Shown: positions 1 to 47,874 of the stretch, one piece after another
Numbering within the stretch: position 1 is the first letter of the stretch
How the letters are laid out: each line of letters opens with the position of its first letter
Origin: Clostridium sp.
Lineage (GTDB): Bacteria > Bacillota > Dethiobacteria > Dethiobacterales > Dethiobacteraceae
DNA length: 47,874 bases
Assembly (NCBI GenBank): GCA_018335695.1
Contig: JAGXRV010000020.1
Span: 1-47,874 of the forward strand
Direction of reading: 5' to 3'
Position numbers and translations under genes: made by a program
Notes under the pieces: generated by a model
Databases searched by the model: none
Told to the model about the DNA's origin: nothing
Seen by the model: the letters and a program-made list of their open reading frames with translations, nothing else

Positions 1-48
1 TGACTGGGGGTCAAGAGGTCGCAGGTTCAAATCCTGTCGCTCCGACCA
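1..48 (+). tRNA. tRNA-Pro (anticodon GGG), 3' part only
   Basis: The 3' part of a tRNA is cut by the window edge. An anticodon arm is visible with loop CTGGGGG at 4-10, where T33 is followed by anticodon GGG, so the tRNA reads proline CCC. A five-base variable loop, a T arm (stem GCAGG/CCTGT, loop TTCAAAT) and the 3' acceptor strand CGCTCCG follow, with discriminator A and an encoded CCA at 46-48. The D arm and 5' acceptor strand lie outside the window. Confidence 0.9.
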
Positions 49-162
49 ATAAAATCAAGGGTTCCGGGGTTTTGGAACCGCCGAAATTAGGTCAAAAAAC
101 TGTTTTTGACAACAGTTTTGACAGCAATTTATTTTGATTACTTATTTTAGCTCTCGACTTGG

Positions 163-190
163 CCTTGCAATTTTGCAGGGTCTTTTTGCT
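163..190 (+). terminator. Intrinsic terminator after tRNA-Pro
   Basis: A seven-pair stem, CCTTGCA at 163-169 with TGCAGGG at 174-180 (one G-T pair), has a four-base loop and is followed by TCTTTTTGCT. This is a classic Rho-independent layout on the plus strand and probably ends the tRNA transcript. Confidence 0.65.
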
Positions 191-322
191 TGATAAAGCT
201 TTTAAACTTTCCCAAGTCAGAGGAGAAACGTTGACTGCAGTGTTATTCTAGAGAGAAATCAATAAGTACAAAAAAATTGCCTACTCGCATGAACAGAACA
301 AACCTTTACATGTTTGATTACG

Positions 323-349
323 TGTCAAGGGGACGGGTTTCTTGACACA
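323..349 (+). repeat. Left REP-like hairpin flanking the transposase
   Basis: TGTCAAG at 323-329 pairs with CTTGACA at 341-347 around a GGGGACGGG-containing loop. A near-identical sequence lies in inverted orientation at 1181-1207, on the other side of the transposase gene. Paired REP-type palindromes bracketing the gene are typical of RAYT transposases. Confidence 0.75.
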
Positions 350-388
350 TTGCCACTTTTGTGTTAATTTGACAGCGAGGTGTTGTTT

Positions 389-1162
389 GTGCCAAGAAGT
401 GCTAGAAAAAAGAGTAATAGCGGAATTTATCACATTATTTTAAGAGGGATAAATCGGCAAAACATCTTTACAGACAGGGAAGATAACCAGAAGTTTCTTG
501 ATGTATTGCAGCGTTATAAAGAAATTAGTGCCTATAGTCTGTATGCATACTGTTTAATGGGTAACCACGTTCACCTGTTGCTGCAAGTCGGCGTTGAGCC
601 AATGGCACATTTCATGCGCAGGATATGCGGTAGTTATGTCTATTGGTATAATAAAAAATATGAACGCATTGGCAACCTTTTTCAGGATCGATTTAAAAGC
701 GAGCCGGTTGAAGATAATGAGTATTTTTTAACCGTTCTTAGGTACATTCACCAGAATCCTTGCAAAGCAGGCCTAGTAAAAGAGCTTGGACATTACAACT
801 GGAGCAGCTACGGATCGTACATTAATGAAAATAGAAATAAGCTCAGTCTGGTGGATGTGGGTTTTACGTTTAAGGTTTATGATGAAGACAAAATCAAAGC
901 TGTACATTATTTTAAAGAACATCATAATATTGGGACAATAGATGCCTGTCTGGATATGGAAGAGAGATTTTGCATCTCCGACCAGGAGGCCGCAAAAATC
1001 ATTCAGGCCCTTTGTAAAATCAAAAGTGAACCTGAATTACAAGAGATGGAGAAAACGCAAAGGAATCTTTATCTTAAAAAGCTCAAGGATGAATATAATC
1101 TTTCGATAAGGCAGATTTCTAGACTAACAGGAATTAATAGGGGAATTGTTTACCGGGCGTAA
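389..1162 (+). CDS. REP-associated tyrosine transposase (RAYT, Y1/HUH family)
   Basis: A single-strand DNA transposase of the IS200/IS605-like Y1 superfamily that acts on REP palindromes. The N-terminus has the typical RAYT start (GIYHIILRGINRQNIF). The HUH metal-binding motif appears as GNHVHLLLQ, about residues 59-67. A tyrosine-rich helix (YVYWYNKKY) follows and supplies candidate catalytic tyrosines, then NLFQDRFKSEPV and YIHQNPCKAGLV, both family signatures. The C-terminal third looks like a helix-turn-helix region (LSIRQISRLTGINRGIV). The GTG at 389 is chosen because GAGG lies eight bases upstream and the resulting MPRSARKKS start is normal for the family; a GTG at 380 is possible. The gene is intact and flanked by inverted REP-like hairpins, so it may be active. 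Confidence 0.9.
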   Translation: MPRSARKKSNSGIYHIILRGINRQNIFTDREDNQKFLDVLQRYKEISAYSLYAYCLMGNHVHLLLQVGVEPMAHFMRRICGSYVYWYNKKYERIGNLFQDRFKSEPVEDNEYFLTVLRYIHQNPCKAGLVKELGHYNWSSYGSYINENRNKLSLVDVGFTFKVYDEDKIKAVHYFKEHHNIGTIDACLDMEERFCISDQEAAKIIQALCKIKSEPELQEMEKTQRNLYLKKLKDEYNLSIRQISRLTGINRGIVYRA

Positions 1163-1180
1163 ATGTGACTGGCGGAAAAA

Positions 1181-1207
1181 TGTGTCAAGTACCCCGTCCC
1201 CTTGTCA
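1181..1207 (-). repeat. Right REP-like hairpin flanking the transposase
   Basis: TGTCAAG at 1183-1189, CCCCGTCCCC and CTTGTCA form an imperfect hairpin. It is the inverted counterpart of the element at 323-349. Its right edge lies only about 13 bases before the start codon of the ubiB-like gene. Confidence 0.75.
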
Positions 1208-1219
1208 CCCTAAGCGAAA

Positions 1220-2914
1220 ATGGGGGTGGTTTGTATCCCACGCTATCGTCACTTGAAACGTTACAGGCAGATTGTTCGCAGCGTAGTACGTCACGGCTTC
1301 GGACATATCTTAACTCAACTAGGTCTTACAGCTTATCTCCCTTCCTTCCTTCGCACTGCTGAAAAAGAGCGTGTCATGCAACATCTATCCCGCGCTCAGC
1401 GCCTGCGTCTGCTTTTACTCGATCTTGGCCCTACTTTTGTTAAACTCGGGCAACTGCTCTCTACTCGTCCCGATTTGGTGCCGCGCGATCTAATCGAGGA
1501 ACTTTCAACCCTGCAGGATGATGTGCCTCCCTTCCCTTTTGCTGAAGCTGCTGCAATTATCGAGCAGGAGTTGGGTCGCCCTTTAACTGAAATTTACGCT
1601 GAAATCTCAAGCGAACCACTTGCTGCCGCTTCAATCGGGCAGGTTCATGCCGCCCGGATGTCGGACGGTAATGAAGTCGTAGTCAAAATCCGCCGTCCTC
1701 AAATCGCAGCACAAATGGAAACCGACCTGGAAATCCTGCTGGATGCTGCTCGATTTGCCGACAGACATACATTGTGGGGGAAAGTTTACCGCGCAAGCGA
1801 TGTTGTACTGGAAATGCAGCGTGCTACCCGTGAAGAGTTGGATTTTGGCAATGAAGCGGAAAATGCAGCCCAAATTCGTGAAAATATGCTGCTCAGGGAG
1901 GATATTATTGTCCCCCGTATTTATCCTGCCCAGACCACAGCCGCCGTTTTAACCATGGAAAAAGTTAATGGCATCAAACTTAACCAGCCGGACAAGTTAA
2001 CGGCAGCAGGTCATAATTGCGCGCAAATTGCCAGGCGGCTAATAGATGTTATGTTTGAACAAATCTTTATCCATGGGTTTTTCCATGCCGACCCTCATCC
2101 CGGCAACTTAGCTGTTACCGAAGACGGACGTTTGGTTTTCATGGATTTTGGCATCGTCGGTAAAATGCAAGGCAAGCGCCGCCGACAGTTCACCCGTTTA
2201 CTTATTGGCGTGGTTAATGGCAATGCTCACTTGCTTGTTTCATCCTTGACCGAAATCGGCTTTGTCTCCCGACGGGTTGATCGCAAAGCTCTCCGCCACG
2301 ATATTGAACGGTTAATGGAAAAATATTTGGATTTACCATTGAGTAAAATCAACTTAGGAATTGCTGTTCGTGAGATCTTTTCCTTAGCCTTTAAGCATCA
2401 GATTCGTATTCCTGCTGAGTTTACTCTGCTAGGCAAAACGATAATGACGCTCGAAGGAGTAATAGAAGAACTAGCACCGGAAATCAAATTGATTGAGCTG
2501 CTTAAACCATATGCCAAAAGACTGGCTCTCGAGCGCCTTTCGCTGACAGCCTTTCGCGAAACACTAACTGAACAGGGATCGGAAGCTGCGGCATTTTTCT
2601 TTTCCCTGCCTCGACGTCTGGATGAAATTTTTGAACATACATCTGCTGAGGGCTTCCCGCTCCAGCTAAACTATCCTGACCTAGACAAGCTTTTTCTACA
2701 TTTGGATAGACAGATTAATCGACTTTCTTTTAGTGTCATCCTACTCTCTTTCAGTTTGATTATGGCAGGTCTGATTATTGGTTCCGCTTTAGTCGTCAGT
2801 ATTACCGGAGAAACGCTGCTTTGGCGGTTACCGATTATTGAAGCAGGCTTTGTATTGGCTGGAATCATGGCGGTCTGGCTGCTATTTGCTATCTTGCGCA
2901 GCGGCAGACTTTAA
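1220..2914 (+). CDS. ubiB: UbiB/ABC1/AarF-family atypical protein kinase
   Basis: A membrane-associated atypical kinase or ATPase of the ABC1 family. In other bacteria it supports isoprenoid-quinone biosynthesis; its substrate here is not evident. Family hallmarks are present: the KxGQ-type motif (FVKLGQLLSTRPDLVP), the alanine-rich loop (PLAAASIGQVHAA), the ATP-site lysine (VVKIRRP), HADPHPGN and DFGIVG. The C-terminus carries two strongly hydrophobic segments (about residues 500-560), the usual membrane anchor. Length (564 residues) fits the family. The N-terminus (RYRHLKRYRQIVRSVVRHGFG) is normal. However, no clear Shine-Dalgarno sequence precedes ATG 1220, and the transposase-associated repeat ends just upstream, so the native leader may have been displaced. 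Confidence 0.9.
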   Translation: MGVVCIPRYRHLKRYRQIVRSVVRHGFGHILTQLGLTAYLPSFLRTAEKERVMQHLSRAQRLRLLLLDLGPTFVKLGQLLSTRPDLVPRDLIEELSTLQDDVPPFPFAEAAAIIEQELGRPLTEIYAEISSEPLAAASIGQVHAARMSDGNEVVVKIRRPQIAAQMETDLEILLDAARFADRHTLWGKVYRASDVVLEMQRATREELDFGNEAENAAQIRENMLLREDIIVPRIYPAQTTAAVLTMEKVNGIKLNQPDKLTAAGHNCAQIARRLIDVMFEQIFIHGFFHADPHPGNLAVTEDGRLVFMDFGIVGKMQGKRRRQFTRLLIGVVNGNAHLLVSSLTEIGFVSRRVDRKALRHDIERLMEKYLDLPLSKINLGIAVREIFSLAFKHQIRIPAEFTLLGKTIMTLEGVIEELAPEIKLIELLKPYAKRLALERLSLTAFRETLTEQGSEAAAFFFSLPRRLDEIFEHTSAEGFPLQLNYPDLDKLFLHLDRQINRLSFSVILLSFSLIMAGLIIGSALVVSITGETLLWRLPIIEAGFVLAGIMAVWLLFAILRSGRL

Positions 2915-2950
2915 CTCTTTTGCAACCTATTCTTAGGCAAAATAATACTA

Positions 2951-2983
2951 ATAAAAAGGACGCGAAACCGGTACCGATTTCAC
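2951..2983 (-). terminator. Possible terminator downstream of spoIVA
   Basis: An inverted repeat at 2964-2981 (GAAACCGG..CCGATTTC, one G-T pair) is followed on the minus strand, after a few bases, by TCCTTTTTAT. It lies about 60 bases beyond the spoIVA stop. The loop is small and the T-run is offset, so support is modest. Confidence 0.4.
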
Positions 2984-3043
2984 ACCCTTTGAAGAATTAT
3001 TTCAGTTTTTTGCAGTTCAAAGTGATTGAAGCCGGCTTCCTTT

Positions 3044-4522
3044 TTAAAGAATTATAGCGATCAGCCCGCCGCTTCCTTCATTAATGATTTTTTCCAAAGT
3101 CTCCCGCAATTTATCCTGAGCATTTGGGGGCATATTACCTAGCTTTGCGCCGATACCGTCTTTAACTAGGGCATGGAGTGACTTGCCAAAGATATCAGAT
3201 TTCCAGATTTTATCCGGATTTTCCTCGAACTCACCCATAATGTAGTTGACCAATTCCTCGCTTTGCTTTTCTGTGCCGACGGTAGGAGCAAATTCCGACC
3301 TTACATCAACGCGAATAATATGCAACGAGGGAGCGCTTGCCTTCAAACGAACCCCAAAACGACCGCCTTGCCTGATGATTTCCGGTTCTTCCAATGTCAT
3401 TTCTTCAAGCTGTGGCGGGACGATTCCATAACCACTCTCTCGGACGTCCTCCAAGGCGCTAACAATCTTGTCGTACTCTCGCTTAGCGGCGACGCTTTCT
3501 TTGAGGATTTTAATCAGGTCTGCCTGGTCCTCGATCGCAACACCGCAAATTTCTGAAAGAACCTGCTCATAAAGTTCTTCAGGAGCTTGGATTTCAATGA
3601 CCGCTTTACCGGTCCCCAGTTCCATTTCCCTGAGGATGATGTTACCGACAATCTCTTTGCTGCTAAGGTTTTCCACCATACTGTCCACGTCGCGCAGACG
3701 GGTTACGCCGGTTGCGCTTTCGCGAATGATTTCATTATACTTTGTCCTCAACCAATGGTCTGCATCCATTACTTCCACCCAACTGGGCAGGTTTATGTTT
3801 ACTTCCCGCACCGGGAATTCGTAGAGCACTTCCTGGAAAACAAGATTCACATCTTCTTCCATTAATTGCAGAGCATTGAAAGGAATTACAGGCACATTGT
3901 ATGTATCAGTCAGTTCTTCCTTCAATGCCAACGCTTCCTGAGAATATGGGCGTGCGGAGTTTAAGAGAATCACAAAAGGCTTACCTAATTCCTTTAACTC
4001 CTCAATTACCCGTTGTTCTGCCTGAAGATAATCGGGACGGGGAATGTCGGAAATGGAACCGTCGGTAGTAATGACTATGCCTATGGTTGAGTGGTCTGTG
4101 ATAACCTTTCTTGTCCCTACTTCAGCCGCTTCTTCAAAGGGAATGTCATAGTCAAACCATGGTGTGGTTACCATCCGCGGGGCGCCTTCATCTTCATAAC
4201 CGACTGCACCTTGTACTGTATATCCTACGCAGTCTACCAGCCGCACCCGCATGGCGATACTGCCTCTAACTTTGATTTCAATTGCTTCATCCGGAATGAA
4301 CTTTGGTTCTGTAGTCATGATTGTTTTGCCGGCACTGCTTTGAGGCAGTTCGTCACGTGCGCGCTCCTGGTCACTTGGGTCAAGAATATTGGGGATAACC
4401 ACAAGCTCCATAAATTTCTTGATGAAAGTAGATTTGCCGGTGCGGACAGGACCTACAACACCCAGATATATATCCCCGCCTGTTCTTTCAATGATGTGTT
4501 GAATCAGATCAAACTTCACCAA
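3044..4522 (-). CDS. spoIVA: Stage IV sporulation protein A, spore coat morphogenetic ATPase
   Basis: SpoIVA is a cytoskeletal-type ATPase that polymerises on the outer forespore membrane and provides the base layer for coat assembly. The 492-residue protein begins with the conserved RTGGDIYLGVVG block, containing a Walker A motif GPVRTGKS at about residues 24-31. It continues with the threonine-rich TTEPKFIP segment, a Walker B-like RLVDCVG and the conserved C-terminus ending GSGGLIAIIL, needed in the family for forespore localisation. The start is TTG (4522), nine bases after AAAGGAGG; an adjacent GTG at 4519 is an alternative. Its neighbourhood with gpsA and der matches the conserved der-gpsA-spoIVA order of spore-formers. 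It shows that the host lineage makes endospores. Confidence 0.97.
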   Translation of the reverse strand: MVKFDLIQHIIERTGGDIYLGVVGPVRTGKSTFIKKFMELVVIPNILDPSDQERARDELPQSSAGKTIMTTEPKFIPDEAIEIKVRGSIAMRVRLVDCVGYTVQGAVGYEDEGAPRMVTTPWFDYDIPFEEAAEVGTRKVITDHSTIGIVITTDGSISDIPRPDYLQAEQRVIEELKELGKPFVILLNSARPYSQEALALKEELTDTYNVPVIPFNALQLMEEDVNLVFQEVLYEFPVREVNINLPSWVEVMDADHWLRTKYNEIIRESATGVTRLRDVDSMVENLSSKEIVGNIILREMELGTGKAVIEIQAPEELYEQVLSEICGVAIEDQADLIKILKESVAAKREYDKIVSALEDVRESGYGIVPPQLEEMTLEEPEIIRQGGRFGVRLKASAPSLHIIRVDVRSEFAPTVGTEKQSEELVNYIMGEFEENPDKIWKSDIFGKSLHALVKDGIGAKLGNMPPNAQDKLRETLEKIINEGSGGLIAIIL

Positions 4523-4610
4523 AACTGTTTCCCTCCTTTTTTACTCAGTATATATTGAAAAACGCGCATGCCCCTAAAAAGCTGGGGCACCATCAGAGGG
4601 ATGGAAATAT

Positions 4611-4642
4611 CCCTCAACCTTCCCTCTCCCCTTGGAAGAAGG
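4611..4642 (-). repeat. Degenerate copy of the CCCTCTCCC interspersed repeat
   Basis: CCCTCAACCTTCCCTCTCCC followed by CTTGGAAGAAGG resembles, in opposite orientation, the 34-bp palindromic element found at 30787-30820 and 44864-44897. It is more diverged than those two copies. Confidence 0.45.
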
Positions 4643-4836
4643 TATTTCCCGGATTGATGCTACAAAAAAGTATCCCTCCCCTGTTAAACTTTTTATAGTT
4701 ACCAAAAGCATATCGCAATATTAAAATTATGCTGCAAGTATTAGCACTAATATTTATATGAGTCAGTTCGGGGATTATTACTTTTGTGCAGGAAAAAAAC
4801 GGTAAGACAAAAGAAATGCGTTTAATAATTTTTTTC

Positions 4837-4868
4837 TGCAAAAAAAACACTCTTACGCAGAGTGTTTC
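4837..4868 (-). terminator. Intrinsic terminator of the der-plsY-gpsA operon
   Basis: A perfect seven-pair stem ACACTCT (4847-4853) / AGAGTGT (4859-4865) has loop TACGC. Read on the minus strand it is followed immediately by eight T residues. It lies about 30 bases beyond the gpsA stop and matches a strong Rho-independent terminator. Confidence 0.85.
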
Positions 4869-4896
4869 AATTTATTTGACTATTCGGCTGAATCTC

Positions 4897-5922
4897 TCAC
4901 CATGTCTGACACTTTTCCGGAACAATTTCTTCCATTTCATGCCTGCGGCCGCGTCTCATTAAATCCTCCACAGCATTGCGAGGATTTTTAAATTTAAAAA
5001 GGACTTCATAAACCTGTTGTGTAATCGGCATTTCCACGCCATACTGTTCGGCTAGCTGCCAGGCAGCCCGGGTAGTGCGAACCCCTTCAGCAACCATACG
5101 CATTTCGGCAAGGATTTCTTGAAGCTTATGCCCCATACCTAATTCTATGCCAAGCTTGCGGTTACGGCTATGCTTTGAAGTGCAGGTCACCATCAGATCT
5201 CCTATCCCCGCAAGGCCGGCAAAAGTTAAGGGATTGGCTCCCATTTTCAGGCCTAACCTGGCAATTTCCGAAAGACCCCTAGTCATTAGGGCAGCCTTTG
5301 TATTATCACCAAAACCTAAACCGTCAGAGATCCCTGCTCCCAGAGCAATCACATTTTTTAAGGCGCCGCTTATTTCCACGCCGAGAAAATCAGGATTTGT
5401 ATACACGCGAAAAAAGGATGTCATAAATAAATCTTGGACTATTTCCGCCACTACTTTGGTGTGAGCAGATACAACTGTAGCCGAAGGAATCATGCGTCCC
5501 ACTTCTTCCGCATGATTTGGCCCGGATAACACAGCCGGCCGACAGTGGGGTAATTCCTCCAGTAATATTTCTGAAATCCGTTGAAGAGTATCTTCTTCCA
5601 AACCTTTCGCGCAATTAATAATAATAGTATCTTTTTTTAGAAACGGCGCAATTTGTCGAGCCATGGCACGTACTGTATGAGAAGGCACTACCAGTACGAG
5701 CGCATCTTTGCCGCTGATGGCGGCTTCTAAATCAGAGGTAACAGTTACATTTGCGGGAATCCTAACTCCCGGAAGATAATCCTGATTAATTCCCGTATCC
5801 TGAATGATGCGGCATAATTCAGGCCTTCGAGCCCACAAATCAAATTGAGAGCAGTTTTCTGCCAAAGGTAGTGTTAAGGCCGTTCCCCAGCTTCCTGCTC
5901 CGATAACAGCTAGTTTTTTCAT
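4897..5922 (-). CDS. gpsA: NAD(P)-dependent glycerol-3-phosphate dehydrogenase
   Basis: Reduces dihydroxyacetone phosphate to sn-glycerol 3-phosphate, the backbone for phospholipid synthesis; cytosolic. The 341-residue protein begins MKKLAVIGAGSWGTAL, a Rossmann dinucleotide-binding motif at residues 8-13. It contains the conserved NCAKGLEEDT and LSGPNHAEEV blocks, the GALKNVIALGAG active-site lysine region and the GLGDNTKAALMTRGL-type segment (here SDGLGFGDNTKAALM). The start at 5922 is preferred over an upstream frame extension because AAGGTG precedes it and the fold begins there. It follows plsY by seven bases, so the substrate producer and the acyltransferase that consumes it are co-transcribed. 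Confidence 0.97.
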   Translation of the reverse strand: MKKLAVIGAGSWGTALTLPLAENCSQFDLWARRPELCRIIQDTGINQDYLPGVRIPANVTVTSDLEAAISGKDALVLVVPSHTVRAMARQIAPFLKKDTIIINCAKGLEEDTLQRISEILLEELPHCRPAVLSGPNHAEEVGRMIPSATVVSAHTKVVAEIVQDLFMTSFFRVYTNPDFLGVEISGALKNVIALGAGISDGLGFGDNTKAALMTRGLSEIARLGLKMGANPLTFAGLAGIGDLMVTCTSKHSRNRKLGIELGMGHKLQEILAEMRMVAEGVRTTRAAWQLAEQYGVEMPITQQVYEVLFKFKNPRNAVEDLMRRGRRHEMEEIVPEKCQTW

Positions 5923-5929
5923 CGCCCAT

Positions 5930-6544
5930 TCACCTTTTTTCACTCTTAAGCAAACTTGTTTTTTTCCCCAGCTTGTTTTCCGTCCCAGCCAACAGACGCG
6001 AGATATTCTGACGATGCCGCCAAACCGCAAAAACAGCCAGCACTGCGCCAAAAAGAATATGCAATGTCGGCAAATCAAAAAAAAGCATTAATATAGGGAC
6101 TAAAAGCATCCCAATGATAGAACCCAACGAAACATATCGTGTAACAGCAATAATGAACATACCGACGGCAACCGCAATGGTTAGCACCTGCCAAGACAAG
6201 CCCATGAGGACACCGATGCTGGTGGCAATACCACGGCCTCCTTTAAAACGGTGAAACAAAGGCCAATTGTGTCCTAACACCGATAGCACTCCCGCCAGCA
6301 TTTCTACGCCTGGAGCGCCGGTCAGCGCTCTCGCAAGCAGCACGGCAGCCAACCCCTTGCCAACATCCAAGAGCAGAACAATAATAGCCGGCACAGTACC
6401 AAGCGTACGCTGTATGTTGGTGCTGCCGGTATTTCCGCTGCCGTACTGACGAATATCTATGCCGCGGAGAAGTTTGCCCGCCATCAGACCAAATGAAAGA
6501 GAACCGATTAAATAAGCGGCTATAAGCGCCACAATTATATTCAT
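5930..6544 (-). CDS. plsY: Acyl-phosphate:glycerol-3-phosphate acyltransferase
   Basis: An integral membrane enzyme that transfers an acyl group from acyl phosphate to glycerol 3-phosphate, the first committed step of phospholipid synthesis in most Gram-positive bacteria. The 204-residue protein has five or so hydrophobic helices and the family loops: GSGNTGSTNIQRTLG (about 36-50) and GHNWPLFHRFKGGRGIATSIG-type motif 2 (about 92-112). The start ATG overlaps the der stop as ATGA, indicating translational coupling; gpsA follows seven bases downstream. Confidence 0.95.
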   Translation of the reverse strand: MNIIVALIAAYLIGSLSFGLMAGKLLRGIDIRQYGSGNTGSTNIQRTLGTVPAIIVLLLDVGKGLAAVLLARALTGAPGVEMLAGVLSVLGHNWPLFHRFKGGRGIATSIGVLMGLSWQVLTIAVAVGMFIIAVTRYVSLGSIIGMLLVPILMLFFDLPTLHILFGAVLAVFAVWRHRQNISRLLAGTENKLGKKTSLLKSEKR

Positions 6545-7869
6545 CAGCCTTCCTCCTTCTTCGTTTTCTTCCTCACCACAATCCTGATGGGTGTACCTTC
6601 AAAACCATATGATTCTCTTAGCTTATTCTCTAAGAAGCGCAGATAAGAAAAATGAGCCAGTTCCGGATCGTTTACGACCACGGCAAAAGTAGGCGGCTTT
6701 ACACGTATTTGTGTCAGATAATAAATCTTTAATTGTTTGCCTTTTTTTGTGGGCGGCGGCACGACAGCTGTGGCGTCTGCCAACAGTTCGTTCAGGCGGG
6801 AAGTTTTTACGCGCATGGCATGCTGTTCTGCGACGTAATCAATCAATTCATAAAGCCGCTGAACCCGCTGACCTGTTAAAGCAGATATAAAAAGAATGGG
6901 AGCATAACTCAAATAAGCCAATTCTTTTCTGATTTTCTCACGAAAGACATCCATTGTCTTCTCATCTTTTTCTACTTTATCCCACTTGTTAACTACGAGA
7001 ATTATCGCTCTTCCCGCTTCATGAGCAATCCCTGCAATCCTTTTATCCTGTTCAGATATTTCCTCGGCAGCATCAAGCAGCATGAGTACGACATCGGCGC
7101 TTTCTGCAGCACGGATTGAGCGCAGCACAGAATAATATTCAACCGCTTCTTCAACTTTATTTTTGCGCCGAATGCCGGCTGTGTCAACAAAAAGATAGCT
7201 GCGCCCATTCTGTTCAATTAATAAATCAATCGAGTCTCTGGTGGTGCCGGGGATATCGGTAACAATCACCCGCTCCGTACCGGCAATTTTATTAACCAAA
7301 GATGATTTCCCCACATTAGGTCTGCCGATAATCGCCACCCTGAGCAAATCTTCTCTTTCTTCGGCAACTTCTCCCGGCGGCAGGCACTTTTTAATTTCAT
7401 CCAGCAGATCTCCGGTTCCTAAACCGTGCGACCCAGATGTGGGATATGGCTCACCTAGGCCGAGCGCATAAAATTCGGCTATGCTTGCAACTAGATCAGG
7501 CGATTCAGCCTTGTTGGCGACCAGGATAACCGGTTTTTCGTTTTTTCGCAACATCGCGGCGATTTCAAAATCGAGGAAGACCGGGCCGCTGCGGACATCT
7601 ACCAAGAAGATAATCAGATTTGCCTCATCCAAGGCTAGTTTTACCTGCCGGTAAATTTCCTGGGAGATCTTGTCCTCCTCGAAAGTCAACCCTCCGGTAT
7701 CAATCAGCCAAAATTCGCTGCCTGTCCATTCCACACGTCCATAAATGCGGTCACGTGTTACGCCGGGAGTGCTTTCTTCAATTGCCACTCTTTTTTGAAT
7801 CAAGCGGTTAAACATTGTTGATTTACCTACATTAGGTCGTCCCACAATTGCTACTACCGGTAAAGACAA
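6544..7869 (-). CDS. der: Ribosome-assembly GTPase Der (EngA)
   Basis: An essential tandem-GTPase that acts in maturation of the 50S ribosomal subunit. The 441-residue sequence has two G domains: the first with GRPNVGKS (10-17), DTGG and NKAE, the second with GRPNVGKSS (about 182-190), DTAGIRRK and NKWD. A C-terminal KH-like domain carries the signature PPTFAVVVNDPELAHFSY. The first-domain G4 motif is NKAE rather than the common NKxD, a variant also seen in other Der proteins. It sits four bases after the DUF512 gene and overlaps plsY by one base. Confidence 0.97.
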   Translation of the reverse strand: MSLPVVAIVGRPNVGKSTMFNRLIQKRVAIEESTPGVTRDRIYGRVEWTGSEFWLIDTGGLTFEEDKISQEIYRQVKLALDEANLIIFLVDVRSGPVFLDFEIAAMLRKNEKPVILVANKAESPDLVASIAEFYALGLGEPYPTSGSHGLGTGDLLDEIKKCLPPGEVAEEREDLLRVAIIGRPNVGKSSLVNKIAGTERVIVTDIPGTTRDSIDLLIEQNGRSYLFVDTAGIRRKNKVEEAVEYYSVLRSIRAAESADVVLMLLDAAEEISEQDKRIAGIAHEAGRAIILVVNKWDKVEKDEKTMDVFREKIRKELAYLSYAPILFISALTGQRVQRLYELIDYVAEQHAMRVKTSRLNELLADATAVVPPPTKKGKQLKIYYLTQIRVKPPTFAVVVNDPELAHFSYLRFLENKLRESYGFEGTPIRIVVRKKTKKEEG

Positions 7870-7873
7870 CTGG

Positions 7874-9190
7874 TCACCTCATTTCAGTCTCAAACAAATC
7901 GGCAAGAAACTGGTTTAGGTTTTCTACAACCCTGATGTCAGTCTCTAACGCCGAAGCGAGATCATTTATTGTATACCCGTCCAAAAAGTGTTCTTTGCCT
8001 TCCTTTAAGGTTACTGCCGGCAGATAAAGCCTCTCCTTAACATTCTCCTTGCTTAACTTTCTCATTATATCATGGTAAGTCAACAAACCGGTTACAGACA
8101 CATGCCCGCCAAAAAAATGATTTTCCGGCGAAACCAGTGTTAATTGCACGCCATCAATCCTGTTTAGACAATCAATTATCGGTTGCAGATACTTTGCTGC
8201 AGATTCACCGGTTATGACAGTGGCAGAAATCTGTCTGCCTGCCTTAAGAGGCAGTCTATTTAACCAAGCATTCCAGTCGTCTAAAAGCAATCTCACTAAT
8301 CCCACGCCGTTTGCCAATTGCGGATAGTCTTCGTAATATGCAGCAGCCGGAATCTCCTCGCCTGCTGTTACGAAAAATTCATCGGCAGCAAAAACAAAGC
8401 GCGTTGCTTGTTCAGCCAAGCACTTTTGCTGCCAGCGACTGATCTGCTCCAAGACATAAAGAGCTTGGCTCCGATCGATGGGAACTAAAGGATACAAACC
8501 ATCCCGGTGACCGGTAAGACCCACGGGAACAACCGCCAAGCTTTTTATTGCTGGATAGAGCGAATAGAGATCCCTGATAGTTTTCTCTAACTCCTGCCTG
8601 TCATTCAATCCCGGACAAAGCACAACTTGAGTCTGAAAAGTAATACCGCTTTTTGCCAAGCGCGTGAGCAGCGGCAAAATCTCTCCCGCTTGAGAATGGT
8701 TCATGATTTTCCTGCGCAAATGAGGGTTTGTGGTATGTACAGAAACATACAGGGGAGCCAAATTTAAAGACTCAATCCGTTTAAGATCTTCTTCCTGCAG
8801 ATTTGTTAGCGTAATATAGCTGCCGGACAAGAAAGACAGTCGATAGTCATCATCCTTAATGTAAAGTGTCTCGCGCATCGCTTCCGGCATTTGCTCTATA
8901 AAACAAAAAACACATCTGTTTTGGCAGGAGCGAATTCGATCAAGAGTAGGCAAGGAAAAAACAATTCCCAGCGGCTCATCGTAATCTTTTTCAATCTCAT
9001 AAGCCGCAAGTTCGCCGCCGGCATGCCTAACAGTCAGCACAAGCTCCTCTGCGGATTCCGCCAGATGCCATTCCAGTATATCTTGCGGCTCTACATCGTC
9101 AACTGCAATAATTTCATCACCCGGGCCAATCTTTAGTTCTGCTGCAATAGAGCCGGCTTCAACCCTCTCGACCTGTTTACCCCGCAACAT
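7874..9190 (-). CDS. DUF512 family radical SAM protein with PDZ domain
   Basis: Probable iron-sulfur enzyme of unknown substrate. The protein has an N-terminal PDZ-like segment (about 1-65, AAELKIGPGDEIIAVDDV), a radical SAM cluster motif C-x3-C-x2-C (SCQNRCVFCFIEQ, about residues 95-107) and a C-terminal DUF512 domain (ATRFVFAADEFFVTAG, VTGESAAKYLQPI). In Clostridia this gene commonly lies next to der, as here. ATG at 9190 is preferred over the GTG at 9196 because AGAAGG lies seven bases upstream. It is the first gene of the der-plsY-gpsA operon, behind the promoter at 9221-9250. Confidence 0.9.
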   Translation of the reverse strand: MLRGKQVERVEAGSIAAELKIGPGDEIIAVDDVEPQDILEWHLAESAEELVLTVRHAGGELAAYEIEKDYDEPLGIVFSLPTLDRIRSCQNRCVFCFIEQMPEAMRETLYIKDDDYRLSFLSGSYITLTNLQEEDLKRIESLNLAPLYVSVHTTNPHLRRKIMNHSQAGEILPLLTRLAKSGITFQTQVVLCPGLNDRQELEKTIRDLYSLYPAIKSLAVVPVGLTGHRDGLYPLVPIDRSQALYVLEQISRWQQKCLAEQATRFVFAADEFFVTAGEEIPAAAYYEDYPQLANGVGLVRLLLDDWNAWLNRLPLKAGRQISATVITGESAAKYLQPIIDCLNRIDGVQLTLVSPENHFFGGHVSVTGLLTYHDIMRKLSKENVKERLYLPAVTLKEGKEHFLDGYTINDLASALETDIRVVENLNQFLADLFETEMR

Positions 9191-9220
9191 ACCCACACCT
9201 TCTTTTACTCTGCTGTCATC

Positions 9221-9250
9221 ATTATCCTATATCGCCGGAGGTCATGTCAA
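9221..9250 (-). promoter_or_regulatory. Sigma-A-type promoter for the DUF512-der-plsY-gpsA operon
   Basis: On the minus strand TTGACA (9245-9250) and GATAAT (9221-9226) are separated by 18 bases, about 30 bases upstream of the DUF512 start codon. The -35 is perfect; the -10 has one mismatch. Confidence 0.65.
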
Positions 9251-9367
9251 ATAATAACCGCAAACCCTTCCCCAGAAAGGCTGCGGCCAATTTTTCGCTC
9301 TCGTATCCTGTTAAATCTCGATGCTGCGAGCTTTCAGACCTCGGATAATCTGCGCCGTCTGCCGCTG

Positions 9368-9544
9368 CTAGTACCTCAGCGGTTGTTTAGTAATCATCCT
9401 TAGTATTAAGTTAAGCACCACCAAAATTCCTGCCGTCTCTTCTGACGTCAGCGCAATTCCGGCTTCTGACTTGAGTAATAGTGCAGCAAAAGCGATAATG
9501 TTGACCCAGATTGTCCTTGAAAGGTACCATTTTTTGCCTTCCAT
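9368..9544 (-). CDS. Small phage-type membrane protein, function unknown
   Basis: A 58-residue protein starting MEGKKWYLSRTIWVN, with one hydrophobic helix (about 12-26), a segment reading LTSEETAGILVVLNLILRMI and a tail TKQPL. This WYxSRTIWxN...NLxLRxxTKxP pattern recalls short proteins often found in prophages and phage-derived loci. The start is set by GAGGGGGTG upstream; a longer frame to 9607 has no ribosome site. No other phage gene is visible nearby, so it may be a solitary remnant. About 180 bases upstream toward the DUF512 promoter contain no recognisable gene. Confidence 0.55.
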   Translation of the reverse strand: MEGKKWYLSRTIWVNIIAFAALLLKSEAGIALTSEETAGILVVLNLILRMITKQPLRY

Positions 9545-9627
9545 CTTTTCACCCCCTCGGCATAAATATATGCGGTGGGTGACATATTCCTTCCTAAATT
9601 TTTGCACAGTGATGCGGGCTATTCTCT

Positions 9628-11727
9628 TTATGGGCTTTTATAAACCAACAGGCGCATCCCATTCATGGTAACCAGCAAAGAGACACCCATATCAGCCAGG
9701 ATAGCCAGCCACAAGGTAAGCGAGCCGTGTAATGCCAGCATAATAACCAGCCCTTTCATAAGGAGGGCAAGCGCAATATTTTGACGAACAACTTTCACAG
9801 TTTTGCGGGAAAGGTCTATCAAAAAAGGAAGTTTCTCAAGAGCATCGCCCAGCAAGGCTATATCGGCGCTTTCCAGCGCTGTTGGACTACCGGCAGCTCC
9901 CATAACGATACCAACATTAGCGGAAGCTAGTGCCGGGGCGTCGTTTATGCCATCACCAACCATGGCTACTTTTCCGTAATCCTGACGCATTTTATGTACT
10001 GCTTCCTCTTTTTCTTCAGGCAAAAGACCGGCGAAAACATCAACAATCCCCAGCTTTTTTCCTAAGGGCTTTGCCGCGCCCTCACGGTCCCCCGTCAGCA
10101 TGGCAATCTTATCGATCCCCTTGCCGCGCAATGCCGAAATAACGGCTAAACCTTCATCTCGCAGAGTGTCACTAACAAAAAGCGCTCCCAGAAGTCTACA
10201 CTCTGAAGCTAAAGCAAGCACAGTTTCTCCTCCTGATGACTGTTTGTCCAGTTCATCCACAGCGACTCCCTGTTCAAGCAAAAAATCTCTTGAGCCCAGC
10301 AGGTAGCGTTTATTTGCAATAGAGCCTGCCACTCCCCTGCCCGGATAAGTTATAAAACCCTCAACCTTCTTGATTTCAATCTTTTTTTGAGCCGCATAAT
10401 TACGGACGGCATCCGCCAGAAGATGTTCGGAATTATACTCAAGACTGGCAGCAATTTGTAACAAGCGGTCCGGCGGGAAGTCTCCATATGTAATCTGTCT
10501 GACAACGGTGGGAATTCCCTTTGTCAGCGTACCCGTTTTGTCAAAGAGCACTACATTTACTGACCCCATTTCTTCCAGATAAAGCCCGCCTTTAATCAAA
10601 ATACCCTGCTTGGCAGCATTTGTTAATGCCGCCACAATAGTGACAGGTGTAGAAACTATCAGCGCACAAGGGCAGGCCACAATCAGCAAAGCCAGACTAC
10701 GGTAAAACCATAGCTCCCAGCCTTGTTGACCGACAAGCGGACCAAGCAGAGCGATACTGACTGCAGTAAAGATTACCGCCGGTGTATATAGTCGTGCAAA
10801 CCGATCTATAAACTGCTGCGAAGGCGGACGGCGCTCCTGCGCCGCTTCCACTAACCGTACAATTTTCGACAGCGTAGAATCCTGAGCAGTACCTGTTACC
10901 TTGACATGCAGCGCTCCGTTGCCGTTTAATGTGCCCGCGTAAACTTTTGCCCCCGCTTGTTTAGCGGCTGGCAGTGATTCACCGGTAACAGCAGCTTCGT
11001 AAGTATATGAAATGCCTGATAGAACAATCCCGTCCAAAGGTACTGCCTCTCCGGGGCGAATCAGGATTTCTGCTCCGTTTCTTACCGTATCCGCCAAAAC
11101 TGTTTCCGCCACGCCGTCTACCAGCAGGTGGGCACTTTCCGGCAAAGTGTTCATCAAAGCCCGAATAGAGTTTCTGTTTTTTTCTGAAGTATAAGTCTCA
11201 AGAGCATGACTGGTGGCAAAGAGAATGGCTACTATAGCCGCCTCCCACCATTCGTTAATTATGAGCGCGCCGACTACAGCTATCGTCATTAGCACATTCA
11301 TATCAAGTCGCCGCTGTTTTAAAGCAATAATACTTCGGCGAAACGTCAGGTGGCCGCCAAGCAGCACTGTCACAAAAAGAAAAAACTTGACTGCCGGCAG
11401 GTAGATTTGCACTGCGATAACTGCCGACAAGAGAGCAAGCACAGATAAAAGAGCGTCACGCACACGTACTCTCGTCGTCTCTACTCCCAGAGCGCTGCTG
11501 TTGCGCAGCCTATACCCGTGAGCTTCCACCAACCTCCGGACCGGTTCAAGCGAACCTCGGAAACGCAAGTGCAGTTTGCCTGTGACAAAAGAAAGAACTG
11601 CTTCATCAACCTCCTCGATGCGGCGAATTCCCGCCTCCAACTGCCTGGCACAATCCGCGCAATCCAAGCCATCAATCTGACAGAAACTCTCCTGCCGGTT
11701 TTCTGCCGGAGTCCGGATATCAACCAT
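9628..11727 (-). CDS. cadA: Zn/Cd/Pb-type heavy-metal P1B ATPase
   Basis: Exports soft divalent cations across the cytoplasmic membrane at the cost of ATP. Domain order in 699 residues: an N-terminal heavy-metal-associated domain with GLDCADC (about 19-25), transmembrane helices, the actuator loop TGES, the membrane metal site CPC (ACPCALIVSTP), phosphorylation motif DKTGTLTKG and the hinge GDGINDAPALA. The last helix carries the P1B-2 signature DMGVSLLVTMNGMRLL, pointing to Zn/Cd/Pb rather than copper. One oddity: the normally invariant SEHP motif of the nucleotide domain reads SEHLLADAV, so the HP proline is leucine. AAAGG precedes the ATG. No ArsR/CsoR regulator is adjacent. Confidence 0.93.
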   Translation of the reverse strand: MVDIRTPAENRQESFCQIDGLDCADCARQLEAGIRRIEEVDEAVLSFVTGKLHLRFRGSLEPVRRLVEAHGYRLRNSSALGVETTRVRVRDALLSVLALLSAVIAVQIYLPAVKFFLFVTVLLGGHLTFRRSIIALKQRRLDMNVLMTIAVVGALIINEWWEAAIVAILFATSHALETYTSEKNRNSIRALMNTLPESAHLLVDGVAETVLADTVRNGAEILIRPGEAVPLDGIVLSGISYTYEAAVTGESLPAAKQAGAKVYAGTLNGNGALHVKVTGTAQDSTLSKIVRLVEAAQERRPPSQQFIDRFARLYTPAVIFTAVSIALLGPLVGQQGWELWFYRSLALLIVACPCALIVSTPVTIVAALTNAAKQGILIKGGLYLEEMGSVNVVLFDKTGTLTKGIPTVVRQITYGDFPPDRLLQIAASLEYNSEHLLADAVRNYAAQKKIEIKKVEGFITYPGRGVAGSIANKRYLLGSRDFLLEQGVAVDELDKQSSGGETVLALASECRLLGALFVSDTLRDEGLAVISALRGKGIDKIAMLTGDREGAAKPLGKKLGIVDVFAGLLPEEKEEAVHKMRQDYGKVAMVGDGINDAPALASANVGIVMGAAGSPTALESADIALLGDALEKLPFLIDLSRKTVKVVRQNIALALLMKGLVIMLALHGSLTLWLAILADMGVSLLVTMNGMRLLVYKSP

Positions 11728-11829
11728 TCTAACCTTTCCCTTCGTTCTGCTATGACTGCCTCGCTTCTCGGTTAAAGCAAATTGTCATGACGCCTGCGGT
11801 ACTAACGATAGTAAATAGGATGATTTACA

Positions 11830-12267
11830 CTATTTAGCACAAGAGTAGGCCGCCAATTCACTAAACCGATTACGAACAACCCGGCTGACCAGCTTTGCCG
11901 CCGATTCTTTAAGTCCAAGCAATGTAATGATTCTGCAAAGTCGACTGACTTGTGGGTTTTCTGCTATGCAAGGAATAACTACCATCTCTTGCATTGGTAT
12001 TTGACAGACGGAAAGCAGACTGCTTATTCCTCGGATAAAGATTTCAGGATGTCCTTTTACAGATGTCACATAAATTTTATTTCCCTGCAGGTCTTCTCCC
12101 ATAAAACGAAGCATTCCCTCATCTTCTTTCCTGACGGAGCGAAAGTGCGGCAGGTTTGTCAAATCATCATAAACCGGCAGTGATGTGCTGTTTAACAAAC
12201 CCAACCGGACAGCCGCGGCAGTAACCGGCAAACAAAGATCGTTTTGTCCCAGAAAAAGATAAATCAA
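11830..12267 (-). CDS. DUF3189 family protein (second copy)
   Basis: A 145-residue protein of unknown function, apparently a diverged paralogue of the gene just upstream. The pattern IYLFLGQNDLCLPVTAAAVRLGLL parallels the IIYHCYGGAHSSVTAAAIHLGKL of its neighbour, and both continue with a PVYDDL/TTEELL segment and a basic C-terminal helix. The copy has lost the HCYGGAHSS residues that are conserved in the family, so any catalytic or binding role of those residues is unlikely here. Start TTG follows GAGG by seven bases and overlaps the upstream stop, indicating coupling. Confidence 0.65.
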   Translation of the reverse strand: MIYLFLGQNDLCLPVTAAAVRLGLLNSTSLPVYDDLTNLPHFRSVRKEDEGMLRFMGEDLQGNKIYVTSVKGHPEIFIRGISSLLSVCQIPMQEMVVIPCIAENPQVSRLCRIITLLGLKESAAKLVSRVVRNRFSELAAYSCAK

Positions 12268-12728
12268 CCAGCCACCTCATTTCTGATAAGAGAAACTAAG
12301 GCAACCAATTGGGGATAGGCTTCCTTAGTCCCTTGCAGCACAATAGGACGACCGATTTCTATTAACCCTAAGCGCCGCGAAATATATCCGCCAATCCTCA
12401 TTTTGATTGTCACACAATGCAGTGTATCTACAAAAATCAACTGCTCTTGCGGAGCAAAAATGTCGGCCACTTCACGAAGCACTCGCTCCATGGCTTTCCC
12501 CACATTTCTGCAGCCCACCGAATACACCTGGTTCTGCCATTCATCAACACCGGCTAGATGCAGTTCTCCATGCCCCTCTTTTGTCAGTCGGTCAAAAAGG
12601 TTAAGAGTCAGCAGTTCCTCAGTTGTCGGTGTATTTTCAGCTGAGAGTTTACCGAGATGAATTGCGGCGGCAGTCACTGAAGAATGAGCGCCGCCGTAGC
12701 AATGATATATTATTTTTTTCCCTGCCAT
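12264..12728 (-). CDS. DUF3189 family protein
   Basis: Function unknown. The N-terminus KKIIYHCYGGAHSSVTAAAIHLG is the hallmark of DUF3189, a family largely restricted to spore-forming Clostridia. A central block VGCRNVGKAMERVLREV and a C-terminal stretch IGGYISRRLGLIEIGRPIVLQG follow. ATG 12728 is chosen because GGAGG lies immediately upstream; the frame extends to 12752 without a ribosome site. It is the fifth gene of the DUF1614/YIEGIA run and overlaps the second DUF3189 copy by four bases. Confidence 0.75.
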   Translation of the reverse strand: MAGKKIIYHCYGGAHSSVTAAAIHLGKLSAENTPTTEELLTLNLFDRLTKEGHGELHLAGVDEWQNQVYSVGCRNVGKAMERVLREVADIFAPQEQLIFVDTLHCVTIKMRIGGYISRRLGLIEIGRPIVLQGTKEAYPQLVALVSLIRNEVAG

Positions 12729-12760
12729 ATTGCCTCCGATTACGCTCTGCAAGATACTGT

Positions 12761-12949
12761 TTAATGTCTCACAACAATATACACACCATTACCCATATCA
12801 TGTACCACCGCTTCCAACACGCGTGAAAGAATGGTAGCCATATTTGCTTGCTCCTCTTCGTTTTCAGCGGAAAAAACCGGCACACCGCTTACTTTTTTCC
12901 CATCTATAGCTACGGCGGCCATAATAACTTTCCTTACCGATACATTCAA
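12761..12949 (-). CDS. Small capping-complex subunit for YIEGIA protein
   Basis: A 62-residue protein, MNVSVRKVIMAAVAIDGKK followed by VSGVPVFSAENEEEQANMAT. It matches what is usually annotated as the capping complex subunit for YIEGIA, encoded beside the membrane protein as here. Start TTG lies eight bases after AGGAGG, and 12 bases separate it from the YIEGIA stop. The biochemical role is not known to me; the pairing with the upstream gene is the main functional clue. Confidence 0.7.
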   Translation of the reverse strand: MNVSVRKVIMAAVAIDGKKVSGVPVFSAENEEEQANMATILSRVLEAVVHDMGNGVYIVVRH

Positions 12950-12961
12950 GTTAATCTCCTC

Positions 12962-13852
12962 CTAATCAGACGCACAACGACCTGCACTGGATGCCAGGGG
13001 CTTGGCAACGGCACTTTCCAAGACGGGCACATGCCGCACAGCTTGAAGCAGACATTCTGTATCCGGCTCCAACGGCAGGATAATCATCCCGATTCTGCCC
13101 GTATCTTTATTGCGCCGCAGAAGCGGTGTAAATTCTGCAGTATCAACATCGCGGTAAATTCCAAGCAGGGAGGCGGCATCATGAGCAATCGCCTGTCGCT
13201 GACCAACATTAGCCAGTATCTCTCGAGCATTATCATCGAATGGTTCCAGTACGACAGCTTTTGCCCGCTCTTCATAGATTTTGCGTGTTTTTTTCAGACC
13301 AACATTCATAATATGAATGTCTTCAACAAAAAGATTATATTTTTCAAAGCGAAGTTCGCCGGCTCTAACTTTGGCAATGTCTTTTATTGCTTTTCCGCCA
13401 ATAAATTTGCGGACAAAAGCGGCGGCTGCAATCCCCGCAATAATGCCAAGAACAGGACCCTGCCAAAATGAGACTCCGGAGGTGAGCAGAGCGATAAACA
13501 AAACTAGATAATTGCGAGCCTCAAACGTCCTGGCGATGCCTTCAATAAAATCCTTGCCGCGAGGCACAAGTTTCGATGTTTCCAGGGCAACCAGCATTTG
13601 ACGCTCCATACTGCGTACCTCACGAAACTGTGTGGCAGCTAAAGCTAAGAACGTTACGGCAGTGTATTCTTCAGCCGCCAAGGCGGGAATGGCCACCGCG
13701 CCCAGAGTAGCTGCCAGGAAACCAAGCGACAGATGATTTACTACCGCGTGAGGATACGAAGGATACTGCCTTACGTCGCGGCGCATCATCAAGTATCTGG
13801 CAAGCGTACCGACAGTGATCCCGGTGGCAATGCCCCAAATAACATTGCTCAC
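12962..13852 (-). CDS. YIEGIA family membrane protein, likely sporulation-associated
   Basis: A 296-residue membrane protein with hydrophobic segments near the N-terminus (NVIWGIATGITVGTLARYL), around residues 50-95 and around 115-155 (YLVLFIALLTSGVSFW, GIIAGIAAAAFV). It has a soluble C-terminal half. The family-naming motif reads FIEGIARTFEARNY here. GTG at 13852 is preferred because GGAGG lies eight bases upstream; this leaves a four-base gap after the preceding gene, whereas the longest frame (13897) would overlap it. The family is confined to spore-formers and is usually linked with DUF1614 and DUF3189 genes, as found here. The precise function is unknown. Confidence 0.8.
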   Translation of the reverse strand: MSNVIWGIATGITVGTLARYLMMRRDVRQYPSYPHAVVNHLSLGFLAATLGAVAIPALAAEEYTAVTFLALAATQFREVRSMERQMLVALETSKLVPRGKDFIEGIARTFEARNYLVLFIALLTSGVSFWQGPVLGIIAGIAAAAFVRKFIGGKAIKDIAKVRAGELRFEKYNLFVEDIHIMNVGLKKTRKIYEERAKAVVLEPFDDNAREILANVGQRQAIAHDAASLLGIYRDVDTAEFTPLLRRNKDTGRIGMIILPLEPDTECLLQAVRHVPVLESAVAKPLASSAGRCASD

Positions 13853-13856
13853 CTCA

Positions 13857-14273
13857 TCAACCTCCGTTCTTTTCTCCGTCTTCAATTTTTCTGCCAATAT
13901 TAGTTAGCATACACACACCAATGACGGCAAGCAGAGCGTAGAAAACCAAGATCACACTAAGCAAGGCCAGGGCATTTTTGCCGGGGACTGCCGGCTCGAC
14001 GTGTGAGTTGAGAATTTCGATCCGTCCGTTTGAAGCCTCTCCTGCTCTCTGCTGAACGGGAATAGCGTCGCGCAGCAGACGGTCTATTCGCTGCAGGAAA
14101 TTCTCTTCCGGAGGCTTGTCAGGCGTGGCTTTCACAGCATAATGTTCTAATTCAGCAAATGTTTTCTTTAACTTTGACAGCTCATTTGCCTCAATGAGGA
14201 CGTTGAGAACGGAGATGGTGAATAATAATGCGAGCACTATCGCCGGATTCAAGAAGAAAGTTTTAGTCTTCAC
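13857..14273 (-). CDS. Two-helix membrane protein of the YIEGIA cluster, unknown
   Basis: Not recognised. The 138-residue product starts MKTKTFFLNPAIVLALLF, with one hydrophobic helix at about 8-26. An extracytoplasmic or cytoplasmic middle region is rich in charged residues (TPDKPPEENFLQRIDRLLRD), and a second helix lies near the C-terminus (ALALLSVILVFYALLAVIGVCML). GTG 14273 lies eight bases after AGGAGG; longer frames lack a ribosome site. It overlaps the DUF1614 gene by 11 bases and precedes the YIEGIA gene by four, so the three are almost certainly co-translated and may form one membrane complex. Confidence 0.65.
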   Translation of the reverse strand: MKTKTFFLNPAIVLALLFTISVLNVLIEANELSKLKKTFAELEHYAVKATPDKPPEENFLQRIDRLLRDAIPVQQRAGEASNGRIEILNSHVEPAVPGKNALALLSVILVFYALLAVIGVCMLTNIGRKIEDGEKNGG

Positions 14274-14964
14274 TTTTAAATACCTCCTCATCTTTACGTT
14301 GAGGCGATTCTTTCCTGACTGATTCCAGAGTAAATTTTTCATTAAAAGAGCTTTTAGGAGGAGAGCCTTGAATCAGTTCCCGCGTGTCCCCGAATACTTC
14401 TGCTAAAAGCAAAGCTAAAATGCCGCCAACAACTATCGCATCAAAAGCGCCGGCTCCGCCGATTGAAAGTTGCCCGGCACCACCCCTAAAGGCAACTTCA
14501 ACCCTGGAGATAATGTCTGTTAGCAGCAAACCCATTGAACCGGCTATAAATGCTGAGCGACGGGAACGTCCGGCTAAATATCCAACCACTGCCGCTATAA
14601 TTGCATAAAGATAAATGGGATCAAGAAAACGGTTATAAGTAGGCTCTGCCGGCATGATTTTCATAGTGGTATATACTACAGCCGCAGTAATTAGCGCTGC
14701 CAGCACTGCTCTCGTCTTTTCTTTAATTGTGTCTGCCTTTGCTAGCAAATAACCGGCTAAGAAAAGTGGAACAATACCGCCGCCAATGTTTATAGAGACA
14801 TTGTCAGATACGGGAATATCAGGCAGAAATCCCCCGACCACCATAGCACCGACAAAGCCTAATGCAGATTGGTCGGTCAGACGCAGCCTGTCCAGCACAT
14901 GCTGAAGTGCCCCAAGGTAGATCAAAACTGCAACTGCCACCAGCAAAAAAGTACCTAATGCCAT
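14263..14964 (-). CDS. DUF1614 domain membrane protein
   Basis: A polytopic membrane protein of about 233 residues with six or seven hydrophobic segments. Conserved-looking loops include GGFLPDIPVSDNVSINIGGGIVP (about 45-67) and GGAGAFDAIVVGG (about 165-177), typical of DUF1614. The role is unknown; the family is frequent in Clostridia. ATG 14964 follows GGAGG by 11 bases; a GTG at 14991 lacks a ribosome site. It is the first gene of the run DUF1614, two-helix protein, YIEGIA, capping subunit, DUF3189, DUF3189. Confidence 0.75.
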   Translation of the reverse strand: MALGTFLLVAVAVLIYLGALQHVLDRLRLTDQSALGFVGAMVVGGFLPDIPVSDNVSINIGGGIVPLFLAGYLLAKADTIKEKTRAVLAALITAAVVYTTMKIMPAEPTYNRFLDPIYLYAIIAAVVGYLAGRSRRSAFIAGSMGLLLTDIISRVEVAFRGGAGQLSIGGAGAFDAIVVGGILALLLAEVFGDTRELIQGSPPKSSFNEKFTLESVRKESPQRKDEEVFKSED

Positions 14965-15089
14965 TGAGCCTTGTACCTCCGTTTTTTGCACTCAGCTAAT
15001 AAATAGGCTAACCTAATCGCCAGGATTTATGCCTCTTCAGACAAGCAGCGGAGATGGTGAAAACCCGGAATAATTTACTATCACGCAAA

Positions 15090-15115
15090 GAAGCAGCTGT
15101 GTCCGCAGCTGCTTC
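15090..15115 (-). terminator. Perfect inverted repeat after gdhA, probable terminator
   Basis: GAAGCAGCTG (15090-15099) and CAGCTGCTTC (15106-15115) form a perfect ten-pair stem with a six-base loop, 34 bases beyond the glutamate dehydrogenase stop. On the minus strand it is followed by TTTGCG, a weak T-run, so it could act as terminator or as mRNA 3'-end stabiliser. Confidence 0.5.
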
Positions 15116-15148
15116 CATAAAAACTTATTTTCTTCATTTATTGTCTAA

Positions 15149-16399
15149 CTACGCAATGCCTCTTACTTTAATCGCTTGGGCAACACGGCTAATAGAAACA
15201 ATATAAGCAGCCGTACGCATATCAACCTGAAACTGCTTGCTGGCTTCATAAACCTTTTCAAAAGCGTTAAACATGATAACTTGCAGCTTATCTAAAACTT
15301 CCTGCTCAGACCAGTAATAATTCATCAAGTTCTGCACCCATTCAAAATAGGATACTGTTACGCCGCCAGCATTAGCAAGAATATCAGGCAGAACCATTGT
15401 CCCGTTGGCGAAAAGAATCTTGTCCGCATCCGGCGTAGTCGGACCGTTTGCAGCTTCTGCCACAATCTTTGCTTTAATTCTTGCCGCGTTCGCTGAGGTA
15501 ATCTGATTCTCCAGCGCGGCCGGCACCAAAATATCAACAGGCAATTCCAGCAATTCTTCGTTGGTGATCCGCTTGTAATCCTGGTAATTAATGCAAGAAC
15601 CTGTAGTTCGTTTATGATCATAGAGGAGATGGGGGTCAATGCCGGCTTCATTATAGACGGCACCGCAAGAGTCACTCACGGCAACCAGCTTGCAACCAAG
15701 TTCATGCAGTAAACGAGCGGAGATAAAACCAGCGTTGCCGTAACCTTGAACCGCAACGGAAGCACCCTTCAGCGAAAGGTTTAATTTTTCAGCAGCTTTA
15801 ATAATGGTGTAGATGCAACCTTGGGCAGTAGCTTCGTTTCTACCGAGAGATCCGCCCAAAATCAAAGGTTTTCCGGTAATGACGCCAAATTGATTGCTGC
15901 CTTTCAGACGGCTGAAGGTGTCCATCATCCACGCCATAGTTTGCGCATTTGTATAGACATCAGGTGCCGGAATATCTTTGTCCGGTCCAATAATCGAAGA
16001 AATAGCTTCAATGAAGCCTCTGCTTACTCGTTCCAACTCACCTTGCGACATTTCTTTCGGATTGCAGATGACTCCTCCTTTACCGCCTCCATAAGGCAGT
16101 CCCACAACGCCGCACTTAAAAGTCATCCACATCGAAAGAGCTTTTACTTCATCAATTGTCACATCAGGGTGAAAACGAATACCCCCTTTGCATGGACCAA
16201 TGGCATCGTTATGCTGTGACCGCAGCCCTTTAAAAACCTTGGTTGAACCATCATCCATTTTAACAGGAAAAGTAACAATAAGTACGCGCTTTGGTTCTTT
16301 GAGAACCGCCTCGATAGCCGGATCCAAGACTAAGCATTTTCCAGCTTCACAAATCTGTTGTTGGACAATTTCAAACGGATTTAGGCTTTCATGCACCAA
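15149..16399 (-). CDS. gdhA: Glutamate dehydrogenase (Glu/Leu/Phe/Val family)
   Basis: Interconverts glutamate and 2-oxoglutarate plus ammonia with NAD(P). The 416-residue protein carries the substrate-binding and catalytic block GPCKGGIRFHPDV and LPYGGGKGGV with the catalytic lysine (about residues 85-115). PAPDVYTN and the Rossmann motif QGYGNAGF (about 215-222) follow. Length and sequence fit the short hexameric enzymes of Clostridia; close family members act on leucine or valine, so glutamate specificity is inferred. TTG 16399 lies nine bases after AAAGGAG. A strong promoter lies upstream, so it is transcribed independently of fni. Confidence 0.93.
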   Translation of the reverse strand: MVHESLNPFEIVQQQICEAGKCLVLDPAIEAVLKEPKRVLIVTFPVKMDDGSTKVFKGLRSQHNDAIGPCKGGIRFHPDVTIDEVKALSMWMTFKCGVVGLPYGGGKGGVICNPKEMSQGELERVSRGFIEAISSIIGPDKDIPAPDVYTNAQTMAWMMDTFSRLKGSNQFGVITGKPLILGGSLGRNEATAQGCIYTIIKAAEKLNLSLKGASVAVQGYGNAGFISARLLHELGCKLVAVSDSCGAVYNEAGIDPHLLYDHKRTTGSCINYQDYKRITNEELLELPVDILVPAALENQITSANAARIKAKIVAEAANGPTTPDADKILFANGTMVLPDILANAGGVTVSYFEWVQNLMNYYWSEQEVLDKLQVIMFNAFEKVYEASKQFQVDMRTAAYIVSISRVAQAIKVRGIA

Positions 16400-16484
16400 C
16401 TGTCTCCACTCCTTTGTGAATAACTTTCCAGGAAATTAGTATTAGAATTATGACAAATTCAGCAGCTATTTCCCTTGGTTAGAA

Positions 16485-16513
16485 ATTATATCTAATGCAC
16501 CGCTAATTTGCAA
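16485..16513 (-). promoter_or_regulatory. Sigma-A promoter of gdhA
   Basis: On the minus strand TTGCAA (16508-16513), a 17-base spacer and a perfect TATAAT (16485-16490) lie between the fni stop and the gdhA start. Confidence 0.8.
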
Positions 16514-16522
16514 TACTTTTAA

Positions 16523-17575
16523 CTATTGATCTCTGTCGAACCGCAAACCACGTTCCTGCAACCATTCGCGAGTCTCGCCGGTGATGACTAAAGGAGCACG
16601 GTGTAATTCCTCGACGGAACTACAACCCAACATAACCATAACCATTCTTAATTCTTTCAGGCAGTTCTTTAAGCGTAAAACCAAAGCCTCTCTTCCCTCG
16701 GAAAGAAGAATCTTGGCGGCCATGCCGGCCACAGCTACAGCATTAGCGCCTAAAGCAAGCGACTTAACTGCAAGCAAACCGCTGTTAATGCCTCCGGAGG
16801 CGACAATGTCCAAGCCGGGAGCGCCTGCTTTTGCTTCTAAGATAGAAATGGAGGTGGGAACCCCCCAATCCATAAGATCCATATTTGTTTTTATATGGCC
16901 GCGCCTACGTTCAATTTCCATGAAATTTGTGCCGCCTTTGCCGCCGACATCAATCGCTCGCACACCAATTTCTTTGAAAATGGCGGCCTGCTCTTTGGCA
17001 ACGCCAAAACCGACTTCTTTAACAATCACAGGCACTCGAACAGCACGCACAATTTTTTCGATCTTTCGCCGATAGCCGCGAAAATCGGTATCCCCTTCAG
17101 GCATCATCAACTCCTGAGGAATATTCAAGTGAACTTGCAGAGCATCGGCACCAATCATCTCGACTGCCTTTTGTGCCATCTCCGGTTCTGCATAGGCACC
17201 GATATTGGCAAAAATAATCCCCTCGGGGTAAATTTCACGCACCACCTGGAATGTCTTTGCATAGAGCGGATCTTCCACAGCAGCCATCTGGGAACCGACT
17301 GCTAAAGCAAGCCCGCACTCTTTTGCCGTAAGCGCCAGCTCACGGTTAATATTTTCGGCGTCTTCCACGCCACCTGTGATCGCGTTGATAAAAAAAGGCA
17401 ACTTAAAACGGATTCCAACCAGTTGGGTAGATAAATCCACAGAATTTAAACTTGCCTCAGGCAGGCAGTTATGCACAAGATTTACATCGCTAAAGTCAGC
17501 ACTTGTCAGATCTGTACGGACTGCATGCCAGAGATGTTCAAGTTTTCTTTCCTGTCGTGATATTTGACGTGACAT
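16523..17575 (-). CDS. fni: Type 2 isopentenyl-diphosphate delta-isomerase
   Basis: An FMN- and NADPH-dependent enzyme that converts isopentenyl to dimethylallyl diphosphate, balancing the two isoprenoid precursors. The 350-residue sequence shows the family blocks RKLEHLWHAV, FFINAITGG, AVGSQMAAVEDP, VHLNIPQELMMPEGD, VIVKEVGFGV and GGKGGTNFMEIERRR, plus the glycine-rich FMN phosphate site ASGGI. It lies 14 bases downstream of ispH, the enzyme that makes both diphosphates, so the last steps of the MEP pathway are co-transcribed. Confidence 0.95.
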   Translation of the reverse strand: MSRQISRQERKLEHLWHAVRTDLTSADFSDVNLVHNCLPEASLNSVDLSTQLVGIRFKLPFFINAITGGVEDAENINRELALTAKECGLALAVGSQMAAVEDPLYAKTFQVVREIYPEGIIFANIGAYAEPEMAQKAVEMIGADALQVHLNIPQELMMPEGDTDFRGYRRKIEKIVRAVRVPVIVKEVGFGVAKEQAAIFKEIGVRAIDVGGKGGTNFMEIERRRGHIKTNMDLMDWGVPTSISILEAKAGAPGLDIVASGGINSGLLAVKSLALGANAVAVAGMAAKILLSEGREALVLRLKNCLKELRMVMVMLGCSSVEELHRAPLVITGETREWLQERGLRFDRDQ

Positions 17576-17589
17576 AACACTCTTCCTTA

Positions 17590-19665
17590 TTAATTTTCTT
17601 TTTTCAAATCAAACAGGTTGCCAAAGACGTCTCCCAGAGTCACGCCGGTACCGGCATCCTGAGGCTGCTGCACTTCTTTTGCAATTTCTTTTTTGGGACG
17701 CGGAGTTGCTTCACGCATACTTAAACTTACTCGCTTAGCATCGGTATTGATATCCAAAATTTTAACTTTTACTATTTGGCCTTGCTGCACTACCTCAGAG
17801 GCCTGCTTCACATGATGATTAGCCAACTGGGAAATATGAACCAAACCCTCGACACCGGGAGCCAATTCCACAAAAACTCCGAAATCCACGATGCGAGTCA
17901 CTTTCCCTTCGGCAAGATCACCTGGTTTGAACTGTCTGGCAATTTTAGTCCATGGGTCAGGCTGCGCTTGTCGCAGAGACAAGCCTATCCGATCCCTTTC
18001 CGGTATTACATCAATTACTTTAACATCAACTTCGTCGCCTATATTCAATATTTCTCCGGGATTATCAATACGGCTCCAAGACATTTCGGAAATATGAACC
18101 AAACCGTCTATTCCTCCCACATCCACAAACGCGCCAAAGTTAGTGAGGCGTTTTACTGTGCCGCTGATTACTTGACCAGGCTTTAAGGAGTCAAGGATTC
18201 TTTTCTTCTTTTCCGCAGCTTCTTCTTCTAAAATTTGTTTACGGGACAAAATCAACTTTTCCTTTTCCCGGCGCATCTCAATAACTTTAAAAGAAACCAT
18301 TTCGTTTAAAAATACGCTGAAATCAGGAACAAAGGTGACATCCACCAAGGAGCCGGGCATAAATCCTTCGTATCCGCCGCCCAAATCCACCACCATGCCG
18401 GCTTGGACGACTTCCTTTACACGACCGGTCATGACTGTCCCATTTTCGAAAGCTTGTTCCAATTCAGCCCACTTTTGTTTTCGTTCTATGGTTTTACGGG
18501 AAAGTACAATCTTTCCTTCCTGTTCTTCAACTGCTTTTACTGCCGCTTCTACTTCCTGTCCCAAGCTGTATACGGAAGAGAGTTCCTGATCTGCAGCTAA
18601 GATTACTTCCTGGCGCGGGAGAACGGCCTCGCTCTTGTAACCAATGTCAACAAGTACTTCCTCTTCAGAGATTTGAACGACGACACCTTTTAACACGTCT
18701 CCCACAGAGAACTCCCAGCCGGCTTGATTCATCGCAATTTTCTCTGCCGGCTCCTGTTCCTGCCCGCTGTCTTCAGTTACTTGCTCATTCAGAATTTCTT
18801 CACTATTTTTTTCTTTTTCCATCTTTTCCATCTTCTCCATCTTAGTTATGACCTCCTTTATCGTCCAGTGGGGTGTCGAAGTGCCGGCGGCAACCCCTAC
18901 TGTCCTTACACCTTGCAGCTGACTCAAATCAAGCTCGGCTGCTTCTGTAACAATGATTACTCTGATGCCGCTATTTTTGCAAATATCTGCCAGTTTTTTT
19001 GTGTTAGCGCTTTTCTTGCCGCCAACCACCACCATTACATCAACAACACCTGCTAAACTGCGAACATTTTCCTGCCGAAAAGCAGTTGCCTTGCAAATAG
19101 TATTATATCTTTCAACCACCGGAAAAAGTGCTGTTAATTTTTCACCGACTTCTTTCAACAATGACTCGTCTTGTGTAGTTTGCGCCACCAGAGCTACAGG
19201 CTTTTCCGGCTTAAGGCTCTCTAAGATTGCTAACTGACTTGAATCAGCAAACACATACGGCTTTTGACCCGCCCAAGCCATTACTCCAACGATTTCCGGG
19301 TGATGCCGATCCCCCAAAATTACAACCTGTTTGCCTTCGCCGACAAGTCTGGCCGCTAAAATTTGCAGGTTCCTGACAAAAGCACATGTGGCATCAATTA
19401 TCGCCAGTTTCTTTGCTTCTGCTTTTTTAAGGACTTCCGGACTAACACCGTGAGAGCGGATAAGTAAGGTGGCGTTGTCCGGCACTTCAGCCAGATCGTC
19501 CACAAATACCACGCCCTGCCTGCTCAGCTCTGTCAACAAACGTTCATTATGTACCAACTCTCCTAAGCAGTAAACGGTACCGCTTTGAGCTGCCTGTTGA
19601 GCCAGCTCCACCGCTTTTGCTACGCCACTGCAAAAGCCGATGTGTTCTGCCGGAATAATTTTCAG
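17590..19665 (-). CDS. ispH: IspH (HMBPP reductase) fused to ribosomal protein S1-like domains
   Basis: Bifunctional fusion typical of Clostridia. Residues 1-276 are IspH, the [4Fe-4S] enzyme reducing HMBPP to IPP and DMAPP. The three cluster cysteines fall at about 12 (GFCSGV), 94 (IDATCAFV) and 191 (TICKAT), with active-site histidines at about 39, 72 and 122 and HPE at about 122-124. A short acidic, lysine-rich linker (277-318) joins four S1 RNA-binding repeats, beginning near residues 321, 410, 490 and 580 (for example LTNFGAFVDVGGIDGLVHISEM). The nearest standard start, GTG 19611, would delete 18 residues including Cys12. A CTG at 19665 follows GGGGTGA by five bases and places LKIIPAEHIGFCSGV in register with other IspH proteins; an in-frame stop lies just upstream. 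Confidence 0.92.
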   Translation of the reverse strand: MKIIPAEHIGFCSGVAKAVELAQQAAQSGTVYCLGELVHNERLLTELSRQGVVFVDDLAEVPDNATLLIRSHGVSPEVLKKAEAKKLAIIDATCAFVRNLQILAARLVGEGKQVVILGDRHHPEIVGVMAWAGQKPYVFADSSQLAILESLKPEKPVALVAQTTQDESLLKEVGEKLTALFPVVERYNTICKATAFRQENVRSLAGVVDVMVVVGGKKSANTKKLADICKNSGIRVIIVTEAAELDLSQLQGVRTVGVAAGTSTPHWTIKEVITKMEKMEKMEKEKNSEEILNEQVTEDSGQEQEPAEKIAMNQAGWEFSVGDVLKGVVVQISEEEVLVDIGYKSEAVLPRQEVILAADQELSSVYSLGQEVEAAVKAVEEQEGKIVLSRKTIERKQKWAELEQAFENGTVMTGRVKEVVQAGMVVDLGGGYEGFMPGSLVDVTFVPDFSVFLNEMVSFKVIEMRREKEKLILSRKQILEEEAAEKKKRILDSLKPGQVISGTVKRLTNFGAFVDVGGIDGLVHISEMSWSRIDNPGEILNIGDEVDVKVIDVIPERDRIGLSLRQAQPDPWTKIARQFKPGDLAEGKVTRIVDFGVFVELAPGVEGLVHISQLANHHVKQASEVVQQGQIVKVKILDINTDAKRVSLSMREATPRPKKEIAKEVQQPQDAGTGVTLGDVFGNLFDLKKEN

Positions 19666-19684
19666 CTAACTCACCCCAACCGTT

Positions 19685-20269
19685 TTATCCTCTCTTACGC
19701 AAGCGGTCAATCTCCTGCATTATCTTGCCTGCTACCTCTTCAAGCTGTTCCGCCTTATTTTTCAGGCCGTAATACTCCGGAAAAGTAATTGGCGCGCCGA
19801 TACGTACTTTGATTTGACGTAATATCTTAAATGAACCGATAATCGCAATGGGAACCACAGGCACCTCACTTTTAATAGCAATCAGCGCTACGCCTGAATG
19901 AGGCACTAACAATTCATCGGTGCGACTGCGTGTTCCTTCCGGAAAAATTCCCAGCACCTCGCCGCTCTTTAAGATCTCCAGCGCTCTTCTGATCGCCCTG
20001 CGGTCTGCGCTGTTCCTTCTAACCGGAAAAGCGTGAAGCAATGGCATAATTTTGCTAAAAACAGGAATCTGAAACATTTCCTCTTTAGACATAAAATGGA
20101 CAATTCGCTTTGTCAGACAGCCGATTAGCGGAGGATCCCACCAAGAAATGTGGTTCGAACAGAGGATACAGCCCCCTTTGCTCGGCAAATGCTCCCGGCC
20201 GGCAATCTCCCAACGAAACAGAAATCTAAAAATCAAACTGAAAATCTGACGCACAACCCAGTAAAACAC
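19685..20269 (-). CDS. plsC: 1-acyl-sn-glycerol-3-phosphate acyltransferase
   Basis: Acylates lysophosphatidic acid to phosphatidic acid, the step after PlsY. The 194-residue protein begins with a hydrophobic, membrane-associating segment (FYWVVRQIFSLIFRFLF). It contains the catalytic NHxxxxD motif as NHISWWD (about 39-45), the substrate-binding FPEGTRSR (about 109-116) and VPVVPIAIIGS. It lies 16 bases downstream of cmk and 20 bases upstream of the ispH CTG start, inside the aroH-cmk-plsC-ispH-fni run. Confidence 0.94.
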   Translation of the reverse strand: MFYWVVRQIFSLIFRFLFRWEIAGREHLPSKGGCILCSNHISWWDPPLIGCLTKRIVHFMSKEEMFQIPVFSKIMPLLHAFPVRRNSADRRAIRRALEILKSGEVLGIFPEGTRSRTDELLVPHSGVALIAIKSEVPVVPIAIIGSFKILRQIKVRIGAPITFPEYYGLKNKAEQLEEVAGKIMQEIDRLRKRG

Positions 20270-20285
20270 GCAACCACTCCCCGTT

Positions 20286-20954
20286 CTACTCTTCTTTGCG
20301 CACCGCCCTCACAATCGTTTCTACCACTGCTTCAATCGTCATTAAAGTGGTGTCCAGATAAATAGCGTCTTCGGCAGGTCTTAGCGGTGCCACTTCCCGT
20401 TCTGAATCTATTTTATCGCGAGCGGCGATTTCCTTCATCATCTGTTCCAACTCTAACTCTTCCCCTTTTGCAGACAACTCTGCCAAGCGCCGACGGGAAC
20501 GTTCCGCTAATGAAGCGTTCAGAAAAAATTTAAACTCTGCAGACGGCATAACAACAGTGCCGATGTCTCTCCCGTCCATTACCACACCGCCGCGACTGCC
20601 GATTTTTCTTTGTTTATCAACCAAGATCTCACGCACCTGCGGACAACGAGCCACAAAAGAAACATTGCGATTTACAATCGGCAAACGGATATCTTCAGTA
20701 ACATTCTCGCCGTCTAAAAAAATAACATTTTGACCGGTGCTGTCATTTTGAATATCAAGATCAATTGTTTTTGTCAATGCTTCCAAGGCTGACGCATCAT
20801 GAATATCAGTCCCTCTGCGCAACCCTGCCAAAGTAATCGCTCTATACATTGCACCGGTATCCAGATAAGTTAAGCCCAGGCGCGCTGCCGCTTCGCGAGC
20901 AACAGTGCTCTTTCCGGCGCCGGCAGGTCCGTCGATGGCGATGCTTGGTTTCAT
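20286..20954 (-). CDS. cmk: Cytidylate kinase
   Basis: Phosphorylates CMP and dCMP to the diphosphates with ATP. The 222-residue protein has a P-loop GPAGAGKST (about 8-16), the CMP-binding stretch LDTGAMYRAITL and the family block VMDGRDIGTVVMPSAEFKFFLNAS with a following RRRLAEL lid region. The order cmk-plsC-ispH/rpsA is widely conserved in Clostridia, supporting all three calls. Confidence 0.97.
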   Translation of the reverse strand: MKPSIAIDGPAGAGKSTVAREAAARLGLTYLDTGAMYRAITLAGLRRGTDIHDASALEALTKTIDLDIQNDSTGQNVIFLDGENVTEDIRLPIVNRNVSFVARCPQVREILVDKQRKIGSRGGVVMDGRDIGTVVMPSAEFKFFLNASLAERSRRRLAELSAKGEELELEQMMKEIAARDKIDSEREVAPLRPAEDAIYLDTTLMTIEAVVETIVRAVRKEE

Positions 20955-20982
20955 AAGCTAATTCCTTCCGCAAATTTAATAG

Positions 20983-21010
20983 CAACGACAACACTTAAGT
21001 GTTGTCGTTG
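20983..21010. repeat. Perfect 28-bp palindrome across the aroH stop codon
   Basis: CAACGACAACACTT is followed immediately by its exact reverse complement. The last four codons and the stop of aroH lie in one arm. No T-run follows on either strand, so it is not a standard terminator; a dimeric regulator site or an mRNA processing hairpin are alternatives. Confidence 0.7.
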
Positions 21011-21375
21011 ACAAGATCAGCCCTAAGCGAGCGGGCATCCCTCAAATATATATGTTTAACCTCATTTTGCTCTAAATCAGTGTTAACCAGCATCAAAACA
21101 CGAATACAAAAAGCCAACGCATCGGGCACGTCAACTTCCACGGCTCCTAGCAGTGGCACATCATTCCAACCTAATTCTCTTGCGGCTGCCGCAGGAAAGG
21201 CGGCATTCAAGTCAGGAGTTAAAGTAAAGAAAATGCTGGCAATCGCTTCTTCTCTTAGATTGTTTTCCTCAGCCATTTTAGTAAGCAATTCTATCGTAGC
21301 CTGAATAATTTCCGACTTGCTATTTTGTGAGACATTAATGGCTCCTCGAATCCCTCTGACTACACTACCACCCAC
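20995..21375 (-). CDS. aroH: Chorismate mutase, AroH type
   Basis: Rearranges chorismate to prephenate for phenylalanine and tyrosine synthesis. The product is about 126 residues, the size of the trimeric AroH-class enzyme. It contains RGIRGAINV near the N-terminus with the substrate-binding arginine, FFTLTPDLNAAFPAAAARELGW and VPLLGAVEVDVP, followed by KHIYLRDARSLRADL. No ATG precedes RGIRGA; GTG 21375 is chosen because GGAGG lies eight bases upstream, giving a short MGGSVV lead. The stop codon lies inside a perfect palindrome. The gene heads the run to cmk, 40 bases away. Confidence 0.92.
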   Translation of the reverse strand: MGGSVVRGIRGAINVSQNSKSEIIQATIELLTKMAEENNLREEAIASIFFTLTPDLNAAFPAAAARELGWNDVPLLGAVEVDVPDALAFCIRVLMLVNTDLEQNEVKHIYLRDARSLRADLVNDNT

Positions 21376-21462
21376 GCAAACGTCCTCCCACAAACTACCG
21401 CTTCTGCATCTTATCACTTTCAGATAAATAATAGCTGAAAATCAGCTTTTTAGCAAGCTTTT

Positions 21463-21966
21463 TCAGCGTCTTTCCCCTGCAACAACCCAACTGATTGTCT
21501 CGGGTCGCCCAAAAAATGTTACAGTTTTTCCACGCTTAGGTGAAATCAAACCCGCTGAAACTTCAGTCACCTTTATTTCTACAATTTGACCGACATCTGT
21601 CCCGTAAACTTCCAAATCATCTCCGTCTTGAACTTCAACAATCACAGAACCACTTTGCGAAAACACGGCAGCCGTCTTTCCGTTAACCCGAACCTGCAAA
21701 CCTGATGCATCTCCGGAGACTACCTCTAAAGTCAGCTGATGTGTTTTAACGTCAGTCTTCGAAGTGACTGCCGGCGAATCGCTCGGCATTGCCGGAAGAT
21801 AAGCTTTCCCTTCGAGACGCTCTACCAAACTAAAAATCTGCCTGAAAACAGGTTGAGTTAATAGCGCTTGGCTAACCAACAACAACACAAGCATCGCCCC
21901 CACCGAGAGCAACAAAAAACGTTCAAAGCGACTTGTCCGCTCTTTGAACCATTGTTCAAAATTCAC
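21463..21966 (-). CDS. Single-pass membrane protein, unknown
   Basis: Not recognised. The 167-residue protein has a charged N-terminus, one membrane helix at about 18-38 (FLLLSVGAMLVLLLVSQALL) and a predicted extracytoplasmic remainder. That part contains two beta-rich stretches, HQLTLEVVSGDASGLQVRVNG and VIVEVQDGDDLEVYGTD, ending VTFFGRPETISWVV. The topology suggests a small anchored domain outside the membrane. GTG 21966 is preceded by a G-rich ribosome site. It lies 46 bases downstream of the YhiN-type gene and may be co-transcribed with it. Confidence 0.6.
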   Translation of the reverse strand: MNFEQWFKERTSRFERFLLLSVGAMLVLLLVSQALLTQPVFRQIFSLVERLEGKAYLPAMPSDSPAVTSKTDVKTHQLTLEVVSGDASGLQVRVNGKTAAVFSQSGSVIVEVQDGDDLEVYGTDVGQIVEIKVTEVSAGLISPKRGKTVTFFGRPETISWVVAGERR

Positions 21967-22012
21967 AGGCTCACCCCCCTTTTACTGAAGAGTATGCCAG
22001 AGCCCGGTGAAT

Positions 22013-23248
22013 TTATTCCTTTCCTGCGGCAAAGCGTCCCGCTAAATATCCGGTCGAAAAAGCAGCCTGCAGATTGTAACCGCCGGTATTGCCGTCCACA
22101 TCCAGTAATTCCCCCGCGAAATATAGTTTCTCTATCAATTTTGACCCCATGGTGGCAGGTTTTACTTCTTTGACTGAGACACCGCCGGCAGTCACAATCG
22201 CCTCGCAGAGCGGTCGCTTTCCCGTTACAGTCAGCGGCAACCCGGTAAGTGCCTCCCGCAGTGCGGCGCGTTGAGTTTTACTGACTTGGTGTACAGGCAA
22301 CTCAGGCGGTATTCCGGACAACGCAATTACCGGAGCAATTAACCTCTGGGGAAGCAAGTCAACAAGACTGTTCTTAAACTGTTTACGCGCATGTTTTTCA
22401 AAATCTCTCAATAAACGCCCATCCAGTTGCTCCGGCGTCAAAGCCGGCTTCAGATTTAAGTAGATCAACGGTTGCCGCTTCTGTTCCAAAATTCCCACTA
22501 CCACGCGACTCAAGGTAAGAATAATAGGTCCGCTCAAACCATAATGAGTAAAGAGCATTTCGCCAAACTCTTCGGCGATGAGTTTGCCGTTTAGCATAAC
22601 ACGGGCAGTCACATTTCTCAAAGACAGGCCAACCAGTTCCTTGCACCACGGCTCCGCCGTTTCCAACGGAACCAAGGCAGGGTAAGGCGCAATAATCGTA
22701 TGACCAAGTTCTTTTGCCAAAAGATAACCGTCACCACTGGAACCGGTAGCCGGATAAGACGCCCCGCCGGTGGCCAATACCACCGCATCTGCCTGAAAAT
22801 GCTCATCGCCGCAAATTACACCGGAAATTCGGTTTTCACTTGTCAGAATAGTAGAAGCCCGACGACCATACAAAATCTTAACTTTTTGCCGGAGCAGAAA
22901 ACGCTTCATGGCCTCCACCAAATCAGCCGCTTTTTGCGACTGAGGAAACACCCTGCCCCCTCTTTCTACTATAGTCGGGACTCCTTCTGCCAAAAAAAAG
23001 TTGCATACATCATCATTAGTAAAACGATAGAATGCAGTGTATAAAAAAGAACCGTTACCAGGAAACTGCCGGATAAACTCACCGATATCGGCAGCGTTTG
23101 TCAGGTTGCCACGGCCCTTGCCTGTAATTGCCAATTTTTTGCCAAGACGCTCATTACGTTCTAAGAGAATAACCGAAGCACCTGCTGCAGCTGCCTGACC
23201 TGCGGCCATCATTCCGGCAGGCCCGCCGCCAATCACAATTACCTGCAG
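22013..23248 (-). CDS. YhiN/HI0933-type FAD-dependent oxidoreductase
   Basis: A flavoprotein of unknown substrate. It has an N-terminal FAD-binding Rossmann motif VIVIGGGPAGMMAA, the family signature LGKKLAITGKGRGNLTNAAD (about residues 35-54), RVFPQSQKAADLV, a second glycine motif VVLATGGASYPATGSSGDGY and the C-terminal ELLDVDGNTGGYNLQAAFSTGYLAG. No ATG, GTG or TTG lies at the expected start. The longest frame (23329) would translate an intergenic repeat (SHFSARSPRPCVTPP). A CTG at 23248 lies five bases after GGGGGAG and gives M/LQVIVIGGG, matching the family, so CTG initiation is suspected here too. Confidence 0.85.
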   Translation of the reverse strand: MQVIVIGGGPAGMMAAGQAAAAGASVILLERNERLGKKLAITGKGRGNLTNAADIGEFIRQFPGNGSFLYTAFYRFTNDDVCNFFLAEGVPTIVERGGRVFPQSQKAADLVEAMKRFLLRQKVKILYGRRASTILTSENRISGVICGDEHFQADAVVLATGGASYPATGSSGDGYLLAKELGHTIIAPYPALVPLETAEPWCKELVGLSLRNVTARVMLNGKLIAEEFGEMLFTHYGLSGPIILTLSRVVVGILEQKRQPLIYLNLKPALTPEQLDGRLLRDFEKHARKQFKNSLVDLLPQRLIAPVIALSGIPPELPVHQVSKTQRAALREALTGLPLTVTGKRPLCEAIVTAGGVSVKEVKPATMGSKLIEKLYFAGELLDVDGNTGGYNLQAAFSTGYLAGRFAAGKE

Positions 23249-23272
23249 AGCAGCTCCCCCTTCCCAAAAATT

Positions 23273-23341
23273 CCCCTCCCTTGGAGGGGTGACGCAAGGG
23301 CGGGGTGATCGCGCGGAAAAATGGGACAAATCACCTGTCCC
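23273..23341. repeat. Intergenic palindromic repeats upstream of the YhiN-type gene
   Basis: Two palindromes lie side by side: CCCCTCC/GGAGGGG at 23273-23289 and GGGACA/TGTCCC at 23323-23341. The second resembles the GGGACA-type REP hairpins that accompany RAYT transposases in related genomes. Together they explain the spurious N-terminal frame extension of the flavoprotein gene. Confidence 0.55.
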
Positions 23342-23357
23342 CTAACGAAGACGCCCT

Positions 23358-23855
23358 TCAATCCTGGTATTTTCTTGTCTTTAGTATTACCTGTGTTTTT
23401 GCCTGGTCATGGACTTCAAAAAAAACTTGCTCCATATCCTGCATCGACAAGGAAATTTGCGCAGGTTCCATAATCTTAAGCCGACGAAATTCTTCCCTGA
23501 CAGCAAACCGCACCAGATAACAAAGGGAATCCGCCCATACTTCCAGTTCCAGAGGGGCATAAGCCACTTCGGCACCCAAGTCTTCGTCAAAAACGAGATA
23601 AATTTCACCCATTTCAAGGTCTTCAATCAAAATGCCCTGTACGGGGACATTACGCCACAATGCCGCCTGCTGCTGACGCAATTCAACTGCAGCTTCCTCC
23701 GTGCTTTTTTTGCCGAAGAAAAAACGGGAAGGTCTTGCTCTGCCTTGATAATCGAAACGAATTTTGGCACGTATTTTTTGCGCAGGAGACTCCCTTTCTT
23801 CAGATCGTCTGCATTCTTCCAGATTGATTTGCTTTTCAAATCCTGGCTTCAGCAT
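23358..23855 (-). CDS. Conserved-looking protein of unknown function
   Basis: Not recognised. The 165-residue soluble protein begins MLKPGFEKQINLEE and has an arginine/lysine-rich first third (RAKIRFDYQGRARPSRFFFGKK). The central strand-rich block is VPVQGILIEDLEMGEIYLVFDE, and the end is EVHDQAKTQVILKTRKY. No signal peptide or membrane helix is seen. ATG 23855 follows GGAGGGAG by six bases; the longer frame to 23918 has no ribosome site. It lies 136 bases downstream of the cobalamin operon end. Confidence 0.6.
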   Translation of the reverse strand: MLKPGFEKQINLEECRRSEERESPAQKIRAKIRFDYQGRARPSRFFFGKKSTEEAAVELRQQQAALWRNVPVQGILIEDLEMGEIYLVFDEDLGAEVAYAPLELEVWADSLCYLVRFAVREEFRRLKIMEPAQISLSMQDMEQVFFEVHDQAKTQVILKTRKYQD

Positions 23856-23991
23856 TCTTTTCTCCCTCCAGTAAAACAAATCTGCGCTGCTGCTGTTTAT
23901 TTTTAAAAGGCAAACCAACTTCCCTTACTCTTCCTGTTTTTCCCGATTTTTTAGAAATAATTCGCGTCCCAGGGAGAAATTCCTGCATTGT

Positions 23992-24606
23992 TCAGCAATC
24001 TTCTGTTTGCAAATGACAAGTGTCATTAAGGCGAATAAGCCGCCAATTGCCGGACAGGTATTCTAGGACCGTGACTGAAGCAGCGTCAATCTGAATCCGT
24101 GCTGCGCAAGCCGGAGCCATACCCATCAACATTGCAACCGCAACACGAATAACACCGCCGTGTGTAACCAGTATAACAGTTTCAGTTGCGGCCGCCTCAG
24201 CCATGATAATCTCTACAGCTTTTCGTACCCTCTTAACTAAACTTCTTCCCGTCTCCCCGCCCGGCGGGCAATTTTTGACCGGGTCAGCGCACCATTTCTC
24301 AAATAAGAGCTGCATTTCTCTGTCCATATCGGCGTAACGCATTCCTTCCCAGCAGCCAAAAGACATCTCACGTAATTCAGGTAAAACCGTCGGCAGCAAA
24401 GCGAAACGAGCGGCAAGCGGCAGAGAAAACGTCTGAGCGCGCTTTAGAGACGAAGTAAAAATCCTATCAGGCTTTTCTGAAAAGCTGTTAGCAAGGCATT
24501 CTGCCTGTCGCCTTCCTTTAGCGCTCAATTCAACATCGCTTTTTCCCTGCAATCTGAATTCACGGTTCCAAGCGGTCTCCCCATGGCGTATCCAAATTAA
24601 CTTCAT
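23992..24606 (-). CDS. cobC: Alpha-ribazole-phosphate phosphatase (histidine phosphatase family)
   Basis: Removes phosphate from alpha-ribazole 5'-phosphate or from adenosylcobalamin 5'-phosphate during nucleotide-loop assembly. The 204-residue protein has the phosphoglycerate-mutase fold signature RHGETAWNRE with the catalytic histidine at about residue 8. SSLKRAQTF, the acidic ELREMSFGCWEG and the second histidine in LVTHGGVIRV follow. The general fold cannot prove the substrate; the call rests on its place as last gene of the cobalamin operon, overlapping cobD by four bases. Confidence 0.88.
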   Translation of the reverse strand: MKLIWIRHGETAWNREFRLQGKSDVELSAKGRRQAECLANSFSEKPDRIFTSSLKRAQTFSLPLAARFALLPTVLPELREMSFGCWEGMRYADMDREMQLLFEKWCADPVKNCPPGGETGRSLVKRVRKAVEIIMAEAAATETVILVTHGGVIRVAVAMLMGMAPACAARIQIDAASVTVLEYLSGNWRLIRLNDTCHLQTEDC

Positions 24607-25712
24607 CTTCCCTCCGCTAAGAAAAAAATTCTCTTAAAAGCAGCCACAAGTGATTCATTTTCCTCTTCCGTCCGCACAGCGAGACGAATAAAGCGGGGTG
24701 GCAAACCGCGAAAGTTACCGCAGTCGCGCACAAGGATTTTTTCTGCAAGCAGCCGTTTCTGCATCACACCGGAGGGCATTGTTAGGGTTTCAAGAAAGAG
24801 ATAATTGACTGTCGGCGGCCAGACGCGCAGCTCTGAAAAACTACTCAGTTGACAAGCTAGTTTTTGCGCCAAACGGCTCACCTGTTTCACCGTGTGGTAA
24901 ATAAAGTCAACGTCACGCAACACATATTCTCCGGCTAACTGCGCCAGTGTATTTACGCTCCACGGATCACGCAACTTTTTTATTGAGTCGGCAATTTCAG
25001 CGGGAGCGGCTAAGAAGCCCAACCGCAAACCGGGAACGGCATAGATTTTGGTCATCGAGCAGAGCACCAGCACATTAGGCGGCGTATTTAACAGCAGCGA
25101 ACGGTGCCGCCAGTCCGGGCAAAACTCTAAAAAAGCCTCATCCAGCAAAAGATATCCTCCATGCTCTGCGCAGGCAGCAGCTACAGTCAGAATATCTTCA
25201 CGGCTCAGCAGATTGCCTGTAGGATTATTAGGACTGCATAAGACTGTCAAAACAGGACGCACTTTGTCGACTGCGGCGCAGAATGCCGAAATATTTAAAT
25301 TGAAATTGTCATTTTGGTGCAAAAAGTGATGCGAAACTTCCCTGCTGACAGCCAGAGCCCCCTGTTCATAGAGCGCGAAGGTAGGCACAGGTACCAGCAC
25401 CTTGCCCGCAGGAAGGGCACGCATCACAAGATAGATTAACTCTCCCGCACCATTTCCTGCGACGATACTGTGCTTGGTTTGATAACGGTTAGAGATTGCT
25501 GACAGCAACCTGCGGCATGCCGGATCAGGGTAGGCGGTAAGTTTCGGCAGTTGCTCACCCAAATAAGCGAATAAACCGGCAGGAGGCCCAAGCGGATTTA
25601 TACTGGCGCTAAAATCCAATAGAGCTTCAGCGGATATGCCAACAAGCTCAGCCGCCGTTTGCAGATCTCCGCCGTGCCCAAAAGGATGTAACTTGCTGTT
25701 TGAACTTTCCAT
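24603..25712 (-). CDS. cobD: L-threonine-O-3-phosphate decarboxylase
   Basis: A PLP enzyme that makes (R)-1-aminopropan-2-ol phosphate, the linker attached to cobyric acid. The sequence shows a class I/II aminotransferase fold with HGGDLQTAAELVGI at the N-terminus, LDFSASINPLGPP, CSPNNPTGNL and the PLP-lysine segment SMTKIYAVPGLRLGF (about residues 215-229). ATG 25712 lies after AGGTG; GTG 25721 is an alternative start. It overlaps cobC and follows cobS by 64 bases, so its product feeds CbiB encoded three genes upstream. Confidence 0.94.
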   Translation of the reverse strand: MESSNSKLHPFGHGGDLQTAAELVGISAEALLDFSASINPLGPPAGLFAYLGEQLPKLTAYPDPACRRLLSAISNRYQTKHSIVAGNGAGELIYLVMRALPAGKVLVPVPTFALYEQGALAVSREVSHHFLHQNDNFNLNISAFCAAVDKVRPVLTVLCSPNNPTGNLLSREDILTVAAACAEHGGYLLLDEAFLEFCPDWRHRSLLLNTPPNVLVLCSMTKIYAVPGLRLGFLAAPAEIADSIKKLRDPWSVNTLAQLAGEYVLRDVDFIYHTVKQVSRLAQKLACQLSSFSELRVWPPTVNYLFLETLTMPSGVMQKRLLAEKILVRDCGNFRGLPPRFIRLAVRTEEENESLVAAFKRIFFLAEGR

Positions 25713-25776
25713 TTGCTTCACCTGCCGGCAATCTGAAAAAATATTTTAACAGAATCTATTTTTGGTAGGCTAATGA

Positions 25777-26520
25777 TTAAAACAGGATAAAAGGCACTAG
25801 AATCAAAACCGATAACTCGTGCACTTCACACGTCGCACCTAGCAAATCTCCGGTGGCACCGCCAAAATTACTTAAAAAAAAGATTCGCAGCAGGAAAAGG
25901 ATTACCGTCTGCACCAAAAAGAGCAGGAAGATGGAACTGCCGACGACCAGTAGTCCCAGAAAAAGGAAAAAGAGAACTGCCGACGCCAAATGCCAACGGC
26001 CGGTTCCTTCCACAAAAATGCGACCAAGACCTTCGCCCGCCCGCGCGTAACTGCAGGTGGACATTATCGCAACCATTGCCGTTCGACCCGCAAGCGGAGC
26101 AAGAATCAACGCAGGATAGTGAGCCGGATTAGCGGCCAGGGCGGAGACGGCGGCAATTTTTAAGAAAATCATTAATGCGGCGCTTTGTACGCCGAAGGCA
26201 CCTACCCGACTGTCTCGCATTACCGCTAATCGCCTTTCCAGGTCTCCCCTTACACCAAGCCCATCAAAAGTATCCATCAAACCGTCAAGATGCAAACCGG
26301 CTGTCAGCCCCACCCATAAAGTTACAGTCAGTGCTGAAGCAAGAAAAACAGGCCAAGCGGTACGACCCCACTGCCAACAGGCAAACAAAACCAAACCGAT
26401 CAATACACCCACAAGCGGATAGTAGATGGTTGAGGCAGGCAAATCGTCGGCAGTCAAATCTTTATCTTTTCCCAGCGGAAACACAGTGAGAAAACGGAGT
26501 GCCAAAAAGAAGTGTTTCAT
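25777..26520 (-). CDS. cobS: Adenosylcobinamide-GDP ribazoletransferase (cobalamin synthase)
   Basis: An integral membrane enzyme joining adenosylcobinamide-GDP with alpha-ribazole to complete the lower loop. The 247-residue protein has the family start FFLALRFLTVFPLG and the acidic metal-binding stretch GLHLDGLMDTFDGLG (about residues 72-86). MRDSRVGAFG and several hydrophobic helices follow, ending with the GGATGDLLGATCEV block. It lies 15 bases after cbiB. Confidence 0.95.
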   Translation of the reverse strand: MKHFFLALRFLTVFPLGKDKDLTADDLPASTIYYPLVGVLIGLVLFACWQWGRTAWPVFLASALTVTLWVGLTAGLHLDGLMDTFDGLGVRGDLERRLAVMRDSRVGAFGVQSAALMIFLKIAAVSALAANPAHYPALILAPLAGRTAMVAIMSTCSYARAGEGLGRIFVEGTGRWHLASAVLFFLFLGLLVVGSSIFLLFLVQTVILFLLRIFFLSNFGGATGDLLGATCEVHELSVLILVPFILF

Positions 26521-26535
26521 AGTACAACCACACCT

Positions 26536-27486
26536 TTACAAAAGTTTCAGCAGCAAATCCTTGAATAACAATCCCGCCGCCAAAAAAAACACAGAAGTAA
26601 CTATCATTAAGGCTGCAGCCTGCCTAATATCATTCGCCTCAGGCGGACGCCCTTCCTGCCAAATCAGCATTCTTTGAGATATTCTGCCGCCATATCGGTT
26701 CTCGCCGCCTAAAGTTACACCGAGCGCTCCCGCCGCCAGCGCTTCCGGCAACCCACTGTTTGGGCTCGGATGTTTTTTGCCGTCCCGTCGGAGCGCAATC
26801 CACGCTGTTCTGACATGCAAGCGCAGAACAGCGGCAGCCAAAAGCATCACCGGCACAGTCAAACGTGCGGGCAGCCAATTTGCCGCATCGTCAAGCTTCG
26901 CCGCCGCCCTGCCAAAGCAGAGATAACGATCGTTTTTATAACCCAGCATAGAGTCCATCGTGTTTATTGCTTTATAGAGCAATGCCAGCGGTGCCCCGCC
27001 CAGCAGCGCATAAAATAGGGGTGCCGTCACCCCGTCCACAGTGTTTTCCGCTACAGTTTCCACCGCAGCCCTGGAAATCTCCCGCTCATCAAGTTCTGCG
27101 GTGTCCCTTCCCACAACCATCGACACCGCCTGCCGCGCCTCTAAAATCTTTCCGTTCCGCAAAGGAAAATAGATATCCTCCGCTGCTTGCCAAAGAGAAC
27201 GTGTTGCCAAAGTGGTTGCCAGCAGCACCACAGTAAGGGCTGCTTCCGCGAGCGGATGAATAATCGAGAAAATGCTGATCAATCCAAATGAAAAACCATA
27301 AACCGTAAACAAGACCACCAAGACCAACAGAGCTCCTTTTAGCAGCAAACTGCGCTCCGAGTGGTTAGCATTGTAGAGCCATTTTTCCAAAAGGGAAATC
27401 AATTTGCCGAAGCAGACGACCGGGTGGGGAAGCCAGCGAGGATCTCCTATTAAGCCATCCAGCAAAAACGCCAAAAAAATGAGCAT
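26536..27486 (-). CDS. cbiB: Adenosylcobinamide-phosphate synthase
   Basis: A membrane enzyme that attaches aminopropanol phosphate to adenosylcobyric acid. The 316-residue protein has the typical start FLLDGLIGDPRWLPHPVVCFGKLI, the conserved VGRDTAELDEREISRAAVETVAENTVDGVTAPLFY region (about residues 121-155) and MDSMLGYKNDRY, with about five membrane segments. Its ATG directly abuts the cobU stop. Confidence 0.96.
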   Translation of the reverse strand: MLIFLAFLLDGLIGDPRWLPHPVVCFGKLISLLEKWLYNANHSERSLLLKGALLVLVVLFTVYGFSFGLISIFSIIHPLAEAALTVVLLATTLATRSLWQAAEDIYFPLRNGKILEARQAVSMVVGRDTAELDEREISRAAVETVAENTVDGVTAPLFYALLGGAPLALLYKAINTMDSMLGYKNDRYLCFGRAAAKLDDAANWLPARLTVPVMLLAAAVLRLHVRTAWIALRRDGKKHPSPNSGLPEALAAGALGVTLGGENRYGGRISQRMLIWQEGRPPEANDIRQAAALMIVTSVFFLAAGLLFKDLLLKLL

Positions 27487-28062
27487 CTAAGCTTCTCCCT
27501 TGACACGCAGCAGATACCCGGCAACCGCGAGAAATACTTCATCCGCCTCTTTGGCAACCAACTGGTTAGCCCTGCCCGCCAGGTCACGAAAAAATCTGCC
27601 AAGCTGTGTTTCCGGCACAATGCCGCAGCCCACTTCGTTGGCGACTAAAATGGTTTTGAACGTCTTTCTCTTGGCTTCCCGGCAGAAACGAGCAAGTGAA
27701 ATGCTGATTTCATCTTCCACGCTTGCCAACTCATAAACTGCGGCTTCTTCACTGTAATGAGGCAAAAGCTTATTGGTGAGCCAAAGCGTCAGGCAGTCCA
27801 CAATCACTGTTTCGGTATCTGCTGAAATTTTCTCAAGCGCACCCGGCAAGTCGCAATTTTCCTCCAGCGTAGTCCAATCAGACGGACGCCTATTTTTATG
27901 AATCTCTACTCGCTGAGCCATTTCTTCGTCATGGATGGTGGCTGTGGCAAGATAAACGGTCTTTCCTCCCGAGGCAAGCGCCATTTCTTCAGCCAAGCGA
28001 CTTTTTCCGCTGCGGGCACCACCTAAAATTAAAACCAACTTTCCTTTTTCAGCTTTTTTCAT
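27487..28062 (-). CDS. cobU: Adenosylcobinamide kinase/guanylyltransferase
   Basis: Phosphorylates adenosylcobinamide and then adds GMP, making the substrate for CobS. The P-loop GGARSGKSRLAE is at about residues 14-25 of a 191-residue protein. The guanylylation histidine lies in RVEIHKNRRP, and NEVGCGIVPETQLGRFFRDLAG is the C-terminal family block. ATG 28062 is preferred to 28095: it immediately follows the cbiA stop (TGAGATG) and has GGTGGA upstream. Confidence 0.95.
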   Translation of the reverse strand: MKKAEKGKLVLILGGARSGKSRLAEEMALASGGKTVYLATATIHDEEMAQRVEIHKNRRPSDWTTLEENCDLPGALEKISADTETVIVDCLTLWLTNKLLPHYSEEAAVYELASVEDEISISLARFCREAKRKTFKTILVANEVGCGIVPETQLGRFFRDLAGRANQLVAKEADEVFLAVAGYLLRVKGEA

Positions 28063-28063
28063 C

Positions 28064-29434
28064 TCAGCTTCCACCCTGCCCGGCATAGTTTGCACAAGCT
28101 GCCACGAAGCGGCGCGCTATGCCGGGATTGCTTAAAAAATGCAGATGAAAATAAGACCCTTGACAGTTGGCGATGCGCTCACCGAAAATCTCTCCTTGCG
28201 GCAATTTGCGAAATAAAACCGGATCTGAAATTTGCTCCATTTCAGACCAATGAAATTCATGACCGCGGCAAGTCTCGTTTTCCGGCAAGAGAAAGTTTTC
28301 CGCCAATCCGCTCACTTCCACATAACCAAGCGCTCTACGTTTCTTCCTCATCACAGCACGACCAGGAAAGACACCCGCCATGGGCCAAATCAAACCAATA
28401 GAGTCCTGTAATTCCTGCGCTAAATACATGTAACCACCGCACTCGGCATAGACGGGCACACCTGCCAAGGCAGCCGCTTTAACCGCCTGCCGAATAGCTT
28501 CGTTTTGCGCCAGTTTCGCGGCAAAAACTTCGGGAAATCCTCCGCCCAGCAGGATGCCATGAGTTTCATCCGGCAATTTGTTGTCATGCAACGGCGAAAA
28601 AGGAACCAACTCCGCACCAAAACAACTCAGCAACTCCAGATTTTCCGCATAGTAAAAACTAAAAGCCTCATCGCGGGCTATAGCAATACGACAACTGAAT
28701 CGCTCGCTCTTCTCAGGAAAGATTTTCCGAATCGGCTGCGGCAATGGAGCGGCAGCAGAAGCTGAGGCCAGTATTGCCTCTATAGCTATTTTTTCTTCAA
28801 CCATATCTGCCAGGAGTGTCAGCAATTTTTCTAAATCACTGTTTTCTGCCGCCGGCAAGAGCCCCAGATGTCTCTCCGGCACAGTGAGGCGATTGTCTTC
28901 AGCTAAATAGCCAAAAACCGGTATTGAGAAATAACTGTTCACTTCATCTTTTAGAAGCTGAAAATGACTCTCGCCGGAGAGCCGGTTAAAAATTATCCCC
29001 GCAAACGGCAGATCCCGGTCAAATTGAAGATATCCTCCGACGAGTGCCGCGGCGCTTCTCGCCATTTTTGCTCCGCTGGCGACCAGCACCACCGGTGTTT
29101 CGGTAATTTTAGCAACATGTGCTGAGCTGCCGATCTCGCCTTGCCCTTTGCGGCCGTCATATATCCCCATCGCACCCTCAATCACCGCAAACGCGCCTTC
29201 CGGCACGCGGCGGTGGAGAATCTCCAAAACTTGATCCGGCGGCAGCATCCAACTGTCAAGATTGGCGGCTGGGACACCTGCTGCTGCGGCATGAAAACCG
29301 GGGTCAATGTAATCAGGACCAACCTTAAACGGTATAACCTGCTGACCGCGACGACGCAGAGCGAAAATCAAACCCGCCGTCAACATAGTTTTACCCACAC
29401 CGCTGTGAGTCCCCGCTAGCAAAATCCGTTTCAT
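28064..29434 (-). CDS. cbiA: Cobyrinic acid a,c-diamide synthase
   Basis: ATP- and glutamine-dependent amidation of the a and c side chains of cobyrinic acid. The 456-residue protein has an N-terminal dethiobiotin-synthetase-like domain with P-loop GTHSGVGKTML (about 7-17) and IEGAMGIYDG. A C-terminal class I glutaminase domain follows with the nucleophile in YAECGGYMYL (about residue 330) and the histidine block GSYFHLHFLSNP. It overlaps cbiC by four bases. Confidence 0.96.
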   Translation of the reverse strand: MKRILLAGTHSGVGKTMLTAGLIFALRRRGQQVIPFKVGPDYIDPGFHAAAAGVPAANLDSWMLPPDQVLEILHRRVPEGAFAVIEGAMGIYDGRKGQGEIGSSAHVAKITETPVVLVASGAKMARSAAALVGGYLQFDRDLPFAGIIFNRLSGESHFQLLKDEVNSYFSIPVFGYLAEDNRLTVPERHLGLLPAAENSDLEKLLTLLADMVEEKIAIEAILASASAAAPLPQPIRKIFPEKSERFSCRIAIARDEAFSFYYAENLELLSCFGAELVPFSPLHDNKLPDETHGILLGGGFPEVFAAKLAQNEAIRQAVKAAALAGVPVYAECGGYMYLAQELQDSIGLIWPMAGVFPGRAVMRKKRRALGYVEVSGLAENFLLPENETCRGHEFHWSEMEQISDPVLFRKLPQGEIFGERIANCQGSYFHLHFLSNPGIARRFVAACANYAGQGGS

Positions 29435-30087
29435 CCGCCGATGCCTCTTTCTTCTCTCCCGGCTGTTAGTGCAATCGCCAGTAAAGCATTCATGATAGCG
29501 GCAGCCACGGTGCTGCCGCCTTTTTCACCCCGAACGGTAATCCAGGGAAAACGGAACTCGGTGAGCCATTCCTTTGATTCAGCCGCACCCACAAAACCCA
29601 CCGGTGTCCCTATCAGCAGAGCCGGTTCCGCTTTGCCTGCTTTTACCGCCTCAAGCAGGGCAAACAAGGCGGTTGGCGCATTGCCGATAAGAAAAATTGC
29701 CCCCCGCGGATGGGCTGCCAGTGCCATGTTCATGGCGACTGCCGCCCGAGTCGTCCCCAGTATTTTTGCATCGGCTGCCACTTTTGGCTCATGAATCAGA
29801 CAGTTAAGCTGCAAGCCTAATGCGGCCGCCGCTTGCCGATTAATCCCTGAGCGCGCCATTTCCACGTCACAATATACCGGCGCACCTGCCGCCAGCGCTG
29901 CTACCCCGGCAGTTAGTGCATTGTTGTTAAAGAGTGTAATTTCAGCAAAGGAAAGATCACCTGTAGTATGCACCACTCGTTTAATAACAGGCTTTTGCGA
30001 GAGGTCGAAGGGAAAGCCTGCCAGTCGATCTTCAATAATTGCCATACTTTTTTTCTCAATTTCCTGCGGATTTTTACAGTAGTCCAT
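29431..30087 (-). CDS. cbiC: Cobalt-precorrin-8 methylmutase
   Basis: Moves the C11 methyl group to C12, giving cobyrinic acid. The 218-residue protein carries the catalytic histidine in KRVVHTTGDLSFAE (about residues 30-43), ALTAGVAALAAGAPVYCDVEMARSG-type substrate contacts, GTTRAAVAMNMA and GTPVGFVGAAESKEWL. TAGGAGG lies just before the ATG, eight bases after cbiX. Confidence 0.96.
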   Translation of the reverse strand: MDYCKNPQEIEKKSMAIIEDRLAGFPFDLSQKPVIKRVVHTTGDLSFAEITLFNNNALTAGVAALAAGAPVYCDVEMARSGINRQAAAALGLQLNCLIHEPKVAADAKILGTTRAAVAMNMALAAHPRGAIFLIGNAPTALFALLEAVKAGKAEPALLIGTPVGFVGAAESKEWLTEFRFPWITVRGEKGGSTVAAAIMNALLAIALTAGREERGIGG

Positions 30088-30095
30088 AGTACCTC

Positions 30096-30467
30096 CTACA
30101 ATTTCGGTGCCGCATCAACGCGATCCCAGATAATTTCCGCCATCCGCTCGTCTATGCCCAGCACCGGCGCGAGTACCAAACGCAAATGAGGGCGCTCCAT
30201 TGCTTCTTCGGCTAAAATAGCCGGAATATCTTCCTGCATATGAATCCCGTCATAAAGGAATACCGGCACAATCGTCACTTCTTCCAACTCACCGTCATCT
30301 AACTGATTAAGTGCCTCCCGTAAGTTAGGTTTGGCAAACTGTAAAAAACCATAGGCAATTTTTGAACCGGGACGCCTCCGCTCAACCAGTTCTCTAAGCT
30401 TAACCAAAGCCTCATTTGCCTCACTGCGCCTGCTGCCATGCCCAACCAACAAAATTGCTTGCTTCAA
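30096..30467 (-). CDS. cbiX: Sirohydrochlorin cobaltochelatase, short CbiX
   Basis: Inserts cobalt into sirohydrochlorin at the start of the anaerobic pathway. The 123-residue product is the single-domain (CbiX-S) form, presumed to work as a homodimer. Metal-site histidines lie in ILLVGHGSRRSEAN (about 5-18) and FLYDGIHMQEDIP (about 73-85). TTG 30467 lies eight bases after GGAGG. The reading frame continues open to 30833, but that part translates three tandem 98-bp repeats (LGGEGKGEGGE) and has no family similarity, so it is excluded. Confidence 0.92.
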   Translation of the reverse strand: MKQAILLVGHGSRRSEANEALVKLRELVERRRPGSKIAYGFLQFAKPNLREALNQLDDGELEEVTIVPVFLYDGIHMQEDIPAILAEEAMERPHLRLVLAPVLGIDERMAEIIWDRVDAAPKL

Positions 30468-30499
30468 CACCAACACCTCCAAAAATTCCACCCCACCCC

Positions 30500-30786
30500 A
30501 CCAGGGGGACGGTTCTCCCGGTCGCAAACCCCTCTCCCCCCTCACCCTTTCCCTCTCCCCCCAAAGGGAGGCGAGGGGATAAGCTAATATTCCAGCCACC
30601 AGGGGGACGGTTCTTCCGGTCGCAAACCCCTCTCCCCCCTCACCCTTTCCCTCTCCCCCCAAAGGGGGGCGAGGGGATAAGCTACTATTCCAGCCACCAG
30701 GGGACGGTTCTTCCGGTCGTAAAGCCTCTCCTCCCTCACCCTTTCCCTCTCCCCCCAAAGGGGGGGCGAGGGGATAAGTTACTATT
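30500..30786. repeat. Three tandem copies of a 98-bp repeat between cbiJ and cbiX
   Basis: The unit starting ACCAGGGGGACGGTTCT recurs at 30500, 30598 and 30696 with an exact 98-base period and few differences. Each unit contains a G/C-rich inverted repeat CCCTCTCCCCCC..GGGGGGCGAGGG. The 408 bases between cbiJ and cbiX (30468-30875) hold only these repeats and the element at 30787-30820. They interrupt an otherwise gap-free operon. Confidence 0.9.
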
Positions 30787-30820
30787 CCCCTCTCCCTTTG
30801 GGAGAGGGCTAGGGTGAGGG
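30787..30820 (+). repeat. 34-bp palindromic interspersed repeat
   Basis: CCCCTCTCCC, TTTGGGAGAGGG and CTAGGGTGAGGG. The first two parts form a stable hairpin. The copy at 44864-44897 differs at one position. It abuts the last 98-bp repeat. Confidence 0.8.
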
Positions 30821-30875
30821 TGAAAGCGCTCAAGTAATTAAGACTCTAGCTTATAATTACAACCGAAAAACAATT

Positions 30876-31640
30876 CTAACTTTCCAATTTCTTCAGAGCG
30901 GAAACGATCTGCCCTATAGTAGAGTAACCCGGACGGGAAGAAGGTCGGCGCACTAAAATAATGGGAATTTTACAAGCTTTGGCTGCAGCCACTTTTTCCA
31001 TCGTCCCACCGGTTTCACCACTATCTTTTGAGACAACGACCTCCGCTTTGAAGGCAGTAAATAAGGCTGCATTCAGCGCTTTAGAAACTGGGCCCTGCAA
31101 CGCCACGATTTCAGCCGGTGACAGCCCCTGCTCTCGGCACTCGCGAATACTTTCTTCCTCGGGAAGCACACGAGCCACTACTTTTTTCTCAGAGGGCAGG
31201 GCCGAGAGGAATTCCCGCAAACGTCGCGAACCGATTGTCAGAAAGATTACCCGCGCCAGGCGAGCAGCGCTTTGTGCTGCCGCAGTGAAATCTGAAACAT
31301 AGTAAACACCTTCTCCGGCCGGAATATTGGCCGGCGGTCGTTCATAACGAAGGTAAGTCACTCCTGTTTCGGACGCGGCTCGATAAGCCTCTTCTGTAAT
31401 TTGCTTCGCGTAAGGATGAGTAGCATCTACAACGGCACGCACTTCCTTTTCCCTGATAAAGCAGGTCAAAGCTGCGCTATCCATCGCTCCCTCCAAGACT
31501 ACACAGCCACCTTGCTCCCGCAGCAAGTCGGCACCGTAGCTGCTTACCGCTGTGGCCACAACCATTTTGCGGGGAAAGACGGTATTAATTGCTGCAACCA
31601 GCTCTCTCGCATCCTTTGTGCCGCCTAGCAGGAGAATCAT
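30876..31640 (-). CDS. cbiJ: Cobalt-precorrin-6A reductase
   Basis: Reduces the macrocycle of cobalt-precorrin-6A with a nicotinamide cofactor. The 254-residue protein begins MILLLGGTKDARELVAAI, a typical start, and has VVDATHPYAKQITEEAY (about residues 89-105), YLRYERPP, IFLTIGSRRL and VVSKDSGETGGTMEKVAAA. The ATG overlaps the cbiH stop by four bases. The next gene, cbiX, is separated by the repeat block. Confidence 0.95.
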   Translation of the reverse strand: MILLLGGTKDARELVAAINTVFPRKMVVATAVSSYGADLLREQGGCVVLEGAMDSAALTCFIREKEVRAVVDATHPYAKQITEEAYRAASETGVTYLRYERPPANIPAGEGVYYVSDFTAAAQSAARLARVIFLTIGSRRLREFLSALPSEKKVVARVLPEEESIRECREQGLSPAEIVALQGPVSKALNAALFTAFKAEVVVSKDSGETGGTMEKVAAAKACKIPIILVRRPSSRPGYSTIGQIVSALKKLES

Positions 31641-32344
31641 AATCTATAGCCTCGCGGCGTAACCATGCGGCCATGCAGCAGCTTGGTCTGACTATTTCCG
31701 ATTACTACCGTAGTAGTCATATCAACATCTTCCGGCAACAACAAAGCTAAAGTAGTAATTATTTGCTTTTCATCTGCACGTCCATAGTCTTTGACAATCC
31801 CTACGGGAGTGGAATTGTCTCGATATTTCTTTATTATCTCCAGCGCATTCTGCAAATGCTCTGCTCTGCCTTTACTGCGCGGATTATAGAGAACAAGCAC
31901 AAAATCCGCTTCCGCAGCCGCCGCAAGACGACGCTCAATAACCTCCCAGCTTGTCAGTAAATCGGACAGGCTGATGACCGCAAAGTCATGAGTCAGCGGT
32001 GCACCTAACAGCGCTGCGGCTGCTGTAGCCGCTGTTACACCCGGTATCACATCTACAGCCAAGCCTGCCGGCGCCACTTCCAATACCGGTCCTGCCATAC
32101 CGTAGACGCCGGGATCCCCACCGGATACGACTGCCACATGTTTACCTGTCAGTGCCTCTACCACGGCAGCCCGAGCTCGGTCTATTTCTTTTTTCATCCC
32201 GGAGGCAAGAATTACTTTGCCAGCGATTAAAGACTCAATCAGTTTAAGATAAGTTGTATAACCCACCACCACCTCTGCCTGAAGCAATGCTTCTTTAGCC
32301 TGAGGAGTCAACGTCTCTTGCCCGCCGGGCCCGAGTCCGACCAC
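31637..32344 (-). CDS. cbiH: Cobalt-precorrin-3 C17-methyltransferase
   Basis: SAM-dependent methyltransferase that carries out C17 methylation and ring contraction. Family motifs: VVGLGPGGQETLTPQA at the N-terminus, the glycine motif VVSGGDPGVYGMAGP (about residues 70-84), VIPGVTAATAAAALLGAPLTHDF and VLYNPRSKGR. The start is uncertain. GTG 32344, ten bases after GGAGG, gives a normal N-terminus and a 37-base overlap with cbiG. ATG 32446 also has a ribosome-like site but would add 34 residues overlapping conserved cbiG coding. Confidence 0.9.
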   Translation of the reverse strand: MVGLGPGGQETLTPQAKEALLQAEVVVGYTTYLKLIESLIAGKVILASGMKKEIDRARAAVVEALTGKHVAVVSGGDPGVYGMAGPVLEVAPAGLAVDVIPGVTAATAAAALLGAPLTHDFAVISLSDLLTSWEVIERRLAAAAEADFVLVLYNPRSKGRAEHLQNALEIIKKYRDNSTPVGIVKDYGRADEKQIITTLALLLPEDVDMTTTVVIGNSQTKLLHGRMVTPRGYRL

Positions 32345-33384
32345 GGATATTCTGCCTCCGCCACTGCTACCGTTACTCCATCCATTTTCTGCTTCGGCAC
32401 CAGCAATCGACCGCCGTTCGCTGCCAAAATCGCCGTCGGTTCGCATACTGCTCCCACCCCCATAATTTTTTGAACGAATGCTGACTGTTCGCATGATACG
32501 CTAACGCGCTCTATTTGCTCAAGCTGATAAAATTTTAGCGGCAGCCCCAGCTCTTGCGCAGCCAGTCGCAGCCCCTCTTCATTCCGCTTACAGTCAATAC
32601 TGGCTAACGCCGCCACACTGGCGGCCGACAGGTTAAAACGCTCGAGCACACCGGCAATTGCAGCAAGAATTTGCTCTGCCATAATCCCGCGCCGGCAGCC
32701 TATCCCTAGATATAGATTTGGAGGGCGCAAAAACAAATCTCCCTTGCGCGCACCGGGAATTTTCTGCCGATTAGTGAGCAGCGCTCTGTGAGCAAATTGC
32801 TCATCGGCAGAAAAAAGAGGGTATGAAAAAAATAGCAAGCCTGTTCCATAAGGCAGTTGAGCAGCAGGCAGATCCGTGAAAACGGCAATCTTTTCTCCGC
32901 GCAACATTGCGGCATTAAACGTTTTAATCAGAGAAAAAGGTTCCGGTTTGACGCCAATCTCCCTGGCAAAAAGATCAACTGCATAGAGACCTTTTCCGTC
33001 AGTAGCTGTTGTAATTACCGGCAGAGCGCCCACCGTTTCCGCCAGCCGCTCGGCCAGCGCATTGGCGCCTCCCCAGTGGCCGGAGAGCAGGGAAATCGCA
33101 AACCGTCCTGCCTCGTCCATTACCACTACCGCCGGATCAGACTGCTTATCGCGTAGCAGCGGAGCCAAGATCCTTATAGCGATACCACACGCCATAATAA
33201 GGACTAATGCCTCATCGGTTTGAAAGCGCCGGCAAATCAACTCACGCAACACAATAAAAGAATGGGCATCGTCCTCCGGCTCACACAGTGCTCTCGGCAA
33301 CCAAACGGTAAAGCCGCATGCTCCGCCGATTTTGAGAGCCAGTTGTCGCCCCCCCGGCGTAATTGCAATAACTGAACTGCTCAT
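32308..33384 (-). CDS. cbiG: Cobalt-precorrin-5A hydrolase
   Basis: Opens the delta-lactone of cobalt-precorrin-5A and releases acetaldehyde. The 358-residue protein shows the N-terminal block ACGIAIRILAPLLRDKQSDPAVVVMDEAG and SLLSGHWGGANALAERLA (about residues 66-115). The linker and C-terminal domain GIGCRRGIMAEQIL, LASIDCKRNEEGL and KLLVPKQK-type end (here RLLVPKQKMDGVTVAVAEAEY) follow. It overlaps cbiF by four bases. Confidence 0.95.
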   Translation of the reverse strand: MSSSVIAITPGGRQLALKIGGACGFTVWLPRALCEPEDDAHSFIVLRELICRRFQTDEALVLIMACGIAIRILAPLLRDKQSDPAVVVMDEAGRFAISLLSGHWGGANALAERLAETVGALPVITTATDGKGLYAVDLFAREIGVKPEPFSLIKTFNAAMLRGEKIAVFTDLPAAQLPYGTGLLFFSYPLFSADEQFAHRALLTNRQKIPGARKGDLFLRPPNLYLGIGCRRGIMAEQILAAIAGVLERFNLSAASVAALASIDCKRNEEGLRLAAQELGLPLKFYQLEQIERVSVSCEQSAFVQKIMGVGAVCEPTAILAANGGRLLVPKQKMDGVTVAVAEAEYPWSDSGPAGKRR

Positions 33385-34139
33385 TTTTTTTCTTCCCGAA
33401 ACCCGTGACTAAAATCTGACGCATAAAGACGAGACTTTCTCTTCTTCTCCTCCGCTAAAAAATCGCCCACAAGTATCATCGCTGTTTTTGTCACGCCAGC
33501 CGCGCAAACTTTTTCCGCAATCTCAGCGAGCATGGAACGGATAACCCGTTCTTCCGGCCAAGATGCTTTTTCCACTACCGCCACCGGAGTTTCCGGCGGA
33601 TAAGCAGACAACAACTCGGATACTACCTGCTCAATCATCCCCACGCTAAGAAAAATACACATGGCTGCTTGGTGGGACGCCAGCGAGCGTAAGTTTTCCT
33701 TTTCAGGCACAGGCGTGCGTCCACCCATTCTGGTAATGATCACCGTCTGCGTAATTTCGGGCATTGTCAATTCCCGCCCGACTGCGGCGGCTGCTGCCGC
33801 GTAAGATGAAACACCTGGCACCATTACGCTTTTAATCCCCAACTGTTGAAGCGCATCCATCTGTTCCTGGATTGCGCCAAAAAGTGCCGGGTCACCTGTA
33901 TGCAGCCTCACTACTTGCTGCCCTTTTGTCACAGCCTCCGCCATTATCCCCACTAATTCGTCAAGAGCAAGACTTGCGCTGTCAATCAGCAGAGCACCGG
34001 GATTAGCGTGAAGTAAAACAGCTTTGTTAACCAGAGAACCGGCGTAAACAACCAACTCAGCCTCCCGCAGCAAACGCGCTCCCCTCAAAGTTATCAACTC
34101 CGGGTCTCCCGGTCCGGCGCCTACAAACCAAACAGTCAT
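33381..34139 (-). CDS. cbiF: Cobalt-precorrin-4 C11-methyltransferase
   Basis: SAM-dependent methylation at C11. Starting at ATG 34139, which shares one base with the cbiL stop (TGATG), the 252-residue protein reads MTVWFVGAGPGDPELITLRG. RLHTGDPALFGAIQEQ (about residues 77-92), PGVSSYAAAAAAVGRELTMPE and QTVIITRMGGRTPVPE follow, all diagnostic of CbiF/CobM. The frame continues open to 34220 but without family sequence. Confidence 0.96.
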   Translation of the reverse strand: MTVWFVGAGPGDPELITLRGARLLREAELVVYAGSLVNKAVLLHANPGALLIDSASLALDELVGIMAEAVTKGQQVVRLHTGDPALFGAIQEQMDALQQLGIKSVMVPGVSSYAAAAAAVGRELTMPEITQTVIITRMGGRTPVPEKENLRSLASHQAAMCIFLSVGMIEQVVSELLSAYPPETPVAVVEKASWPEERVIRSMLAEIAEKVCAAGVTKTAMILVGDFLAEEKKRKSRLYASDFSHGFREEKK

Positions 34140-34852
34140 CAACGCTTCCTCCTTTTGACAATCAATAACGAAAGATAGTCTACGTCTTGACCACGCAGAG
34201 AAAAAGGATCGTTTGTCCAAAACTCGTCATCTCCGCCGCAACGGCTGACAAGATATGTATCGCCGGCGAAACCGCTCTTCGCCAACATGTCCAGTGTTTG
34301 CTCATAAGCAGCAGAAACTTTAAGAAAAACTATAGTGTCAACATATTGTGCCAAGCCGCTAAACTCCGCGAAACTAAGCGGAACCGGTACTACCGCCAAC
34401 CTTTCGTTTTTTTCAACAAGCGGTATTTGGAGCAAAGCGGCAGCAGCATTAAATGAGGAGACCCCGGGGATAACCTCTACTCTTGCTTCCGGGCAAGCCT
34501 GCCTCAAATATTGGAGCAAATAACCAAATGTACTGTAGAGGAACGGATCACCAATAGTAAGAAAAGAAACCGCCTGATGCTCCGCCAATAACGCGGCCAC
34601 TTTATGAGCAGCTTCCGTCCAGTGCGCAGACAATTCTTCTTCATTGTGCGTCATCGGAAAAAGCAGTTCAACCACAACCACCCCAGCCGGCAAAAAAGGT
34701 CTCGCCACAGTTAAAGCAACGCTTTCCCGTTCCGCTTTTGATTTGGGGACACAAACCGCTGTAGAAGCAGACAATGCATTTTTTCCTTTTTCTGTAATCA
34801 GCAAACTGTCACCGGGACCTACGCCCACGCCATATAACACACCGGTCAGCAT
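34139..34852 (-). CDS. cbiL: Cobalt-precorrin-2 C20-methyltransferase
   Basis: SAM-dependent methylation at C20, the first methylation after cobalt insertion. The 237-residue protein has YGVGVGPGDSLLITEKG at the N-terminus, SFLTIGDPFLYSTFGYLLQYL (about residues 96-116), VIPGVSSFNAAAALLQIPL and VFLKVSAAYEQTL. It starts directly after the cbiT stop with AGGA upstream. Confidence 0.95.
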   Translation of the reverse strand: MLTGVLYGVGVGPGDSLLITEKGKNALSASTAVCVPKSKAERESVALTVARPFLPAGVVVVELLFPMTHNEEELSAHWTEAAHKVAALLAEHQAVSFLTIGDPFLYSTFGYLLQYLRQACPEARVEVIPGVSSFNAAAALLQIPLVEKNERLAVVPVPLSFAEFSGLAQYVDTIVFLKVSAAYEQTLDMLAKSGFAGDTYLVSRCGGDDEFWTNDPFSLRGQDVDYLSLLIVKRRKR

Positions 34853-35452
34853 TTACACTTCCTCCTTTCTGGCGCTGATAATCCAGACCCCATTTAGCGC
34901 CCGAAAATAACTTTCCCTGCCCAATTTTTCCAAACGTGAAGCATGGATAAAGACTCCTTCCGGCTCTGAAAAAGGAGCCGAATTAAATGCATCCAAAATT
35001 TTGACCAAGTTCCGGGGAGCTATAATTGTGGCAACTAAAATCCCCCCTACCACTAGTTGTTTAGCACACTCAGCAAATATTTCCTCTAGCCTACCGCCGC
35101 TTCCTCCGATCAACACCCGATCCGGGACAGGCAAGCCGCACAGAGCCTGCGGCGCTTCTCCATGGATCAGCTCGATTTGGCTTACACCAAAGCGCAGACT
35201 GTTTTTCTGGATCAGCAGCACTCCTTCCGGGCTCTTTTCCACGGCAATTACACGGCCGCCAGGGGTAAAGAGCGCCGCTTCCACAGTGAGCGACCCGGTG
35301 CCGGCACCCACATCCCATACAGTAAGCTTTGGAGCAAGTCGGGCGGCGGAAATAGTCAGTGCCCGCACCTCGCGCTTTGTCATTGGCAAGGAGCCACGCT
35401 CAAAAGCATCATCGGGAATCCCGGGCACAAGATACGGCCACTGTTTATTCAT
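34853..35452 (-). CDS. cbiT: Cobalt-precorrin-7 C15-methyltransferase (decarboxylating)
   Basis: Methylates C15 and removes the C12 acetate carboxyl. The 199-residue protein is a class I methyltransferase: PGIPDDAFERGSLPMTKREVRALT at the N-terminus is the family lead, followed by the SAM motif WDVGAGTGSLTVEAAL (about residues 46-61), VIAVEKSPEG and DRVLIGGSGGRLEEI. ATG 35452 overlaps the end of cbiE by eight bases. In many bacteria CbiE and CbiT are one protein; here they are separate. Confidence 0.95.
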   Translation of the reverse strand: MNKQWPYLVPGIPDDAFERGSLPMTKREVRALTISAARLAPKLTVWDVGAGTGSLTVEAALFTPGGRVIAVEKSPEGVLLIQKNSLRFGVSQIELIHGEAPQALCGLPVPDRVLIGGSGGRLEEIFAECAKQLVVGGILVATIIAPRNLVKILDAFNSAPFSEPEGVFIHASRLEKLGRESYFRALNGVWIISARKEEV

Positions 35453-36068
35453 CAATTATCACCATCACACAATCCCCTTCGTCAGTATCGGTTAAGGCAG
35501 ACAGTTTTGTCAGGCAAATCTTTTCATCTACGGTGGTTAACGAGTAACAAAGTGCTACCAGAGAATCACGCGCTCCGCAGTCAAGCATGGCCTTGGCAAT
35601 CCTTCCGGGGGTCCAAACTTTATCGGTCAGTACTGCTTTTTTCCCCGGTGAGAGCAAATCATTTAAAATATCTGCGCCTTCGCGCCCGTGGGTTGAAAAG
35701 AATGCTGCATCCTGCCACGGCTCGGCTAAACGGGCAAACGCTACCTGGACAGAAGACACCCCAGGTATAACCTCAAGCTCTTCCGCGCTAAAATGACGGC
35801 GCAAATAGGTCAGCAGACTATAGAAACCAGGATCGCCTGAAACCAAGACGACCACCTTTTTTTCCCGAGCCAGCACCTTAAGCTGTTCTGCCAGTCCTGC
35901 CAAATCGGCAGTCACAGGCAACACCTCTTTTCCCAAAGCAGAAAAGGGAGACAAAGCTCGCTGCCCACCGACCAAAACATCGGCGGCTGCCACAGCATCA
36001 CTTACCGCAGGAAGAATATAGCCTTCACCGCCGGGACCTGCCCCTGCCACAGTCACTCTAAATTTCAT
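35445..36068 (-). CDS. cbiE: Cobalt-precorrin-7 C5-methyltransferase
   Basis: SAM-dependent methylation at C5. The protein of about 207 residues begins MKFRVTVAGAGPGGEGYILPA, has the glycine motif VVLVSGDPGFYSLLTYL (about 70-86) and VIPGVSSVQVAFARLAEPWQDAAFFSTHGRE. Two ATGs are adjacent (36071 and 36068); the second is six bases from GGAGG and is preferred. The frame overlaps the end of cbiD by 11 bases. Confidence 0.94.
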   Translation of the reverse strand: MKFRVTVAGAGPGGEGYILPAVSDAVAAADVLVGGQRALSPFSALGKEVLPVTADLAGLAEQLKVLAREKKVVVLVSGDPGFYSLLTYLRRHFSAEELEVIPGVSSVQVAFARLAEPWQDAAFFSTHGREGADILNDLLSPGKKAVLTDKVWTPGRIAKAMLDCGARDSLVALCYSLTTVDEKICLTKLSALTDTDEGDCVMVIIDE

Positions 36069-37191
36069 CATTTTCCTCCAACCACGTTTTACCGTAATCA
36101 TCTATCGCTAAAAGCTCACCCGCCAAATTGAGGAGCATACAACCTACGCGCAAATTGCCGCCCGCCATTCTCTCGGCTCGCCTGCTTACCTCTGACGCCA
36201 CAGCCGCCAACACATTCCGCCACCCATTTGCTAACAGGTAGGCTGACGATTCTTCGGCAGTATTGTGTTTCATTAATGCTGTTATCGCCTCTGCCGGCAA
36301 TCCAAGAAGCGCAGCGTGAGCCGCCAGCACTTCCCGCCGCCCGTCCGCCACAGAACTATGAGTGTCTGTTATACCTGCAGCCAATTTTATAATTTTACCT
36401 AAATGGCCAAAAAGCAACACTGCATCAACGCCTTTGACAGCACACGCATGTAACATATAGCCAATAAAATTGCTGGTGATTAACACCGCGTCGGCTTTTA
36501 CCGGAAGGCAGCTTAGAGCATTTCTTCTGCCCATCTTGCCCGGAGTAAGCACCAGTCGCCGCTCCCCCGCCGCCAAAGCTACGTCAATCTGCGGAACAAG
36601 AGAGCGTTTACAAGCATCTACAGACATAGGCTCCACCAGACCGGTTGTACCGAGAATTGAAATACCACCGATAATACCAAGTTCAGGATTAAGCGTGCGC
36701 CGAGCGAGTTGTTCGCCTCCCGGCACTGAAATGGTAACGGCAACGCCGCAGTTTGGAGGCAGCACAGACTGAACATGAGCGAGAATCTGGCTGCGCGGCA
36801 CCGGATTGATTGCATACTGACCAGGCGGGACTGCTAAACCAGGTTTTGTTACCCGACCTACCCCTTCCCCTCCGAGCAGACAAATTCCCGGGGAGTTGAG
36901 TTTCCGCGCTTCCGCCACCATCATAATTCCGTTTGTGATATCCGGGTCATCACCGGCATCTTTGACAACACCCGCTCGAGCCGTCTCGCCCGCTTTCTCA
37001 AGTAATGCAAGCGGCAGTGTGAGGGTAAGTCCGGCGGGAATTTCCACCGTTACAAACTTATCTGTTTCGCTGCCGGCGAAAAGCAAGTTGACGGCTGCTT
37101 TAGCGGCTGCTGCTGCGCAGGTGCCGCTTGTAAAACCGGCTTTAAGTATTGTTCCGTCAGGCTGCGCGTAAGTCGGGAGCTCTGTTTTCAC
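36058..37191 (-). CDS. cbiD: Cobalt-precorrin-5B C1-methyltransferase
   Basis: Methylates C1 in the anaerobic route. The 377-residue protein has the N-terminal signature LKAGFTSGTCAAAAAKAA (about 16-33), VKDAGDDPDITNG (about 75-87), GGEGVGRVTKPGLAVPPGQYAINPVPR and LFGHLGKIIKLAAGITDTHS. Its presence with CbiG and CbiX defines the oxygen-independent pathway. GTG 37191 overlaps the cobQ stop as GTGA. Confidence 0.96.
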   Translation of the reverse strand: MKTELPTYAQPDGTILKAGFTSGTCAAAAAKAAVNLLFAGSETDKFVTVEIPAGLTLTLPLALLEKAGETARAGVVKDAGDDPDITNGIMMVAEARKLNSPGICLLGGEGVGRVTKPGLAVPPGQYAINPVPRSQILAHVQSVLPPNCGVAVTISVPGGEQLARRTLNPELGIIGGISILGTTGLVEPMSVDACKRSLVPQIDVALAAGERRLVLTPGKMGRRNALSCLPVKADAVLITSNFIGYMLHACAVKGVDAVLLFGHLGKIIKLAAGITDTHSSVADGRREVLAAHAALLGLPAEAITALMKHNTAEESSAYLLANGWRNVLAAVASEVSRRAERMAGGNLRVGCMLLNLAGELLAIDDYGKTWLEENDEI

Positions 37192-38690
37192 CGCTTCACC
37201 GCCTGTTTATGCAGCAGTTCCAGCAGAAAATCACAATCCAAATGCCGGCGAACGGCTGCCGCCAGTAAACGATAAGAATCCTCTCGCTTCTCCCTGGCAG
37301 AGAGCCCCGAGCGCTTTGTCGGCAACATAAACGCTTTTCTCACTCTGTTCAGAAAGCCGCCGCGAAAGTCGGCAGCATCAAAAAGACCATGCATATAAGT
37401 GCCAATCACCCGGCCGTCTTCACTGCAAGCGCCGTCTTCATAGCGATTTCCGTCGTCTCCAATCAATCGGGCAAACGGGGCAACACCAAAACGGCTGGAC
37501 TCTCCAAAATGGATTTTGTAACCTTCTAATGCTTCACCTTCTCCCACAGTTTCCCCTGAGACACGAATAATAGTTTTCTCCGGCAAGAATTCTGTCTCCA
37601 GCGGCAACAAGCCAAGACCGGATGTTACACCTCCAGTACCATCCACCCCGTGCGGGTCACGGATTAACTGCCCCAGCATCTGGTATCCGCCGCAAATCCC
37701 AAGCAGAAACGCTCCACCGGCAACAGCAGTGCCGATAGCCTCAAATAAGCCGGTTTCCTTCAGCCAAGCCAAATCGGCAATGGTATTCTTTGTTCCCGGC
37801 AAAATAATTAGCTGCGGTCTGCCCAATTCACTCGTTCCCACAATATAGCGCAGTCTGACACCTTCTTCTTCTTCAAGAATATGGAAATCGCTAAAATTAG
37901 CGATGCGCGGCAAACGAATCACCGCAACGTCCAAATCCCAATTCTTTTTTGCAGCCGCTTTAATTCCTAAGGAGTCTTCCGCCGGCAGAGACAGCCCGGA
38001 AAGATAAGGAATCACCCCCACCAGAGGCACCCCTGTCATTTGGATAAGGCTGTCCAATCCCGGTTCTAGTCGTGCCAATTCACCGCGAAAGCGGTTAATC
38101 ACTAAACCGCAAACCCGTGCACGCTCACTTTCTGTAAGCAACGCCAGCGTACCGACGACATAAGCAAACATCCCGCCACGGTCAATATCGCTGATTAACA
38201 GCACCGGCGCATCTGCCGCCTCCGCCAAACCCATATTGACAAGGTCTGCGCTGCGCAAATTTACTTCCGCAGGGCTTCCTGCTCCTTCCAGCACCACCAC
38301 ATCGTAGCGTTGTCGAAGCGCATTAAGCGCTTCCATAACTACCGGAAAAGCAGTCTTTTTGTATGCCTGGTATTCCCGGGCAGAAAAGTCTCCCACTACC
38401 CGACCGCGCAGCACCACTTGCGAGACTGTATCGGAAACCGGCTTTAATAAGAGCGGATTCATATCCACACTAGGCTCGCTCCTTGCGGCTTCCGCCTGCA
38501 TAACCTGCGCCCAGCTTATTTCCTCTCCTCCCGCTACTGCTACGGCATTTAGAGCCATATTTTGCGCTTTAAAAGGTGCCACTGCGTAACCAAGGTCAGA
38601 GAAATATCGGCAGAGCGCTGCCACAAGTATTGTTTTTCCGGCATCTGAGGATGTGCCCTGAACCATCAGCACTGCTCCCATCGTTATCAC
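37188..38690 (-). CDS. cobQ: Cobyric acid synthase, canonical copy
   Basis: Amidates the b, d, e and g side chains of adenosylcobyrinic acid a,c-diamide using glutamine and ATP. The 500-residue protein has the standard N-terminal motif MVQGTSSDAGKT and APFKAQNMALN (about 9-50), VLEGAGSPAEVNLR, DIDRGGMFA and INRFRGE. The C-terminal glutaminase domain has nucleophile GICGGYQMLG (about residue 335) and histidine GTYMHGLF. An alternative ATG lies at 38681. It directly follows a second, diverged copy. Confidence 0.95.
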   Translation of the reverse strand: MITMGAVLMVQGTSSDAGKTILVAALCRYFSDLGYAVAPFKAQNMALNAVAVAGGEEISWAQVMQAEAARSEPSVDMNPLLLKPVSDTVSQVVLRGRVVGDFSAREYQAYKKTAFPVVMEALNALRQRYDVVVLEGAGSPAEVNLRSADLVNMGLAEAADAPVLLISDIDRGGMFAYVVGTLALLTESERARVCGLVINRFRGELARLEPGLDSLIQMTGVPLVGVIPYLSGLSLPAEDSLGIKAAAKKNWDLDVAVIRLPRIANFSDFHILEEEEGVRLRYIVGTSELGRPQLIILPGTKNTIADLAWLKETGLFEAIGTAVAGGAFLLGICGGYQMLGQLIRDPHGVDGTGGVTSGLGLLPLETEFLPEKTIIRVSGETVGEGEALEGYKIHFGESSRFGVAPFARLIGDDGNRYEDGACSEDGRVIGTYMHGLFDAADFRGGFLNRVRKAFMLPTKRSGLSAREKREDSYRLLAAAVRRHLDCDFLLELLHKQAVKR

Positions 38691-40231
38691 TTACCCCCAT
38701 TCCTTGGACCCGTCAAAGAAAGCAGCCGATAGATTGCGGACATATCCAAAGAGCCTCGTACTGCATCTGCCAGCAAATCAAAGCGGGAACCTTTATTTTC
38801 GGGAACGGAGGGCGACAACCGAGGGAAACCGCGGCGCACTCTCAATGTGTTTAACCAACTGCGACGAAAACCGGGACGCTCAAATAATCCGTGCAGATAA
38901 GTTCCCCAGACTGTACCGGCGGAAGATACTGCACCATCTTCCGTACCATTTTCCAGCAAGAACGCCGGAGTACAGTCAAAGTCACGTTTTGTCTGTCCCA
39001 AATGGATTTCATAACCCTCCACTTCTTCAGCGTGAGCAAAAGGCAAACAAGCTGTGGCATTGATCCTGCTTACTCTTTTTTGCTGATAAAAACTGGTTTC
39101 TGTAGGGAGCAGTCCCAGACCACTAAGCAATAAAGGCTCTCCTCCCCCTTCGCCGCCGCTTAAATCAGCCAGAGATCTCCCCAGCAGTTGGTAACCGCCG
39201 CAAATACCTACGACGGGGACACCGCTCTCCGCAAGCTCTTTAATCATTGACGCCAAACCACTCTCAAGCAAAAAGTGCATGGCGTGGATGCTGTTTTTTG
39301 TTCCCGGCAGAATTACCGCATCGGCGCCAAGCAATTCCTCCGGCGTGGACGCATAAAACAGTGAGACATCTTTTTCCCTGGCAAGCGCATCAAAATCAGT
39401 AAAATTGGCAACATATGGCAACCGAAGCACGCAAACACGTAATCGTTCAGATTGAAGCTCTACAATCTCGGAGGAACAATCCAATGCTACCCCATCTTCC
39501 TCTCCTAATCCTGTCTGCGTCAAATATGGCACCACCCCAAGTACCGGTATCCCTGTTTTTTCCTCCACAATTTTGAGCCCAGGCTCCAAAACGGCGCGTT
39601 CCCCACGAAACTTGTTAAAAATGAACCCGGCTACCCTTTTTTTATCTTCCTCCGACAAGAGCAGCATAGTCCCGACGGCTGCCGCCAACGCTCCGCCACG
39701 GTCAATGTCACAAACCAGCAGAACAGGCGAAGATGCCAGCGCAGCCGTCTTCATATTGGCCACATCCTGACGCTGCAGATTAATTTCTGCCGGGCTGCCG
39801 GCACCTTCCAAGAGAATGATTTCAAATTCGCGACGCAAAAAATCAAGTGATTCACTGATAATTTGCATACTAAAATTTAGGTATGCTTCTTGCGAACGAG
39901 TTTCATAATCCACATTTCTAAAATGCCGCCCTCTGATAATAACCTCTGCCTGTCCCGGTCCTTTTGGTTTCAAAAGAATTGGGTTTAGATGAACCGAAGC
40001 TTCGATACCGGCTGCTTCCGCCTGCTCTCCCTGCGCCCTTCCAATCTCTCCACCGTCTGCGGTTACATAAGAATTAAGCGCCATATTCCAACTTTTAAAA
40101 GGCGCTACACGATAACCGTCTTGCATTAAAATCCGACAAAGCGCGGCAACCAGCGCACTCTTACCCACATGGGAGGCAATGCCTTGAACCATAATTGTGG
40201 CAGCCAATTTTGTTTCATTCTTCGCTACCAA
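38687..40231 (-). CDS. cobQ: Cobyric acid synthase paralogue, diverged tandem copy
   Basis: A second intact CobQ/CbiP-family amidotransferase of about 514 residues. All core features are kept: IDRGG, EGAGSPAEINLQ, FNKFRGE, the nucleophile GICGGYQLLG and histidine GTYLHGLF. Conserved N-terminal positions differ: the P-loop reads GIASHVGKS instead of GTSSDAGKT, and the substrate-contact segment PFKSWNMALNS instead of PFKAQNMALN. Start TTG 40231 lies seven bases after GGAGG. It is the first gene of the biosynthetic run. Whether it acts on the same substrate, shares out the four amidations, or serves another corrinoid cannot be told from sequence. Confidence 0.9.
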   Translation of the reverse strand: MVAKNETKLAATIMVQGIASHVGKSALVAALCRILMQDGYRVAPFKSWNMALNSYVTADGGEIGRAQGEQAEAAGIEASVHLNPILLKPKGPGQAEVIIRGRHFRNVDYETRSQEAYLNFSMQIISESLDFLRREFEIILLEGAGSPAEINLQRQDVANMKTAALASSPVLLVCDIDRGGALAAAVGTMLLLSEEDKKRVAGFIFNKFRGERAVLEPGLKIVEEKTGIPVLGVVPYLTQTGLGEEDGVALDCSSEIVELQSERLRVCVLRLPYVANFTDFDALAREKDVSLFYASTPEELLGADAVILPGTKNSIHAMHFLLESGLASMIKELAESGVPVVGICGGYQLLGRSLADLSGGEGGGEPLLLSGLGLLPTETSFYQQKRVSRINATACLPFAHAEEVEGYEIHLGQTKRDFDCTPAFLLENGTEDGAVSSAGTVWGTYLHGLFERPGFRRSWLNTLRVRRGFPRLSPSVPENKGSRFDLLADAVRGSLDMSAIYRLLSLTGPRNGGK

Positions 40232-40244
40232 GCTTATCCCTCCC

Positions 40245-40273
40245 TTGACATCGATCAAAAATTGCTGTATTAT
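40245..40273 (+). promoter_or_regulatory. Strong sigma-A promoter of the ferredoxin-like gene
   Basis: TTGACA (40245-40250), a 17-base spacer and TATTAT (40268-40273) on the plus strand, about 45 bases before the start codon. Confidence 0.8.
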
Positions 40274-40281
40274 TTAAGCAA

Positions 40282-40297
40282 ATACCCCATAGGGTAT
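40282..40297 (+). promoter_or_regulatory. CsoR/CstR/RcnR-like operator
   Basis: ATACCC-CATA-GGGTAT is a 16-bp interrupted palindrome placed nine bases after the -10 box. Its TACCC...GGGTA core matches the G/C-tract operators bound by the CsoR family (copper, nickel/cobalt or persulfide sensors). A bound repressor at this position would block transcription start. No such regulator is encoded in the window. Confidence 0.6.
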
Positions 40298-40318
40298 CTA
40301 CTAGGAGGCAGATGCCAA

Positions 40319-40507
40319 ATGAACACTTATGCAATCAATCCCGCTCGTTGTGACCGTGCGCCAGGTTGCCGCGTAAAAAAAGAATGTCCGGCTAACGCTG
40401 TACTCCAACTTGACGGCAATTATTATATTGAACAAAATTCCTGCCGCGGTTGCGGTCTCTGCGTCAAAGCTTGTCCCAGAGGTGCGGTCGAAGAAAGTCG
40501 CTCATAA
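40319..40507 (+). CDS. Small ferredoxin-like 4Fe-4S protein
   Basis: A 62-residue iron-sulfur protein. The C-terminal half has a complete cluster motif SCRGCGLCVKACPRGAV with cysteines at 42, 45, 48 and 52. The N-terminal half has cysteines only at 11, 17 and 23 (CDRAPGC..KKECPANAV), so the usual second cysteine of a CxxCxxC set (position 14, alanine) is missing. It probably binds one normal cluster and perhaps a second with altered ligation. AGGAGG lies ten bases before the ATG. It is transcribed against all neighbours. The electron partner is unknown. Confidence 0.8.
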   Translation: MNTYAINPARCDRAPGCRVKKECPANAVLQLDGNYYIEQNSCRGCGLCVKACPRGAVEESRS

Positions 40508-40536
40508 ATCATTCGGTTCTTTGAACTTATTTTTGT

Positions 40537-41811
40537 TCACTTATTTAATTTAAAAGTGAGATTCTCTGCCAAAGCTCGGTAAAGCCGAGCTTTTTCTTCA
40601 ATCACTACCGCGCCGCATTGCTTGATTTCCGCCAACAACTTTTGGCCCTCTCCCTGAGTAAAGTCACGCTGCCGTTTAGCATCCTCTTCCAGCAGATAGA
40701 CCGTTTTGCCTTCTGAGAGTGCCGTAAGCGCCGCCTTCAAATTCAGCAAATTACCGTGACCGATAGGGATTTCCGCTAACACCACCGCATTTGCTTCTCT
40801 GATCAGTTGAAGGTTTTGCTCATGCCGCTCTGCTGTAACTGCAGAAAAGGGCGCTTCCGCGACCAGCTGCAAATCAAGCGAGCGAGCCGCTTCCCAGTCG
40901 CTATCGCCCACGTTCAAAACGCCGACAGATAAAAAATAACCTGCTTCCCGCAAATCACGCATCAATTCCCCGGCGCTGCCGCCACCCGCCAAGAGGTGAA
41001 TGCGGCTCTTTTTTTCTTTCGGGAGACTCGCACGATTAGTTGGCAGTAAGGAAATTGTTGGAGTTCCAAGCAGCGGATGCGGCGAAACAAGTACTGCAGT
41101 TTTGTAAACACGCGCAATATTCTCTGTCGTTAAAACATGGGCAGGGGAACCGACGGCTGCAATTGCCCCCTGCTCCAACAATAACAGTTCGCTGCAGTAG
41201 TAAGCGGCTATATTCAAATCATGCAGCACTGCGATTACCGTGAGCCCTTCCGTCAGACACAGCCGCTTCACTAAATCCAGAATCTCTTGCTGATAACCGA
41301 TATCCAAATGTGCAGTAGGTTCATCTAAAAGTAATACTTTTGGCTGTTGCGCGAGTGCACGCGCAATCATCACACGTTGCCGCTCGCCGCCGCTTAGTTC
41401 AGCTATTTTGCGCTGCCGCAGTTCAAAACTGCCGGTCAACTCCATCGCATGACGGACAATAGCATAGTCATTTAGTGTTTCCGAGCGGAATCGTCCTAAA
41501 TAAGGAGTCCGACCCATCATCACAATCTCTTCCACGCTAAAAAGATAACCTACATTGGCATCCTGCGCCACGACTGCCATAACCTTAGCTAATTCGTTTT
41601 GACTAAAACTATTAAGAGTTCGTTCTCCCAGCTCCACCAGTCCCGAACCGGGAAAGAGCACACGGGAAAGAAGCTTTAAGAGCGTAGTCTTCCCACTGCC
41701 GTTTGGTCCGATAATTCCGAAAAAAGTTCCGGATTCCACACCGAAGCTGATTTCCCTAAGCACCGGATGATCGGCGTAATTAAAGGTAAGATTATGAGCC
41801 GCTATTCTCAT
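40537..41811 (-). CDS. btuD: Cobalamin/iron-siderophore-type ABC transporter ATPase with extra C-terminal domain
   Basis: Energises the importer formed with the permease upstream. The first 260 residues are a standard FecE/BtuD ATPase: Walker A GPNGSGKT (35-42), signature LSGGERQRV, Walker B VLLLDEPTAHLD and H-loop VLHDLN. Residues of about 265-424 form a second domain starting IHLLAGGGSAGELMRDLREAGY, with VGVLNVGDSDWEAARSL and AVVLAEIPIGHGNLLNL. Its role is unknown to me; it resembles a small Rossmann-like fold. ATG 41811 follows GAGGAT, seven bases after btuC; an upstream extension overlapping btuC is rejected. Confidence 0.9.
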   Translation of the reverse strand: MRIAAHNLTFNYADHPVLREISFGVESGTFFGIIGPNGSGKTTLLKLLSRVLFPGSGLVELGERTLNSFSQNELAKVMAVVAQDANVGYLFSVEEIVMMGRTPYLGRFRSETLNDYAIVRHAMELTGSFELRQRKIAELSGGERQRVMIARALAQQPKVLLLDEPTAHLDIGYQQEILDLVKRLCLTEGLTVIAVLHDLNIAAYYCSELLLLEQGAIAAVGSPAHVLTTENIARVYKTAVLVSPHPLLGTPTISLLPTNRASLPKEKKSRIHLLAGGGSAGELMRDLREAGYFLSVGVLNVGDSDWEAARSLDLQLVAEAPFSAVTAERHEQNLQLIREANAVVLAEIPIGHGNLLNLKAALTALSEGKTVYLLEEDAKRQRDFTQGEGQKLLAEIKQCGAVVIEEKARLYRALAENLTFKLNK

Positions 41812-41818
41812 ATTATCC

Positions 41819-42856
41819 TCACAGGCGAATCTCTTTCTTCTTTTTACGCAGCAAATAGATAAAGAAAGGAGCGCCGATAAATGCTGTAATAATTCCAACC
41901 GGTATTTCCTGCGGGGCCATAACTGTCCGGGCTGCCACATCTGCCCAGACCAAAAAAATACCGCCGACCAGAGCCGATGCAGGCAAAAGCACCCTATGGT
42001 CCGGTCCGCTCAACATTCGGACTGCATGAGGAATAATTAAGCCAACAAAACCGATCATGCCGCTGACAGACACAGCAGCCGCCGTCACTAACGACGCTGT
42101 AATAAGAAGCAACTTCTTCACAAAATCGACACGCACACCGAGATGGAGCGCCGCATCTTCGCCTAAGAGCATGATATTTAACTCACGGGCATATGCAAAT
42201 ATAAGGCAAAAGCCGAGCAGAAAATACGGCGCCACAAAACCGATTTCCGTCCAGGAACGCAACATCAGCCCTCCGGAAAGCCAAAAAAAGATTCCCTGCA
42301 TATTCTCGCCCGCAAAAACCATCAGTAAAGAAATAACCGCCGACAGAAAACTAGATACAACAACTCCGGCTAATAATAGCGTCGCAACAGGAATCTGCCC
42401 ACCGATTTTTGCCAGATTGTAAACAAAGAAGATTGCCAGCAACGCGCCGCTAAAGGCAGAAAGCGGAATCATATGGGGGAAATGCAAGCCGCTTAGCCGG
42501 CCTAGAAGAATAGCAATGGTTGCGCCGGTGGCGGCTCCGCTCGACACACCAATAGTAAAAGGGTCTGCGAGCGGATTGCGGAGCAAAGCCTGGAAAGTGC
42601 TGCCCGCTAATGCTAATGATGCTCCGATTAGCACACCAAGCAAAACTCGGGGCAATCGCAAGCTCCAGACGATTGCCTCTGTGTTGCGGCCAATCTCCCC
42701 GATCTCAAGCCAGGGTATTCCAAGATGCGACAAAATAATCCGCAGCGTCACACCGGCGGGGATAGCTACCGCCCCAACGGCGACAGCCAAAATTACAGTC
42801 AGCAGCAATGCAGCAGATAAAGCGGCAAATAAGCAAGTTTTGCGACTTTGTTTCAT
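41819..42856 (-). CDS. btuC: Cobalamin-type ABC transporter permease (FecCD/BtuC family)
   Basis: The 345-residue integral membrane subunit of the importer, with about ten hydrophobic helices. Family motifs include LRLPRVLLGVLIGASLALAG (about 67-86), FQALLRNPLADPFTIGVSSGAATGA, GMIGFVGLIIPHAVRMLSGPDHR (about 260-282) and ADVAARTV. The gene lies three bases after btuF and seven before the ATPase. The upstream B12 riboswitch makes a corrinoid the most likely substrate. Confidence 0.94.
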   Translation of the reverse strand: MKQSRKTCLFAALSAALLLTVILAVAVGAVAIPAGVTLRIILSHLGIPWLEIGEIGRNTEAIVWSLRLPRVLLGVLIGASLALAGSTFQALLRNPLADPFTIGVSSGAATGATIAILLGRLSGLHFPHMIPLSAFSGALLAIFFVYNLAKIGGQIPVATLLLAGVVVSSFLSAVISLLMVFAGENMQGIFFWLSGGLMLRSWTEIGFVAPYFLLGFCLIFAYARELNIMLLGEDAALHLGVRVDFVKKLLLITASLVTAAAVSVSGMIGFVGLIIPHAVRMLSGPDHRVLLPASALVGGIFLVWADVAARTVMAPQEIPVGIITAFIGAPFFIYLLRKKKKEIRL

Positions 42857-42859
42857 AAT

Positions 42860-43795
42860 CTACTGAAAAAATGCGCGATAAAGTTCTTCCATGCCAAGCA
42901 CAACCCGCGGGCCGGGACGCGAGACTAGGTCGCCGTTCACATCATAAACACGGCCATTCTTTACTGCCTGCAACCCCTGCCAAGATTCCCGCGCGAGCAG
43001 TCGTTCACGCATGGGAAAAGTAGCGATAATAACCTCCGGGTCCAGTTCAAAAAGTTTTTCTTCGGACATTTCAAAGTAGCCGCTGCCTAAACCGGCAGCA
43101 ATATTTCGGCCTCCGGCACTGCTGATTAGATCGGCTAAAAATTCGCCCTCACCCACAGTGAAGAGAGACTCGGTATCTATCATCACAAACACGCTGGGAC
43201 GGTCTGCTTCCGCTATAGCAGCCACTCTTTCCGCAATAACTGCCCTGTCAGCTTGCAGCTGCGCCACAATAGCCTCCCCCTTGGCAGCAGAACCGACTAC
43301 TTCGGCTATCTTTGTAATTGAAAGTTCAATTTCTTCCAAATTTTGAGGGTCCACTACCAGATAAGGGATCCCCGTTCCATCCAAAAATGAAAAAGTTTCC
43401 GCTAAATTTTCACTATTGCCTGTCACAATTAAATCCGGCTCCAAAGCGAGAATGCTCTCGGCGTTAAGATTAAAGATACCGCCTACTTTTACCCGTTCCT
43501 GCGCTTCCGTCGGATAAGTGCACCAGTCTGTCACACCCACTACCCGTCCACCCTCTTCTAAGGCGAACAAAATCTCTGTCAAACTCGGCAATAGTGAAAC
43601 GATCCTCTCCGGCTTGGCAGACAAAGTTACTTCACGACCAAGATCATCAGTCACAGTCAATGGATATTGTTCACTGACATTTTCACCGTTCTGAACCTCT
43701 CTTGGAGCAACATTCCCCGGCATACACCCGGCAACAAGCAACGTCACTACCAATAACACTGCCATGCTTAATGCAATCAATCTCTCTTTTTTCAT
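42860..43795 (-). CDS. btuF: Cobalamin-binding lipoprotein of ABC importer
   Basis: Extracytoplasmic substrate-binding protein. The 311-residue protein has a lipoprotein signal MKKERLIALSMAVLLVV with lipobox LVAGC (Cys 24). A periplasmic-binding-protein fold follows: RIVSLLPSLTEILFAL (about 63-78), VVGVTDWCTYP, LEPDLIVTGN and PGPRVVLGMEELYRAF. The start at 43795 has GGAGG eight bases upstream and lies beyond the riboswitch terminator; a longer frame to 43858 would run through that terminator. Confidence 0.94.
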   Translation of the reverse strand: MKKERLIALSMAVLLVVTLLVAGCMPGNVAPREVQNGENVSEQYPLTVTDDLGREVTLSAKPERIVSLLPSLTEILFALEEGGRVVGVTDWCTYPTEAQERVKVGGIFNLNAESILALEPDLIVTGNSENLAETFSFLDGTGIPYLVVDPQNLEEIELSITKIAEVVGSAAKGEAIVAQLQADRAVIAERVAAIAEADRPSVFVMIDTESLFTVGEGEFLADLISSAGGRNIAAGLGSGYFEMSEEKLFELDPEVIIATFPMRERLLARESWQGLQAVKNGRVYDVNGDLVSRPGPRVVLGMEELYRAFFQ

Positions 43796-43814
43796 CACAC
43801 TAACCTCCATTTCT

Positions 43815-43854
43815 TGATAAAAACAAAAATTCCCAGTTTTTCTGCCCTGGGAAT
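43815..43854 (-). terminator. Terminator of the cobalamin riboswitch expression platform
   Basis: A perfect eight-pair stem ATTCCCAG (43829-43836) / CTGGGAAT (43847-43854) is followed on the minus strand by TTTTGTTTTTATC. It lies between the aptamer and the btuF start codon. Transcription would be expected to stop here when cobalamin is bound. Confidence 0.85.
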
Positions 43855-43867
43855 GCACATAAAAAAA

Positions 43868-44066
43868 ACGTACGTTTCCCTTGACCCGAGGGCACGATAC
43901 TGCTGGTCACAGGCAGGTTTCCTGACTCCCGTTTAGAGCCTGCACGCCTTTGCCTACCAAAAGAGGCTCTTGCCGCAGGAGTTACGGTTACAGTGGCGGG
44001 ACCGCTCAGGTTTTTCACCTGATTCCCTTTTACCCCATTCGGGCACCTGTTCCCATCGCATTTTGT
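43868..44066 (-). ncRNA. Cobalamin riboswitch
   Basis: Minus-strand leader of btuF. The B12 box AGTCAGGAAACCTGCC lies at about 43911-43926 and the conserved core GCCACTGTAA at about 43985-43997. Upstream AGGTGAAAAACCTGA and GGGAATCAGGTG-type segments and the peripheral GGTGCCC arm complete the aptamer. A sigma-A promoter precedes it and an intrinsic terminator follows, as expected for transcriptional control by adenosylcobalamin. Confidence 0.93.
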
Positions 44067-44074
44067 CTAGCTGA

Positions 44075-44103
44075 ATTATACCAAATGATCTACTTGCAAG
44101 CAA
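44075..44103 (-). promoter_or_regulatory. Sigma-A promoter of the btuFCD operon
   Basis: On the minus strand TTGCTT (44098-44103), a 17-base spacer and TATAAT (44075-44080) lie just upstream of the riboswitch. Confidence 0.82.
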
Positions 44104-44106
44104 TCG

Positions 44107-44841
44107 CTATTTTAAGGCAACCTCTCCCCTTTGGGTCTCCTTCTTGAGTACGGATACTTCTTTGCATGTCAGTTTCCGCCAACTGCCTGCCTGCATATCC
44201 GACAGCGTCAGTGGACCAAAACGCACCCTTTTCAGAGAAAGAACAGGATGGCCTACTGCTTCAAACATACGACGAACCTGACGATTCCTGCCTTCTTTTA
44301 TAGTTAAAGAAACAACTGAAGTGGGTCGTCCGCCTTTAACAAGGCGGACGACAGCGGGTGCCGTCATGCCGTCAAGCAGCTTTACGCCATTAGCCAGCGT
44401 TGCCAAGGCTTGAGCGTCCGGCAAATCCCGCACGCGAGCTAAATATTCTTTTTCCACGCCAAAAGACGGGTGGGTCAAACGGTTAGCCAAATCACCGTTA
44501 TTGGTCAGGAGCAAAACACCACTCGTGTCCATGTCAAGACGCCCCACAGGAAAAACGCGAATCTTAACATCAGCCAGTAAATCTCTGATTGTAGGCCGTT
44601 CAAATTGGTCTTTAAGTGTAGTCACATAGCCAACAGGTTTATAAAGCAAAAAGTATTCGTGCCGGATAACCGCCTTTATCGGACGATTATCGACTTCCAC
44701 CCGATCTGTTTCCGGTGAAATAATAACACCCATTGCTGTCACCGTCTCGCCATTAACTTTGACTCGACCGTCTTTAATCAATTGCTCACTGTTCCTGCGT
44801 GACGCTACCCCAGATTGGGATAAAAATTTTTGCAGCCTCAT
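44107..44841 (-). CDS. rluB: 23S rRNA pseudouridine synthase, RluB family
   Basis: Isomerises a specific uridine in 23S rRNA. The 244-residue protein has an N-terminal S4 RNA-binding domain (MRLQKFLSQSGVASRRNSEQLIKDGRV, about 1-27). The catalytic aspartate lies in VFPVGRLDMDTSGVLLLTNNG (about 96-116), and THPSFGVEKEY and EGRNRQVRRMFEAVGHPV follow. Exact target (RluB, RluE or RluF site) is not decided by sequence alone. The stop lies a few bases before the btuF promoter. Confidence 0.93.
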   Translation of the reverse strand: MRLQKFLSQSGVASRRNSEQLIKDGRVKVNGETVTAMGVIISPETDRVEVDNRPIKAVIRHEYFLLYKPVGYVTTLKDQFERPTIRDLLADVKIRVFPVGRLDMDTSGVLLLTNNGDLANRLTHPSFGVEKEYLARVRDLPDAQALATLANGVKLLDGMTAPAVVRLVKGGRPTSVVSLTIKEGRNRQVRRMFEAVGHPVLSLKRVRFGPLTLSDMQAGSWRKLTCKEVSVLKKETQRGEVALK

Positions 44842-44863
44842 TATCTACTCCTCTTAAAAATAT

Positions 44864-44897
44864 CCCCTCTCCCTTTGGGAGAGGGTTAGGGTGAGGG
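44864..44897 (+). repeat. 34-bp palindromic interspersed repeat
   Basis: CCCCTCTCCC, TTTGGGAGAGGG and TTAGGGTGAGGG; one base differs from the copy at 30787-30820. It lies in the gap between ridA and rluB. Confidence 0.8.
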
Positions 44898-44928
44898 CAG
44901 GGTTAGTGTCAAGTAAGGGCATTAAGTA

Positions 44929-45384
44929 TTATTCCCTGACTGCCAAAATCATTTCAACTTCCAACGCCGCGTTTAGCGGCAATTCAGCCACACCGACCGC
45001 ACTGCGGGCATGGTCTGTGTCAAAAAGTTTTCCCAGCAAATCAGAGGCGCCGTTTAAGACATTTGCCTGCCTGGTAAAACCGGCATCACAGTTAATAAAA
45101 CCGGTGACTTTGATTACGCGCAAAAGATTATCTACTCCTCCAGCTACGCCGGCGGCCGCCGCAAGTCCATTCAAGGCGCAAATTCCGGCAGCTTGATAAC
45201 CTTCTGCCTCGGTCAGTTCCTTGCCAACTTTTCCAACATAACGCAGAGAACCTCCCGACAGCGGCAACTGACCGGAGGTGAAGATCAGTTGCCCAAAACG
45301 AACCGCCGGCACATACGCTCCCACCGGTTGCGCCACAGGCGGCAGCTCAAGACCTAATTCACGCAGCTTAACTAAAATTGACAT
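44929..45384 (-). CDS. RidA/YjgF family protein
   Basis: The RidA family hydrolyses reactive enamine/imine intermediates in amino acid metabolism, though many subfamilies have other or unknown roles. The 151-residue protein has the extended N-terminus of the longer subgroup (LGLELPPVAQPVGAYVPAVR), FTSGQLPLSGG, the middle LNGLAAAAGVAGGVDNLLRVIKVTGFI and the C-terminal RSAVGVAELPLNAALEVEMILAV. The arginine in RSAVGVAELP corresponds to the family's substrate-binding arginine. AGGAGGTAAAAGG precedes the ATG. A promoter lies upstream. Confidence 0.88.
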   Translation of the reverse strand: MSILVKLRELGLELPPVAQPVGAYVPAVRFGQLIFTSGQLPLSGGSLRYVGKVGKELTEAEGYQAAGICALNGLAAAAGVAGGVDNLLRVIKVTGFINCDAGFTRQANVLNGASDLLGKLFDTDHARSAVGVAELPLNAALEVEMILAVRE

Positions 45385-45410
45385 CCTTTTACCTCCTGCC
45401 GTTTTCCCTC

Positions 45411-45439
45411 ATCATACAGGAAGCAAAGGCAGCTTGCAA
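45411..45439 (-). promoter_or_regulatory. Sigma-A promoter of the RidA-family gene
   Basis: On the minus strand TTGCAA (45434-45439), a 17-base spacer and TATGAT (45411-45416) lie about 27 bases upstream of the start codon. Confidence 0.75.
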
Positions 45440-45467
45440 GCACTAACATCGCAGCTTCTTAACGGTC

Positions 45468-45507
45468 TGTGATAATGTCATCCTGTAAGTGTGCTGTGAT
45501 AATGTCA
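45468..45507. repeat. Direct repeat TGTGATAATGTCA, two copies
   Basis: The 13-base word occurs at 45468-45480 and 45495-45507, a 27-base period. Closely spaced short repeats of this kind are found at the ends of some insertion sequences, but no transposase or matching opposite end is visible. It could equally be a pair of regulator sites. Confidence 0.5.
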
Positions 45508-45521
45508 CCCCACAGTATATA

Positions 45522-45848
45522 CTATGCATCACCTCGTGACGAACCAACAGGTTGCCAACCAAAATCAGCCCACTCATAACCTTGTTGATGCCAGAACGTT
45601 CTCGTGTGCAGGGTTCCTCTGGAGTCCCAATGCCTGGCTTCTCTGCGAAGCCACGGCCTAGGTAATCCGCCAAAAACACAGGCATGCCCGATTTGAAACT
45701 GCACGGGACCCATAAGCAGTCCTACGTCAGCTGGAACTGCTCCCGTCCCTGCCCCCTCCAAAGCGAAGCACTCAGAGACAGAGATATAGAGAGGGAGAAG
45801 ACCAGCATGACCCCTGATAGTATCCCTAATATTTTCTTCATCGTCCAT
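45522..45848 (-). pseudogene. Small secreted protein gene split by an apparent frameshift
   Basis: Two overlapping frames each hold half of what looks like one gene. From ATG 45841 a 39-codon frame (to 45722) gives a convincing signal peptide, MKKILGILSGVMLVFSLSIS, followed by LSLSASLW, then stops. A second frame, 45848-45522, lacks a secretion signal but continues with a mature-like region: ALEGAGTGAVPADVG, then FQIGHACVFGGLPRP and TLHTRTFWHQQGYEWADFG. Adding one base near the GGAGGGGG run would join signal and mature parts. Alternatives are a sequencing error, programmed frameshifting or use of the second frame alone, whose ATG has AGAGG six bases upstream. The mature part is not a family I recognise. 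Confidence 0.5.
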
Positions 45849-45868
45849 CCAACACCTCTTAATTTTTT

Positions 45869-45965
45869 CCGGCAACCGTTGCCACAGGCAATCCGCTACC
45901 ACCAGCCTTTCCGCCCCCGTATCTAGAAGACGTTGCCAGATTGTTCCAATTTTATCATGCCCCCC
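45869..45965 (-). repeat. Duplicated leader, copy A (upstream of the frameshifted secreted-protein gene)
   Basis: About 97 bases nearly identical (roughly 92 percent by eye) to 47452-47547. On the minus strand it reads from a GGGGGGCATGATAAAATTGG start through GATACGGGGGCGGAAAGG to a hairpin GGCAAC/GTTGCC ending about 20 bases before the start codon. The differences in the hairpin arm keep pairing (A-U versus G-U). Weaker similarity continues upstream to about 46019. Confidence 0.85.
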
Positions 45966-46128
45966 GACATATCAACCCCTTTTTCGTTATTTATTGGTTA
46001 ATTGTTTGTTACCTTTACCTTCTTATGCAAAAAGCCCCGGTATTGCGCAAGGCAAATTTGCTATAGCCATCAATCCGTCCGTACACTGCAGCAAATCAGG
46101 TATGCACTTGGAAATGTACGCCAATCTT

Positions 46129-46154
46129 CCCACATGACATAGCTGCCATGTGGG
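46129..46154. repeat. Inverted repeat beyond the membrane-protein gene
   Basis: CCCACATG (46129-46136) and CATGTGGG (46147-46154) form a perfect eight-pair stem about 20 bases after the stop of the 46175-46612 gene. No T-run follows on either strand. Apart from this and leader copy A, the gap 45966-46174 shows nothing recognisable. Confidence 0.5.
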
Positions 46155-46174
46155 AGTTGCCGATGAAGGTGCTG

Positions 46175-46612
46175 TTAGTTTGTTCTTTGGTCAGGGTTTT
46201 CTTTTGGCCTCGAACGGCCTCGTAGGAGTATTCTAACATAGCTGGCAATAAAAAATGCTGTAATCATCAATATGCTATAAACCATGACAAAAACATGTTC
46301 TACTAGTTGTTGCCCCAGCAACACTCTGTAAATATAGAACGGGAAAAACGGCCTTTCCGGTAGCATAGGTGCTCCTAAAGCAATAGATAACGTAATTATT
46401 ATCTCAACTAACCAAATGATAACTATTGTTCCCCACCAGGGCAACGGGTTAACACCAATTTGCTCCCATGATAAGCGATGTTTTTTCACAACCCATAGTC
46501 CGGCCTCTCTTCCGAGGTGTCCTGGAATAACGATTAGGAGAGCGCCAAAAACAAGGAACACCAGCAGAAGAATAGTTGCCTGTATTACTTCCACACTAAT
46601 CATCCTCTTCAT
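46175..46612 (-). CDS. Three-helix membrane protein, unknown
   Basis: Not recognised. The product of about 145 residues has hydrophobic segments at about 9-28 (IQATILLLVFLVFGALLIVI), 58-82 (GTIVIIWLVEIIITLSIAL) and 105-130 (VEHVFVMVYSILMITAFFIA), with a basic C-terminal tail RGRSRPKENPDQR. ATG 46612 overlaps, as ATGA, the stop of an alternative frame at 46609; a GTG at about 46597 has AAGAGG seven bases upstream and is another candidate. Its position after a secreted-protein gene would suit an immunity, export or partner protein, but this is inference only. Confidence 0.6.
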   Translation of the reverse strand: MKRMISVEVIQATILLLVFLVFGALLIVIPGHLGREAGLWVVKKHRLSWEQIGVNPLPWWGTIVIIWLVEIIITLSIALGAPMLPERPFFPFYIYRVLLGQQLVEHVFVMVYSILMITAFFIASYVRILLRGRSRPKENPDQRTN

Positions 46613-46654
46613 GATTGATAGTAGTAGTCTGTGTTGCCCTCGTTGTTGTGTATG

Positions 46655-46691
46655 GTCCACAGGCCGCTTTTAGTAACAGCGGCCTGTGGAC
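46655..46691. repeat. Perfect 14-bp stem between two accessory genes
   Basis: GTCCACAGGCCGCT (46655-46668) and its exact complement AGCGGCCTGTGGAC (46678-46691) enclose a nine-base loop. It lies between the stop of the secreted-protein gene (46703) and the start of the membrane-protein gene (46612). There is no T-run, so it is more likely a processing or stability hairpin, or a partial terminator. Confidence 0.65.
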
Positions 46692-46702
46692 TAAACTCAT
46701 CT

Positions 46703-47431
46703 TTAAGGGCGAAGCCCAAAGAACTGACCAAACCTTTGAGCGCACCCGCTACTAAACACATCACCAAAATGACCGTCAGGAGTTCGTTGACCACACAATA
46801 TGCAGTTACCTTGCACCCAAGAAAAGCTTGCACCTCCAACGGCCCACCAGCCTACCGCCCTTCCCGCCCTCCTGAGTGCGGCTTCTATTATCGGCCAACT
46901 GCTTACTACCACATGAACAGTTCTGACAGTTACCTTCTTGCCTGCTGCAATCAATATGGTTGCTGCCTTTAAGGTTGCCGTAGTAATCGCCACGCCCGCA
47001 GCTTTTAATGCAGCAGTGGCAACAGCGACAGGTATTGTCCACCAAGGGTTCACACTTGCCATCAGCACAATTTGCCCAGCAACCATCGCTACATCAAAGT
47101 CTTCTATGGACACTTCTTCCACACCATCAGCCGTTGGCAGCAAAAAATAATCGCCTTGCCTTTGCAGTGCCACTTCTTTGCCATCAACGATTGCTGTTTC
47201 CGGCCAAGGAAATTCGTGGGTAACATTCCCTTTATCTTTTTCAAAAATTAACACCGGCTGGCCGTCAATCACCCGAACTTCCGCATCAAGGTACTGAGTC
47301 TCCGGCTCTGCAACATTTCTCCGGCCCGCGCCGTTTTCCTGCCCGGCGGCCGCAGGAACAACAAAGGCCAACAGCACCATGACCAACGTTAATACCATTG
47401 AGAGTTTCCGTAACACTTTCTTCAAACTCAC
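46703..47431 (-). CDS. Secreted protein of unknown function
   Basis: Not recognised. The 242-residue precursor has a clear signal peptide: basic start MSLKKVLRKLS, hydrophobic core MVLTLVMVLLAFVV, cleavage near PAAAG. The mature part begins with a charged strand-rich domain (YLDAEVRVIDGQPVLIFEKDK to VEEVSIEDFDVAMV, about 47-125). A long alanine-rich hydrophobic stretch follows (IPVAVATAALKAAGVAITTA onward, about 140-180), then a C-terminal cysteine segment NCILCGQRTPDGHFGDVFSSGC. GTG 47431 is preceded by AAAGGGAG. The gene shares its leader with the frameshifted secreted-protein gene. Overall design (signal, hydrophobic helix, cysteines) could fit a bacteriocin-like or envelope protein; unproven. 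Confidence 0.6.
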   Translation of the reverse strand: MSLKKVLRKLSMVLTLVMVLLAFVVPAAAGQENGAGRRNVAEPETQYLDAEVRVIDGQPVLIFEKDKGNVTHEFPWPETAIVDGKEVALQRQGDYFLLPTADGVEEVSIEDFDVAMVAGQIVLMASVNPWWTIPVAVATAALKAAGVAITTATLKAATILIAAGKKVTVRTVHVVVSSWPIIEAALRRAGRAVGWWAVGGASFSWVQGNCILCGQRTPDGHFGDVFSSGCAQRFGQFFGLRP

Positions 47432-47451
47432 TCAACTCCCTTTCAATTTTC

Positions 47452-47547
47452 CGGCAACCGTCGCCACAGGCAATCCGCTCCCACCAGCCTTTCCGCCCCC
47501 GTATCTGGAAAATACTGCCAGATTGTTCCAATTTTATCATGCCCCCG
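47452..47547 (-). repeat. Duplicated leader, copy B (upstream of the 242-residue secreted protein)
   Basis: Second copy of the leader at 45869-45965, placed about 20 bases before the GTG start. Conserved blocks are GCATGATAAAATTGGAACAA, GATACGGGGGCGGAAAGGCT, AGCGGATTGCCTGTGGC and GGTTGCCGGAAAA. Upstream similarity fades by about 47600. No known riboswitch class matched by eye. The rest of the 283-base gap to the toxin gene has no other recognisable feature. Confidence 0.85.
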
Positions 47548-47714
47548 AAACGTCAAGGCTTTCTGTGTTAATTATTGGTAAATTGTTTGTTAACTTTACC
47601 CTGCTGTTTCGGACGGGGCAACCCGGCGTGGCCACGAATCTCTTTTTGGTTCTTCTGTTTGCCAGCTACCTTCTGCCGGGCAACGCCATTGAAACGCGAA
47701 GAAGCATAACGAAT

Positions 47715-47874
47715 TCAAGACAGTTCGCCTAACAGAATACGCAAATAATCTCGTCTGCCGTATAAGATGCTGTCTATGCTAACATCCGCCCCGGTGACAC
47801 GGTAAAAGGCCAAGTAGTTTCCGCAAACAAGAAAACGGTAGCCGCTTTCGACATCCGTGATCGAAGACAGTTCG
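47715..47874 (-). CDS. RelE/ParE-family toxin, C-terminal part
   Basis: The last 52 residues of a gene that runs off the right edge. The visible sequence, including SGYRFLVCGNYLAFYRVTG and YGRRDYLRILLGEL, has the typical end of ParE/RelE mRNA interferase or gyrase-inhibitor toxins: a GNYxxFYRV strand pair followed by an RDxxxLL helix. A paired antitoxin would be expected just upstream, outside the window. It is the leftmost part of a toxin-antitoxin locus next to the accessory secreted-protein patch. Confidence 0.8.
   Translation of the reverse strand, partial: ELSSITDVESGYRFLVCGNYLAFYRVTGADVSIDSILYGRRDYLRILLGELS

Follow-up and report, generated by a model that had tools for sequence, protein, structure and literature searches.

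Apparent CTG initiation and a conserved internal signal, probably a second translation start, in an IspH-S1 fusion gene of Dethiobacteraceae

The window analyzed here is the whole 47,874-nucleotide stretch of DNA from a Clostridium sp. of the Dethiobacteraceae (contig JAGXRV010000020.1). On its minus strand lies ispH-rpsA, a gene for an IspH-S1 fusion (17590..19665), whose ORF translates into 691 aa when read from a CTG codon. In a profile search, the product matched NCBIfam PRK00087 over residues 2-685 with 727 bits (cut-off 624), and Pfam placed a LYTB domain, that of IspH (PF02401, 289 bits; 18835..19659, minus strand), ahead of four S1 stretches in one ORF, identifying the gene as a member of PRK00087. 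The draft assembly (2.35 Mb in 101 contigs) contains one IspH copy, and the sole full-length S1 gene of the genome (G000) is the S1 part of the fusion, with residues 316-685 matching the S1 family PRK06676. The cluster cysteines Cys12, Cys94, and Cys191 were all invariant in an alignment of 18 genomes. Upstream of the fusion is a plsC-like gene (19685..20269, minus strand), the TAA of which ends 19 nt before the CTG.

The minus strand at the 5ʹ end of the fusion reads GGTTGGGGTGAGTTAGCTGAAAATTATTCCGGCAGAACACATCGGCTTTTGCAGTGGC. The CTG (19663..19665, minus strand) directly follows an in-frame TAG (19666..19668, minus strand), which is kept in all four species of the genus and excludes a start further upstream. 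A Shine-Dalgarno sequence, GGGGTGA (19671..19677, minus strand), is located 5 nt before the CTG, and the bases in between are GTTAG, whose last three form the TAG. A preliminary description had reported this arrangement, with the CTG at 19665, and its coordinates and spacing proved correct on the minus strand. The codons after the CTG (AAA ATT ATT CCG GCA GAA CAC ATC GGC TTT TGC) encode KIIPAEHIGFC. The first conventional in-frame start, GTG at codon 19 (19609..19611, minus strand), was rejected from the ORF reading, as it lies beyond Cys12; an ORF from 19611 has 673 aa compared to 691 aa from the CTG, and Cys12 is part of the product only with translation from the CTG, as had been claimed. 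Fusion residue 2 aligned to position 2 of PRK00087, and the first position of Pfam LYTB fell on residue 3, indicating that the CTG is where the family starts, which was also in agreement with the preliminary description.

Twelve genera of the family were searched, and among the 18 genomes with a visible start, the fused gene begins with CTG in 12, TTG in 5, GTG in 1, and ATG in none; one of the 12 CTG genomes, L019, is ambiguous because GTG directly precedes its CTG. The three other species of the genus again have CTG, preceded by TAG and, further upstream, by GAGGTGA. Comparison with orthologues, which had been suggested as a check on the window's codon, thus revealed CTG in close relatives (4/4 in the genus) and no ATG in the family. 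In the same alignment, 12 invariant or nearly invariant leucine columns carry YTG in 54% of cases and none is entirely YTG, compared to NTG in 18/18 genomes at the first codon, indicating a start codon rather than an ordinary leucine.

Several other readings of the 5ʹ end have to be weighed against CTG initiation. A sequencing or assembly error concealing a true ATG, GTG, or TTG, or a decayed gene, might be suspected in a draft of 101 contigs. However, CTG is common to relatives, including three other species and single-contig Halanaerobiales genomes, which excludes a sequencing error, and the frame of 691 aa is intact and single copy, so this explanation has a negligible probability. An equally improbable reading is that the TAG is read through, for example as pyrrolysine, from an upstream in-frame GTG at 19674. 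The sequence GTG-AGT-TAG-CTG is indeed in frame and conserved within the genus, but this GTG overlaps the Shine-Dalgarno sequence, and other genera with CTG have different in-frame sequences before it, with other stops nearby or none. PylS was sought in the genome and not found, which makes pyrrolysine readthrough unlikely. Initiation at an ATT (codon 3 or 4), as in infC, would agree with the two ATT codons that follow CTG AAA in the window and with the ATT start of infC in the same genome. Yet the Shine-Dalgarno spacing would be 11 nt to the first ATT compared to 5 nt to the CTG, and codon 3 is GTT, ATA, ATC, or another codon in relatives while codon 1 stays NTG; we consider this reading very unlikely. 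With one IspH gene, a TAG before the CTG in four congeners, no PylS found in the genome, and CTG in relatives, the comparisons support initiation of the fusion at CTG, the central claim of the preliminary description, as the only good reading remaining.

Control genes in the same family genomes start with ATG in about 96% of cases (rpmI 18/19, rplT 19/19, ispG 19/20, and cmk 17/18, with one apparent CTG read by eye for cmk). CTG starts that were counted automatically for rseP, plsC, and one cmk turned out to be codons adjoining ATG, GTG, or TTG, and no stand-alone CTG start was found among the family control genes. When codons at Shine-Dalgarno distance were counted in sampled stretches of G000 (313 kb), 58 ATG, 19 GTG, 19 TTG, and 7 CTG were obtained, the CTG count being at the background level of ordinary codons; those CTG candidates near frame starts that were inspected lie close to an ATG or TTG. 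A genome-wide habit of CTG initiation was rejected on the basis of this census and of rseP and similar cases, in which ATG, GTG, or TTG is followed by CTG as codon 2. Translational coupling to plsC was likewise rejected as a general reason for a weak start, since plsC and the fused gene are separated by -4 to 20 nt in the family but by 94-193 nt in the Halanaerobiales checked. The start of infC is ATT in 19/19 family genomes.

Beyond the family, CTG is the start of the fused gene in 28 of 33 Halanaerobiales, in which ATG starts the controls rpmI (28/30) and rplT (30/30) and ATC starts infC (with one ATT). Both the genus (4/4) and the Halanaerobiales (28/33) have conserved a start other than ATG, GTG, and TTG, while the window's family mixes CTG, TTG, and GTG. 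Elsewhere in the class, TTG is the usual start of the fused gene (45/62; ATG 9/62), and the phylum sample of 62 contains 31 TTG, 20 ATG, and 7 GTG starts; ATT was also found in two species and ATA in one. As the IspH tree places the window's family and the Halanaerobiales in different clades, each with TTG-rich relatives around it, CTG most simply appears to have evolved at least twice, separately in the Halanaerobiales. A 5ʹ ATG is present in 30/176 fused genes compared to 19/21 unfused IspH genes (p = 2e-11, which overstates independence because the species are related). The preliminary description had overlooked the long conservation of weak starts in the fused gene and the separate order with CTG, as well as the second, conserved internal start described below, which probably accounts for them.

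Two further observations concern the 5ʹ region in other lineages. In the Syntrophaceticus-like L090 and L312, there is no ATG, GTG, TTG, or CTG from the in-frame stop to Cys12 of ispH, so that the start must be ATT, ATA, or ATC. The Halanaerobiales genes L279-L306 have an unusually conserved leader over about 30 nt upstream of the CTG, (GTGTTGTGCTG)GAAGGAGGTGAAGGTT-CTG; the Shine-Dalgarno sequence in it contains an in-frame GTG that annotation would probably pick.

A scan over the family ORFs revealed a peak of synonymous constraint at codons 250-272, that is, at the IspH/S1 junction, where the window reads ATAAAGGAGGTCATAACTAAG ATG. An internal Shine-Dalgarno sequence, AAAGGAGGT (18851..18859, minus strand), runs from the last base of the Ile269 codon through Val272, and the ATG of Met276 (18838..18840, minus strand) is, from comparison of the junctions, the proposed start of a free ribosomal protein S1 of 416 aa (17590..18840, minus strand) with all four S1 domains (PRK06676; Pfam S1, four stretches). 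An in-frame GGRGGT-N10-start occurs in 131 of 132 distinct readable fused junctions (ATG 124, GTG 6, TTG 1) and in 0/19 unfused IspH genes, indicating a ribosome-binding site and start conserved inside the ORF beyond coding constraint, as in a nested gene. The single exception, L087, has AAGGAGG with an ATG a few codons further on. A point against the proposed internal start is that the 10 nt from GGAGGT to the internal ATG exceed the spacing at the infC and ispH starts of the same family.

Synonymous constraint at the internal site was almost complete in the fused genes. The glutamate codon is GAG in 129/131 genes compared to 29% elsewhere in the ORFs, and the lysine codon is AAG in 67/67 compared to 36%. 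The constraint on K/E-E-V could be partly at the protein level, but the choice of codons cannot be explained in this way. The Val272 codon (18852-18850), inside the internal Shine-Dalgarno sequence, is GTG in 0/131 fused genes compared to 22% elsewhere, perhaps avoiding a competing start or an over-strong Shine-Dalgarno sequence. In three Selenomonadaceae (L114, L115, and L131), ispH and S1 are separate overlapping genes in different frames, S1 starting at an out-of-frame GTG nine bases after the shared junction GGAGGT (356 aa for the separate S1 ORF of L114). This split naturally demonstrates that the junction site can serve S1 alone. A candidate internal promoter for S1 was rejected, as no sigma-70-like site was seen near the junction on the minus strand.

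Taken together, these features suggest that ispH-rpsA is probably a fusion whose single mRNA is translated from two starts, IspH-S1 from a weak one at the 5ʹ end and free S1 from a strong one within the frame. The 5ʹ start, CTG in the window and TTG, CTG, GTG, ATT, or other non-ATG codons in most fused relatives, would be weak despite a good Shine-Dalgarno sequence and would yield a small amount of the 691-aa IspH-S1, while the internal AAAGGAGGT-N10-ATG would be read often and give the four-domain S1 of 416 aa. The enzyme-S1 fusion would thereby stay scarce compared with S1, and with less ribosome traffic from upstream, the internal site may remain unoccluded. From sequence comparison we infer that both proteins are made, and in which ratio; a weak 5ʹ start may have been favored because a cell requires more of its ribosomal proteins than of a biosynthetic enzyme. 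There also seems to be a balance between the two starts: the internal start is GTG in 6/26 genes with a 5ʹ ATG compared to 0/103 with a non-ATG 5ʹ start (p = 4e-5), a relation resting on about four lineages with counts that are not phylogenetically independent. In Veillonella and some other lineages, both starts are ATG, indicating that a weak 5ʹ start is common and not required.

It is also conceivable, though rather improbable, that the CTG only sets a low level of a single IspH-S1 protein and that the internal Shine-Dalgarno sequence is silent or serves, for example, pausing between the domains. The conservation of a weak start with a good Shine-Dalgarno sequence would fit, as would the enzymatic activity that the fused protein from a thermophilic Clostridium shows upon expression (PMC4746011). 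A pause, however, needs no start codon, yet ATG, GTG, or TTG stands at +10 in 131/132 junctions; moreover, Selenomonadaceae use this site for a separate S1 gene, and unfused genes are without the internal signal. A further possibility, which we regard as unlikely but less so than the single protein, is that the CTG places ispH-rpsA under the control of IF3, which represses CUG, AUU, AUA, and AUC starts, so that the fusion would be synthesized under IF3 shortage, in parallel with infC. The ATT and ATC (one ATT) starts of infC in the family and the Halanaerobiales, respectively, are in line with this, as are the CTG, ATT, ATA, and apparently ATC/ATT starts of ispH-rpsA in several lineages and the documented repression of a noncanonical start in Streptomyces sigR (PMC5472188). 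On the other hand, CTG alternates in the family with TTG and GTG, which IF3 reportedly does not reject, and most fused genes elsewhere use TTG; this interchange fits a low rate of initiation better than a specific IF3 switch. Speculatively, IF3 control could act as an added layer on the two-start arrangement. Extending that arrangement across Bacillota, we see a slightly better than even chance that IspH-S1 is mainly a nested pair, in which a near-universal internal start would give free S1, the fusion would be the minor product, the two starts would be mutually tuned, and, in lineages with CTG, ATT, or ATA, the minor product would in addition be tied to IF3.

Noncanonical starts, internal starts, and IspH-S1 fusions are each already known. 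The infC gene, encoding IF3, has an ATT start in other organisms and is autoregulated. It resembles ispH-rpsA in being translation-related and in having a conserved noncanonical start with a strong Shine-Dalgarno sequence in the same genomes, but it keeps the AT(T/C) class throughout, whereas ispH-rpsA alternates between CTG, TTG, and GTG and carries a further start inside the gene. Some bacterial genes, such as infB, contain an internal start in frame and give two proteins from one frame via an internal ribosome-binding site, as proposed here; ispH-rpsA differs from these genes in that an entire ribosomal protein, joined to an enzyme unrelated to it, would be nested, and in that the weak start is the one at the 5ʹ end. 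In Streptomyces, sigR has a GTC start repressed by IF3 (PMC5472188), and it shares with ispH-rpsA a conserved noncanonical start, an extended Shine-Dalgarno sequence, and misannotation by software; IF3 repression was demonstrated for the GTC of sigR and is putative for the CTG of ispH-rpsA. The IspH-RPS1 'Rosetta stone' fusions, of the same protein family and domain order as the window gene (PRK00087), were treated as one fused polypeptide (Chem Sci 2015, PMC4746011), and nothing on the start sites of the fusion was found in the text of that paper. No report of an internal S1 start or of ATG avoidance in fused genes was found in the open-licence literature.

Gene prediction restricted to ATG, GTG, and TTG starts would remove 18 residues and a cluster cysteine from an essential enzyme, and such truncation would affect many genomes in at least two bacterial groups. 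The fusion has long been read as one protein hinting at a link between isoprenoid synthesis and translation, and it may mostly yield separate S1. If the two-start reading is true, ispH-rpsA would clearly illustrate how the strength of a start codon sets the ratio of two products from one frame.

An RNA hairpin was predicted upstream of the internal Shine-Dalgarno sequence (18865..18902, minus strand) from a fold of the window, complementarity between wobble bases, and the synonymous-constraint peak. Complementarity between two wobble bases facing each other across the hairpin was seen in 81/130 fused genes, or in 89/130 including G-U compared to 54 expected by shuffling, with A-U, U-A, and G-C all occurring; 5/19 unfused genes are complementary (table read by eye). 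The stem and its exact pairing differ between clades, and we take the predicted hairpin as supporting evidence only, not as a defined element. The family's synonymous constraint has a second, lower peak at fusion codons 177-186 (19137-19108, minus strand), where Leu177 is CTA in 17/18 genomes and TTA in the window, and the CCG and GTT codons after it are conserved. Close to where the first S1 domain begins, Ser345 (18633-18631) is AGC in 17/17 genomes and Arg351 (18615-18613) is CGC in 16/17.
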